Shown here one piece after another: positions 1 to 37,709 of a stretch of DNA of 37,709 nt. Source of the stretch: a bacterium (GTDB taxonomy: Bacteria; Margulisbacteria; Marinamargulisbacteria; JAHFDA01); the NCBI GenBank assembly GCA_023249225.1, contig JAHFDA010000027.1, forward strand, positions 1 to 37,709, written 5' to 3'. How positions within the stretch are numbered: position 1 is the first letter of the stretch; every line of letters starts with the position of its first letter. Position numbers and translations under genes: made by a program. The notes beneath the pieces were generated by a model that did not search any database, had not been told where the DNA came from, and was given only the letters and a program-made list of their open reading frames with translations.

Positions 1-704
1 GGATCATTGTCACCAGCCCGCAGATGCTCCAGTATTCGCCCTGGTCGCAGTCTTATGCTTCCAAAACCCATGTGGTGCCGCTGGGGGTGCCGTTAGGGCG
101 CTTTAAAAATCCGCTTGTATCCGTACCCGATCATTTGCCGGAAAAATTCTTTTTGTGTGTCGGACGCCTGGCGGCTTACAAGGGATATGACGTGCTTTTA
201 AACGCCCTCAAGGGCCAGTCCTGGCCGGTACTGATTGTGGGTCAGGGGCCGCTGGAGCAGGAACTTAAAACCCTGGCTACACAAATGGGGATCTCCTCGC
301 TGCGCTGGCTGGGGGAGTGTAGCGACGAAGAAATTGTTGGCCTGATGCAACGTTGCTATGCGCTTTTGCTTCCGTCTGTAGACGAAGCCGAGGCTTACGG
401 TATTGTCCAGATCGAAGCTATGGCCTGCGGCAAGCCGGTGATCAGCAGCGACCTAAAATCGGGTGTGCCTTTTGTGAACGCGCACAACGTCAGCGGACTC
501 ATTGTCCCACCCCGTGATGCCCAAGCCTTGTCAACAGCCATGGGCTGCCTTTGGAATGATGCCGCCCTCTACCAGCGGCTTAGCCAAGCTGCCGCACAGC
601 GTGCGCAGGCAGAGTTTTCAGAGGAGAAGATGCTTGAAAGGTTGGCGGAGGTCTTGCTTAGCCCGCACTATTCAGACCTTCTTGCAGCGGGCTCCCGTGT
701 GTAG
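1..704 (+). CDS. Glycosyltransferase family 4 (5' truncated by window)
   Basis: This is the C-terminal catalytic half of a GT-B fold glycosyltransferase (group 1/GT4), which moves a sugar from an NDP-sugar to a glycan or lipid acceptor, typically in envelope polysaccharide synthesis. The frame is open from base 3, and the codons before the first ATG at 24 already read like the family (IIVTSPQ), so the gene starts upstream of the window. Visible motifs are FLCVGRLAAYKG (start of the donor-binding domain), then EAYGIVQIEAMACGKPVIS, the E-x7-E donor-binding signature, then GLIVPPRD. The last roughly 14 codons lie inside a 69-bp dispersed repeat (660-728), so the native C-terminus may have been replaced. 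The sugar and acceptor cannot be told. Confidence 0.88.
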   Translation, partial: IIVTSPQMLQYSPWSQSYASKTHVVPLGVPLGRFKNPLVSVPDHLPEKFFLCVGRLAAYKGYDVLLNALKGQSWPVLIVGQGPLEQELKTLATQMGISSLRWLGECSDEEIVGLMQRCYALLLPSVDEAEAYGIVQIEAMACGKPVISSDLKSGVPFVNAHNVSGLIVPPRDAQALSTAMGCLWNDAALYQRLSQAAAQRAQAEFSEEKMLERLAEVLLSPHYSDLLAAGSRV

Positions 705-728
705 GTATGCATGAATAATCCGGGTTAG
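660..728. repeat. Dispersed imperfect-palindrome repeat, copy 1
   Basis: This 69-bp block matches 22422-22501 at most positions. It begins AGCCCGCACTATTCA and ends TGAATAATCCGGGTTAG. The two ends are imperfect inverted repeats of each other (13 of 18 positions, comparing copy 2 ends), as in a small MITE-like or REP-like element. This copy lacks 11 bp (gtccgtttcat) found in copy 2. It overlaps the 3' end of the glycosyltransferase gene and supplies its stop codon. Confidence 0.75.
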
Positions 729-802
729 GAGATAAAAATATTTACGGCCTCTGCGCACACGGTAAACATGACCCTTTTTTTGAATTTAACAGGCTATTTT
801 CA

Positions 803-831
803 TTGACGTCTATCGAGGCAGTCGCTACCAT
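803..831 (+). promoter_or_regulatory. Candidate sigma-70 promoter of the nuo operon
   Basis: TTGACG at 803-808, a 17-bp spacer and TACCAT at 826-831 give a plausible sigma-70 promoter just before nuoA. Transcription would start near 838, leaving only a few bases before the ATG at 844. No Shine-Dalgarno is visible, so the message may be almost leaderless. This rests on motif reading only. Confidence 0.4.
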
Positions 832-843
832 CAAACTGTACCT

Positions 844-1215
844 ATGGTAAGCCAATTCGTACCGATCGGACTGATGATTTTATGTGCCATTGGTTTTGCG
901 GGGGGAACCTTGCTGGCCAGTTATCTTCTAGGACCGGGCAAGGCGTCGATCCGCAAAAGTATGCCCTACGAATGCGGCCTGGAACCTTTGCAAGAGGGGC
1001 GCGGACGATATTCGATCCATTTCTATATGGTAGCGCTTATGTTTATTGTGTTTGATATCGAAGCAGCCTTTTTCTTTTTGTGGGCCTTGGTGGTTAAATC
1101 GATGGGCTGGTTTGCGGTCATTGAAATGGCTGTGTTTGTAGTCATTCTGTTAGTAGCCTACTTTTACATGATTAAAAAAGGTGTTTTCGACCTGGGGATG
1201 GAATATGGGCATTGA
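844..1215 (+). CDS. nuoA: NADH-quinone oxidoreductase subunit A
   Basis: NuoA (ND3-like) is a small membrane subunit at the junction of the membrane and peripheral arms of complex I, next to the quinone site. The 123-residue product has three hydrophobic segments (about 5-30, 60-85, 90-115). It carries the YECG motif at about 42-45, part of the conserved loop near the quinone cavity, and FDIEAAFFF with the acidic residues of the second helix. Length is normal. It opens the 14-gene operon, and nuoB starts inside its last codons. Confidence 0.96.
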
Positions 1216-1684
1216 AGAACGTCTTCCAGACGATGGTTTTTTAACCACCACGCTGGAAACCATGGTCAATTGGGCGCGCAAAAGCGCCATATGGCCCTGT
1301 ACCTTTGGCCTGTCGTGCTGCGCCATCGAAATGATGGCCATGGCGGCTTCGCGCACCGATGTGTCGCGTTTTGGCTCCGAAGTCTTTCGCGCTTCGCCGC
1401 GTCAAGCCGATTTACTGATTGTGGCAGGTACAGTTACCAAAAAAATGGCTCCGGTGGTGCGGCAGGTTTACGAACAAATGCCTAACCCCAAATGGGTCAT
1501 TGCCATGGGCGCTTGTACCAGCAGCGGAGGTATCTTTAATTCTTACAGCGTGGTACAAGGCATCGACCAGTTTCTGCCGGTGGATATTTATGTGCCGGGT
1601 TGTCCGCCCCGTCCCGAAGCAGTGGTACATGGCATTATGCAACTTCAAGAGCGCATCCAAAAGGAGAGCATTAGACGCCAGTGA
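1205..1684 (+). CDS. nuoB: NADH-quinone oxidoreductase subunit B
   Basis: NuoB (PSST) carries the terminal 4Fe-4S cluster N2, which passes electrons to quinone. The cluster ligands are all present: tandem Cys38-Cys39 in GLSCCAIEM, Cys104 in GACTSSGG and Cys133 in [10 protein letters not shown] chose the ATG at 1205 over an upstream start at 1181. It has a purine-rich GGGATGGA just upstream, gives 159 residues, and begins [12 protein letters not shown] as expected for the family. It overlaps the nuoA 3' end by 11 bp. Confidence 0.95.
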
Positions 1685-2169
1685 ACGTCACGATTGACCA
1701 TACGGGAGTCACAGAACGTCTGGGGCAGCGTTATGCGGTGCTGGGCGAAAGTTTTAGGGGCGAGCAAACCTATACCGTTCGCAAACAAGACCTCCTGGAC
1801 ATTTTGACGGCATTAAAAAATGATGCCCAGCTGCAATTTAATTACCTGGTGGACATTACGGGTACCGATACGCGTCCGTTGAACGGTGCCTATACTTTGT
1901 GTTACCACCTGTTGTCGCATAAAAACAAGCTACGCATCAGGCTTAAGGTGTTGCTTGACCCCGGAGATCTTACCATTGAATCGGCAACTTCAATTTGGCT
2001 CGGGGCGAACTTTCAGGAACGCGAAATTTGGGATCTGGTGGGCATTCGTTTTCTGAATCACCCGGATCTTACACGACTTTATTTGCCCGACGATTTTACC
2101 GGTCACCCGCTACGCAAGGACTACAGTCCCTGGGCGCAGGACACCGATATCGAAGGGTTCCGAGGCTAA
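1681..2169 (+). CDS. nuoC: NADH-quinone oxidoreductase subunit C
   Basis: NuoC (30-kDa subunit) is a peripheral-arm protein that packs against NuoD and helps form the quinone-binding module. The signature around residues 115-150 is present: [12 protein letters not shown], then [13 protein letters not shown] and GHPLRKDY. It starts with GTG at 1681, overlapping the nuoB stop (GTGA), with AAGGAGAG at 1661-1668 as ribosome binding site. At 162 residues it is a stand-alone NuoC, not the NuoCD fusion of enterobacteria. Confidence 0.95.
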
Positions 2170-2172
2170 ACC

Positions 2173-3396
2173 ATGACCACAGCAACCACGGCTCCAATCA
2201 CCACACCCAGTGTCGAAATGCGCGAGTTCCAAACCGATGTCATGCGCATGAACATGGGGCCACAGCATCCCAGTACGCATGGCGTGTTGCGGATCAAGCT
2301 AGAACTGGACGGTGAAAAGGTGCTCAAGGCCGAGCCCATGATCGGATATCTACACCGGGGTATCGAAAAGCTGGCCGAGACCAAGCGTTATAACCAGGTC
2401 ATTCCGCTGCTTGATCGTATGGATTACCTGGCAGCCATGTGCTTTAACCTTGGGTTTGTATTGGCTGTGGAAAAACTGTTTGATGTGCAGCTACCCCCGC
2501 GCGGCCAATACATCCGCGTGATCATGTGCGAAATCGCGCGCCTTGCCAGCCATTGCATCTGGCTGGGGGCCCATGCCATGGATGTCGGTGCCATTACGGT
2601 GTTTTTGTATACCTTTCGCGAACGTGAACTGGCCTATGACATTTTTGAACATATCTGTGGCCAGCGCATGACTGTGAGCTACATGCGTGTCGGCGGACTA
2701 ATGAACGATATGGATGATGAATGTGTGACCATGATTAAAAAATACATTGAAACCATGAAGCAGCGCATCGAGGAATATAATCGGCTGCTCACAAAAAACC
2801 CCATTTGGATGGATCGCACCATTGGCATAGGCCATATGACTGCCCAGGAATGTATGGACATGAACATTACCGGACCCTGTGCGCGTGGTTGCGGTATCGA
2901 CTGGGATCTACGGCGTGATCAGCCCTATTCGGCCTATGACCAGTTTGAATTTGAGGTGCCGGTCTATCAAGCGGGAGACGTTTATGCCCGTTATTTGCAG
3001 CGTATCGACGAAATGCGTCAGAGTGTGCGCATCTTGGAGCAGGCCATCAATCGTTTGCCTGACGGGCCGTTCAACGTCGATAATTTTAAAATTATTTTGC
3101 CGCCCAAAGAGCTGGTTAAGCGCGACATGGAAGCCATGATCCACCACTTTAAACTCACCATTGATGGTTGCAAACCGCCTAAAGGCGAGATTTATATGCC
3201 CACCGAGTCGCCACGTGGTGAGCTGGGTTTTTACATTCAAAGTGACGGCAGCGGCAAACCCTATCGCATGAAGGTGCGCAATCCGACCATGATTAATTTG
3301 CAGTCGCTGGGGCGTATGTGTCAGGGGCACTTTTTGGCAGATGTGGTGGCAGTCATTGGTACTTTAGATGTGGTGTTGGGTGAAGTGGATAAGTAA
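2173..3396 (+). CDS. nuoD: NADH-quinone oxidoreductase subunit D
   Basis: NuoD (49-kDa subunit) is related to the large subunit of NiFe hydrogenases and forms most of the quinone cavity with NuoB. The N-terminal GPQHPSTHGVLR motif holds the quinone-site His region. It is followed by HRGIEKLAE, CIWLGAHAMDVGA and the C-terminal PYRMKVRNPTM near NLQSL. The 407-residue length is normal. The gene begins 3 bp after nuoC. It is followed by one of only two sizeable gaps in the operon, which holds a purine-rich short repeat. Confidence 0.96.
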   Translation: MTTATTAPITTPSVEMREFQTDVMRMNMGPQHPSTHGVLRIKLELDGEKVLKAEPMIGYLHRGIEKLAETKRYNQVIPLLDRMDYLAAMCFNLGFVLAVEKLFDVQLPPRGQYIRVIMCEIARLASHCIWLGAHAMDVGAITVFLYTFRERELAYDIFEHICGQRMTVSYMRVGGLMNDMDDECVTMIKKYIETMKQRIEEYNRLLTKNPIWMDRTIGIGHMTAQECMDMNITGPCARGCGIDWDLRRDQPYSAYDQFEFEVPVYQAGDVYARYLQRIDEMRQSVRILEQAINRLPDGPFNVDNFKIILPPKELVKRDMEAMIHHFKLTIDGCKPPKGEIYMPTESPRGELGFYIQSDGSGKPYRMKVRNPTMINLQSLGRMCQGHFLADVVAVIGTLDVVLGEVDK

Positions 3397-3434
3397 GAAG
3401 GCAGAAGTAAGAACTCATAAGGCAGAAGTGTAAG
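3391..3434. repeat. Purine-rich AAGGCAGAAGT repeat between nuoD and nuoE
   Basis: The nuoD-nuoE junction contains GAAGGCAGAAGTAAGAA and then AAGGCAGAAGTGTAAGAA, two imperfect copies of an AAGGCAGAAGT unit. The same unit recurs at 8325-8362 between nuoK and nuoL. These are the only two junctions in the operon longer than 30 bp. The second copy here ends just before the nuoE start and may also act in translation initiation. Confidence 0.65.
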
Positions 3435-3437
3435 AAT

Positions 3438-3920
3438 ATGAATTTTAAGATTGAAACAGTCGAAAAAATTAATGTCATCAAGGGGCAGTATGCGACGGCG
3501 CAGGGGTGTATTCTGCCGGCTTTATATGTACTCGAAGAACATGAAGGCCAGGTGACGCCCGAACGTGAAAAAGCGCTGGCCCATTTGCTGGATGTGCCTA
3601 CGTATCAGGTGGCTGAAGCCTTAAGTTTTTATACGATGTACAACCGGCATGGGCGCGGCAAACATCACTTTCAGCTATGCCGCAACATCAGTTGTTACCT
3701 GCGTGGGTCTGATGAAGTCATAGCGCTCTTTCAAAAACGCCTGGGAATTTTGCCTGGCGAGGTCAGCGCTGATGGAAAATATGAACTAGAGCTGGCTGAA
3801 TGTCTTGGTAATTGCGATCATGCTCCGGCCGGAATTTTAGGAAAAGAAGATATCAACGACCTTAACTGTGACAAATTAAATGCCTTGCTTGATAAACTGG
3901 GGGCACCGCATGGCGTTTGA
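3438..3920 (+). CDS. nuoE: NADH-quinone oxidoreductase subunit E
   Basis: NuoE (24-kDa subunit) is a thioredoxin-fold protein carrying the 2Fe-2S cluster N1a in the NADH-oxidising tip of complex I. The four ligands show the canonical spacing: Cys81 and Cys86 in CRNISC, Cys122 and Cys126 in CLGNC. The 160-residue length is normal. It follows the nuoD repeat, and nuoF begins within its last codons, so E and F are probably translationally coupled. Confidence 0.95.
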   Translation: MNFKIETVEKINVIKGQYATAQGCILPALYVLEEHEGQVTPEREKALAHLLDVPTYQVAEALSFYTMYNRHGRGKHHFQLCRNISCYLRGSDEVIALFQKRLGILPGEVSADGKYELELAECLGNCDHAPAGILGKEDINDLNCDKLNALLDKLGAPHGV

Positions 3921-5202
3921 AAAAGTTCTGTACCGCAATCTGCATCTAGAGCGCCTCTATGACATGGACGTTTACCTGTCGTCCGATGGTTACCACGGCC
4001 TTGCGGCGGCTCTCGAACGCAAGCCCGACGAAGTCATCGAAGAAGTAAAAGCCTCGGGTCTGCGTGGGCGTGGGGGCGCGGGCTTTCCGACGGGCGTCAA
4101 ATGGGGTTTTTTACCCAAGGTCACCGACAAACCCAAGTATTTGTGTGTCAACGCCGACGAAGGCGAGCCGGGCACTTTTAAAGACCGTGAGCTTATGGAA
4201 AAGGATCCACATTCGCTGCTTGAAGGCATGATCATTGCTGGTTACGCCCTGGGAGTGCACAAGGCCTTTTTGTATATCCGGGGCGAGTACCACCTGGCCA
4301 TCGAACGTTGTCAAAAAGCCATCGATCAGCTTTATGCGCGCGGATATTTGGGTTCCAATGTATGTGGCAAGGGCTTTGCGCTCGATATCATTATTCACAA
4401 AGGCGCCGGCGCTTATATTTGTGGTGAGGAAACGGCGCTGATTAACAGTATCGAAGGCAAGCGCGGCGAGCCGCGTCTTAAGCCGCCCTTTCCGGCCACC
4501 TCGGGCTTGTGGGCTTGTCCGACAGTGGTCAATAATGTCGAAACTTTGTGTGCTGTGCCTTGGATTCTGGCATACGGAGCCAAGCGGTATCGTGAGTTTG
4601 GCACCGAAAAAAGTCCGGGCACTAAAATCTTTTCGGTCAGTGGTTGTGTCAGCAAGCCCGGCAACTACGAGCTGCCGCTGGGCACTCCGTTTAAAGTGCT
4701 GCTCGAGGATTATTGCGGCGGTGTATGGAAGGGCAAAAAGCTTAAAGGCGTAATTCCCGGAGGTTCTTCGGTGCCATTGCTGTCAGCCGCCGAGTGTGAG
4801 GATCTTAACCTTGATTACGAGTCGGTTCAGGCCCGCGGCAGCCTGCTGGGTTGTGGCGCGGTCATTGTATACGACGAGGATGTCTGTGTGGTTGAGGCCA
4901 GTTTGCGCCTGGCAGAATTTTACGCGCACGAAAGTTGTGGTCAGTGTGCGCCTTGCCGCGAAGGGACCCACTGGCTGGCGCAAATTCTTGAACGTATCGA
5001 GCACGGGCAGGGACGTCCCGAAGATCTGCCGGCCATTGAAGCCCTGCTGCCGCACATGAAGGGCATGACCATTTGCGTGCTGGCCGATTCGGCGGCGGCG
5101 GTGGTCGAGAGTACCTTAAAGAAGTTCCGCAACGAGTACGAGGCCCATATCAAACACAAGGGCTGTCCACATAAAAAAGAAAAGGTGTTTGCCTATGCCT
5201 AA
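3910..5202 (+). CDS. nuoF: NADH-quinone oxidoreductase subunit F
   Basis: NuoF (51-kDa subunit) binds NADH and FMN and carries 4Fe-4S cluster N3, the electron entry point. Visible motifs are the glycine-rich GLRGRGGAGFPTGVKWG (about 50-66), the FMN-binding NADEGEPGTFKDRE (81-94), GAYICGEETALI, and the N3 ligands in ESCGQCAPC plus the later Cys of GMTICVLAD. I chose the ATG at 3910, which overlaps the nuoE stop by 11 bp, over one at 3880, because MAFEKVLYRN is where homology should begin. The product is 430 residues. Confidence 0.96.
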   Translation: MAFEKVLYRNLHLERLYDMDVYLSSDGYHGLAAALERKPDEVIEEVKASGLRGRGGAGFPTGVKWGFLPKVTDKPKYLCVNADEGEPGTFKDRELMEKDPHSLLEGMIIAGYALGVHKAFLYIRGEYHLAIERCQKAIDQLYARGYLGSNVCGKGFALDIIIHKGAGAYICGEETALINSIEGKRGEPRLKPPFPATSGLWACPTVVNNVETLCAVPWILAYGAKRYREFGTEKSPGTKIFSVSGCVSKPGNYELPLGTPFKVLLEDYCGGVWKGKKLKGVIPGGSSVPLLSAAECEDLNLDYESVQARGSLLGCGAVIVYDEDVCVVEASLRLAEFYAHESCGQCAPCREGTHWLAQILERIEHGQGRPEDLPAIEALLPHMKGMTICVLADSAAAVVESTLKKFRNEYEAHIKHKGCPHKKEKVFAYA

Positions 5203-6055
5203 GCTCACCATTGACGGCCGTGAAGTAGAGGTCATGCCGGGACAGACCCTTTTGCAGGCAGCGCGCACGACTGGTATCGATGTGCCCACGTTTTGTTACT
5301 ATGAAAAACTGGCCATCAGTGGCACTTGCCGCATGTGTACCGTTCAGGTGGAAGGTATGCCCAAGCTGGCGATCTCCTGCGCCACCGAAGCCCGCGAGGG
5401 TATGGTGGTGCAAACACAGTCCGATGCCGTTAAAGCGGCGCGCGCGGCTGATATGGAGTTTTTGCTGATCAACCATCCGCTGGATTGTCCTATATGCGAC
5501 CGTTCGGGCGACTGTGAGCTGCAAGATTTATCGTTTGAGTACGGTCATGATCGGGGACGCTTTCATGAGCGCAAGCGCACCTATGAAAAAGTTCCGGTAG
5601 GCGAAAAACTCGAACTTGAAATGAACCGTTGCATTCACTGTCGGCGCTGTACGCGTTATGCGCAAGATGTGATTCGCATAGACAGCTGGGGTGTTTTTGA
5701 ACGTGGCGCCGATTCGCGCATGGGCGCATACGCCCAGGGAATTAATCTCGACTCCGAGTCTGACTTTTTAGGCAACCTGGTCGATGTTTGTCCCACCGGA
5801 GCCATTACCGACAAGCAATTTCGTTTTAAAGAACGTGCCTGGAACCTGGAAGTGCGTCATGCCGCCCGCCCAAACTGTCAGCATGCCTGCAAGGCGTGGG
5901 TGTGGGTCTCCACTTTGGATGGCGAGATCAAGCGCGTGACTTCGCGTGAAAATGCTTTTGGAGAAATTGAACAGTTTATTTGTGATGATTGCCGTTATAA
6001 GCATTTAAAGCACGAAGACTGGGTCTACGAGCCAGTCAGTCAGTACGCCTGGTAA
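5195..6055 (+). CDS. nuoG: NADH-quinone oxidoreductase subunit G, short form without the molybdopterin-like domain
   Basis: NuoG carries the iron-sulphur wire from NuoF toward NuoI. Ligands for N1b (Cys34, 45, 48, 62), N5 (His94, Cys98, 101, 107) and N4 (Cys146, 149, 152, 199) are all present. At the usual N7 position the first Cys is replaced by Arg225, while Cys228, Cys232 and Cys263 remain and an extra Cys266 appears. The protein stops at 286 residues, whereas typical NuoG continues for several hundred residues as a molybdopterin-oxidoreductase-like domain. No remnant follows, because nuoH begins 8 bp later, so the short form looks genuine. The start is ATG 5195, with AAAAGG upstream, inside nuoF. 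Confidence 0.92.
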   Translation: MPKLTIDGREVEVMPGQTLLQAARTTGIDVPTFCYYEKLAISGTCRMCTVQVEGMPKLAISCATEAREGMVVQTQSDAVKAARAADMEFLLINHPLDCPICDRSGDCELQDLSFEYGHDRGRFHERKRTYEKVPVGEKLELEMNRCIHCRRCTRYAQDVIRIDSWGVFERGADSRMGAYAQGINLDSESDFLGNLVDVCPTGAITDKQFRFKERAWNLEVRHAARPNCQHACKAWVWVSTLDGEIKRVTSRENAFGEIEQFICDDCRYKHLKHEDWVYEPVSQYAW

Positions 6056-6063
6056 AGGAGTCT

Positions 6064-7056
6064 ATGCCAGCCCTACCTGCCATCGTAAAACCCTTGATTT
6101 TAATGAACCTTTTGCTTTTAGTACCCTTGGTGCTGGTCTATCTCGAACGCAAAGTGATTGCGCGCATGCAGGATCGCATTGGACCCAATCGGGTAGGTCC
6201 TTTGGGTATGCTTCAGACGGTGGCCGATGCCCTGAAGCTTTTTTTTAAAGAAGATTTTCAGCCCAAGACGCCTTATAAAATGGTTTACTGGTTGGCGCCT
6301 GCGCTGGCGGTGGTGCCGCTCTTTGTGGCCGCTGCGGCCATACCTTTTGGCACGCTTTGGCACATGGGTTCTTTCGAAATAAAACCTTACATCGCTGATC
6401 TGAATGTGGGGGTGCTGTTTATCTTTGCCATCACATCCATCGAAGTCTATGGCGTTACTTTGGCCGGTTGGTCGGGTGCTAGTAAATATAGTCTGCTTGG
6501 GGGGCTGCGAACTTCGGCCCAGATGATCAGTTACGAAATTGCACTGGGGCTTTCGGTGGTGGGCGTGATCATTTTGTCGGGTAGCCTGCGCATGTTAGAT
6601 ATCGTGGCTGCCCAGGAGCATCTGTGGTACGTGGTGCTGCAACCCATTGGTTTTGTCGTTTATTCCATTGCGGCCATTGCTGAAACCAACCGCCTGCCGT
6701 TTGATTTGCCCGAAGCGGAAACCGAGCTTGTGGCCGGATTTAACACCGAATACTCTTCAATGAAATTCGGTCTCTTTCCCATGGGCGAGTACGTCAACAT
6801 GTTTCTGGTCAGTTGCCTGGCTACGGTTTTCTTTTTGGGTGGCTGGCATCCCTTGTTTGGCCTCACCATGATTCCAGGGGTGTTGTGGTTCATGCTTAAG
6901 GTGTCTTTTTTTATCTTCATGTATTATTGGTTGCGTGCCACTCTGCCACGCTATCGTTATGATCAACTCATACGTTTTGGCTGGCTGGTGCTCTTTCCGC
7001 TGGCGCTTTTTAATGTGCTTTGGACAGCGGTGATGGTAAATATTCCATGGAGTTAA
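6064..7056 (+). CDS. nuoH: NADH-quinone oxidoreductase subunit H
   Basis: NuoH (ND1) is the membrane subunit that anchors the peripheral arm and forms the entrance of the quinone channel. The 330-residue product has about eight hydrophobic helices. It contains YLERKVIARMQDRIGPNRVG near the N-terminus and ETNRLPFDLPEAETELVAG in the large acidic loop implicated in coupling. A strong AAAGGAG lies at about 6054-6060, just before the ATG. The next gene, nuoI, overlaps its end by 10 bp. Confidence 0.96.
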   Translation: MPALPAIVKPLILMNLLLLVPLVLVYLERKVIARMQDRIGPNRVGPLGMLQTVADALKLFFKEDFQPKTPYKMVYWLAPALAVVPLFVAAAAIPFGTLWHMGSFEIKPYIADLNVGVLFIFAITSIEVYGVTLAGWSGASKYSLLGGLRTSAQMISYEIALGLSVVGVIILSGSLRMLDIVAAQEHLWYVVLQPIGFVVYSIAAIAETNRLPFDLPEAETELVAGFNTEYSSMKFGLFPMGEYVNMFLVSCLATVFFLGGWHPLFGLTMIPGVLWFMLKVSFFIFMYYWLRATLPRYRYDQLIRFGWLVLFPLALFNVLWTAVMVNIPWS

Positions 7057-7541
7057 ACAGCTGGATTTTTGCCGCACTGATGGCTGCTGTGCCCCTTTTG
7101 ATTTTAGCGCTGGTGTTCCATCGTGGGTGGGCCGTGGTTCAGGGATTATCGATTACTCTGCGGCATATGTTTTCAAAACCAGTGACGGTGCAATATCCAG
7201 AAGAACCGGTAAAGATGGCCAAACGTTACCGCGCCCTGCATTACCTGGCGCGTTATGAAAATGGCCTGGAGCGTTGTGTGGCCTGTGGCCTGTGCAGCCG
7301 TGCCTGTCCGGCTGATGCTATTTATATAGAAGCCGAGCAGAACAATCCGGCGCAGCCGGTTTCGGCCAAGGAACGCTTTGCCAAGCGTTATGAAATCGAC
7401 ATGTTGCGCTGCATCTTTTGCGGCTACTGCGAAGAAGCCTGTCCCGAAGATGCCGTGTTTTTAGGGCGTCAATTTGAAATCACCACCAGCACGCGGGTGG
7501 GCACCATTTACACCAAAGAAATGTTGCTCAAAGACGCATGA
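7047..7541 (+). CDS. nuoI: NADH-quinone oxidoreductase subunit I
   Basis: NuoI (TYKY) holds 4Fe-4S clusters N6a and N6b, linking NuoG to NuoB. Two ferredoxin motifs are intact: CVACGLCSRACP (Cys77, 80, 83, 87) and CIFCGYCEEACP (Cys122, 125, 128, 132). A hydrophobic stretch at about 6-25 precedes the usual amphipathic membrane-surface helix, so the N-terminus may be membrane-inserted. I chose ATG 7047, which overlaps nuoH, rather than a TTG at 7020. The product is 164 residues. Confidence 0.94.
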   Translation: MELNSWIFAALMAAVPLLILALVFHRGWAVVQGLSITLRHMFSKPVTVQYPEEPVKMAKRYRALHYLARYENGLERCVACGLCSRACPADAIYIEAEQNNPAQPVSAKERFAKRYEIDMLRCIFCGYCEEACPEDAVFLGRQFEITTSTRVGTIYTKEMLLKDA

Positions 7542-8026
7542 ACGTGATGTTTCTGATTTTTTCAGCCATTGCCATTGCAGGAGCCTGCGGCATGATTTTA
7601 TTTAAAAACCCGGTGCACAGCGCCTTGGGCTTGTTGCTGACGTTCTTTGCCATGGCCGGCATTTATGTGCTGTTAGAAGCTCCGGTGGTGGCGGTGTTTC
7701 AAGTGGCGGTCTATGCCGGAGCCATTATGGTTTTGTTTTTGTTTGTGGTGATGTTTTTAAACTTACATGATGAGTATGGCTTCGAAGCCACCGAGCTTAA
7801 ACGGATTGCCTGGGTGGTTTTGGGCGCAGGACTGGGTCTTGCGGCAGCCTTGTGGTGTCTTTCTTTGCAGCCGACCGTGTTTGGGGAAACGCTTCCGCAA
7901 GACCAGGCGCAGCGCCTGGGCGAAGCCTTGCTGGGACGACACATGATGGCCTTTGAATTAATTTCGTTCTTGCTTTTGGGCGCAGCGGTGGGCGCAGTGG
8001 CCTTAAACCGAAAGCGGTCCAACTGA
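7538..8026 (+). CDS. nuoJ: NADH-quinone oxidoreductase subunit J
   Basis: NuoJ (ND6) is a five-helix membrane subunit whose third helix is part of the coupling pathway. The 162-residue product is strongly hydrophobic and contains the family motif VYAGAIMVLFLFVVMFLN at about 57-74. It starts at an ATGA overlap with nuoI and shares one base with the nuoK start, which implies coupled translation. The length is slightly shorter than in enterobacteria but typical of other phyla. Confidence 0.93.
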   Translation: MNVMFLIFSAIAIAGACGMILFKNPVHSALGLLLTFFAMAGIYVLLEAPVVAVFQVAVYAGAIMVLFLFVVMFLNLHDEYGFEATELKRIAWVVLGAGLGLAAALWCLSLQPTVFGETLPQDQAQRLGEALLGRHMMAFELISFLLLGAAVGAVALNRKRSN

Positions 8027-8322
8027 TGCTGCCGCTTGCGTATCCCATTGCCTTGTCGGTGATCTTATTTATCATGGGCATTATTGCTTTTTTTGTGCGC
8101 CGCACTCTGATTACCATGTTTATGGCTGTGGAACTCATGCTGAATGCCAGTAACCTGACACTGGTCAGTTTTGCCAAGTGGCATGGGCAGATCGATGGGC
8201 ATGTGCTGGTGCTCTTTGTCATGGCGGTGGCTGCCGCCGAAGCGGCTGTGGGTCTGGCCATTTTGATTTACTACGTGCGCCGTACGCCACATAAAAATGC
8301 CTTGGTGGAGGAAATGCCGTGA
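8026..8322 (+). CDS. nuoK: NADH-quinone oxidoreductase subunit K
   Basis: NuoK (ND4L) is a three-helix membrane subunit with two buried acidic residues used in proton translocation. Both regions are visible in the 98-residue product: FMAVELMLNASNL (Glu in helix 2) and VAAAEAAVGLAI (Glu in helix 3). It overlaps nuoJ by one base. A purine-rich repeat separates it from nuoL. Confidence 0.95.
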   Translation: MLPLAYPIALSVILFIMGIIAFFVRRTLITMFMAVELMLNASNLTLVSFAKWHGQIDGHVLVLFVMAVAAAEAAVGLAILIYYVRRTPHKNALVEEMP

Positions 8323-8324
8323 AT

Positions 8325-8363
8325 AAGTCAGAAGTGAGAAGGCAGAAGGCAGAAGTAAAAAGG
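8325..8363. repeat. Purine-rich GCAGAAG tandem repeat between nuoK and nuoL
   Basis: The junction holds AAGTCAGAAGTGAGAAGG followed by GCAGAAGGCAGAAGTAAAAAGG, a partly tandem heptamer array of the same type as at 3391-3434. Its distal end supplies the AAAAAGGAA ribosome binding site of nuoL. Confidence 0.65.
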
Positions 8364-8373
8364 AACGTTTACG

Positions 8374-10278
8374 GTGATTGAGGTTTTGCTGCTGTCGCCG
8401 CTTTTGGGTTTTGTCATTAACGCCTTGTTTGGAAGGCATCTTCCGCGCAACCTGGCGATGGCCATAGGTTGTTTGTCGGTCTTTGTGTCGTTTGTATGTG
8501 CCGTGCTGTTGGGTGTGGGCTTTATCTGGGGCGGTCAGGCAGTGGCAGACACGTACTTTTTGTATTCCTGGATTGAAGCAGCCGAATTATCGGTGCCGAT
8601 CGAGTTTCAGATAGACGCTTTAAGTGCTTGCATGATTTTATTGGTATCTGGCGTAGGTTTTTTGATTCATCTTTTCTCGGTGGACTACATGCATGAGGAT
8701 CCACTGGTGCACCGTTATTTTGCCTACATTAATTTATTCATCTTTTTTATGTTGATCCTGGTTTTGGCCAAGAATCTGGTGCTTTTGTTTGTAGGTTGGG
8801 AAGGGGTCGGACTGTGCAGCTATCTTTTGATCGGCTTTTGGTTTAGTGATCCCCAAAAAGCGTATGCAGGCAAAAAAGCCTTTGTGGTGAATCGGGTGGG
8901 CGATGCGGGCCTGTTGCTGGGTTTTTTCCTTTTGTTTCAAGCTTTTCATACCCTCGATATCCCTACCATTTTGCAACGGGCCATGGATGTATCGCCAACG
9001 GTGCCTACCACGATGCTGACCCTGGCTACCTTGTGCTTGCTATTGGGCGTTTGCGGAAAATCAGCCCAGGCACCGCTGTATATATGGTTGCCAGATGCCA
9101 TGGCGGGTCCAACGCCGGTAAGCGCCCTGATTCATGCCGCTACTATGGTTACGGCCGGGATTTATCTTTTTTGTCGCCTGTCGATGTTGTTATTGCTGGC
9201 ACCGCTAACGGCCACAGTGCTGCTGTGCGTGGGCGGGATCACCACGTTGGTGGGTGCCCTGCTGGCCACGGCGCAGAAGGACATTAAAAAAGTATTGGCC
9301 TATAGCACGGTATCGCAACTAGGCTACATGGTTATGGCCTTGGGTGTAGGTGCTTTTACGGCAGCTTTTTTTCATTTGCTGACCCACGCCTTTTTTAAAG
9401 CCCTCCTGTTTTTAGGGGCGGGAGCGGTGATCCATGGCTTGCACCACGAGCAAGACATGGAAAAAATGGGCGGGCTCAAGTCAAAAATGCCGGTGGTGGC
9501 GGTCACCATGGGATTGGCCACGCTGGCCATTGCGGGTGTGCCTCCGTTGGCCGGATTTTTTAGCAAGGATGCCATTCTGGTAGCCTTGTTTCAAGACCAA
9601 CTGAACCTGGTGCCATTGGGTTTGTCACGGTTTATGTTTGTCCTGGGCGTGGTGACTGCCCTGATCACGGCGTATTACATGACACGTTTGTTTGCGCTGA
9701 CATTTTTAGGCACTTATCGTGGCCATGCCCATCCACATGAGGCGCCCTTGCTGATGAAAGGGGTGCTGGTGGTGCTGGCTGTGGGCGCGATGGCTGGGGG
9801 TTTGCTGGATTTGCCGCATGGGTTGGGGCATGGCTGGTTGTCGGCCCGTCTGCAGCCGGTATTTCAGCTGCCCGAAGATCACCATGCGTTAAGTTTGGGC
9901 ATCGAATTATCTTTGATGGGTCTTTCGGTAGGCGCAGCCGTGTTGGGCATCTGGTTTGCTTATCGTAGAACGGTATTGATGAAAATGGCTATCCAAGATG
10001 CCAGTTTTACCTGGACACGGGTATGTCTCAATGCATTTTATGTAGATGCCTGGTATGACCGCTTGGTGGTTAAGCCGCTGGCAGCGTTGGCCTACGTTTT
10101 TAAGTTTCTGGATCAGTTCGTCATCGACGGGTTTTTAAAATTATTGTCGGTACTTTCATTTTGGCTTGGCGATTTAGGTCAGGCCTGGCAGAGCCGGAGG
10201 GTCAAGGATGGTATAGCCTGGATGGCCTTGGGTGCATTGTTGTTTGTGGCCTCGCTATGCGGGATGCTTTTAAAATAG
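8374..10278 (+). CDS. nuoL: NADH-quinone oxidoreductase subunit L
   Basis: NuoL (ND5) is the distal antiporter-like proton-pumping subunit with the long lateral helix. The 634-residue product has many transmembrane helices. Motifs include NLVLLFVGWEGVGLCSYLLIG (key Glu), the proton-channel region PLYIWLPDAMAGPTPVSALIH with the Lys/His network, and AQKDIKKVLAYSTVSQLGYM. A C-terminal amphipathic or lateral helix region lies after about 480. It starts with GTG at 8374 behind AAAAAGGAA; no closer ATG fits the family start. Confidence 0.95.
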   Translation: MIEVLLLSPLLGFVINALFGRHLPRNLAMAIGCLSVFVSFVCAVLLGVGFIWGGQAVADTYFLYSWIEAAELSVPIEFQIDALSACMILLVSGVGFLIHLFSVDYMHEDPLVHRYFAYINLFIFFMLILVLAKNLVLLFVGWEGVGLCSYLLIGFWFSDPQKAYAGKKAFVVNRVGDAGLLLGFFLLFQAFHTLDIPTILQRAMDVSPTVPTTMLTLATLCLLLGVCGKSAQAPLYIWLPDAMAGPTPVSALIHAATMVTAGIYLFCRLSMLLLLAPLTATVLLCVGGITTLVGALLATAQKDIKKVLAYSTVSQLGYMVMALGVGAFTAAFFHLLTHAFFKALLFLGAGAVIHGLHHEQDMEKMGGLKSKMPVVAVTMGLATLAIAGVPPLAGFFSKDAILVALFQDQLNLVPLGLSRFMFVLGVVTALITAYYMTRLFALTFLGTYRGHAHPHEAPLLMKGVLVVLAVGAMAGGLLDLPHGLGHGWLSARLQPVFQLPEDHHALSLGIELSLMGLSVGAAVLGIWFAYRRTVLMKMAIQDASFTWTRVCLNAFYVDAWYDRLVVKPLAALAYVFKFLDQFVIDGFLKLLSVLSFWLGDLGQAWQSRRVKDGIAWMALGALLFVASLCGMLLK

Positions 10279-10281
10279 GCC

Positions 10282-11874
10282 ATGGTTGATACGCTGGCAT
10301 TGACGTTACTTTGGGTTTTACCGCTGGCTTCAGCGGTAGGGATGGCATTGTGGCCGCGTGCCGCCGGGGTGCGTCTTTTACAGCTTAAAGCCTTGGGTGT
10401 GTCGGTGGTCATGACCGGACTGACGCTTTGGCTGGGCCCGCAGGTGTTGGGCAGTTCGTCCGAATGGCCTTTGAGCATCCAGATACCGTGGATTCCCTCG
10501 TTCGGGGTCAGTTATGCGCTTAGCCTTGATGCGCTTTCGTTCGTTCTGATTTTGCTGAATAACGTGCTTACCTTGCTGGTGGTGCTGATTTCGCCCTTGT
10601 GGATACAGCAGCATGAAAAGTCATATTACGCATTTTTGTTTTTTCTGCAGGCAGCGGTAAATGGCAGTCTGCTGGCGACCGACTTGATTCTTTTTTATAT
10701 TTTTTGGGAAGTGATGCTGATTCCGATGGCATTTTTAATTGGAATATTTGGTAGCGAACAGCGTTTGGCAGCGGCCATGAAGTTTTTTTTATATACCATG
10801 TTGGGCGGCTTAACGATGTTGGTGGCTATTATTGGTACGGCATGGACCGTGGCCGGTGATTTTAATGAAATCAGTTTTGCATATGATCAAATGCTGCAGT
10901 TTCCGCAGACCCATCCCTGGGCAGGGGTTTTCTTTGCGTGCATGGCGCTGGCATTTTTTATCAAGATTCCCTTGTTTCCTTTTTACACATGGTTGCCCGA
11001 CGCGCACACCGAGGCTCCTGCGGGGGGCAGCGTCATGCTGGCCGGAATTTTGCTTAAGCTGGGTGTTTATGGGCTGATTCGTTTTGTGATGCCCATTTAC
11101 GGCGTGGTTTTTATGCACAGCGCTGCCCTGTGGGCTTTGTTAGGTACGGTGGGCGTGATCTGGGGAGGGCTTTTGGCCTGGTCGCAAAAAGACATCAAAC
11201 GCCTGATTGCCTGCAGCAGTGTCAGCCATATGGGGTTTGTGGTGCTGGGTCTTTTTTCAGGCAGCTTGCTGGCCTTACGGGGCAGTTTGTTTCAGCTTAT
11301 TGCCCACGGACTTTCGACCGGAGCCCTGTTTTGCATGATTGGCATCATGTATCAACGCACCCATTCGCGTAAGCTCGAAAGCTATGGTGGCCTGGCCGAG
11401 GTGGCACCCCAGTTTGCGTACTTTTTTATATTTTTTGCGTTGGCTTCAGCGGGCTTACCAGGCTTATCAGGGTTTATAGGCGAATTTTTAATTTTAATTG
11501 GATCCTTTAAATATGCCCCCTGGCTGACGGCGGTATCTTCACTTGGAGTTTTGTTGTCAGCCATTTATTTGCTGGGACTGGTGCAAGGCGTTTGTTTTGG
11601 TCCTAAAAAAGAGGAGCTGCATTTTCCGGATCTCAACTGGCGTGAAAAGGTGGTCTTGTGGCCATTGGCGCTTTCAATTGTGGTATTGGGAATCTATCCC
11701 ACGCTGACGTTACGCTGCTTTGACCCGGTGGTAGAAAAAACCTCGGCCTACCTGTGGTCTGTACCTGCACCCTTGTCTATTCCCGAGCCAGAAGCAGAAG
11801 GAGACATTAATCTCACCCAGGGGGCGGCTTCAAAACTTTTGGCTGATCGTCAAGTGGCCGGAGTTTTACAATGA
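10282..11874 (+). CDS. nuoM: NADH-quinone oxidoreductase subunit M
   Basis: NuoM (ND4) is the second antiporter-like proton-pumping subunit. The 530-residue product is polytopic and contains LFYIFWEVMLIPMAFLIG with the conserved Glu, FPFYTWLPDAHTEAPAGGSV and SQKDIKRLIACSSVSHMGFV. It begins 3 bp after nuoL. Its hydrophilic tail of about 45 residues ends by overlapping the nuoN start at an ATGA. Confidence 0.96.
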   Translation: MVDTLALTLLWVLPLASAVGMALWPRAAGVRLLQLKALGVSVVMTGLTLWLGPQVLGSSSEWPLSIQIPWIPSFGVSYALSLDALSFVLILLNNVLTLLVVLISPLWIQQHEKSYYAFLFFLQAAVNGSLLATDLILFYIFWEVMLIPMAFLIGIFGSEQRLAAAMKFFLYTMLGGLTMLVAIIGTAWTVAGDFNEISFAYDQMLQFPQTHPWAGVFFACMALAFFIKIPLFPFYTWLPDAHTEAPAGGSVMLAGILLKLGVYGLIRFVMPIYGVVFMHSAALWALLGTVGVIWGGLLAWSQKDIKRLIACSSVSHMGFVVLGLFSGSLLALRGSLFQLIAHGLSTGALFCMIGIMYQRTHSRKLESYGGLAEVAPQFAYFFIFFALASAGLPGLSGFIGEFLILIGSFKYAPWLTAVSSLGVLLSAIYLLGLVQGVCFGPKKEELHFPDLNWREKVVLWPLALSIVVLGIYPTLTLRCFDPVVEKTSAYLWSVPAPLSIPEPEAEGDINLTQGAASKLLADRQVAGVLQ

Positions 11875-13262
11875 ATGTGGATATCAGTTTAAATTTATTG
11901 CTGCCTTTGATTTGGCCTGGACTGTTTAGCATGCTGTGTTTTGTGGCCGCCTTGCAACCGGCTTTATCTGCGCTAGGGACAGTCTTTTATTTTGTGGGTC
12001 TGGTATTTACTCTGCATGCACTGGCGGGTTTATGGTCCCTGGTGCCCTGCGAAGCGCTGGGATCCATGTATTACGATTCGCTCTTTGTGTGGGGCGGCAT
12101 CATGCTGACCACCCTGTTTATTGTGATCGGCGCTTTAAATGTCGGGCGCATGAAGCAAGCCGAGCGCTGGGGCTTGCTGCTGTTGGTTTTTTTGGGCGCT
12201 TTGGTGATACTGGCTGCCAAAGACTTATTGCTTTTATTTGTGGCGCTTGAAATGTTTTTTATCCTTTTGGTTTTGTGGATGGCCTTTTTTGAAGAGGGGG
12301 ACCATCCCATTTATGCCACGGTGCGCCTGTTTTTGACCGGTGCCTTTGCGGCGGGATTTACCGTTTTGGGCATCAGTTTTTTGTTTGGCAGCGCGGGTTC
12401 TTTAAATTTGGCCGATATCGGCAGACAGGTTTCTGATGCGCCCTCGTTTTTTTACGCATTTGGTTTGCTTATGTTTCTGGTAGGAATATTTTTTAAACTT
12501 TCGGTGGTGCCTTTTCATCACTGGGCGGCCGAGGTTTATCAGGATCATGCCTATCCGGTGATTGCAATGCTGGCGGTGGTCAGTAAATTTATCGGAATTT
12601 TTATTTTGATGCGGGTCTTTTTTCATTTGCCCATGCCTCGTGAGCTCCTGGTGGGTATCGCAGCCCTCACCATGACGGTGGGCAATGTGGCTGCCTTGGT
12701 TCAGCAACGCGTGAAGCGGCTCCTGGCGTTTTCATCTATCGCGCATGTGGGATTTTTGCTGATGGCCCTGGTGGGCGGCAATTTGCAAGGCTTTCAGGCC
12801 ATGGCAACTTACCTCATTTATTATACCTTCACCTTTATGGCCATTGCGGGGGTATTGATGTTGTTTCGCTCGCAAGAGGATCGCATCGAGGAGTTTGACG
12901 GTTTATCGGGTCGTCATCCGTATTTGGCGCTTACACTGACGGTCTGTCTTTTGGCGCTGGCGGGCATTCCGCCTACGCTTGGATTTATCGCCAAATGGAA
13001 GGTTTTTGAAGTGGCTTATCAGACGGGTCAGATGGGTCTTCTGGTGGTCGCAATTTTAAATTCGCTGGTGGCAGCATATTATTATCTGGCTTGGATTGTC
13101 CGGATGTATATGAAGCAGGGCGGTACCCTCTACTGGCCACGTGAAAAAGGTCTGCCCGTCCTGGTGACGACTATCTTTATTATGGTAGGTCTTTTGGCCC
13201 TTTCGGTTTATCCGGAGTGGTTAAATCAACTTAGCAGCCTGGCAATATCCAATATTTTGTAA
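11871..13262 (+). CDS. nuoN: NADH-quinone oxidoreductase subunit N
   Basis: NuoN (ND2) is the third antiporter-like proton-pumping subunit, closest to NuoA/J/K. The 463-residue product is polytopic, with DLLLLFVALEMFFILLVLW (conserved Glu), VVPFHHWAAEVYQDH and QQRVKRLLAFSSIAHVGFLL. It starts at an ATGA overlap with nuoM and ends the complete A-to-N set. A hairpin terminator overlaps its stop codon. Confidence 0.95.
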   Translation: MNVDISLNLLLPLIWPGLFSMLCFVAALQPALSALGTVFYFVGLVFTLHALAGLWSLVPCEALGSMYYDSLFVWGGIMLTTLFIVIGALNVGRMKQAERWGLLLLVFLGALVILAAKDLLLLFVALEMFFILLVLWMAFFEEGDHPIYATVRLFLTGAFAAGFTVLGISFLFGSAGSLNLADIGRQVSDAPSFFYAFGLLMFLVGIFFKLSVVPFHHWAAEVYQDHAYPVIAMLAVVSKFIGIFILMRVFFHLPMPRELLVGIAALTMTVGNVAALVQQRVKRLLAFSSIAHVGFLLMALVGGNLQGFQAMATYLIYYTFTFMAIAGVLMLFRSQEDRIEEFDGLSGRHPYLALTLTVCLLALAGIPPTLGFIAKWKVFEVAYQTGQMGLLVVAILNSLVAAYYYLAWIVRMYMKQGGTLYWPREKGLPVLVTTIFIMVGLLALSVYPEWLNQLSSLAISNIL

Positions 13263-13283
13263 GCCCTCAATAGAGGGCTTTGG
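13261..13283 (+). terminator. Hairpin terminator closing the nuo operon
   Basis: AAGCCCTC, loop AATA, GAGGGCTT forms a perfect 8-bp stem that includes bases of the nuoN stop codon. The downstream T tract is short (TTT), so termination may be incomplete and some read-through into the sigma-54 activator gene is possible. Confidence 0.55.
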
Positions 13284-13313
13284 ATCTCTATACCGTGCAA
13301 TATCCATACGATT

Positions 13314-14876
13314 TTGTTATTATTCTACAAAACTGTGATCGACTACCAACGGGAAGCTCTTAAATTTCAATCGCTTTATCTCATTAGCAAGGCGCTTAGC
13401 GAGCCACATGATCTAGAGGTTTTGTTTGCAGAAGTGCTCAAAATCTTAAGCAAAAACCTGGGCCTAAAACGTGGAACGGTGGCCTTACGATCCGAAGAAG
13501 ACCATCTGGTGCATATTCTTGCAGCGCGTGGCCAACGCCCCGATCAAGGGCCTACCACATACAAATTGGGCGAGGGAGTGATAGGCCAGGTGGTGGCCAA
13601 GGGGCAGCCCATGGTTTTGCCCAACATCAGCAAAGAGCCGCTTTTTCTCGACAAAACGGGGCGTCGCCAAAACCTGCCAGAGCGGGATCAGGTTGCATTT
13701 ATCTGCGTGCCGATTCAGTCTGGAGAGCGTTCATTGGGAGCCTTGTCGGTTGACCGCCTGTTTGGTGACGAGGTGAATTTAGACGAGGACGTTAAACTCT
13801 TAACCATGATCGCGTCATTTATGGCCCAGATCATTCAGGCCCGCAAGCATCAACAAGAAGAAACCTCGCATCTGGCGCAGGAAAATATCAAACTCAAGCA
13901 ACAGCTTACCGAAAAATACAACATTCATAACATTGTCGGCAACAGCAACAAGATGCACGATGTGTTCCGCCTGATCTCGCAGGTGGCCAAGACCAGCGCC
14001 ACGGCATTGATCCGTGGTGAAAGCGGCACGGGCAAGGAACTGGTGGCCCATGCCATCCATTACAACAGCCACGTTAAAGATAAACCCTTTGTCAAAGTTA
14101 ATATGGCGGCTTTGCCCGAAAGCCTGATTGAAAGCGAGTTGTTTGGTTACGAGCAGGGGGCCTTTACCGGAGCGGTCTCAAACCGCACCGGACGTTTTGA
14201 AATGGCACAGGGCGGAACGATCTTTCTCGACGAAATCGGCGATTTAAGTTTGGCCACCCAGGTTAAACTGTTGCGGGTCTTGCAAGAAGGCGAATTCGAA
14301 CGTGTGGGCGGTAGCAAAACCATCAAAGTGCAGGTGCGCGTCATTGCCGCCACCAACAAAGATTTAGAAAAAATGATGCAAGAGGGCAAGTTCCGTGAAG
14401 ACCTGTACTATCGCCTGAACGTGGTGCCGGTTTTTTTGCCGCCTTTGCGTGAGCGCAAGACCGATGTTCTATTGCTGGCCGAGACCTTTTTAGAGCGTTA
14501 CTCCAAAATGAACCAAAAAATCATCACTCGCATCAACACCCCGGCCATCAACATGTTAATGCAGTATCACTGGCCCGGAAACGTGCGCGAGCTGCAAAAC
14601 TGTATCGAACGGGCTGTGATCATGTGCGATGGCGATGTTTTAATGGCCCACCATCTGCCACCCACCTTGCAAATGCCCAGCCAGGCCCAGGCAGGTGTTG
14701 CCAGTGCCTATCTGGACACACTGCCCTTGGGTGAAGCCATCCGCCGCCTTGAAATGGATCGCATCAGTGACGCCTTAAAACAGACTCATGGCGTGGTACG
14801 CCGGGCGGCCAAGCTGCTGGGGCTGACGGAACGCATGCTGGGCTACAAAATTCTAAAGTACAATATTATTTCCTGA
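13314..14876 (+). CDS. GAF-AAA+-Fis sigma-54-dependent transcriptional activator (NifA-type architecture)
   Basis: This predicted enhancer-binding protein hydrolyses ATP to remodel sigma-54 RNA polymerase. An N-terminal GAF sensor spans about 20-180, with a short coiled linker at 180-205. The AAA+ domain is at about 205-440, with Walker A GESGTGKE (235-242), the sigma-54-contacting GAFTGA loop (282-287) and Walker B GGTIFLDEIGD (300-310). A Fis-type helix-turn-helix lies at about 480-515 (RRAAKLLGLTERML). There is no receiver domain, so a small ligand or partner probably acts through the GAF domain. The start is uncertain: TTG 13314 is used, GTG 13335 is an alternative, and neither has a clear ribosome site. 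The ligand is unknown. Its 3' end overlaps the convergent MNT gene by 11 bp. Confidence 0.9.
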   Translation: MLLFYKTVIDYQREALKFQSLYLISKALSEPHDLEVLFAEVLKILSKNLGLKRGTVALRSEEDHLVHILAARGQRPDQGPTTYKLGEGVIGQVVAKGQPMVLPNISKEPLFLDKTGRRQNLPERDQVAFICVPIQSGERSLGALSVDRLFGDEVNLDEDVKLLTMIASFMAQIIQARKHQQEETSHLAQENIKLKQQLTEKYNIHNIVGNSNKMHDVFRLISQVAKTSATALIRGESGTGKELVAHAIHYNSHVKDKPFVKVNMAALPESLIESELFGYEQGAFTGAVSNRTGRFEMAQGGTIFLDEIGDLSLATQVKLLRVLQEGEFERVGGSKTIKVQVRVIAATNKDLEKMMQEGKFREDLYYRLNVVPVFLPPLRERKTDVLLLAETFLERYSKMNQKIITRINTPAINMLMQYHWPGNVRELQNCIERAVIMCDGDVLMAHHLPPTLQMPSQAQAGVASAYLDTLPLGEAIRRLEMDRISDALKQTHGVVRRAAKLLGLTERMLGYKILKYNIIS

Positions 14877-15174
14877 TTCCGTAAATAGCTTGGCCATAGG
14901 TATCAATATGTTGTTTAAGGGCTTCCTGGTCAAGCTGGGCGTAATCCAGCACGTCAAAACGATAGGGCGATGGCAGTTCATCCAATTCCCGTTTTAAAGC
15001 GGCTGGAAAAAGCCTTGGAAAATTTCCAAAAATAGCCAGGTCGATATCAGATCCGGTTTTATAATTTCCCATGGCCCGCGAGCCAAATAAGCGCACTTCG
15101 GTGAGTTCGGGATGCTTTCGAAAGACATTTTGTAACTGTTCAAGGGTTTGGACGGAAAGCCCAGTATCCAGCAT
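14866..15174 (-). CDS. mntA: MntA-type minimal nucleotidyltransferase antitoxin
   Basis: This 102-residue member of the MNT (pol-beta-like) nucleotidyltransferases carries a perfect GS-x10-D-x-D signature (GSRAMG...SDIDLAIFG) and a later Asp in RFDVLDY, so the active site looks intact. In characterised MntA/HepT (type VII) pairs this protein AMPylates and silences the HEPN toxin. It lies directly downstream of the HEPN gene, with ATG and TAA sharing one base. Its 3' end overlaps the sigma-54 activator gene on the opposite strand. The assignment is by family, and toxin-antitoxin activity is inferred. Confidence 0.85.
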   Translation of the reverse strand: MLDTGLSVQTLEQLQNVFRKHPELTEVRLFGSRAMGNYKTGSDIDLAIFGNFPRLFPAALKRELDELPSPYRFDVLDYAQLDQEALKQHIDTYGQAIYGIRK

Positions 15175-15572
15175 TACAATTTTTCTTTTAAGGCCAAATG
15201 AACTTGGGTCAATGCCTGCAGATGTGCTGTGCGGATGGCTTCGACCGAACGCAAGGCATTGGTTTGGTTGTAGACATGCGATAACTGATTGCGTTCATCA
15301 AGCATATTGATCCAGGCCTGACCATCTTGAATGAGTCTGTCTGCAAAAGCTTCCTTGAGTACTTCCCGGGGGTAGTTCAAAGGTTTTCCCATGGCTTCCA
15401 AGTAATCTTTAATCGTTTTCCAGGCCAATTCAAAGGTGAATTCAAATGTTTTAATCAGACCGGTGGCCTCGAGGTCTGAATACTGGCCTTTTTTTGAAGC
15501 AATACTTAAATTGTTTAAGGCTTTCTCAAAATTGTTAAATCTCTGCTTCCAACGAATTTCCTTAGGATGCAT
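15174..15572 (-). CDS. hepT: HepT-like HEPN toxin (nucleotidyltransferase substrate-binding family, HI0074-like)
   Basis: The 132-residue all-helical protein matches the HI0074/HEPN family, with FEFTFELAWKTIKDYLE, then PREVLKEAF and the HEPN catalytic motif R-x4-H-x-Y in RNQLSHVY. In HepT toxins this motif cuts RNA and the Tyr is the AMPylation target of MntA. It is the first gene of a two-gene operon with mntA. The AGGATGC... start context shows only a weak ribosome site. The older family name, substrate-binding subunit, reflects earlier structural work. Confidence 0.83.
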   Translation of the reverse strand: MHPKEIRWKQRFNNFEKALNNLSIASKKGQYSDLEATGLIKTFEFTFELAWKTIKDYLEAMGKPLNYPREVLKEAFADRLIQDGQAWINMLDERNQLSHVYNQTNALRSVEAIRTAHLQALTQVHLALKEKL

Positions 15573-15621
15573 GGTTTAATTATGCCACATACAAAGCACG
15601 AGGTTGAGGTTTGAGTAGGGC

Positions 15622-15665
15622 AAAAAAAAGGCGGCCCGAAGGCCGCCTTTTAAGATTTTCTGGAG
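15622..15665 (-). terminator. Strong intrinsic terminator, copy 1 of a duplicated 44-bp block
   Basis: On the minus strand a GGCGGCC stem, TTCG loop and GGCCGCC stem are followed by eight T residues, a near-ideal intrinsic terminator for the small antitoxin gene. The A/T flanks on both sides could make it bidirectional. The block from CTCCAG through the T tract is almost identical to 16116-16160. Confidence 0.85.
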
Positions 15666-15675
15666 ATCTTTGGCT

Positions 15676-15852
15676 TCAGCCGTGAGTGCCTGTTTTTGAA
15701 ATCCTTGTTTTATGATGGGATTTGGATGGCGCCAATGAGGCAGGTTTTTGTTTGTATCCCAACAGTTTCCAAACGTCATAGCCGGCTTTTTTAGCCATGT
15801 TCTCTTTGACGGCGCGTATTTCCTCGATGCTGTTTTTATACTGCTTGCGCAT
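15676..15852 (-). CDS. Small antitoxin-like protein next to a PIN toxin remnant
   Basis: This 58-residue ORF begins MRKQYKNSIEEIRAVKENMA and continues KKAGYDVWKLLGY. The pattern I-E-E-I-R-x-x-K-x-x-x-A-K-K-x-G-Y-D is like the short antitoxins that accompany PIN-domain toxins of the LDTSVIS type. An AAAGGAT sits 6 bases before the ATG. It starts 9 bp after the stop of the PIN remnant and ends just before a strong terminator. The reading frame is intact while its partner is broken. Toxin-antitoxin pairing is inferred from order and sequence resemblance. Confidence 0.6.
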   Translation of the reverse strand: MRKQYKNSIEEIRAVKENMAKKAGYDVWKLLGYKQKPASLAPSKSHHKTRISKTGTHG

Positions 15853-15861
15853 ACGGATCCT

Positions 15862-16091
15862 TTATTTAACTGGGCCTTCTAATAGTGTGCCGGGGCTAAT
15901 TACTTTAGGCAAACACAGCCCTCGTTCAAGATTATGATGCCAAAACGCCTTGATGCGATGCTCGTTGACGAGATGCCTGAAATTCCAAGAAACCACATAA
16001 TCCACAGGCGTGTGATCTCACGAAACTCGGGTACGCGCTCATCGTCATGGGCGCTGATTACCGAAGTGTCGAGATAAACTTTTGGCTTCAT
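15862..16091 (-). pseudogene. PIN-domain toxin remnant, internal deletion with frame change
   Basis: The first 28 codons read as a good PIN N-terminus (MKPKVYLDTSVISA...EITR, with the catalytic Asp in LDTS). From there the frame that makes sense shifts: GTG GAT TAT onward reads VDYVVSWNFRHLVN, then HNLERGLCLPKVISPGTLLEG and a stop at 15862-15864, which is a good PIN C-terminus. The central part, including the middle acidic catalytic residues, is missing. A full-length protein of this kind is roughly twice as long. The gene is dead as a nuclease. Confidence 0.8.
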
Positions 16092-16115
16092 GGGTTTACA
16101 TTATTTTATCAGCTT

Positions 16116-16160
16116 AAAAAAAAAGGCGGCCCGAAGGCCGCCTTTTAAGATTTCCTGGAG
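16116..16160 (-). terminator. Strong intrinsic terminator, copy 2 of the duplicated block
   Basis: The same GGCGGCC/TTCG/GGCCGCC hairpin as at 15622-15665, followed on the minus strand by nine T residues. It lies directly behind the exported-protein gene (16171-16647) and is probably its native terminator. The stretch CTCCAG, A/G, AAATCTTAAAA before the stem is also shared with copy 1. Confidence 0.88.
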
Positions 16161-16170
16161 AAAATCTAAA

Positions 16171-16647
16171 TTACATGTCGAATCCAATGATCACATAGCT
16201 TTGCAAGGCGCTCAAAAAGCTCATGCTACCGCTGGTGGCGGTGGTTCCACTGCCGCCAGAGAGGGTGTAGTCGACGATATTGAGATAGGCGCCAAAACCC
16301 AAATCATCATTGAGCATTTTTTCAGCTGCAAACTGGAGCTGAACCTTGTTTGTTGCACCTGTGGTGGTTAAACCGGTGCTGGCAAAAGCCACACCCAAGT
16401 TGCCCATATACGCATCTACATAAAACGGGATCGTGGTTGTTGTGGTACTGCCTACTTTAGCCATCGAAACCATTGGCCATATGTCCACACTCAAGCTGCC
16501 GACTGGAACTCGAACGCCAACAGAAGCGGCGGTACCATCGGTCGTGCCCCCCGGGTGAGAATTTGCTACAAGATACATTTTCGTTTTAGCAGCCTCGGCT
16601 GTGCCCATCAAGCCAACCATGGCTAATATCATTAATGATTTTTTCAT
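16171..16647 (-). CDS. Exported small protein, possible outer-membrane beta-barrel; family not recognised
   Basis: The 158-residue protein starts with a clear signal peptide (MKKSLMILAMVGLMGTAEA, cut before AKTKMY). The mature part is rich in Thr, Ser, Gly and alternating hydrophobic residues, typical of beta strands, and ends YVIIGFDM. Four to six short strands could form a small barrel or a periplasmic beta protein, but the last residue is Met, not the usual Phe or Trp of outer-membrane barrels. An AGGAGTG ribosome site lies 7 bases before the ATG. It is monocistronic, between a candidate promoter near 16780-16808 and a strong terminator. Function unknown. Confidence 0.75.
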   Translation of the reverse strand: MKKSLMILAMVGLMGTAEAAKTKMYLVANSHPGGTTDGTAASVGVRVPVGSLSVDIWPMVSMAKVGSTTTTTIPFYVDAYMGNLGVAFASTGLTTTGATNKVQLQFAAEKMLNDDLGFGAYLNIVDYTLSGGSGTTATSGSMSFLSALQSYVIIGFDM

Positions 16648-16779
16648 TGTTTCACTCCTTTTAATTTTTTTAAAAACATCAAACCTTAAAATTGTTTAAG
16701 CCATCACCAATCTGCTTCCACCCCCCTCTTTAAGATTTGGTGTCCTTGTTCTAGATATACCAAATTCAATGCCAAAAAT

Positions 16780-16808
16780 AAAATATAAAATCGCAACAAA
16801 ATTGTCAC
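16780..16808 (-). promoter_or_regulatory. Candidate promoter of the exported-protein gene
   Basis: On the minus strand GTGACA (16803-16808), a 17-bp spacer and TATTTT (16780-16785) form a weak sigma-70-like promoter in the AT-rich 266-bp gap between this gene and the ATPase gene (16648-16913). I see no gene in that gap. Confidence 0.3.
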
Positions 16809-16913
16809 ATGGAGCGATTAATCAACAAAATTGTAAAATTTACTCATTACAGTTCAGGCCATCGGATGGGCCGTTTTGAAATTCAAAAGGTTGACACTGG
16901 AATTTCTGGAATT

Positions 16914-18137
16914 CTATGCAGCCAGGGCGCGTGTCGCACCGTACACATTAATGTCCTTGGCCAAGGGGCCGTCAAGCTTTACATCCGCCAGCACCCATTG
17001 CCGATCAATGTCATTAGGTAGCTGTGATTTCCATTTAAGCAAAGCCTCGGCATGTTTTGGATGGGGTGTCATGGTGCTCTTGATTTCAATTAAACTAAGT
17101 TTGCCGCCGATATCCACCGCCACATCAACCTCCAACTTGTCTTCAGTGCGCAAGCTATACATGTTTGCCGACTCGCCGTGATGCAAATACCTTTTCCACA
17201 GATCCACCACCACGGCGGTCTCAAACAACGCACCGTAGGCCGGACTATGTAGCAGGCTATTGACGTCAGGCATGTTCATGAGATACGTTGCCAGGCCGGT
17301 ATCGGAAAAATAAAGTTTGGGACTTTTAACCAGGCGCTTGTTTAAATTGCGGAAATACGGCGGCAACAAAAAAACCAGATAACTGGCTTCGAGCACCGAA
17401 AGCCACTTGGCAGCGGTGGGCACGGCAATTCCAATGTCTTTGGCAAGATCGGTGAGATCCAGCATTTGTCCGCTGCGGATGGCGACCGCCCGCATAAAGC
17501 GCTCAAAATCTCTTAAATTACCCACATTCAGGACTTGCCGGACATCCCGCTCCAGGTAAGTGGTCATGTAGGATGCCGCCCAAATATTTTTATCGAGCCG
17601 CCGCTGCTTGTAGAGTTCTGGATACGAACCGCGCCAAATCCACGACGCCATGGGCAGCAGCTTGCCGGGGGGCGCGGATCTGATTTGAGATAGCCAACGC
17701 GATACGTTTAGACTCTTCATGCCTCGATTGTGCGCTTCGGCATAGCTTAGGGGCAGCAGGCTAAAAACAGCCACGCGGCCTGCCAACGACTCGGTGACAC
17801 CCTGCATCAGCGCAAAATTTTGTGACCCGGTTATAATCCACTGGCCGGGTTTGCGATCATGCCGGTCGATATGCATCTTGATATACGGCAGGAGTTCGGG
17901 AGCGTTTTGAATTTCATCCACGATAACGGGAAACCTTAGCTGCGCCAGCCATGCTTCAGGATCTTCGCCAATACGCAAGCGTAAGGCCGGATCTTCCAGA
18001 GAAACGTAATGAGCGGCAGGCAAGTAGGCTTTAAGAAAGCTGGTTTTGCCGGATTGGCGCGGACCCGTTAAAACAACCCCCGGAAAATGTTTCAGGTTTT
18101 TTTTAACTGTCGGCCAAAGCGTTCGAGCGTAAAACAT
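16914..18137 (-). CDS. AAA+ ATPase with C-terminal DUF4143 domain
   Basis: The 407-residue protein belongs to the AAA_14/DUF4143 group of unknown cellular role. Walker A GPRQSGKT sits at about 24-31, Walker B VIVDEIQN at about 71-78 and the sensor motif ITGSQNF at about 102-108. A winged-helix-like region (about 210-260) precedes the DUF4143 domain, which has a PD-(D/E)xK-like pattern (EVDVAV, then LIEIKS), suggesting a nuclease-fold remnant. Such genes are common as single mobile-looking cargo. It is monocistronic here. Nothing indicates its target. Confidence 0.85.
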   Translation of the reverse strand: MFYARTLWPTVKKNLKHFPGVVLTGPRQSGKTSFLKAYLPAAHYVSLEDPALRLRIGEDPEAWLAQLRFPVIVDEIQNAPELLPYIKMHIDRHDRKPGQWIITGSQNFALMQGVTESLAGRVAVFSLLPLSYAEAHNRGMKSLNVSRWLSQIRSAPPGKLLPMASWIWRGSYPELYKQRRLDKNIWAASYMTTYLERDVRQVLNVGNLRDFERFMRAVAIRSGQMLDLTDLAKDIGIAVPTAAKWLSVLEASYLVFLLPPYFRNLNKRLVKSPKLYFSDTGLATYLMNMPDVNSLLHSPAYGALFETAVVVDLWKRYLHHGESANMYSLRTEDKLEVDVAVDIGGKLSLIEIKSTMTPHPKHAEALLKWKSQLPNDIDRQWVLADVKLDGPLAKDINVYGATRALAA

Positions 18138-18185
18138 GGATTGATTGTACCCCGGTTTTTTAAAATTGAAACTTAAAATTCCGGG

Positions 18186-18272
18186 CTACAACTCCATTGC
18201 TTTTATTCCTTGGTCCCAGGGCAGGGCCAGAACGCGTTCAATTTTCTTGGCCAGGGGATCCAGTGACAGGAT
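18186..18272 (-). pseudogene. Possible C-terminal remnant of a lost gene
   Basis: In the 168-bp gap between the kinase and ATPase genes, the minus strand reads LDPLAKKIERVLALP, then WDQGIKAMEL and a TAG at 18186-18188, preceded by an in-frame stop only a few codons upstream. The composition looks protein-like, and a loose CCCGG/CCGGG hairpin follows at 18151-18185. It may be the tail of a deleted gene. I cannot name a parent family. Confidence 0.25.
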
Positions 18273-18305
18273 TTATGGATCTTAGTCCACTGAATAGGAA
18301 TAATT

Positions 18306-19175
18306 CTAAAATCCAAGTAGCTCCAAACTTTGTTCCACTTGATGTATATAGCCACCCCCAAACAAGCGCACGTGCACGAGTAGCGGGTAGAGGTTATAAA
18401 TGTGTCGACGGGTTTCGAAAAATCCGGGGGCAATGGTGAGTTTTTTTTCGTAGCACTCAAAAAACCGTTTTCCAAAAGTTCCGAACAAGGTGATAAACGC
18501 CAGCTCGATTTCTGGATGGCCGTAGTAGATGGCCGGGTCGATGAAGCCGCTTATTCTTTTGCCGTTGGTAAGCACGTTGCCGGACCAGATGTCGCCGTGG
18601 AGCAGCGCTGCCTGCTCCGGTTCCGTCAAAAGTTCCGGAAGCTGCGCGGACAGACTTTCGATGCGTTTTAAAGTTTCGGAGGGCAGGCGACCCGTTTGGT
18701 GGGCAACATGTGCCATGTAAAGAAGCCGCTGTTTCCGAAAGAATTCGATCCACGAAGGGGTCCAGGGATTGGGTTGATGCAGGCCGCCGATGAGGGTGTC
18801 GAATTCAAATCCGCAACGCGCCTGGGTGATACCGTGCAGTTCCGCCAAAAGGTGGGCAGCGTGCTCTTCCACCGTTGGAGCAATGCTTCCGCTTCCGTCG
18901 ATGTATTCCATGACGAGCAAGGGGTCAGAGTTGTGCCGCACTTTTGGAACGGGCAGTTGGCTGTGCTGCTTCAGGTACTGCAGCATGAGGCCTTCGATGG
19001 AGAGGGTGGCGTTTGGGCCCTCGGCTATTTTGACTACCCAGCGCGTGTTGTCAGAAAGGTCGATGCGGTAAACTTCGCCCACGCAACCCCCGCTCAAGGG
19101 GCTGATACTTTTGATATTCTGACCTAGGACAGCGCTGATTTTTATGCGGAGGGCTTCAGGTGGTGTTTGGCGCAT
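18306..19175 (-). CDS. Fructosamine/ketosamine 3-kinase family protein
   Basis: The 289-residue product fits the FN3K family, kinases that phosphorylate ketoamines on glycated proteins or free amines so that the adduct falls off. Kinase features are the SGGCVGEVYRI glycine loop (about 28-38), Lys in WVVKIAEG, HGDIWSGNVL (catalytic loop, Asp) and GFIDPAIYYGHPE (the DFG-like metal site). It overlaps the LMW-PTP gene by 34 bp, and no alternative start fits. Bacterial FN3K homologues studied so far prefer ribulosamines and erythrulosamines, and LMW-PTP-type proteins can act as ribulosamine-5-phosphatases, so the pairing suggests a deglycation route. Confidence 0.9.
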   Translation of the reverse strand: MRQTPPEALRIKISAVLGQNIKSISPLSGGCVGEVYRIDLSDNTRWVVKIAEGPNATLSIEGLMLQYLKQHSQLPVPKVRHNSDPLLVMEYIDGSGSIAPTVEEHAAHLLAELHGITQARCGFEFDTLIGGLHQPNPWTPSWIEFFRKQRLLYMAHVAHQTGRLPSETLKRIESLSAQLPELLTEPEQAALLHGDIWSGNVLTNGKRISGFIDPAIYYGHPEIELAFITLFGTFGKRFFECYEKKLTIAPGFFETRRHIYNLYPLLVHVRLFGGGYIHQVEQSLELLGF

Positions 19176-19636
19176 AAATGATCCAGTAATTTTTGACAGG
19201 CGACTTCTAAGAGGTCAAGCACGTGGTCAAAGCCATGCGGGCCCCCGTAATAAGGATCGGGAACCGAAGTGGTTTTAAGTTCGGGTGCATACGACAGCAA
19301 CAATTTGAGCTTGTGTTTTTCTTCACGTGGACACAGGGTGTCAAGCGCCCAATAATTGTCTTCGTCCATGGCCAGCACATAATCAAAGTTTTTAAAGTCG
19401 TTTTTGTGCACCTGACGGGCGCGTTGCGCGCTTAGATCCATGCCGCGTTGCAAGGCCGCCCACTGTGATCTTGAATCGGGCGCCTCGTCCACATGGTAGT
19501 TGTGGGTGCCAGCCGAGTCGATTTTAAAATGCGTTGCAAGGTTTTGTGCGGCCACTTGTTTTTCAAAGACGCCTTGTGCGCTGGGCGAACGGCAGATGTT
19601 GCCGGTGCAGACAAACAAAACTTTAACGGGGCTCAT
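19142..19636 (-). CDS. Low-molecular-weight protein-tyrosine-phosphatase family
   Basis: The 164-residue product carries the P-loop CTGNICRS near the N-terminus (C-x5-R, nucleophile Cys11) and the general-acid loop DPYYGG, so the phosphatase should be active. Other family features are DSAGTHNYHVDEAPD and DYVLAMDEDN. It overlaps the hydrolase gene by 4 bp (ATGA) and the FN3K gene by 34 bp. The substrate could be phosphotyrosine or, given the FN3K neighbour, a ketosamine 5-phosphate; the sequence alone does not decide. Confidence 0.92.
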   Translation of the reverse strand: MSPVKVLFVCTGNICRSPSAQGVFEKQVAAQNLATHFKIDSAGTHNYHVDEAPDSRSQWAALQRGMDLSAQRARQVHKNDFKNFDYVLAMDEDNYWALDTLCPREEKHKLKLLLSYAPELKTTSVPDPYYGGPHGFDHVLDLLEVACQKLLDHLCAKHHLKPSA

Positions 19637-20550
19637 GACCCAAGGTACTGGTTAAAAAAATCAGACACCTGTTTGGTGTATTCGCGCCGTTTGGTTTTAT
19701 ACGCGTCGGTGTGCCCGGCGGCAGGAACAATCCAAAGCTTGTTTTGCGGAAACTGTTTAATCTTTTCATACATTAAATAGGCGTTGGAGACCGGCACCAG
19801 TTGGTCTTTTTCGCCGTGAATGATAAAAATGGCGCGGTCGTTTAAGCGTTCCAGAGATCGTGCGGGCTGAATCTTGTACACGTCTATCCCGTACATGATT
19901 TGAGCCATGCCAATGATGCCCGGCGTAAACCAGCCGGGTAGACCGCTTTTTTTGGGCACCTCGCGGTCTAAGATTTCGCCCAGGTCCGCATAGGCGCTGT
20001 CCACCATCAGGGCGGGCACTTCGGGCAGGTCGGGCGCGGCCAAAAGTACGGTGGCGCCGCCCATCGACCAGCCTAAGAGACCTATTTTTCCGGGCGCAAA
20101 GCCACGTTTGCGCAAAAAATCCACGGCGCCCTGCACGTCGCGCACTTCATACTGCCCCAGCGAGAAACGTCGACCCTCGGATTCACCGTGACCACGCAGA
20201 TCAAACATCAAAATGTTGTATCCATACCAGGCCAGTTCGATGCCAATGTTGAGCAGTTTGATATCGGGATCAGCGCGATGGTGCCCCTTGCCATGCACCA
20301 TCACCAGCACGCGCGGGCTTTGCGGCGCCGGAATAAACCAGCCCTTAAGGGTCAGATGATCAACCCGCGAGGGGAACGACACGTCTTCGGCATAGATGCT
20401 GTGCTGGGACGGATTGACCGTAATGGGTTCGCGTTCGGCATGGGTCAACGACGATGCCATGTACGCGCACAGACCAAGATACAGAAGCAATACAGCCAGC
20501 GGTGTTGCGATGACCGCGATAAACCAGCGTTGCTGAAGCAATTTTTTCAT
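19633..20550 (-). CDS. Membrane-anchored alpha/beta hydrolase
   Basis: A 305-residue serine hydrolase with an N-terminal transmembrane helix (about 9-31) and the catalytic part probably on the periplasmic side. Motifs are VMVHGKGHH (oxyanion region), FDLRGHGES, the nucleophile elbow GWSMGG, the acid in IIHGEKDQLVP and the catalytic His in AAGHTDAY. It resembles the BEM46/FrsA-like esterase-peptidase group. It is coupled by 4-bp overlaps to pdxH upstream and the phosphatase downstream. Substrate unknown. Confidence 0.88.
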   Translation of the reverse strand: MKKLLQQRWFIAVIATPLAVLLLYLGLCAYMASSLTHAEREPITVNPSQHSIYAEDVSFPSRVDHLTLKGWFIPAPQSPRVLVMVHGKGHHRADPDIKLLNIGIELAWYGYNILMFDLRGHGESEGRRFSLGQYEVRDVQGAVDFLRKRGFAPGKIGLLGWSMGGATVLLAAPDLPEVPALMVDSAYADLGEILDREVPKKSGLPGWFTPGIIGMAQIMYGIDVYKIQPARSLERLNDRAIFIIHGEKDQLVPVSNAYLMYEKIKQFPQNKLWIVPAAGHTDAYKTKRREYTKQVSDFFNQYLGS

Positions 20551-21203
20551 GGTGCCAGGCGTTCGATGACCCAGTTTTCACCATCGCGCCCGTAGCGCAA
20601 GCGGTCATGAAAACGGTTGGGTCGACCCTGCCAAAACTCGACGCTGCTGGGAATCAGGCAGTAACCGCCCCAGTGCGGCGGCAACGGAATGTCGGCATCG
20701 GGATAACGTTTTTCAAGCTCGGCAAAGCGTTTTTCGAGCGTGGCACGGTCGGCCACCGGCGTGCTTTGGTTAGATGTCCAGGCAGCCAGCTTTGCGCCAC
20801 GCGGACGGCTACGGAAATAGTTTTCAGATTCCTCCCGCGTCAGGCGTTCTACCATGCCAATGACCACCACTTGCCGCTCGAGGGTAGCCCAATAAAACAC
20901 CAGACTGGCTTGCGGGTTGTCTTTGAGATCGCGGCCCTTGCGGCTTTCGTAGCTGGTAAAAAACGTAAAACCACGGGGGGTGACTTCTTTTAATAACACC
21001 GTGCGCGCCGAAGGCTGGCCAGCCTTGCTGGCGGTGGCAAGCGTCATGGCTTCGGGGTGCAGAACGCCTGCGGTCTTGGCCTCGTCAAACCAGCAGCAAA
21101 ACTGGGTGATGGGATCTGCCGCCAGACTTTCGCGGTCAAACGGGTGATCCTGGTACTCGGGGCGTATGTCGGCGGTGCTTAAGCTGGTCATGTGATGTTT
21201 CAT
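20547..21203 (-). CDS. pdxH: Pyridoxamine/pyridoxine 5'-phosphate oxidase
   Basis: PdxH is an FMN enzyme that makes pyridoxal 5'-phosphate in the salvage and DXP-dependent routes. The 218-residue product is full length: ATASKAGQPSARTVLLKEV and FFTSYESRKGRDL (FMN and PLP contacts), WATLERQVVVIG, SRPRGAKLAAWTSNQS, and the C-terminal EFWQGRPNRFHDRLRY followed by WVIERLAP. M1 at 21203 is used; M5 at 21191 is possible. It lies 9 bp after the peroxiredoxin gene in the six-gene operon. Confidence 0.95.
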   Translation of the reverse strand: MKHHMTSLSTADIRPEYQDHPFDRESLAADPITQFCCWFDEAKTAGVLHPEAMTLATASKAGQPSARTVLLKEVTPRGFTFFTSYESRKGRDLKDNPQASLVFYWATLERQVVVIGMVERLTREESENYFRSRPRGAKLAAWTSNQSTPVADRATLEKRFAELEKRYPDADIPLPPHWGGYCLIPSSVEFWQGRPNRFHDRLRYGRDGENWVIERLAP

Positions 21204-21212
21204 TTCAGAGGC

Positions 21213-21737
21213 CTAGGCTTTGGCACTGGCAATCAGGGTTGTGAGCGTGTCCAGAACTTCCTGGGCATGGCCCTCGGCCTTGACGTGGGTCCACACCTTG
21301 GCCACCTGGCCACTGGGGTCAAGGATAAAGGTGCTGCGGACCACACCATAATATTCTTTTCCGTAATTTTGCTTAAGTTGCCAGACACCATAACTTTTAA
21401 GCATGCTCTGCTGCGGGTCGCTTAGCAGGGACAGCCGGAGTTTTTCTTTTTCGATAAAACGGCAATGCATTTGCGGCTCATCTGGGCTGACGCCATAGAT
21501 ACAGACATCCAGCTTGTCAAAATGGGGCCGCAGGGCGGTAAAGTCATTGGCCTGTATGGTGCAGCCAGAGGTGAGATCTTTGGGGTAAAAATACAACACC
21601 GTCCAGTGTCCTGAAAGATCGTGCAACGTAACAACTTTTTGATCCTGGTTGACCACGCTGAAGTCCGGAGCTTGTTGGCCCACATCGGGCAACTTGGATT
21701 GAGTGGATTGCGCTGCGTCTGTTTTAGAATTTAGCAT
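21213..21737 (-). CDS. Bcp/PrxQ-type peroxiredoxin
   Basis: A 174-residue thiol peroxidase that should reduce hydroperoxides. The active site is YFYPKDLTSGCT with peroxidatic Cys59. The common resolving Cys five residues on is absent (Asn64), and Ser replaces the usual Pro before the Gly. Cys92 (HCRF), 33 residues on, could serve as an alternative resolving Cys as in alpha-3-type PrxQ proteins, or the enzyme may be 1-Cys. I chose ATG 21737, with AGGAGA upstream, over a start at 21800 that overlaps thpR and adds unrelated residues. Confidence 0.9.
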   Translation of the reverse strand: MLNSKTDAAQSTQSKLPDVGQQAPDFSVVNQDQKVVTLHDLSGHWTVLYFYPKDLTSGCTIQANDFTALRPHFDKLDVCIYGVSPDEPQMHCRFIEKEKLRLSLLSDPQQSMLKSYGVWQLKQNYGKEYYGVVRSTFILDPSGQVAKVWTHVKAEGHAQEVLDTLTTLIASAKA

Positions 21738-21747
21738 GGGTTTCTCC

Positions 21748-22356
21748 TTATGATTGATTTGTGTTTTTCTCATGATCATACAACAGCAGTTTCTGCTCAA
21801 GCACGCTGGTCGTTTTAGGCCAAAGCGGGTAGGACGCCTCTACGGAATGGATGGCTCCCTTGCGCGTCAATTGACTGCGGTAAAGATTAAAACTTTCCGC
21901 CCTAAAGGGGATACTTTGAAATGTGCCAAATTCCCGCACATAAGCCTCCAGCCGGACCGGACTTACGGTTTTGAGACGTGCCAGCGTGACATGGGGCGTA
22001 AATTCTCTTTTCTCGCGTGCCAGGCCCAGTGTGTTTAGGCACTGCTCAATGGCGGTCTGCAAGGCCAGCAAGGGCTGGGGGCTTTCTGCCAGGCCTGTCC
22101 AGAGTACATGGCCTTGGCGGGCCGGTTTAAAATAACCAATACCCTGTAAAACCAGCTCAAAATGCTGCAACTTTAAGGTTTTGAGCGCGTCCTTGATGTC
22201 GGCATAAAGCTCATCGGAGCTTTCGCCGATAAAACGCAGCGTCAGGTGTAGCTGATCTTCGGGGATCCAATGTGCTTCGGGCAGGCCGTGGCATAGCTTG
22301 GTCAGTTGCGCCACAACGGTATCGGGAAGATCGATGGCGATAAACAAACGGCGCAT
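21748..22356 (-). CDS. thpR: RNA 2',3'-cyclic phosphodiesterase (LigT/ThpR)
   Basis: A 2H phosphoesterase family member that opens 2',3'-cyclic phosphates on RNA; its cellular role is unclear. Both HxTx motifs are present (HLTLRFIG and HVTLARLK), with MRRLFIAIDLP at the start. ATG 22356 is preferred; a GTG lies one codon earlier at 22359. The protein of about 202 residues has a C-terminal extension of about 20 residues beyond the usual end. It is the first gene of the six-gene minus-strand operon. Confidence 0.9.
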   Translation of the reverse strand: MRRLFIAIDLPDTVVAQLTKLCHGLPEAHWIPEDQLHLTLRFIGESSDELYADIKDALKTLKLQHFELVLQGIGYFKPARQGHVLWTGLAESPQPLLALQTAIEQCLNTLGLAREKREFTPHVTLARLKTVSPVRLEAYVREFGTFQSIPFRAESFNLYRSQLTRKGAIHSVEASYPLWPKTTSVLEQKLLLYDHEKNTNQS

Positions 22357-22362
22357 CACTTC

Positions 22363-22368
22363 ATTATA
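22363..22368 (-). promoter_or_regulatory. Candidate -10 box of the thpR-to-FN3K operon
   Basis: A perfect TATAAT on the minus strand lies only 6 bases before the thpR ATG. No good -35 is seen at 16-18 bp. Transcription from it would begin at or very near the start codon, giving a leaderless message. Confidence 0.35.
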
Positions 22369-22421
22369 AATTCAAGCAAGTTAAAAGGGGCAGCTACTTT
22401 GAACTTTTAACTTTCAACTTT

Positions 22422-22501
22422 AGCCCGCACTATTCATACTCTCTTGTAGCGGGCTCCCGTGTGTAGGTGTCCGTTTCATATGCGTGAATAATCCGGGTTA
22501 G
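22422..22501. repeat. Dispersed imperfect-palindrome repeat, copy 2
   Basis: This 80-bp copy of the 660-728 repeat fills the divergent gap between thpR and mutM and ends 8 bp before the mutM ATG. Its ends, AGCCCGCACTATTCATAC and GCGTGAATAATCCGGGTT, are imperfect inverted repeats. An inner GCGGGCTCCCG is also self-complementary in part. It has 11 bp that copy 1 lacks. Confidence 0.75.
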
Positions 22502-22509
22502 ACTAGGGC

Positions 22510-23361
22510 ATGCCCGAACTTCCCGAAGTCGAAGCCATCCGCCGCGGATTGGAACCCGATCTGGTCGGGCGCAGTATCGCGCGTGTGCGCCAGAGCTGGG
22601 GCCGAAGCACAGCGCCGCAAACGCCCGCATGGTTTCGGAGCCACGTTGAGGGACAAAAAATTTCCGGCACGGGACGCATCGGCAAGTATCTTAAAATTCA
22701 CTTTGCAAGCGGCGATACCCTGGTGATTCACTTGCGCATGACTGGACAGCTGCGGGTGACTCCGGAAGCAGGGCGGCATGTTTCGGCAGAAACTCCCGTT
22801 CGGTATGAACGCCTCCACTTTGAATTGGACAATGCTTCCTGCTTGCGATTTTTCGACCAGCGCAAATTTGGACGGGCATGGCTGGTGACAGCGGGGGAGG
22901 GACGGAATTTTAAGTCGTTGGCACGGCTGGGTTGCGATGCCCTTGATCCGGCATTCACGGCAGCACGATTCCAGACGCTGCTTTGCGTACGTCGCCGCCA
23001 GATCAAGCCGCTGCTGCTCGACCAGTCGGTGATTGCCGGACTTGGAAACATTTATGTGGACGAAGCGCTTTTTTGTAGCGGTATTCACCCGCTTTCGATT
23101 TCACAATCTGTTCCAGCAGCGCGTCTTAAACAACTGTGGAAGGCCATGCGCGATGTCTTGACCGAATCCATCCGTTATCAGGGCACCACCTTTCGCGACT
23201 ACCGCACGGCACGCGGGGAACGGGGCGGTTTTTTTGAGCGGTTGCAAGTTTATGGTCGCGGCGGTAAAGCGTGCGTGAACTGCGGCAAAAAAATTCTCAA
23301 GCTACGCGTGGCGCAGCGCGGGACACATGTATGTGCGCGTTGCCAGCGGAAGTTTGCTTGA
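22510..23361 (+). CDS. mutM: Formamidopyrimidine-DNA glycosylase
   Basis: MutM/Fpg removes oxidised purines such as 8-oxoguanine and nicks the abasic site. The 283-residue product begins MPELPEVE, which after Met removal exposes catalytic Pro1 and Glu2. The conserved Lys in RIGKYLKI, GLGNIYVDEALF (helix-two-turn-helix region), GTTFRDYR, and a C-terminal zinc finger (CVNC...CARC) complete the family set. A dispersed repeat lies directly upstream and may carry or disturb its promoter. It converges with ogt, another DNA repair gene. Confidence 0.96.
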   Translation: MPELPEVEAIRRGLEPDLVGRSIARVRQSWGRSTAPQTPAWFRSHVEGQKISGTGRIGKYLKIHFASGDTLVIHLRMTGQLRVTPEAGRHVSAETPVRYERLHFELDNASCLRFFDQRKFGRAWLVTAGEGRNFKSLARLGCDALDPAFTAARFQTLLCVRRRQIKPLLLDQSVIAGLGNIYVDEALFCSGIHPLSISQSVPAARLKQLWKAMRDVLTESIRYQGTTFRDYRTARGERGGFFERLQVYGRGGKACVNCGKKILKLRVAQRGTHVCARCQRKFA

Positions 23362-23386
23362 AAACTGAAATCATTTTAAAGGGTCG

Positions 23387-23842
23387 TTAACAATATCTCC
23401 GTTCATGTTCCAACAACCACTTTTTCCGCCACACACTGCTTGAATATCCGCCCAAAGTTCCAGCCGACGTGATGACGCGGTGACAAGGAACCAAAATCGG
23501 AATGCAGTTTTTTCCGTTGGCGCTGCCCACGGCCCGTACGGCTTTTGGATTTCGAATGGCCCGCGCGATGGCGGCGTAAGAGCGCGTTTGGCCGAAGGGA
23601 ATTTTTTGCAGGGCTTGCCAGGTTTGCGTTTGAAAGACGGTTCCGTTTTGTTCCAGCGGAACCGAAAACGTTTTCCGCTGACCTTTAAAATATTCCCGCA
23701 ACTCGCGCGCGCACTGGCGCAAACATGCGTGGGCCGCAGGCGAGTCTGAAGTTTTTTGGCTTGAAAAATCAATGGCAACGATGGCATGGGTGCTACCGTG
23801 GATGCGGATAAATCCAATGGGGCTGGAAATGGTGAGATGCAT
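23387..23842 (-). CDS. ogt: Methylated-DNA-[protein]-cysteine S-methyltransferase
   Basis: A suicidal repair protein that takes alkyl groups from O6-alkylguanine onto its active Cys. The 151-residue product has FQTQTWQALQKIPFGQTRSY (DNA-binding helix region), the Arg finger around NPKAVRAVG, the acceptor site PCHRV, and GGYSSSVWRKKWLLEHE. Length is typical of the Ogt group without the Ada regulatory domain. It is convergent with mutM (25 bp apart) and divergent from the paralogue operon. Confidence 0.94.
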   Translation of the reverse strand: MHLTISSPIGFIRIHGSTHAIVAIDFSSQKTSDSPAAHACLRQCARELREYFKGQRKTFSVPLEQNGTVFQTQTWQALQKIPFGQTRSYAAIARAIRNPKAVRAVGSANGKNCIPILVPCHRVITSAGTLGGYSSSVWRKKWLLEHERRYC

Positions 23843-23932
23843 CTTGTTGAATTATATCGATATTTAGACATACGAAGTAACGAAGTAAATCAATTCATTT
23901 GGCCGGAATACAAACGATATAGAAGTAACTCC

Positions 23933-25243
23933 ATGAATCATAAACATGTTGCGATCCGTCAACAGCCCGGACGGAGCGGAATCTACTGGGGTCGGTTCTG
24001 GCTGTACCTGCTGGGTTCGCTGGCGGCGTCCGTTATGTTGGGTCGGGCAGTAAGCGATTCAGAACAGCCTTGTGTGGGGGTGTCTTCCGATGTTCCAGTG
24101 GCCACACCTCCAGAAGCTCCCACGCTCAAAGACCAGGCCAACGAACGTGTCGAGGATATTCAGAAATATTTTGATGACCAGACAGAACCGCTGCCGTGGG
24201 ATTTTGCGGTTTTATATCAGGCGGTGTTTACGGCGTTGACGGTTCAAGACCAGGGGGGTACGCCCATTGCCTACAGCAATGATTTCGAGCAAGGTCGCTT
24301 GAGCGACGCCGAAATCTTTGTAAACTATTTTGGCGTTGCCAAAGAAACAGATCGCGGTGCCATTCTGCCCTATGTCCAGTTCTGCCGGAAATTCCGCAGC
24401 GAATTCATTCCGGCCGGATTGTATTCAGCAAGTGGTGGACAGAGCAGCGATTTCAATGAAGACTTTGCCCAGTTTTCTTCTGTGGCGGCTTTTTATACTC
24501 CGGAGGTCGAAGATCTGCTGGCGGCCAATGGCCCGGCTTTTATCGACGACATTTCCACGGCCTATGCCGTTACCACGCATCCGGATCTTAAAAAACTTTA
24601 CGATTATCGGACGCAGCTTGAGCATCGATTACTTTCACGCGTGGGAAAAAAGGTTTTACGAAAATACGACGATGACAATGTGGCCTTTATTTTTGCGCTC
24701 CGCCGTTTTCGAAGCATTGAGCTGATGAAGCTGTATCTGCTGCAAGATGCCTTGATTAACGACCGGGCCTTGCGTGACGTCATTTGGGCCACCATGATAC
24801 TTGATCTTTCGCCGCAGTTTTTTGACAGCGAGCTGGGGGGCGGCTTACAGCTACATCCGGATACGCTTTCGGTCACCATGACCTTGTCGTTACCGCAGCA
24901 GACCGGCAATGTGGATCGTGACCAGGTTTTTGTGGTGCAAGATATGCAAGCGCATATGCATTGGGCTACGTTTACGCGCTATCACCTGCATGCGATGGTG
25001 CTCGACAGCCATCAGTATGCGCGTCCTTCGGGCTCTTACTACCGTGACGGTGTTGGGCAGGTCGGGGACGTACTGGCATCGCACGGTTTGCACAGTTCTT
25101 CAGATCTGGTCATGACGCCGCTGGGAGAAGATCAGTTTTGCCTGGTCTACCTGCGTGCCCTGCCCGACGACGATTTGACGGCGCTCATCTTTAACCTGGG
25201 CATGTTTAACCTCGACGGAACCATGCCACGAGATTCAAAATGA
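23933..25243 (+). CDS. Membrane-anchored paralogue 1 of four; JAMM-like C-terminal motif, partly degenerate
   Basis: No known family recognised. The 436-residue product has a cytosolic tail, one transmembrane helix at about 18-38, and then a large domain likely outside the inner membrane. A helical middle region carries LSDAEIFVNYF (123-133), LPYVQFCRKFR and DDISTAY. The C-terminal part has ELGG (Glu300), YHLHA (His351, His353), ARPS (Ser366) and VMTPLGEDQF. Glu-x50-His-x-His-x12-Ser resembles the JAMM metalloprotease core, but the Asp expected two residues after the Ser is displaced (SGSYYRD). I chose ATG 23933, where the hydrophilic lead before the anchor begins; a longer frame from 23786 would run into ogt. 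It heads an operon whose genes overlap by 4 bp. Confidence 0.8.
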   Translation: MNHKHVAIRQQPGRSGIYWGRFWLYLLGSLAASVMLGRAVSDSEQPCVGVSSDVPVATPPEAPTLKDQANERVEDIQKYFDDQTEPLPWDFAVLYQAVFTALTVQDQGGTPIAYSNDFEQGRLSDAEIFVNYFGVAKETDRGAILPYVQFCRKFRSEFIPAGLYSASGGQSSDFNEDFAQFSSVAAFYTPEVEDLLAANGPAFIDDISTAYAVTTHPDLKKLYDYRTQLEHRLLSRVGKKVLRKYDDDNVAFIFALRRFRSIELMKLYLLQDALINDRALRDVIWATMILDLSPQFFDSELGGGLQLHPDTLSVTMTLSLPQQTGNVDRDQVFVVQDMQAHMHWATFTRYHLHAMVLDSHQYARPSGSYYRDGVGQVGDVLASHGLHSSSDLVMTPLGEDQFCLVYLRALPDDDLTALIFNLGMFNLDGTMPRDSK

Positions 25244-26574
25244 GCATGATGCAGCGCAAACAAGTTGCAAATGTCCCGGAGACCTTGGATTTCAGGCCCT
25301 GGTATGTCCAACATTTTAATCATCTACTGGCAGCGGCCACGATCCTTGGATTTACTTTGATCTGCATGGACGTTTTTTACAGTCGTTTCAAAGAAGCTGA
25401 TGTGGCCACCCAGGATGCTTCCACCGATGTTGCCGACAGAGGCAACGCGCGTTCTGATCAAGATCAGCAGGCAGAAATGCTGGCAGATGAAATGGCAGAA
25501 TATGTTTTTGACTGGTCTGCAAGCAACGATGGGGACTCTATGAGTGAGGACGATCTTAAAACAGCCTTATTTAAAGTGGCGGCTTTACAAAATGCCGGTG
25601 CCGATGCCAACCGGCAATATAATGAAGCCTTTGTTTCTGGAACGCTTTCGGATGCGGATGTTTTTGTAAACTATTATTCTCGTATCGCCGAAAACGAACG
25701 ACCGGCGTTAATGCCTTATGTGCATTATGTGCGCCACGTGCGTGGAGGCAGGTTTATTTTAGCGGGCAAGGGCTTGCTTAGCGAGGCCAGCGAATTTGAG
25801 CCTGATTTTCATCATTTTATGCCGGTGGCCGACCACTATAATCCTGCTGTCGGAACCTTGCTGTTGCAAAGTGCTTCGGTCAGTATGGACGACATCGTCA
25901 CCGCAAATATGCTGCTTGACGATCCGAATTTAAGCGTCTTGGCCCAGGACAGAAGCGCTTTGATCGAAATCATTAAAGGGCGCGTGGGTGCCAAGGTGCA
26001 ACGCAACGATCAAATGCGTGTCGATTTTATGGATGATCTCGATCAGTACCCACTGTTGGATCTGGCCAAAGTTTACTTATTGCAGAAGAACCTGGTCGAA
26101 AATCATCAGCTTCGCATGGTTTTGCTAGACACCATTGCGCTTGATCTTTCGGAGCAATATAAGGATACCGAGTTGGGCGGGGCAGTGGCCATCGATACGC
26201 GCAGCGGCGATGTGTTTTTTGGTTTTTCAGAACCGGTTCAGGATGGATCCACAAATGATAACAATCATTATTTTGCCAAGGATCCCCAGACCTTGGCGGA
26301 GCAAGCCACCTTTGCGCGCTATCATTTGCATGCCCCCGAACTTAAAACGCCTCACTGGGCGGGTCCATCGGGCTATACGGGGGATGTCAGTCATTCTTGT
26401 CATAACGAATACTACTCGGGCATTGTCATTACATCGCTGGCTGCGGGCGTATTTAACGTGCATTATTACCGGGCGATACCCGCAGCTTTTGACGCCAATG
26501 ACCCCACGTCCAAATTAAAAGCTTTGTCATTTAACCTGGGCGAGTTTACCGCAAGCGGACCCGTGACCAGATAG
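25240..26574 (+). CDS. Membrane-anchored paralogue 2 of four; JAMM-like C-terminal motif
   Basis: Unrecognised family, clearly homologous to its neighbours. The 444-residue product has a transmembrane helix at about 28-47, an acidic low-complexity linker (about 50-100), then the shared middle region (LSDADVFVNYY at 136-146, LMPYVHYVRHVR, DDIVTAN). The C-terminal domain has ELGG (Glu311), ARYHLHA (His362, His364), WAGPS (Ser377), GIVITSL and FNVHYYR, ending with FNLGEF. The Asp after the Ser is at +5 (Asp382) instead of +3. The spacing Glu to first His is 51, as in paralogues 1 and 4. It starts at an ATGA overlap with paralogue 1, so the two are probably made together. Confidence 0.8.
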   Translation: MSMMQRKQVANVPETLDFRPWYVQHFNHLLAAATILGFTLICMDVFYSRFKEADVATQDASTDVADRGNARSDQDQQAEMLADEMAEYVFDWSASNDGDSMSEDDLKTALFKVAALQNAGADANRQYNEAFVSGTLSDADVFVNYYSRIAENERPALMPYVHYVRHVRGGRFILAGKGLLSEASEFEPDFHHFMPVADHYNPAVGTLLLQSASVSMDDIVTANMLLDDPNLSVLAQDRSALIEIIKGRVGAKVQRNDQMRVDFMDDLDQYPLLDLAKVYLLQKNLVENHQLRMVLLDTIALDLSEQYKDTELGGAVAIDTRSGDVFFGFSEPVQDGSTNDNNHYFAKDPQTLAEQATFARYHLHAPELKTPHWAGPSGYTGDVSHSCHNEYYSGIVITSLAAGVFNVHYYRAIPAAFDANDPTSKLKALSFNLGEFTASGPVTR

Positions 26575-26579
26575 TTTTT

Positions 26580-27866
26580 ATGCAGATATTTTTAGCGTGT
26601 CGCCAGGTGGCTACGCCTTCAGAGGATCTCAAACCGCTTTTTAAAACCCTGTGTTGGCGTTATGGTCTTTTGATGGCGGCGGGTTCTGTGGCGGCCCTGT
26701 TAGGGGTGTGGTGTAGCGGTGCTACATCAGCGCCTGAACAAGTTGATTCAGATCAGATAGCGCCAGATTGCAAAGCTTTAACCAGGCAACGCCAACAAGA
26801 CTTGGCGGATCTTGTTTCGCAACCCGGACTGCCCTACGAACCGACAGAACTTGAAGCGGCTTTTTGCCGGGCCTATGAATTTGAGCAGCAGCTTGATTTT
26901 GCGGGACAGGGAGTATGGATGGCTGACTACCTGCGGTCATTTAAAGACCGGACCTTGTCTGATGCTGAATTGTATGTGAATTATTTTCTGGTGGCCGATC
27001 CGGCTTTGCGGCCAGTGCTCTTGAATTATGTAGATTATGCCACCGACTTTCGTGAGCGGTTTATACCGGCTTGTCCCGCCCAGAGGGATCCTGAAAAAAT
27101 TAAAGATCTCAACGCAGAGCTGGCGCAGTTTCAAGCGTTGGAAAATTATCTTAGGCCAGAGGTACTTGATTTCCTTAAAGAATTTAACTATACCGCCTTA
27201 AATGATCTGCCGGTGGCTTATGGCATGTTGCACAAAAGTCCTGACCGCATCTTTGCCAAAAATTCGCAGCAACTAAAGCAAGGGTTGCAGGCCGGGCGCG
27301 GCTTGCTGCATGAGCGCGCAGACGATGAAACGTCAGAACTCTCGCATGGCATCGAAGATTTAAGCGAGATTGACCTTGTCAAAGCGTATGTATTGCGCAA
27401 GCAATTGCGTGATCGGCCAGAGTTGCGCCAAAAAATTGGCACACTCATTGCGCAAGACCTCCAAAATCACGTGACCGAACTAGGGGGTGCCGTGCATCTT
27501 GACATGGATCAAGACCAGTTGGATTTTATTGCAATCGATCCACAGCCTGATTTTGAGGACGAAAACCCCAACGACAGTTACCAGGTGGTGGACAAGATGG
27601 CATGGGCGCGTGCAGATAATTTTGCGCGTTTCCATCTGCACGCCACCGAAGCGGACGACTGTGCTTACGCAGGGCCGTCGGAATCAGACATCATGTCTTC
27701 GATTGTTTTGAATTTTGCCAGCGAGGTAGTGATTACGGCCTGTGGCTCTGGCCGTTTTAACGCACATTATTACCGGGGATATTCTGCTTATCCGTACAAT
27801 GGAGTGGTTTGGAACTTGGGGCTTTATGAATATGAGGTTTCAGCTCCAGAGGATACTCCCCAATGA
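26580..27866 (+). CDS. Membrane-anchored paralogue 3 of four; complete JAMM-like residue set
   Basis: Third tandem paralogue, 428 residues. The hydrophobic segment at about 27-45 is an anchor or uncleaved signal; Cys45 follows Val-Trp, a poor lipobox, so lipidation is unlikely. Shared middle motifs are LSDAELYVNYF (126-136) and LLNYVDYATDFRERFI. The C-terminal domain has ELGG (Glu300), ARFHLHA (His352, His354), YAGPSESD (Ser367, Asp370), EVVITACG and FNAHYYR, then WNLGLY. Glu, His-x-His, Ser-x2-Asp is the full JAMM-type set, with the loop between His and Ser five residues longer than in classic JAMM. It starts 5 bp after paralogue 2, without a clear ribosome site. Confidence 0.8.
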   Translation: MQIFLACRQVATPSEDLKPLFKTLCWRYGLLMAAGSVAALLGVWCSGATSAPEQVDSDQIAPDCKALTRQRQQDLADLVSQPGLPYEPTELEAAFCRAYEFEQQLDFAGQGVWMADYLRSFKDRTLSDAELYVNYFLVADPALRPVLLNYVDYATDFRERFIPACPAQRDPEKIKDLNAELAQFQALENYLRPEVLDFLKEFNYTALNDLPVAYGMLHKSPDRIFAKNSQQLKQGLQAGRGLLHERADDETSELSHGIEDLSEIDLVKAYVLRKQLRDRPELRQKIGTLIAQDLQNHVTELGGAVHLDMDQDQLDFIAIDPQPDFEDENPNDSYQVVDKMAWARADNFARFHLHATEADDCAYAGPSESDIMSSIVLNFASEVVITACGSGRFNAHYYRGYSAYPYNGVVWNLGLYEYEVSAPEDTPQ

Positions 27867-28915
27867 AATTAAGTCCGCGTCGTGTGGCTTCACTCCCAGA
27901 AAAAGCGCCCCAAAAATCTGGGCGCATGTTCAAGTGGGCCATATCGGCGCTGGTATTTGGAGTGGTATCCAAAGACACGGCCTCGAAACCCCTCGAGGTA
28001 GCTGTGCCAGACTTGGCAGAAAAAAGACTTATGGATGCGGATGTCTATAGCAGGAGTCTTCCCTTTGTAGACCAGGATCAGCAGGGTTATTTGGCGGATT
28101 ATATTGATTTTTGCCTGCGTTACCGTTCGGTTTCTTGGGCACAAAGGTTACGTCCGAGATCAGATCAACTTCAATTCGAGTTGGCGCAGTTTGTGGCCGT
28201 GGCACCTTACTATACGGCCGAAAGTCGAAAGGTGTTGGATCATTCTCAATTATTTGTATCCATAGACGATGTGGTCACTGCATCCATGGTGGCGACTTCG
28301 GACGAACTCTGCCTATTGTACGAGGATGCTTATACTTTAAGGCAAATGATTGCGTCACAGGTTCAATATGGCTATGAGCGTCATGACCAGCCCCAGACAG
28401 AAATCATTGGCGATCTAGAAGTTTTTCCTCCTTTAGAATTGGTCAAAATATACCTTTGGCAGCAAACCTTGCTGGAATCACCTGCACTTCGCAGCCAGAT
28501 CGATGCGCTGATCGGCAGAGATCTTGAGGATACGCGCTCCGAACTGGGCGGTGTCATCCGCATTGATCCGCTGACGGGTGCATTAGAAATCGAAGAGATT
28601 CCACCAAGCCACTGGGGTGGAAAAAATTCCGACAATTACTACCGACCGGCAGACCCAGTCTTGATGTGGTCGCGTTATAATTTCTCGGGTTTTCACCTGC
28701 ATGCTTTTAGCGGTGACGACACCGATTATGCTGGGCCTTCTACCCCGGATCTGGCTTATTCCTCAAAATATTTTGGCTCCACAGATGTGGTGATTACACC
28801 TTGCGGGGAGCGTTGCTTTAACGTGCATTATTACTTTAGTGAAGACGGAAAGAGTGCTTATGCCTATAATCTGGGCGTGTTTTTTGCGCCTGCTTCGGAA
28901 CCCCTAAAACAGTAA
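27863..28915 (+). CDS. Membrane-anchored paralogue 4 of four; shorter, complete JAMM-like residue set
   Basis: Fourth paralogue, 350 residues; it lacks about 80 residues of the N-terminal linker and helical region of the others. A weak hydrophobic segment lies at about 22-36. The LSDAE motif is altered (RLMDADVYSRSL). The C-terminal domain is well kept: ELGG (Glu227), GFHLHA (His278, His280), YAGPSTPD (Ser293, Asp296), DVVITPCGE, FNVHYYF and YNLGVF. With paralogue 3 it has the best match to the JAMM pattern. It starts at an ATGA overlap with paralogue 3. Its last 12 bp overlap the convergent transporter gene. Confidence 0.8.
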   Translation: MKLSPRRVASLPEKAPQKSGRMFKWAISALVFGVVSKDTASKPLEVAVPDLAEKRLMDADVYSRSLPFVDQDQQGYLADYIDFCLRYRSVSWAQRLRPRSDQLQFELAQFVAVAPYYTAESRKVLDHSQLFVSIDDVVTASMVATSDELCLLYEDAYTLRQMIASQVQYGYERHDQPQTEIIGDLEVFPPLELVKIYLWQQTLLESPALRSQIDALIGRDLEDTRSELGGVIRIDPLTGALEIEEIPPSHWGGKNSDNYYRPADPVLMWSRYNFSGFHLHAFSGDDTDYAGPSTPDLAYSSKYFGSTDVVITPCGERCFNVHYYFSEDGKSAYAYNLGVFFAPASEPLKQ

Positions 28916-30193
28916 ACTTCCGCGCGTGTAAAAAACTCCCGCCACAGAGGCGGTCATCAAGGTAGCCAGGGTGCCAGCCACCAGGGCACGCCAGACGACC
29001 TGCGTTAGTTTCTGTGTCTGTGCGGGTGCCAGTAACGAGATGCCACCTACAAAAATAGCCACGCTGGCCACATGCGCAAAGCCACACAAGGCGTAACTGG
29101 CAAGCACGGCGCTGCGCGGGTGCTCAAACAGTCCCAGCCGTACAAGTTGCGCCAGGTGCTGGTAGGCGCTGACTTCGGTCAAAATCAAACGTTCACCCAG
29201 CAACTGACCCACGTACACGGCATCCATGGGCGGCATGCCGGTGGCCAGCGCAAACGGAAAGAACAAATAACCCAGTAAAGTTTCTAATTTAAGCGGAATA
29301 TCCAGGCCATGATTGTTCAGCAGGTATCCGTGAACACTGCCCAGTCCCTTGTTGACAAGGGCCACGAGGCTGATCAGTGCCACAAGCATCACCGCGATGC
29401 CAAAGATCAGTTTGCCGCCCTGGGTGGCGCCACGGATGATGGCATCAAGCGGGTTGGCGGCCTTTTCGTAAACAGGTTCCACAGCCGCGCCCAGGGTTTC
29501 TGGTTTTTCTTTTTCGGGGTAAATCAGCTTGGACATGACAATGGCAGCCGGGGCTGCCAGTAGCGAAGCCGCCACCAGGTGCCCGGCAATGTTAGGCAAC
29601 TGCTCGCGCAGTACTAGCACATAAAAACCCAGCATGCTCGAAGCCACAGTGGCAAAGCTGGCCGTCAGCACCAGGCACAACTCCGAGGCAGTCATTTTTT
29701 CTAAAAATGGACGTATGGTGATGGCAGACTCGATGCCCACAAAGATATTGGTGGCTACCGAAAGCGATTCAGCGCCGCTGGTGCGTAGCAATTTGCTAAA
29801 GATTTGTGAGCAACGCTTTACGACATAGGGCAGAAAACCAATAAAGTAGAGCAACTCCATCAGGGCCGCAAAAAATATAATGCTGGGCAGGGCCTGGGTG
29901 ATTAAAATAAAACCCAGCGAGCCGGTTTGCCCAGGCTCCAGCGCCAGTGGCCCAAATAAAAAGCGCGTACCTTCGCTGGCGGCGTCGAGCACATACATGA
30001 CGGCATCGTTAAGCCATACAAAAAACTTTTGTCCAAGCGGAAATAAAAACACCAGCGTCGCAAAGGCAAACTGTAGCACCAAGCCCCAGACGACGGTGCG
30101 CACTGGCACAGCCTTGCGATCGGTCGACAGCAACCAGGCCACGGCCAAAAAAAATACGATGCCAAGCAGGCTTAAGGCGTTGTAGATGTCCAT
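28904..30193 (-). CDS. Concentrative nucleoside transporter (CNT/NupC family)
   Basis: A 429-residue inner-membrane protein that should import nucleosides with H+ or Na+. It is polytopic. Family motifs are visible in the centre: QALPSIIFFAALMELLYFIG, SLSVATNIFVGIESAITIRP (substrate and ion site region), the FATVASSMLG turn, and ATGMPPMDAVYVGQLLGERL, then YALCGFAHVASVAIFVGGI. No Shine-Dalgarno is obvious. It follows the 719-residue gene on the same strand after 66 bp, so it might be the last gene of that operon. Its 3' end overlaps paralogue 4. Confidence 0.9.
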   Translation of the reverse strand: MDIYNALSLLGIVFFLAVAWLLSTDRKAVPVRTVVWGLVLQFAFATLVFLFPLGQKFFVWLNDAVMYVLDAASEGTRFLFGPLALEPGQTGSLGFILITQALPSIIFFAALMELLYFIGFLPYVVKRCSQIFSKLLRTSGAESLSVATNIFVGIESAITIRPFLEKMTASELCLVLTASFATVASSMLGFYVLVLREQLPNIAGHLVAASLLAAPAAIVMSKLIYPEKEKPETLGAAVEPVYEKAANPLDAIIRGATQGGKLIFGIAVMLVALISLVALVNKGLGSVHGYLLNNHGLDIPLKLETLLGYLFFPFALATGMPPMDAVYVGQLLGERLILTEVSAYQHLAQLVRLGLFEHPRSAVLASYALCGFAHVASVAIFVGGISLLAPAQTQKLTQVVWRALVAGTLATLMTASVAGVFYTRGSLLF

Positions 30194-30259
30194 GGATTTA
30201 TTCTAGCGAATCAGGGGCGCTTGTGGGCAAACGAAAGGGAATTTGGGGTGGGTCAAAGA

Positions 30260-32419
30260 CTATTCGGCTTTTCCGGAAAACACCCGTTTACGAAATCTAA
30301 CGATGTGTTCGTCAGGCGACTCCCCAAAAATCAGGCTTACAGCCGCATCCGCATCGATATGCAGCGGGTGGCCGCGGAACCACAAGGCGCCGTATTCGTC
30401 GGCATGGGCGCTGTCGCGGCGACCAGCGAAAGCGGTGGGTCTTAAGCGCAGTGGCGCGGATTCGGTTGCTGAAATTTGTTTGGCGCCGGCGTCCATTTCA
30501 CCGCTTAAGAAGTTCTCCGGATCAACGGCAAGCGTTTTAAAATCGAATTCATGGTGGTGAAAAACGTCTCGCAACTGCATGCTTTGAATGCCCTGGTCTT
30601 CGTCAAAGATCACCAAAAAATTCAGAGTGTGGCCGCCGAATTCTTCAAATACCGTGCTGGGCAGCAATTCCCCCTGTGGGCCGCGCCGGGGACAGTATTT
30701 GCTTTCCATTTGGAACTTTACAAGTAGTGTTTCGTCGCCCACAAAAAGCTGTAGGCGGTTCATGCGGCGCACTTTTTCAAGACCGGCCTCGAAACCGGCT
30801 TCGTCGTTGCTGGCAAGCGCGTTGTAAGCCTGGCGCATCCAGCGTTGAATGAGCAGATTCTTCCAGATGTCGAACAGCATGTTTTTGAGGCCAGCGTGCG
30901 GGCGGCAGTCGGCGCGGCCAAAAATCAGGTCGGCAAACACGCTGGTGCGTGAATCCTTGCTGATCGCGGCGCCCGAGAACGCCTTCAGGCGCTGCATCAG
31001 CTCCTCAAAATTCCGGTGGAACGGCGATTCTATATCTTCCATGCGATCCGTCTCAAAACGCTTGCGGATGAGTGGGTTGATTAGGCTGTCAAAACGTTCA
31101 AACATTGCCAGCAGATCGTCCATCGAGTCGCAGGACTGTTCTTCCAAAAGGCCGAGGCGTTCAAGCAGGCCGCCGCCGATGGCAATGTCCAGACGATTGA
31201 TGCTGTGGTCATGGGCAATGCCGTTGTCGTCGAATTTAAAATTTCCGGAGATATAATCGGCGTTAAGGCCACGAAAGTAAAATAGTTTGCTTAAGATGGC
31301 CTGGGTCAAACGCAGGTGCGGCGCAGGTTCTTCCGCTATGGGGGCCGCGGTCTCCTCCGTGGCGGCGGAACGGTTCTGCAGGCGGTGAATGACCTTGTCC
31401 AGTTCCGCAGTGGCTTCGCCGGAGGTGTTACGTTGGTTCTGGAGCTTGGTAAGGTTGCTTAACGTGGAATCGATTTCCCAGTCATGCTGGGCCACTTCTA
31501 ACACCAGAGGCAGTATCGTTCGTATTTCACTTGTGTCGCGATTGATACAGGCCAGCTCCAACAGGGTGGCCAGACACCAGTAGTCCCGCGAATTTTTGCC
31601 GTTGGCCATTTCGGTCGAGGCATATACCATGCGTGCCAGTTTTTCAGCTTCGGCTGTGCGGCCGTTCCATAACAGCAGGTAGACGGCGTTGATGCCCGGG
31701 TAATATTCAAAGTTGACCAGGTAGCCGTTCAAATAGGCCTCGAACGCAGCGTTCCAGTAACGCTCGCGATGGTCGGCGACCCGCGCAAGATTTGGATCTT
31801 CCGGAAAAAATGCGCGGTAGCGGATTTGTAGTGCGGTATCTTCTGGAGCCTGGAGTAAAGCTTCTGCTGTTTCATAAAAAATCCGCAGCGCCTTGCCCGC
31901 GGCCCCATACGATTCGCCGTTGCCCAGCCCTTCGGTAATCAGCCTTTGGGAAGTTTCCAAACTTTCCTGCAAAACCGTGTGCGCGGTGTGCAGCAGGGCA
32001 GGGTTGGCCTTGCCTTGCTTGATCAAATTTTCGGCATACTTGTTAAGCGCTACCGCGTAAAATTCGCGGATGATGGCCGAGCGCCTAAAGGGCCGGTTGT
32101 TGCTCGACTGGTATAGCCGAATCATTTCGAAAAAATCTCCACGATCCTTAAGCGCGCGAAAGGCCATGCTCAATTCCGATGGGCTAAGGAGCCGGTAAAG
32201 TTCGTTTTCGAAAATAGCCTCGGTCAGATTTGCGCTGCGCGCCAAAAATTGCCTGAATGCCACGCCATGCCGAACCCAGTCATGAACCAGATCCGCATTT
32301 TCCGCCACCGTGTTATGCGCGCGTGTAAACAGCTCGGTCCATGGCGAATGGAAGCTGTCGTAATCGATGGGTGCCAACGTGGTGCAGGGTTGGGCGACCA
32401 GTTTTTGAGCGAGGTTCAT
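30260..32419 (-). CDS. 719-residue protein with TRAFs-binding/TPR-S (DUF4071)-like N-terminal half
   Basis: The region about 80-335 looks like the tetratricopeptide-type domain shared by bacterial DUF4071 proteins and ASK-type MAP3Ks: ALKDRGDFFEMIRLYQS, AVALNKYAENL, a repeated helical pattern, and YYPGINAVYLLLWNGRTAEA, then SRDYWCLATLLELACI. This match is from memory of the family pattern. A low-complexity linker (about 345-365) leads to a C-terminal region (370-719) I do not recognise, with LNFLVIFDEDQGIQS and ALWFRGHPLHID. There is no signal peptide or membrane helix, so it should be cytosolic. In other bacteria this domain sits with SLOG, TIR and similar nucleotide-linked effectors. It is 27 bp downstream of the 267-residue gene, probably one transcript. 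Confidence 0.7.
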   Translation of the reverse strand: MNLAQKLVAQPCTTLAPIDYDSFHSPWTELFTRAHNTVAENADLVHDWVRHGVAFRQFLARSANLTEAIFENELYRLLSPSELSMAFRALKDRGDFFEMIRLYQSSNNRPFRRSAIIREFYAVALNKYAENLIKQGKANPALLHTAHTVLQESLETSQRLITEGLGNGESYGAAGKALRIFYETAEALLQAPEDTALQIRYRAFFPEDPNLARVADHRERYWNAAFEAYLNGYLVNFEYYPGINAVYLLLWNGRTAEAEKLARMVYASTEMANGKNSRDYWCLATLLELACINRDTSEIRTILPLVLEVAQHDWEIDSTLSNLTKLQNQRNTSGEATAELDKVIHRLQNRSAATEETAAPIAEEPAPHLRLTQAILSKLFYFRGLNADYISGNFKFDDNGIAHDHSINRLDIAIGGGLLERLGLLEEQSCDSMDDLLAMFERFDSLINPLIRKRFETDRMEDIESPFHRNFEELMQRLKAFSGAAISKDSRTSVFADLIFGRADCRPHAGLKNMLFDIWKNLLIQRWMRQAYNALASNDEAGFEAGLEKVRRMNRLQLFVGDETLLVKFQMESKYCPRRGPQGELLPSTVFEEFGGHTLNFLVIFDEDQGIQSMQLRDVFHHHEFDFKTLAVDPENFLSGEMDAGAKQISATESAPLRLRPTAFAGRRDSAHADEYGALWFRGHPLHIDADAAVSLIFGESPDEHIVRFRKRVFSGKAE

Positions 32420-32446
32420 GGCACGATGACCGAAAATTGAGCGCGG

Positions 32447-33250
32447 CTATTTCGGTAGCGAGCTGACGTAAGCCTCGTAATCGCCGTAGGTTCTTTCAAA
32501 CCAGTCCTGTGCGATGGCGTGCACCGACGATACCTTGCCCTTTTTGGTGTCGATGATTACAAAGTCGTCGTCTTTGACGTTGATCTCTACGCCACTGGCG
32601 GTTTTAATGATCACGGTGCCGGTGTCTGCGGGAATTTGCAGCGCAAAACCAGGTAAAAGTTTGAAGCCGCTCTGCCATGTGACGGTGGCCGTGATGCCGT
32701 AAGCGCCATGGACGAAAGCAACGTCCGAAGCGTATTCGTTGTGCAGCTCTGTGTCGCCGTCCGGCGATATTATAAATTCATTGGCGTCATTGAAGTAACC
32801 GCGCACCGCCTGACCTTCGAGCTTATGGCCCTTGGGGTAGGTGAGGGAGTGAGGGTAGCGGAGAATGACAGAACCTTCTTTGATTTGGGCCACGCCGCCG
32901 CCATAGGTTTCTTTAATGGGGTTGCCGTCGGTGTCCACACCGGTGTAGGTGGTGAGCGTTGCGCCCGGCCGAAAACGCGCCTCGGCATGCCCGGCGTCTG
33001 CCAGCAACACATCGGTGGAAGTTTTTTTAATGACTTTTTGTACGTGGTTGTAAGCTGTGCCGGATTCAATTTTTAAAATGGCGAGTTGAATCAAAACTTC
33101 TAATTCAAGATTGCTTGAATATTTCAAACCATTGATCGAAATGTCGCTCAGGACTGATCTAAAGTCCAGGTCAACTATCGATGTTCGGTCGAAAGATTCC
33201 AGACGCTTTGCTGCAATGGCCTTATAAGCTAAAAAATTTGTCGTAAACAT
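32447..33250 (-). CDS. 267-residue protein of unknown function, hairpin-controlled start
   Basis: I do not recognise a family. The N-terminal third (about 1-85) is helical; the rest is beta-rich with many Gly, Thr and Asp residues. The C-terminal segment GTVIIKTASGVEINVKDDD, then DTKKG and FERTYGDYE faintly recalls small PGDYG-type phage and bacterial proteins, too weakly to name. No signal peptide or membrane helix. ATG 33250 is chosen because a perfect AAGGAGG lies 7 bases upstream; an upstream frame to 33289 would run through that ribosome site. The ribosome site is paired in an 11-bp hairpin, so translation is probably conditional. It is the first gene of the minus-strand pair with the 719-residue gene. 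Confidence 0.75.
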   Translation of the reverse strand: MFTTNFLAYKAIAAKRLESFDRTSIVDLDFRSVLSDISINGLKYSSNLELEVLIQLAILKIESGTAYNHVQKVIKKTSTDVLLADAGHAEARFRPGATLTTYTGVDTDGNPIKETYGGGVAQIKEGSVILRYPHSLTYPKGHKLEGQAVRGYFNDANEFIISPDGDTELHNEYASDVAFVHGAYGITATVTWQSGFKLLPGFALQIPADTGTVIIKTASGVEINVKDDDFVIIDTKKGKVSSVHAIAQDWFERTYGDYEAYVSSLPK

Positions 33251-33251
33251 T

Positions 33252-33285
33252 TTTTCCTCCTTGGGGTTGGTCGTAAGGAGGAAAA
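33252..33285 (-). promoter_or_regulatory. Perfect hairpin sequestering the Shine-Dalgarno of the 267-residue gene
   Basis: In the minus-strand transcript, UUUUCCUCCUU (33285 to 33275), a 12-base loop and AAGGAGGAAAA (33262 to 33252) form a perfect 11-bp stem. The 3' arm is the whole ribosome binding site, one base before the AUG. The structure should block initiation until opened by heat, a trans RNA, a ligand or a protein. The 5' arm alone also mimics the anti-Shine-Dalgarno of 16S rRNA. Confidence 0.75.
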
Positions 33286-33386
33286 GCATTTGTAATGCCG
33301 CTGCAGACCAGAAAGGGACCGAATTAAGATTTGCTTGTTACGACAACAAAAACGCGTTTAGCAGCACAGGTTTTTGTAGCAAAAAA

Positions 33387-33418
33387 GCGATGGCATTTTT
33401 GCGATGGTTTCTGGCATT
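33387..33418. promoter_or_regulatory. Direct repeats in the divergent intergenic region, possible operator
   Basis: GCGATGG occurs at 33387-33393 and 33401-33407 (14-bp period), and TGGCATT at 33391-33397 and 33412-33418. The cluster lies between the divergent 267-residue gene and the SLOG gene, where a shared regulator could bind. Direct sequence observation; function inferred. Confidence 0.3.
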
Positions 33419-33430
33419 AATTCTGTGAAA

Positions 33431-33458
33431 TTTACATCGACATATTTCGATATATTTA
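33431..33458 (+). promoter_or_regulatory. Weak candidate promoter of the SLOG-histidine kinase operon
   Basis: TTTACA (33431-33436), a 16-bp spacer and TATTTA (33453-33458) lie directly before ATG 33462. If used, the transcript would be leaderless, which fits the absence of a Shine-Dalgarno. Confidence 0.25.
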
Positions 33459-33461
33459 CAC

Positions 33462-36245
33462 ATGCTGGTTCTTCAGCAAAAACACCTTGCCTTCAGAGTC
33501 AGGCATGGGCCGGATACGCCAGTACTGCAATCATTTGCCAGTGAAATCGTGCGCGTTTGCGGAGTGCCTGCGGCGATGGCGCGCTTGCGGCAGTTTCAAA
33601 CATCCAAGCGCTTAACGGTTGCCTTGCTCGGTTCCACCAATCCGGAACTTTCGGCCAGCGTCTACGACGAAATCGAAGGACGGGTCATTGATCTCTTTAA
33701 CCGCTATGCGCCGCGCTTTGGTCTGGTGCTTCACGGCGGAACCATGAGCGGCGTGCCGCTATTTGCCCACCGCTATGCGCGTGAAAATCATATTGCCTCG
33801 GTCGGCATCACCGGCGTCGAGGGACTGGAATTTTTAGAACGGAATTTTCCGCGCGGTTTAAACGACGCGTATCCCGATCTTTCGGCTTTGGAAGCTTTGT
33901 TCGTGCACGGGCAAAGTTTTGCCCAGGCGGCACGCTCGCCGCTGTGGCAGGCGGCGGACATGGCCTTTGTGCTGGGCGGTAGCGATGGCACGGTGGCGGA
34001 AGCCGAAACTTTTCAGGCGGCGGGCAAGCCTGTGGTGGTCATCGACATCGACAAACTGCACCCGCACCGCTCCGCAGCAACGCGCCTCGGCCATGTGGAC
34101 TATCAAGGTTCAGTGGGTGGAATTTCTTTCAAGTTCCGGCGCATTGCCCTGCCGTCGGCGGCCGAAGCGTTTACGGATTATCAAGTGGACGCCCGTCATG
34201 TCGAGCTGGCGCAGCGGCTGGCCAACTTTGACTCGGCCATTAAAATTCTGGAAGCTGAAATTCAAAAATTAGGCGCCCGGGTGGTCCGGCTGACTGGCTC
34301 GTCTCTTACCAACTTCAAAGACCCGCGCAAATCTGAAACGCTCAAAGGCATTCTTGGCCGTATCTTTCAGGGCCTGGTCTATCCGGATCCTTCTACTTCC
34401 GAAAAACCGACGCCGTGGATCTTTTCTTCCGGCGGCACCGACTCGGGTGTGCCGTCGCTGGGCTACCAGGCGTGGAACGAGCTTTTTGACGCCGACTATC
34501 GCAAAAAATACGGTTTGCCCATGTGGGCCTTTGCGTCCGGCAAGGCCTTTGGCTGGGGCTTCGATTTTCCGGAGCACGCCCCCGCCGACGAAAACTTTGT
34601 CCAGCAATGGCTGCGCCAAACGGTGCTGCTAAGCAAGTCGGGCATTCCGGCCGGCGCGGAAAACGCCGTCGAGTTTGATCGCGTCCGCCACCAGTATCTC
34701 AATGCCCAGGGCCATGCCACCGCGCTGGCTTACCGCGTCAAGGTTCACAATATGGGCGAGGGCAATCACATTCTCGTCAATAATTCCCGCAACATTCCCC
34801 TGGATATGACGGCTGTGTTCGGCAGCGATTGGGGCCAGGAGTACAAACTCATCAATAAAATCGGCGGCCTGATGCTGGCATGTTCGGGCGGCGGCATTAC
34901 CAAAAAAGAAATTGTGGCGCACGTGGCCGCGCAACGCCCCCTGATTGTGATTCCGGGGTATAACGCTTACGGACATATGGCCAACGAACAAGGCGAGTTT
35001 CCCGAAATCCAGGGCGCCGTGGACTGGGCCTTGGCCAATGCCGAAGAAGCGTTTGGCAATAACGGCCACGTGGTGTTTGTTACCGAAGACGGCGTGAATT
35101 TTAAGCAGTGGTCCACGGGCATCGAATTCAGCATGGACGAGCTCAAGCAATTTCTTGAGGCCGACCAGCATGCCGACGCGGAATCCATCCAAACCCGATT
35201 TTCCACCAAGGGGTTTTTCAAATTCGAGGCAGGTTTTGCTTACAACAAAGCATTTCCATTTTCCGATCAAGTGCAGCTTCATTCAGGAACCACGGTTGAA
35301 ATGCAGGGGGGACGGAATTATTCCCAAGGCATCCCCGAACAATATCGGCTGTTGGTCACCGCCATCGAAGGGGATCCAATAAAGACGCTGCAGGCTTTTA
35401 ACGAACTCGACCTGGTCGAAAAAGCCATGAATCATTTTTATCACTCTAAATTTCGTTACCCCGTTCCGCCTTCGCGCCGCGTGCTCGAAAATTCCAATCT
35501 GCTCTTTTTGATTCGTGACCAACTTTCCAGTGGTCTTGATCTTTCCGGCGTGATTGGTTTTAAGTCGTTTCAAATTCCCAGCACGGCCGACCGCAGCGCC
35601 CTGCCCGGGCTGTTTATTTCGGACATCCGCCTGGATGAAGACTATCAAGACACCATGGTGGTGCGGGCAGCCATTATGGAAATGGCCGAAGCCATTATTC
35701 GCACGACGATTGCCAACCACGTGCTCAAGTCCCGTCTGCGCCATGCCAGCGTGGGGTCGGCCGAACTGCCGGAATCCATCGTCATGCTGACCCACACCAT
35801 TAATCCGCTGACGATTGAGCACTTGGCGCTGCTTTTGCCTGGTCTGCAAGCGCGTTTAACGGGCGAGGCCACCATGACGCTTAGCGATGCCGAATGGAGC
35901 GCGCTGCGCGTGATGGGTTACAAGCCCTTTGATGGCTGGGATCAGCGCGGTTATCGGGCGGACAGCCTGCTTTTCGAAAACATGTTGCCGCCCAACGAAA
36001 TTCCGCGCAATTTGGGTCGCTCGAACACGCCCTGGGTTTCGGAACTCATGCAAGCGCGCAACATTGGCAGCAACGCTCAAATTCTGGTGGGGGAGCTTTC
36101 GCTTAGACATCCGATGCTGGCGCGTTCGTGGCAGCGGACCGTCCGGCAAATCCGAGAGGCGGCCGATTTTTACGGAGCAGATTTGGATCGCGGGCGCTTA
36201 CATAACCTTGAAAACCGCGCTCCCGAGGAGGTACCGACAAAATGA
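33462..36245 (+). CDS. Tandem SLOG/LOG-type Rossmannoid protein, 927 residues
   Basis: Two copies of a SLOG-like nucleotide-binding fold are visible. Copy 1 (about 50-230) has VALLGST, the loop HGGTMSGVP (91-99) and FVLGGSDGTVAEAE (169-182), the GG-x-GT-x2-E signature of LOG/DprA relatives. Copy 2 (about 270-510) has VVRLTGSS, SSGGTDSGVP (322-331) and LACSGGGITKKE (472-483), where the signature is weakened, then LIVIPGY. The C-terminal 400 or so residues are helical and unrecognised. SLOG domains bind or cleave nucleotides, in bacteria and at the N-terminus of TRPM channels. No membrane segment, so cytosolic. The ATG lacks a Shine-Dalgarno. The stop overlaps a histidine kinase start (ATGA), so they are probably one signalling unit. 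Function unknown. Confidence 0.78.
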   Translation: MLVLQQKHLAFRVRHGPDTPVLQSFASEIVRVCGVPAAMARLRQFQTSKRLTVALLGSTNPELSASVYDEIEGRVIDLFNRYAPRFGLVLHGGTMSGVPLFAHRYARENHIASVGITGVEGLEFLERNFPRGLNDAYPDLSALEALFVHGQSFAQAARSPLWQAADMAFVLGGSDGTVAEAETFQAAGKPVVVIDIDKLHPHRSAATRLGHVDYQGSVGGISFKFRRIALPSAAEAFTDYQVDARHVELAQRLANFDSAIKILEAEIQKLGARVVRLTGSSLTNFKDPRKSETLKGILGRIFQGLVYPDPSTSEKPTPWIFSSGGTDSGVPSLGYQAWNELFDADYRKKYGLPMWAFASGKAFGWGFDFPEHAPADENFVQQWLRQTVLLSKSGIPAGAENAVEFDRVRHQYLNAQGHATALAYRVKVHNMGEGNHILVNNSRNIPLDMTAVFGSDWGQEYKLINKIGGLMLACSGGGITKKEIVAHVAAQRPLIVIPGYNAYGHMANEQGEFPEIQGAVDWALANAEEAFGNNGHVVFVTEDGVNFKQWSTGIEFSMDELKQFLEADQHADAESIQTRFSTKGFFKFEAGFAYNKAFPFSDQVQLHSGTTVEMQGGRNYSQGIPEQYRLLVTAIEGDPIKTLQAFNELDLVEKAMNHFYHSKFRYPVPPSRRVLENSNLLFLIRDQLSSGLDLSGVIGFKSFQIPSTADRSALPGLFISDIRLDEDYQDTMVVRAAIMEMAEAIIRTTIANHVLKSRLRHASVGSAELPESIVMLTHTINPLTIEHLALLLPGLQARLTGEATMTLSDAEWSALRVMGYKPFDGWDQRGYRADSLLFENMLPPNEIPRNLGRSNTPWVSELMQARNIGSNAQILVGELSLRHPMLARSWQRTVRQIREAADFYGADLDRGRLHNLENRAPEEVPTK

Positions 36246-37709
36246 GCGTTATTTTAATGATCAGCAGCTTTTTGATTTTGATTGCCGCGCTGGGCCTGGG
36301 AATGTTTTTAAGTGAAAGGCACAGTGACGCGGGACAAACTCGTCTGTGGAGCCTGATGGTTGTTTTGCTTGGCTTTTACCAGCTCGCCAATACCTTGGGC
36401 AACTTTTATCCGGATGCATCCTACGCGCTGGTCTTTTGCCGCGCCACCTTTGCGTTGGCGCTGGTCTTGACCTTGCTGGCGGGCGTTATTCCGGGCATTT
36501 ATCCGCTGCGGCTTTCCCGAAAAGTTCAGATTGGAGGTTTACTTCTGATTGCGCCGGGAATGATCTTTTTGCCCTTTACATTTTCTCCAGATTTTATTCG
36601 GGCCTCCGTTAAAGGTCCGTGGGACTACGATCCCGTATTCGGAAGCTTGTGGCCGCTGTTTAACCTTGTGGAAGGCTGGCTTTTGGCGGTACTGCTGGTG
36701 ATATATGTGTGGCGCTATGTTGCCGAAAAATCTCCGCTTCGGCGTCGGCAGCTTGCCCGCTTTTACCAGAGCATGGGGCTGATGGTGGCGGTGCTGGGCA
36801 TCGGTAATTATCTTTTGCCTGTGCTGGGATATCGGCTGGCATCCATTTTTGCCCCGCAGCTTGCGCCGGTCAGTATGGGGCTGTTTTATCTGTTTGTCGA
36901 AAAAGACGAAATTTTTCCGCAGAGCCAGTGGTTCCGCATGGCCGCTCAAAAAACCTGGCATCGCTTTAGGTTTGCGCTTGCATTTGTAGGCTTTCTTACG
37001 CTGGCGGCCGGGTTGGTGCTGAAGCATGACCCGCGTTTTTTCCTTGGGGTGCTTTTGCTGGTGGCGGTGCTGATGCTATACGAATTTTCGCGTCGGCTTT
37101 TGTACAAACCAGATCGCGACTACATTCATTTGCCGCAGTGGCAACAGGCCCAGGGGCAGTTTCAAAAACGCCTGGAGCAGTGCTCTAGCACCGATGAATT
37201 TGCGGCCGCTTTAATGGTTTGTCTCGAAAGCACGTTTGGAGTTTCCATCCGCTCCGTTCACCCCGTTGTGGAATTCGACTCGGCAGTACCGCAGTCGACG
37301 CGGGCGCTGCTTGAGCCGCTGATGAAAGGCTTTGTGAATCTTTATATCGATGAGTTGGAAAAATTCCGCTTGCGCGGTGCACATGAGCGCCAGGCCCAGA
37401 TGGCAACGCTGGGCAAACTAAGCAGCAGCATTCTGCACGAAATCAAGAATCCCCTGAACGGCGTTGGGCTGTGGCTGCAGGAGCTCAAGGGACGGATCAG
37501 CAATGACGCCGACCGTGCGGTGGTGGAGCGGGTGGTGTCCGGTTTTGACCAGGTGCAAAATGTCGCGCGCAACGCCCTTGGTCACGGACGCGCCGCAGAA
37601 ACTCTTCCCAGCATGTTTTCGGCGCACGCTTGTATTCATGAGGTGCTTGAACTCATTGCGCCCTTTGCCCGCAAGCATCACGTCGAAATTTTTGCGGACC
37701 TTCGCCAGC
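36242..37709 (+). CDS. Membrane histidine kinase (3' truncated by window)
   Basis: The frame from ATG 36242 stays open to the window end (489 codons). The N-terminal part of about 225 residues holds seven or so hydrophobic helices, like the 7TM sensor regions of some kinases. Two more helices (about 245-280) precede a soluble stretch, which may be a GAF-like domain (about 300-375). The dimerisation and phosphoacceptor segment reads MATLGKLSSSILHEIKNPLN with His399; the catalytic ATPase domain lies beyond the window. It is coupled to the SLOG gene by a 4-bp overlap. No response regulator is visible within the window, though one may follow. The signal is unknown. Confidence 0.88.
   Translation, partial: MSVILMISSFLILIAALGLGMFLSERHSDAGQTRLWSLMVVLLGFYQLANTLGNFYPDASYALVFCRATFALALVLTLLAGVIPGIYPLRLSRKVQIGGLLLIAPGMIFLPFTFSPDFIRASVKGPWDYDPVFGSLWPLFNLVEGWLLAVLLVIYVWRYVAEKSPLRRRQLARFYQSMGLMVAVLGIGNYLLPVLGYRLASIFAPQLAPVSMGLFYLFVEKDEIFPQSQWFRMAAQKTWHRFRFALAFVGFLTLAAGLVLKHDPRFFLGVLLLVAVLMLYEFSRRLLYKPDRDYIHLPQWQQAQGQFQKRLEQCSSTDEFAAALMVCLESTFGVSIRSVHPVVEFDSAVPQSTRALLEPLMKGFVNLYIDELEKFRLRGAHERQAQMATLGKLSSSILHEIKNPLNGVGLWLQELKGRISNDADRAVVERVVSGFDQVQNVARNALGHGRAAETLPSMFSAHACIHEVLELIAPFARKHHVEIFADLRQ

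Follow-up and report, generated by a model that had tools for sequence, protein, structure and literature searches.

A gene for a 267-aa protein has its Shine-Dalgarno sequence (SD) enclosed in a perfect 11-bp hairpin, which we consider, at a probability of about 0.5, to be a cis-acting translational lock that keeps the gene off by default. The gene lies at 32447–33250 on the minus strand of the window, the 37,709-nucleotide stretch of bacterial DNA that was analyzed. Read along this strand, the leader is ATGC TTTTCCTCCTT ACGACCAACCCC AAGGAGGAAAA AATG: a 5′ arm that serves as the anti-SD (TTTTCCTCCTT, 33285–33275) is complementary at 11 of 11 positions to a 3′ arm (AAGGAGGAAAA, 33262–33252), with a 12-nt loop between them (ACGACCAACCCC, 33274–33263). 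The 3′ arm contains the SD, AAGGAGG (33262–33256), which is followed after a 5-nt spacer by the ATG at 33250. A first-pass annotation had described a perfect 11-bp stem on the ribosome binding site, and its position, sequence, and pairing are all confirmed. Since the same 11-mer, AAGGAGGAAAA, also occurs 3 nt before the ATG of an EF-Tu-like ORF (MAREKFNRNKPH) on another contig of the genome, it appears to be a good SD for this organism.

As an isolated element, the hairpin has a computed free energy of −13.6 kcal/mol (z = −4.8), and none of 500 dinucleotide shuffles was equally stable. For the wider leader, z is −2.6 between −105 and +30 and merely −1.5 between −60 and +30. The minimum-energy fold keeps 10 of the 11 stem pairs, the outermost A-U pair being ceded to a small adjacent hairpin, GGCAUU-ACA-AAUGCU (33299–33285, minus strand), that competes for it. 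At 37°C, the SD is predicted to be unpaired 0.3% of the time (99.7% paired); shuffling the 60 nt upstream while keeping the SD unchanged hid the SD equally well in 5 of 1,000 shuffles. The stable leader fold is thus strongly predicted to sequester the SD by base pairing. The stem is also computed to exceed the SD/anti-SD duplex in stability (−13.6 versus −10.7 kcal/mol), the latter figure coming from a generic anti-SD: as the exact 16S 3′ end GGATCACCTCCTT has no match in the genome, the anti-SD of the organism was assumed rather than read. In leaders that have been tested experimentally, SD/anti-SD pairing that is perfect or stabilized shuts off translation (PMC3669281; PMC6733600).

If the transcript carries the complete leader, the 5′ arm, which is made before the SD, would pair with the SD upon its synthesis and block 30S binding. 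The default level of the 267-aa protein would then be very low, because the blocking arm precedes the SD and the stem is predicted to surpass the SD/anti-SD duplex in stability, and the strength of the SD would permit high output after the stem is opened. The likeliest opener would be another factor acting on the leader, such as a 30S subunit at the in-frame AUG at 33289, a protein, or an RNA. It is also possible that the hairpin is a static damper that has no opener. As SD-locking leaders are already well known, the lock would be novel only as a new instance; as a structural prediction of a familiar kind it is well supported, the evidence being structural and not regulatory.

The upstream AUG could itself provide the opener. 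The reading frame stays open as far as the ATG at 33289–33287, giving a 280-aa ORF in which the 13 additional codons (33251–33289, minus strand) read MLFLLTTNPKEEK. This ATG, a candidate start from the ORF listing, has no clear SD of its own and sits within the small hairpin in the predicted fold. The 5′ arm begins 4 nt past its first base, and a 30S footprint at this AUG would cover the arm. One version of this idea, which we regard as improbable, is a self-opening in-frame double start, where weak upstream initiation gates strong internal initiation of the same gene: a 30S subunit positioned 13 codons upstream would cover the anti-SD arm and thereby free the very strong SD of the internal AUG.

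Among 73 other genomes of the phylum, the 267-aa protein has one relative, which is 53% identical over residues 42–265 (L003/L004). In both genes, an in-frame ATG lies exactly 13 codons before the start codon, which may be a coincidence, and the SD of the relative is partly paired with sequence just before its own 13-codon-upstream AUG. The N terminus and leader of the relative are not homologous to those of the 267-aa gene. Its SD (AAAGGAGGATAAAATG) is strong, with a local 8-bp hairpin just upstream, and in the predicted fold this SD partly pairs with UUCUUCU, as much pairing being found in 93 of 1,000 shuffles. Comparison with relatives had been named at the outset as a check on the pairing; judged from this single relative, which has a nonhomologous leader and no perfect stem, the stem is not conserved across the protein family. 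The gene of the relative lies with two unknown genes (L004:6371–8787) inside a cell-division cluster, with ddl, ftsQ, and ftsZ-like genes on one side and a penicillin-binding protein gene and a mraW-like gene on the other (gene names assigned by eye from translations).

The absence of the stem from the only relative counts against a lock and is what would be expected if the inverted repeat arose by chance or is neutral, with no selected regulatory role, even though it might still lower translation. To place the hairpin in its genomic background, we used 379 kb of the same genome, window included, with genes from simple ORF calling. A recognizable SD precedes 146 of the 327 called genes; among these 146, the SD stem of the 267-aa gene is the longest at 11 bp, the runner-up having 7 bp and most having 0–5 bp. 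The pattern TTCCTCC-N4-30-GGAGGAA has a single site in 2.83 Mb, which is this hairpin. The hairpin over the SD is thus real and unusual, an outlier in its own genome.

Perfect repeats of at least 11 bp with a 4–30-nt loop number 13 in the 379-kb sample versus 2 in a Markov simulation, a density in this genome of about one perfect 11-bp repeat every 29 kb. At 3.4 × 10^−5 repeats per base and ∼6 registers per SD, we estimate the number of SD-covering cases expected by chance at ∼0.007 for the ∼35 genes of the window, ∼0.03 for the sample with its 146 SD genes, and roughly 0.2 genome-wide. On these figures, the hairpin is more than chance for the window alone, but for the whole genome an expectation of ∼0.2 is not negligible. 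Since terminator-like and repeat-element hairpins account for many of the other perfect repeats in the sample, the background that applies to a leader position is lower than these figures imply. Given the window-only expectation and the failure of all 500 shuffles to match the stability of the hairpin on the one hand, and the genome-wide expectation and the lone relative on the other, we consider a chance or neutral origin somewhat unlikely, though the likeliest of the alternatives to a lock.

Counting those with separate arms within 80 nt, the window as a whole has only two other inverted repeats that pair perfectly over 11 bp or more, for a total of three; both of the others are terminator-like. 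An identical 26-nt hairpin, AAAAGGCGGCCcgaaGGCCGCCTTTT, occurs at 15626–15651 and again at 16121–16146, ∼495 nt apart, and the two copies have the appearance of duplicated bidirectional terminators. Elsewhere in the genome, hairpins at L009:1738–1780 and L009:3246–3282, ∼1.5 kb apart, have a common core (TTGCGCACACT/AGTGTGCGCAA) and are perhaps a small repeat or mobile element. The hairpin of the 267-aa gene was rejected as an intrinsic terminator, as its loop is 12 nt long and neither arm is followed by a T-run, and as a repeated regulatory element, as both the leader and the repeat were found only once in the genome.

Viral contigs provided a second background. The exact 11-bp stem has one occurrence in 2.9 million viral contigs, and there too the 3′ arm serves as an SD: at L047:5349–5381, the identical SD-locking stem, with an 11-nt loop, lies 3 nt upstream of the ATG that begins a 108-aa ORF. 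A version with 9-bp arms is present in 29 viral contigs. Of 44 distinct strand-oriented sites, 8 coincide with the SD of an ORF that has 60 codons or more; two composition-matched control patterns give 6 of 46 (Fisher p = 0.57). Such SD-locking hairpins thus exist elsewhere, but their excess is not significant; a general enrichment of SD locks in viral contigs was rejected, and the result is in keeping with a chance origin and counts against a lock.

If the transcript instead begins within or after the 5′ arm, the repeat would lie outside the mRNA and might instead act, between promoter and gene, as an operator at which a local repressor binds the DNA. The repeat does lie in a 211-bp intergenic region between divergent genes, the usual setting for an operator, and the plus strand also carries AAGGAGGAAAA at the other arm of the repeat. 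However, an operator has no need for one arm to be a correctly spaced SD, no second site of this form is present in the genome, and no recognized regulator gene is found among the immediate neighbors. We consider this arrangement unlikely. No sigma-70-like promoter was found near the hairpin, which counts against the lock.

If the leader is transcribed whole, the hairpin could be part of a sensor, as the first-pass annotation had proposed in suggesting riboswitch-like or thermosensor control. An RNA thermometer of the ROSE or fourU type would, like this hairpin, hold the SD in an SD/anti-SD helix immediately 5′ of the start codon (PMC3669281). Those thermometers depend on mismatches or weak pairs for melting near 40°C (PMC3669281), whereas the stem here is perfect, with no mismatch or bulge, and is predicted to stay closed well above 60°C. 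Predicted SD exposure is 0.1% at 10°C, 0.4% at 42°C, and 1.4% at 65°C, and does not exceed 4% up to 80°C; a thermometer is unlikely because exposure barely changes from 10°C to 65°C. The 267-aa protein, moreover, matches no heat-shock family. In Pseudomonas ROSE-like thermometers, perfecting the SD/anti-SD pairing caused expression to be lost at both low and high temperature (PMC3669281). With SD exposure below 1.5% to 65°C and with this published perfect-pair mutant, thermosensor control is not supported, and we rejected it as highly improbable.

A ligand-sensing riboswitch would have the ∼110-nt leader form a three-way junction, with an alternative helix that frees the SD. The junction would consist of the SD hairpin, the small hairpin, and a putative outer helix of 9 bp formed by UUGUCGUAA (33346–33338) and UUACGACAA (33246–33238). 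This outer helix (33238–33346, minus strand) is perfect, is present in the minimum-energy fold, encloses both hairpins, and covers codons 2–5, and it matters only if the transcript begins upstream of 33346. The alternative helix might be supplied by GUCGUAA, an upstream sequence able to pair with the loop and the anti-SD arm. At −9.6 kcal/mol, however, this pairing falls short of the lock in stability, and 86 of 1,000 shuffles reach as much. Searched against Rfam, which includes ROSE, FourU, and aptamer models, the leader had no match at the gathering threshold and nothing meaningful at a relaxed one, leading us to reject the known riboswitch families; the leader, as noted, is also single-copy. 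Riboswitch-like control thus gained no positive evidence from the Rfam search or from the anti-anti-SD pairing, and we think it improbable.

Other known leaders have features in common with the proposed lock. Attenuators of the erm type are coupled leaders with an SD-sequestering structure. The iraD leader is likewise translationally coupled and sequesters its SD (PMC5574718). As in both, the SD of the 267-aa gene lies in a leader hairpin and an upstream start codon lies near the blocking arm; the iraD and erm-type leaders, however, have a separate short ORF, whereas here the candidate upstream start shares the frame of the gene and has no clear SD. Type I toxin mRNAs, such as hok and aapA1/aapA3, also contain anti-SD hairpins that sequester the SD (PMC6733600), and the likeness extends to an anti-SD that lies within a few nucleotides of the complementary SD, a hairpin trap, and a default block (PMC6733600). 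In those mRNAs, switching is long range or processing dependent and the hairpin is metastable, in contrast to the long, perfect, and stable stem described here. They also encode small toxins and have a known antisense RNA; the product here, a 267-aa protein and not a small peptide, does not fit a type I toxin-antitoxin system.

The 267-aa protein itself belongs to no recognized family. It has no notable match in Pfam, NCBIfam, PHROG, PADLOC, or PDB sequences, and no relative in the plasmids, phages, viral contigs, or GTDB contigs scanned. An AlphaFold2 model built from the two available sequences had a pLDDT of 35 and is too poor for use. Downstream by 27 nt and in the same direction is a gene for a 719-aa TPR/MAP3K_TRAF_bd protein (30260–32419, minus strand; PF13281, E = 2.4 × 10^−10), which also resembles TPR-S below the cut-off (PF20308, E = 3 × 10^−4). 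On the other side of the 211-bp intergenic region, a divergent gene encodes a 927-aa SLOG-type protein (33462–36245, plus strand), with matches to LSDAT_prok (E = 2.3 × 10^−5) and SLOG cluster4 (LDcluster4; E = 7 × 10^−4) that are both below curated cut-offs. Neither neighbor has relatives in the 73 other phylum genomes or in plasmids. Together, the SLOG-type gene, the 267-aa orphan, and the TPR/MAP3K_TRAF_bd gene (30260–36245) form a candidate conflict or defense locus.

Domains of the SLOG and TPR-S types are known from nucleotide-dependent conflict systems. Since the neighboring domains are of this conflict-system type, a tightly held gene is plausible here, and default-off control would be expected for a gene beside SLOG and TPR-S-like genes. 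If confirmed, the hairpin would be a clean, natural, and very tight translational lock, set next to conflict-type SLOG/TPR genes of an uncultured lineage, and it would pose the question of how a stem that is too stable for melting gets opened.
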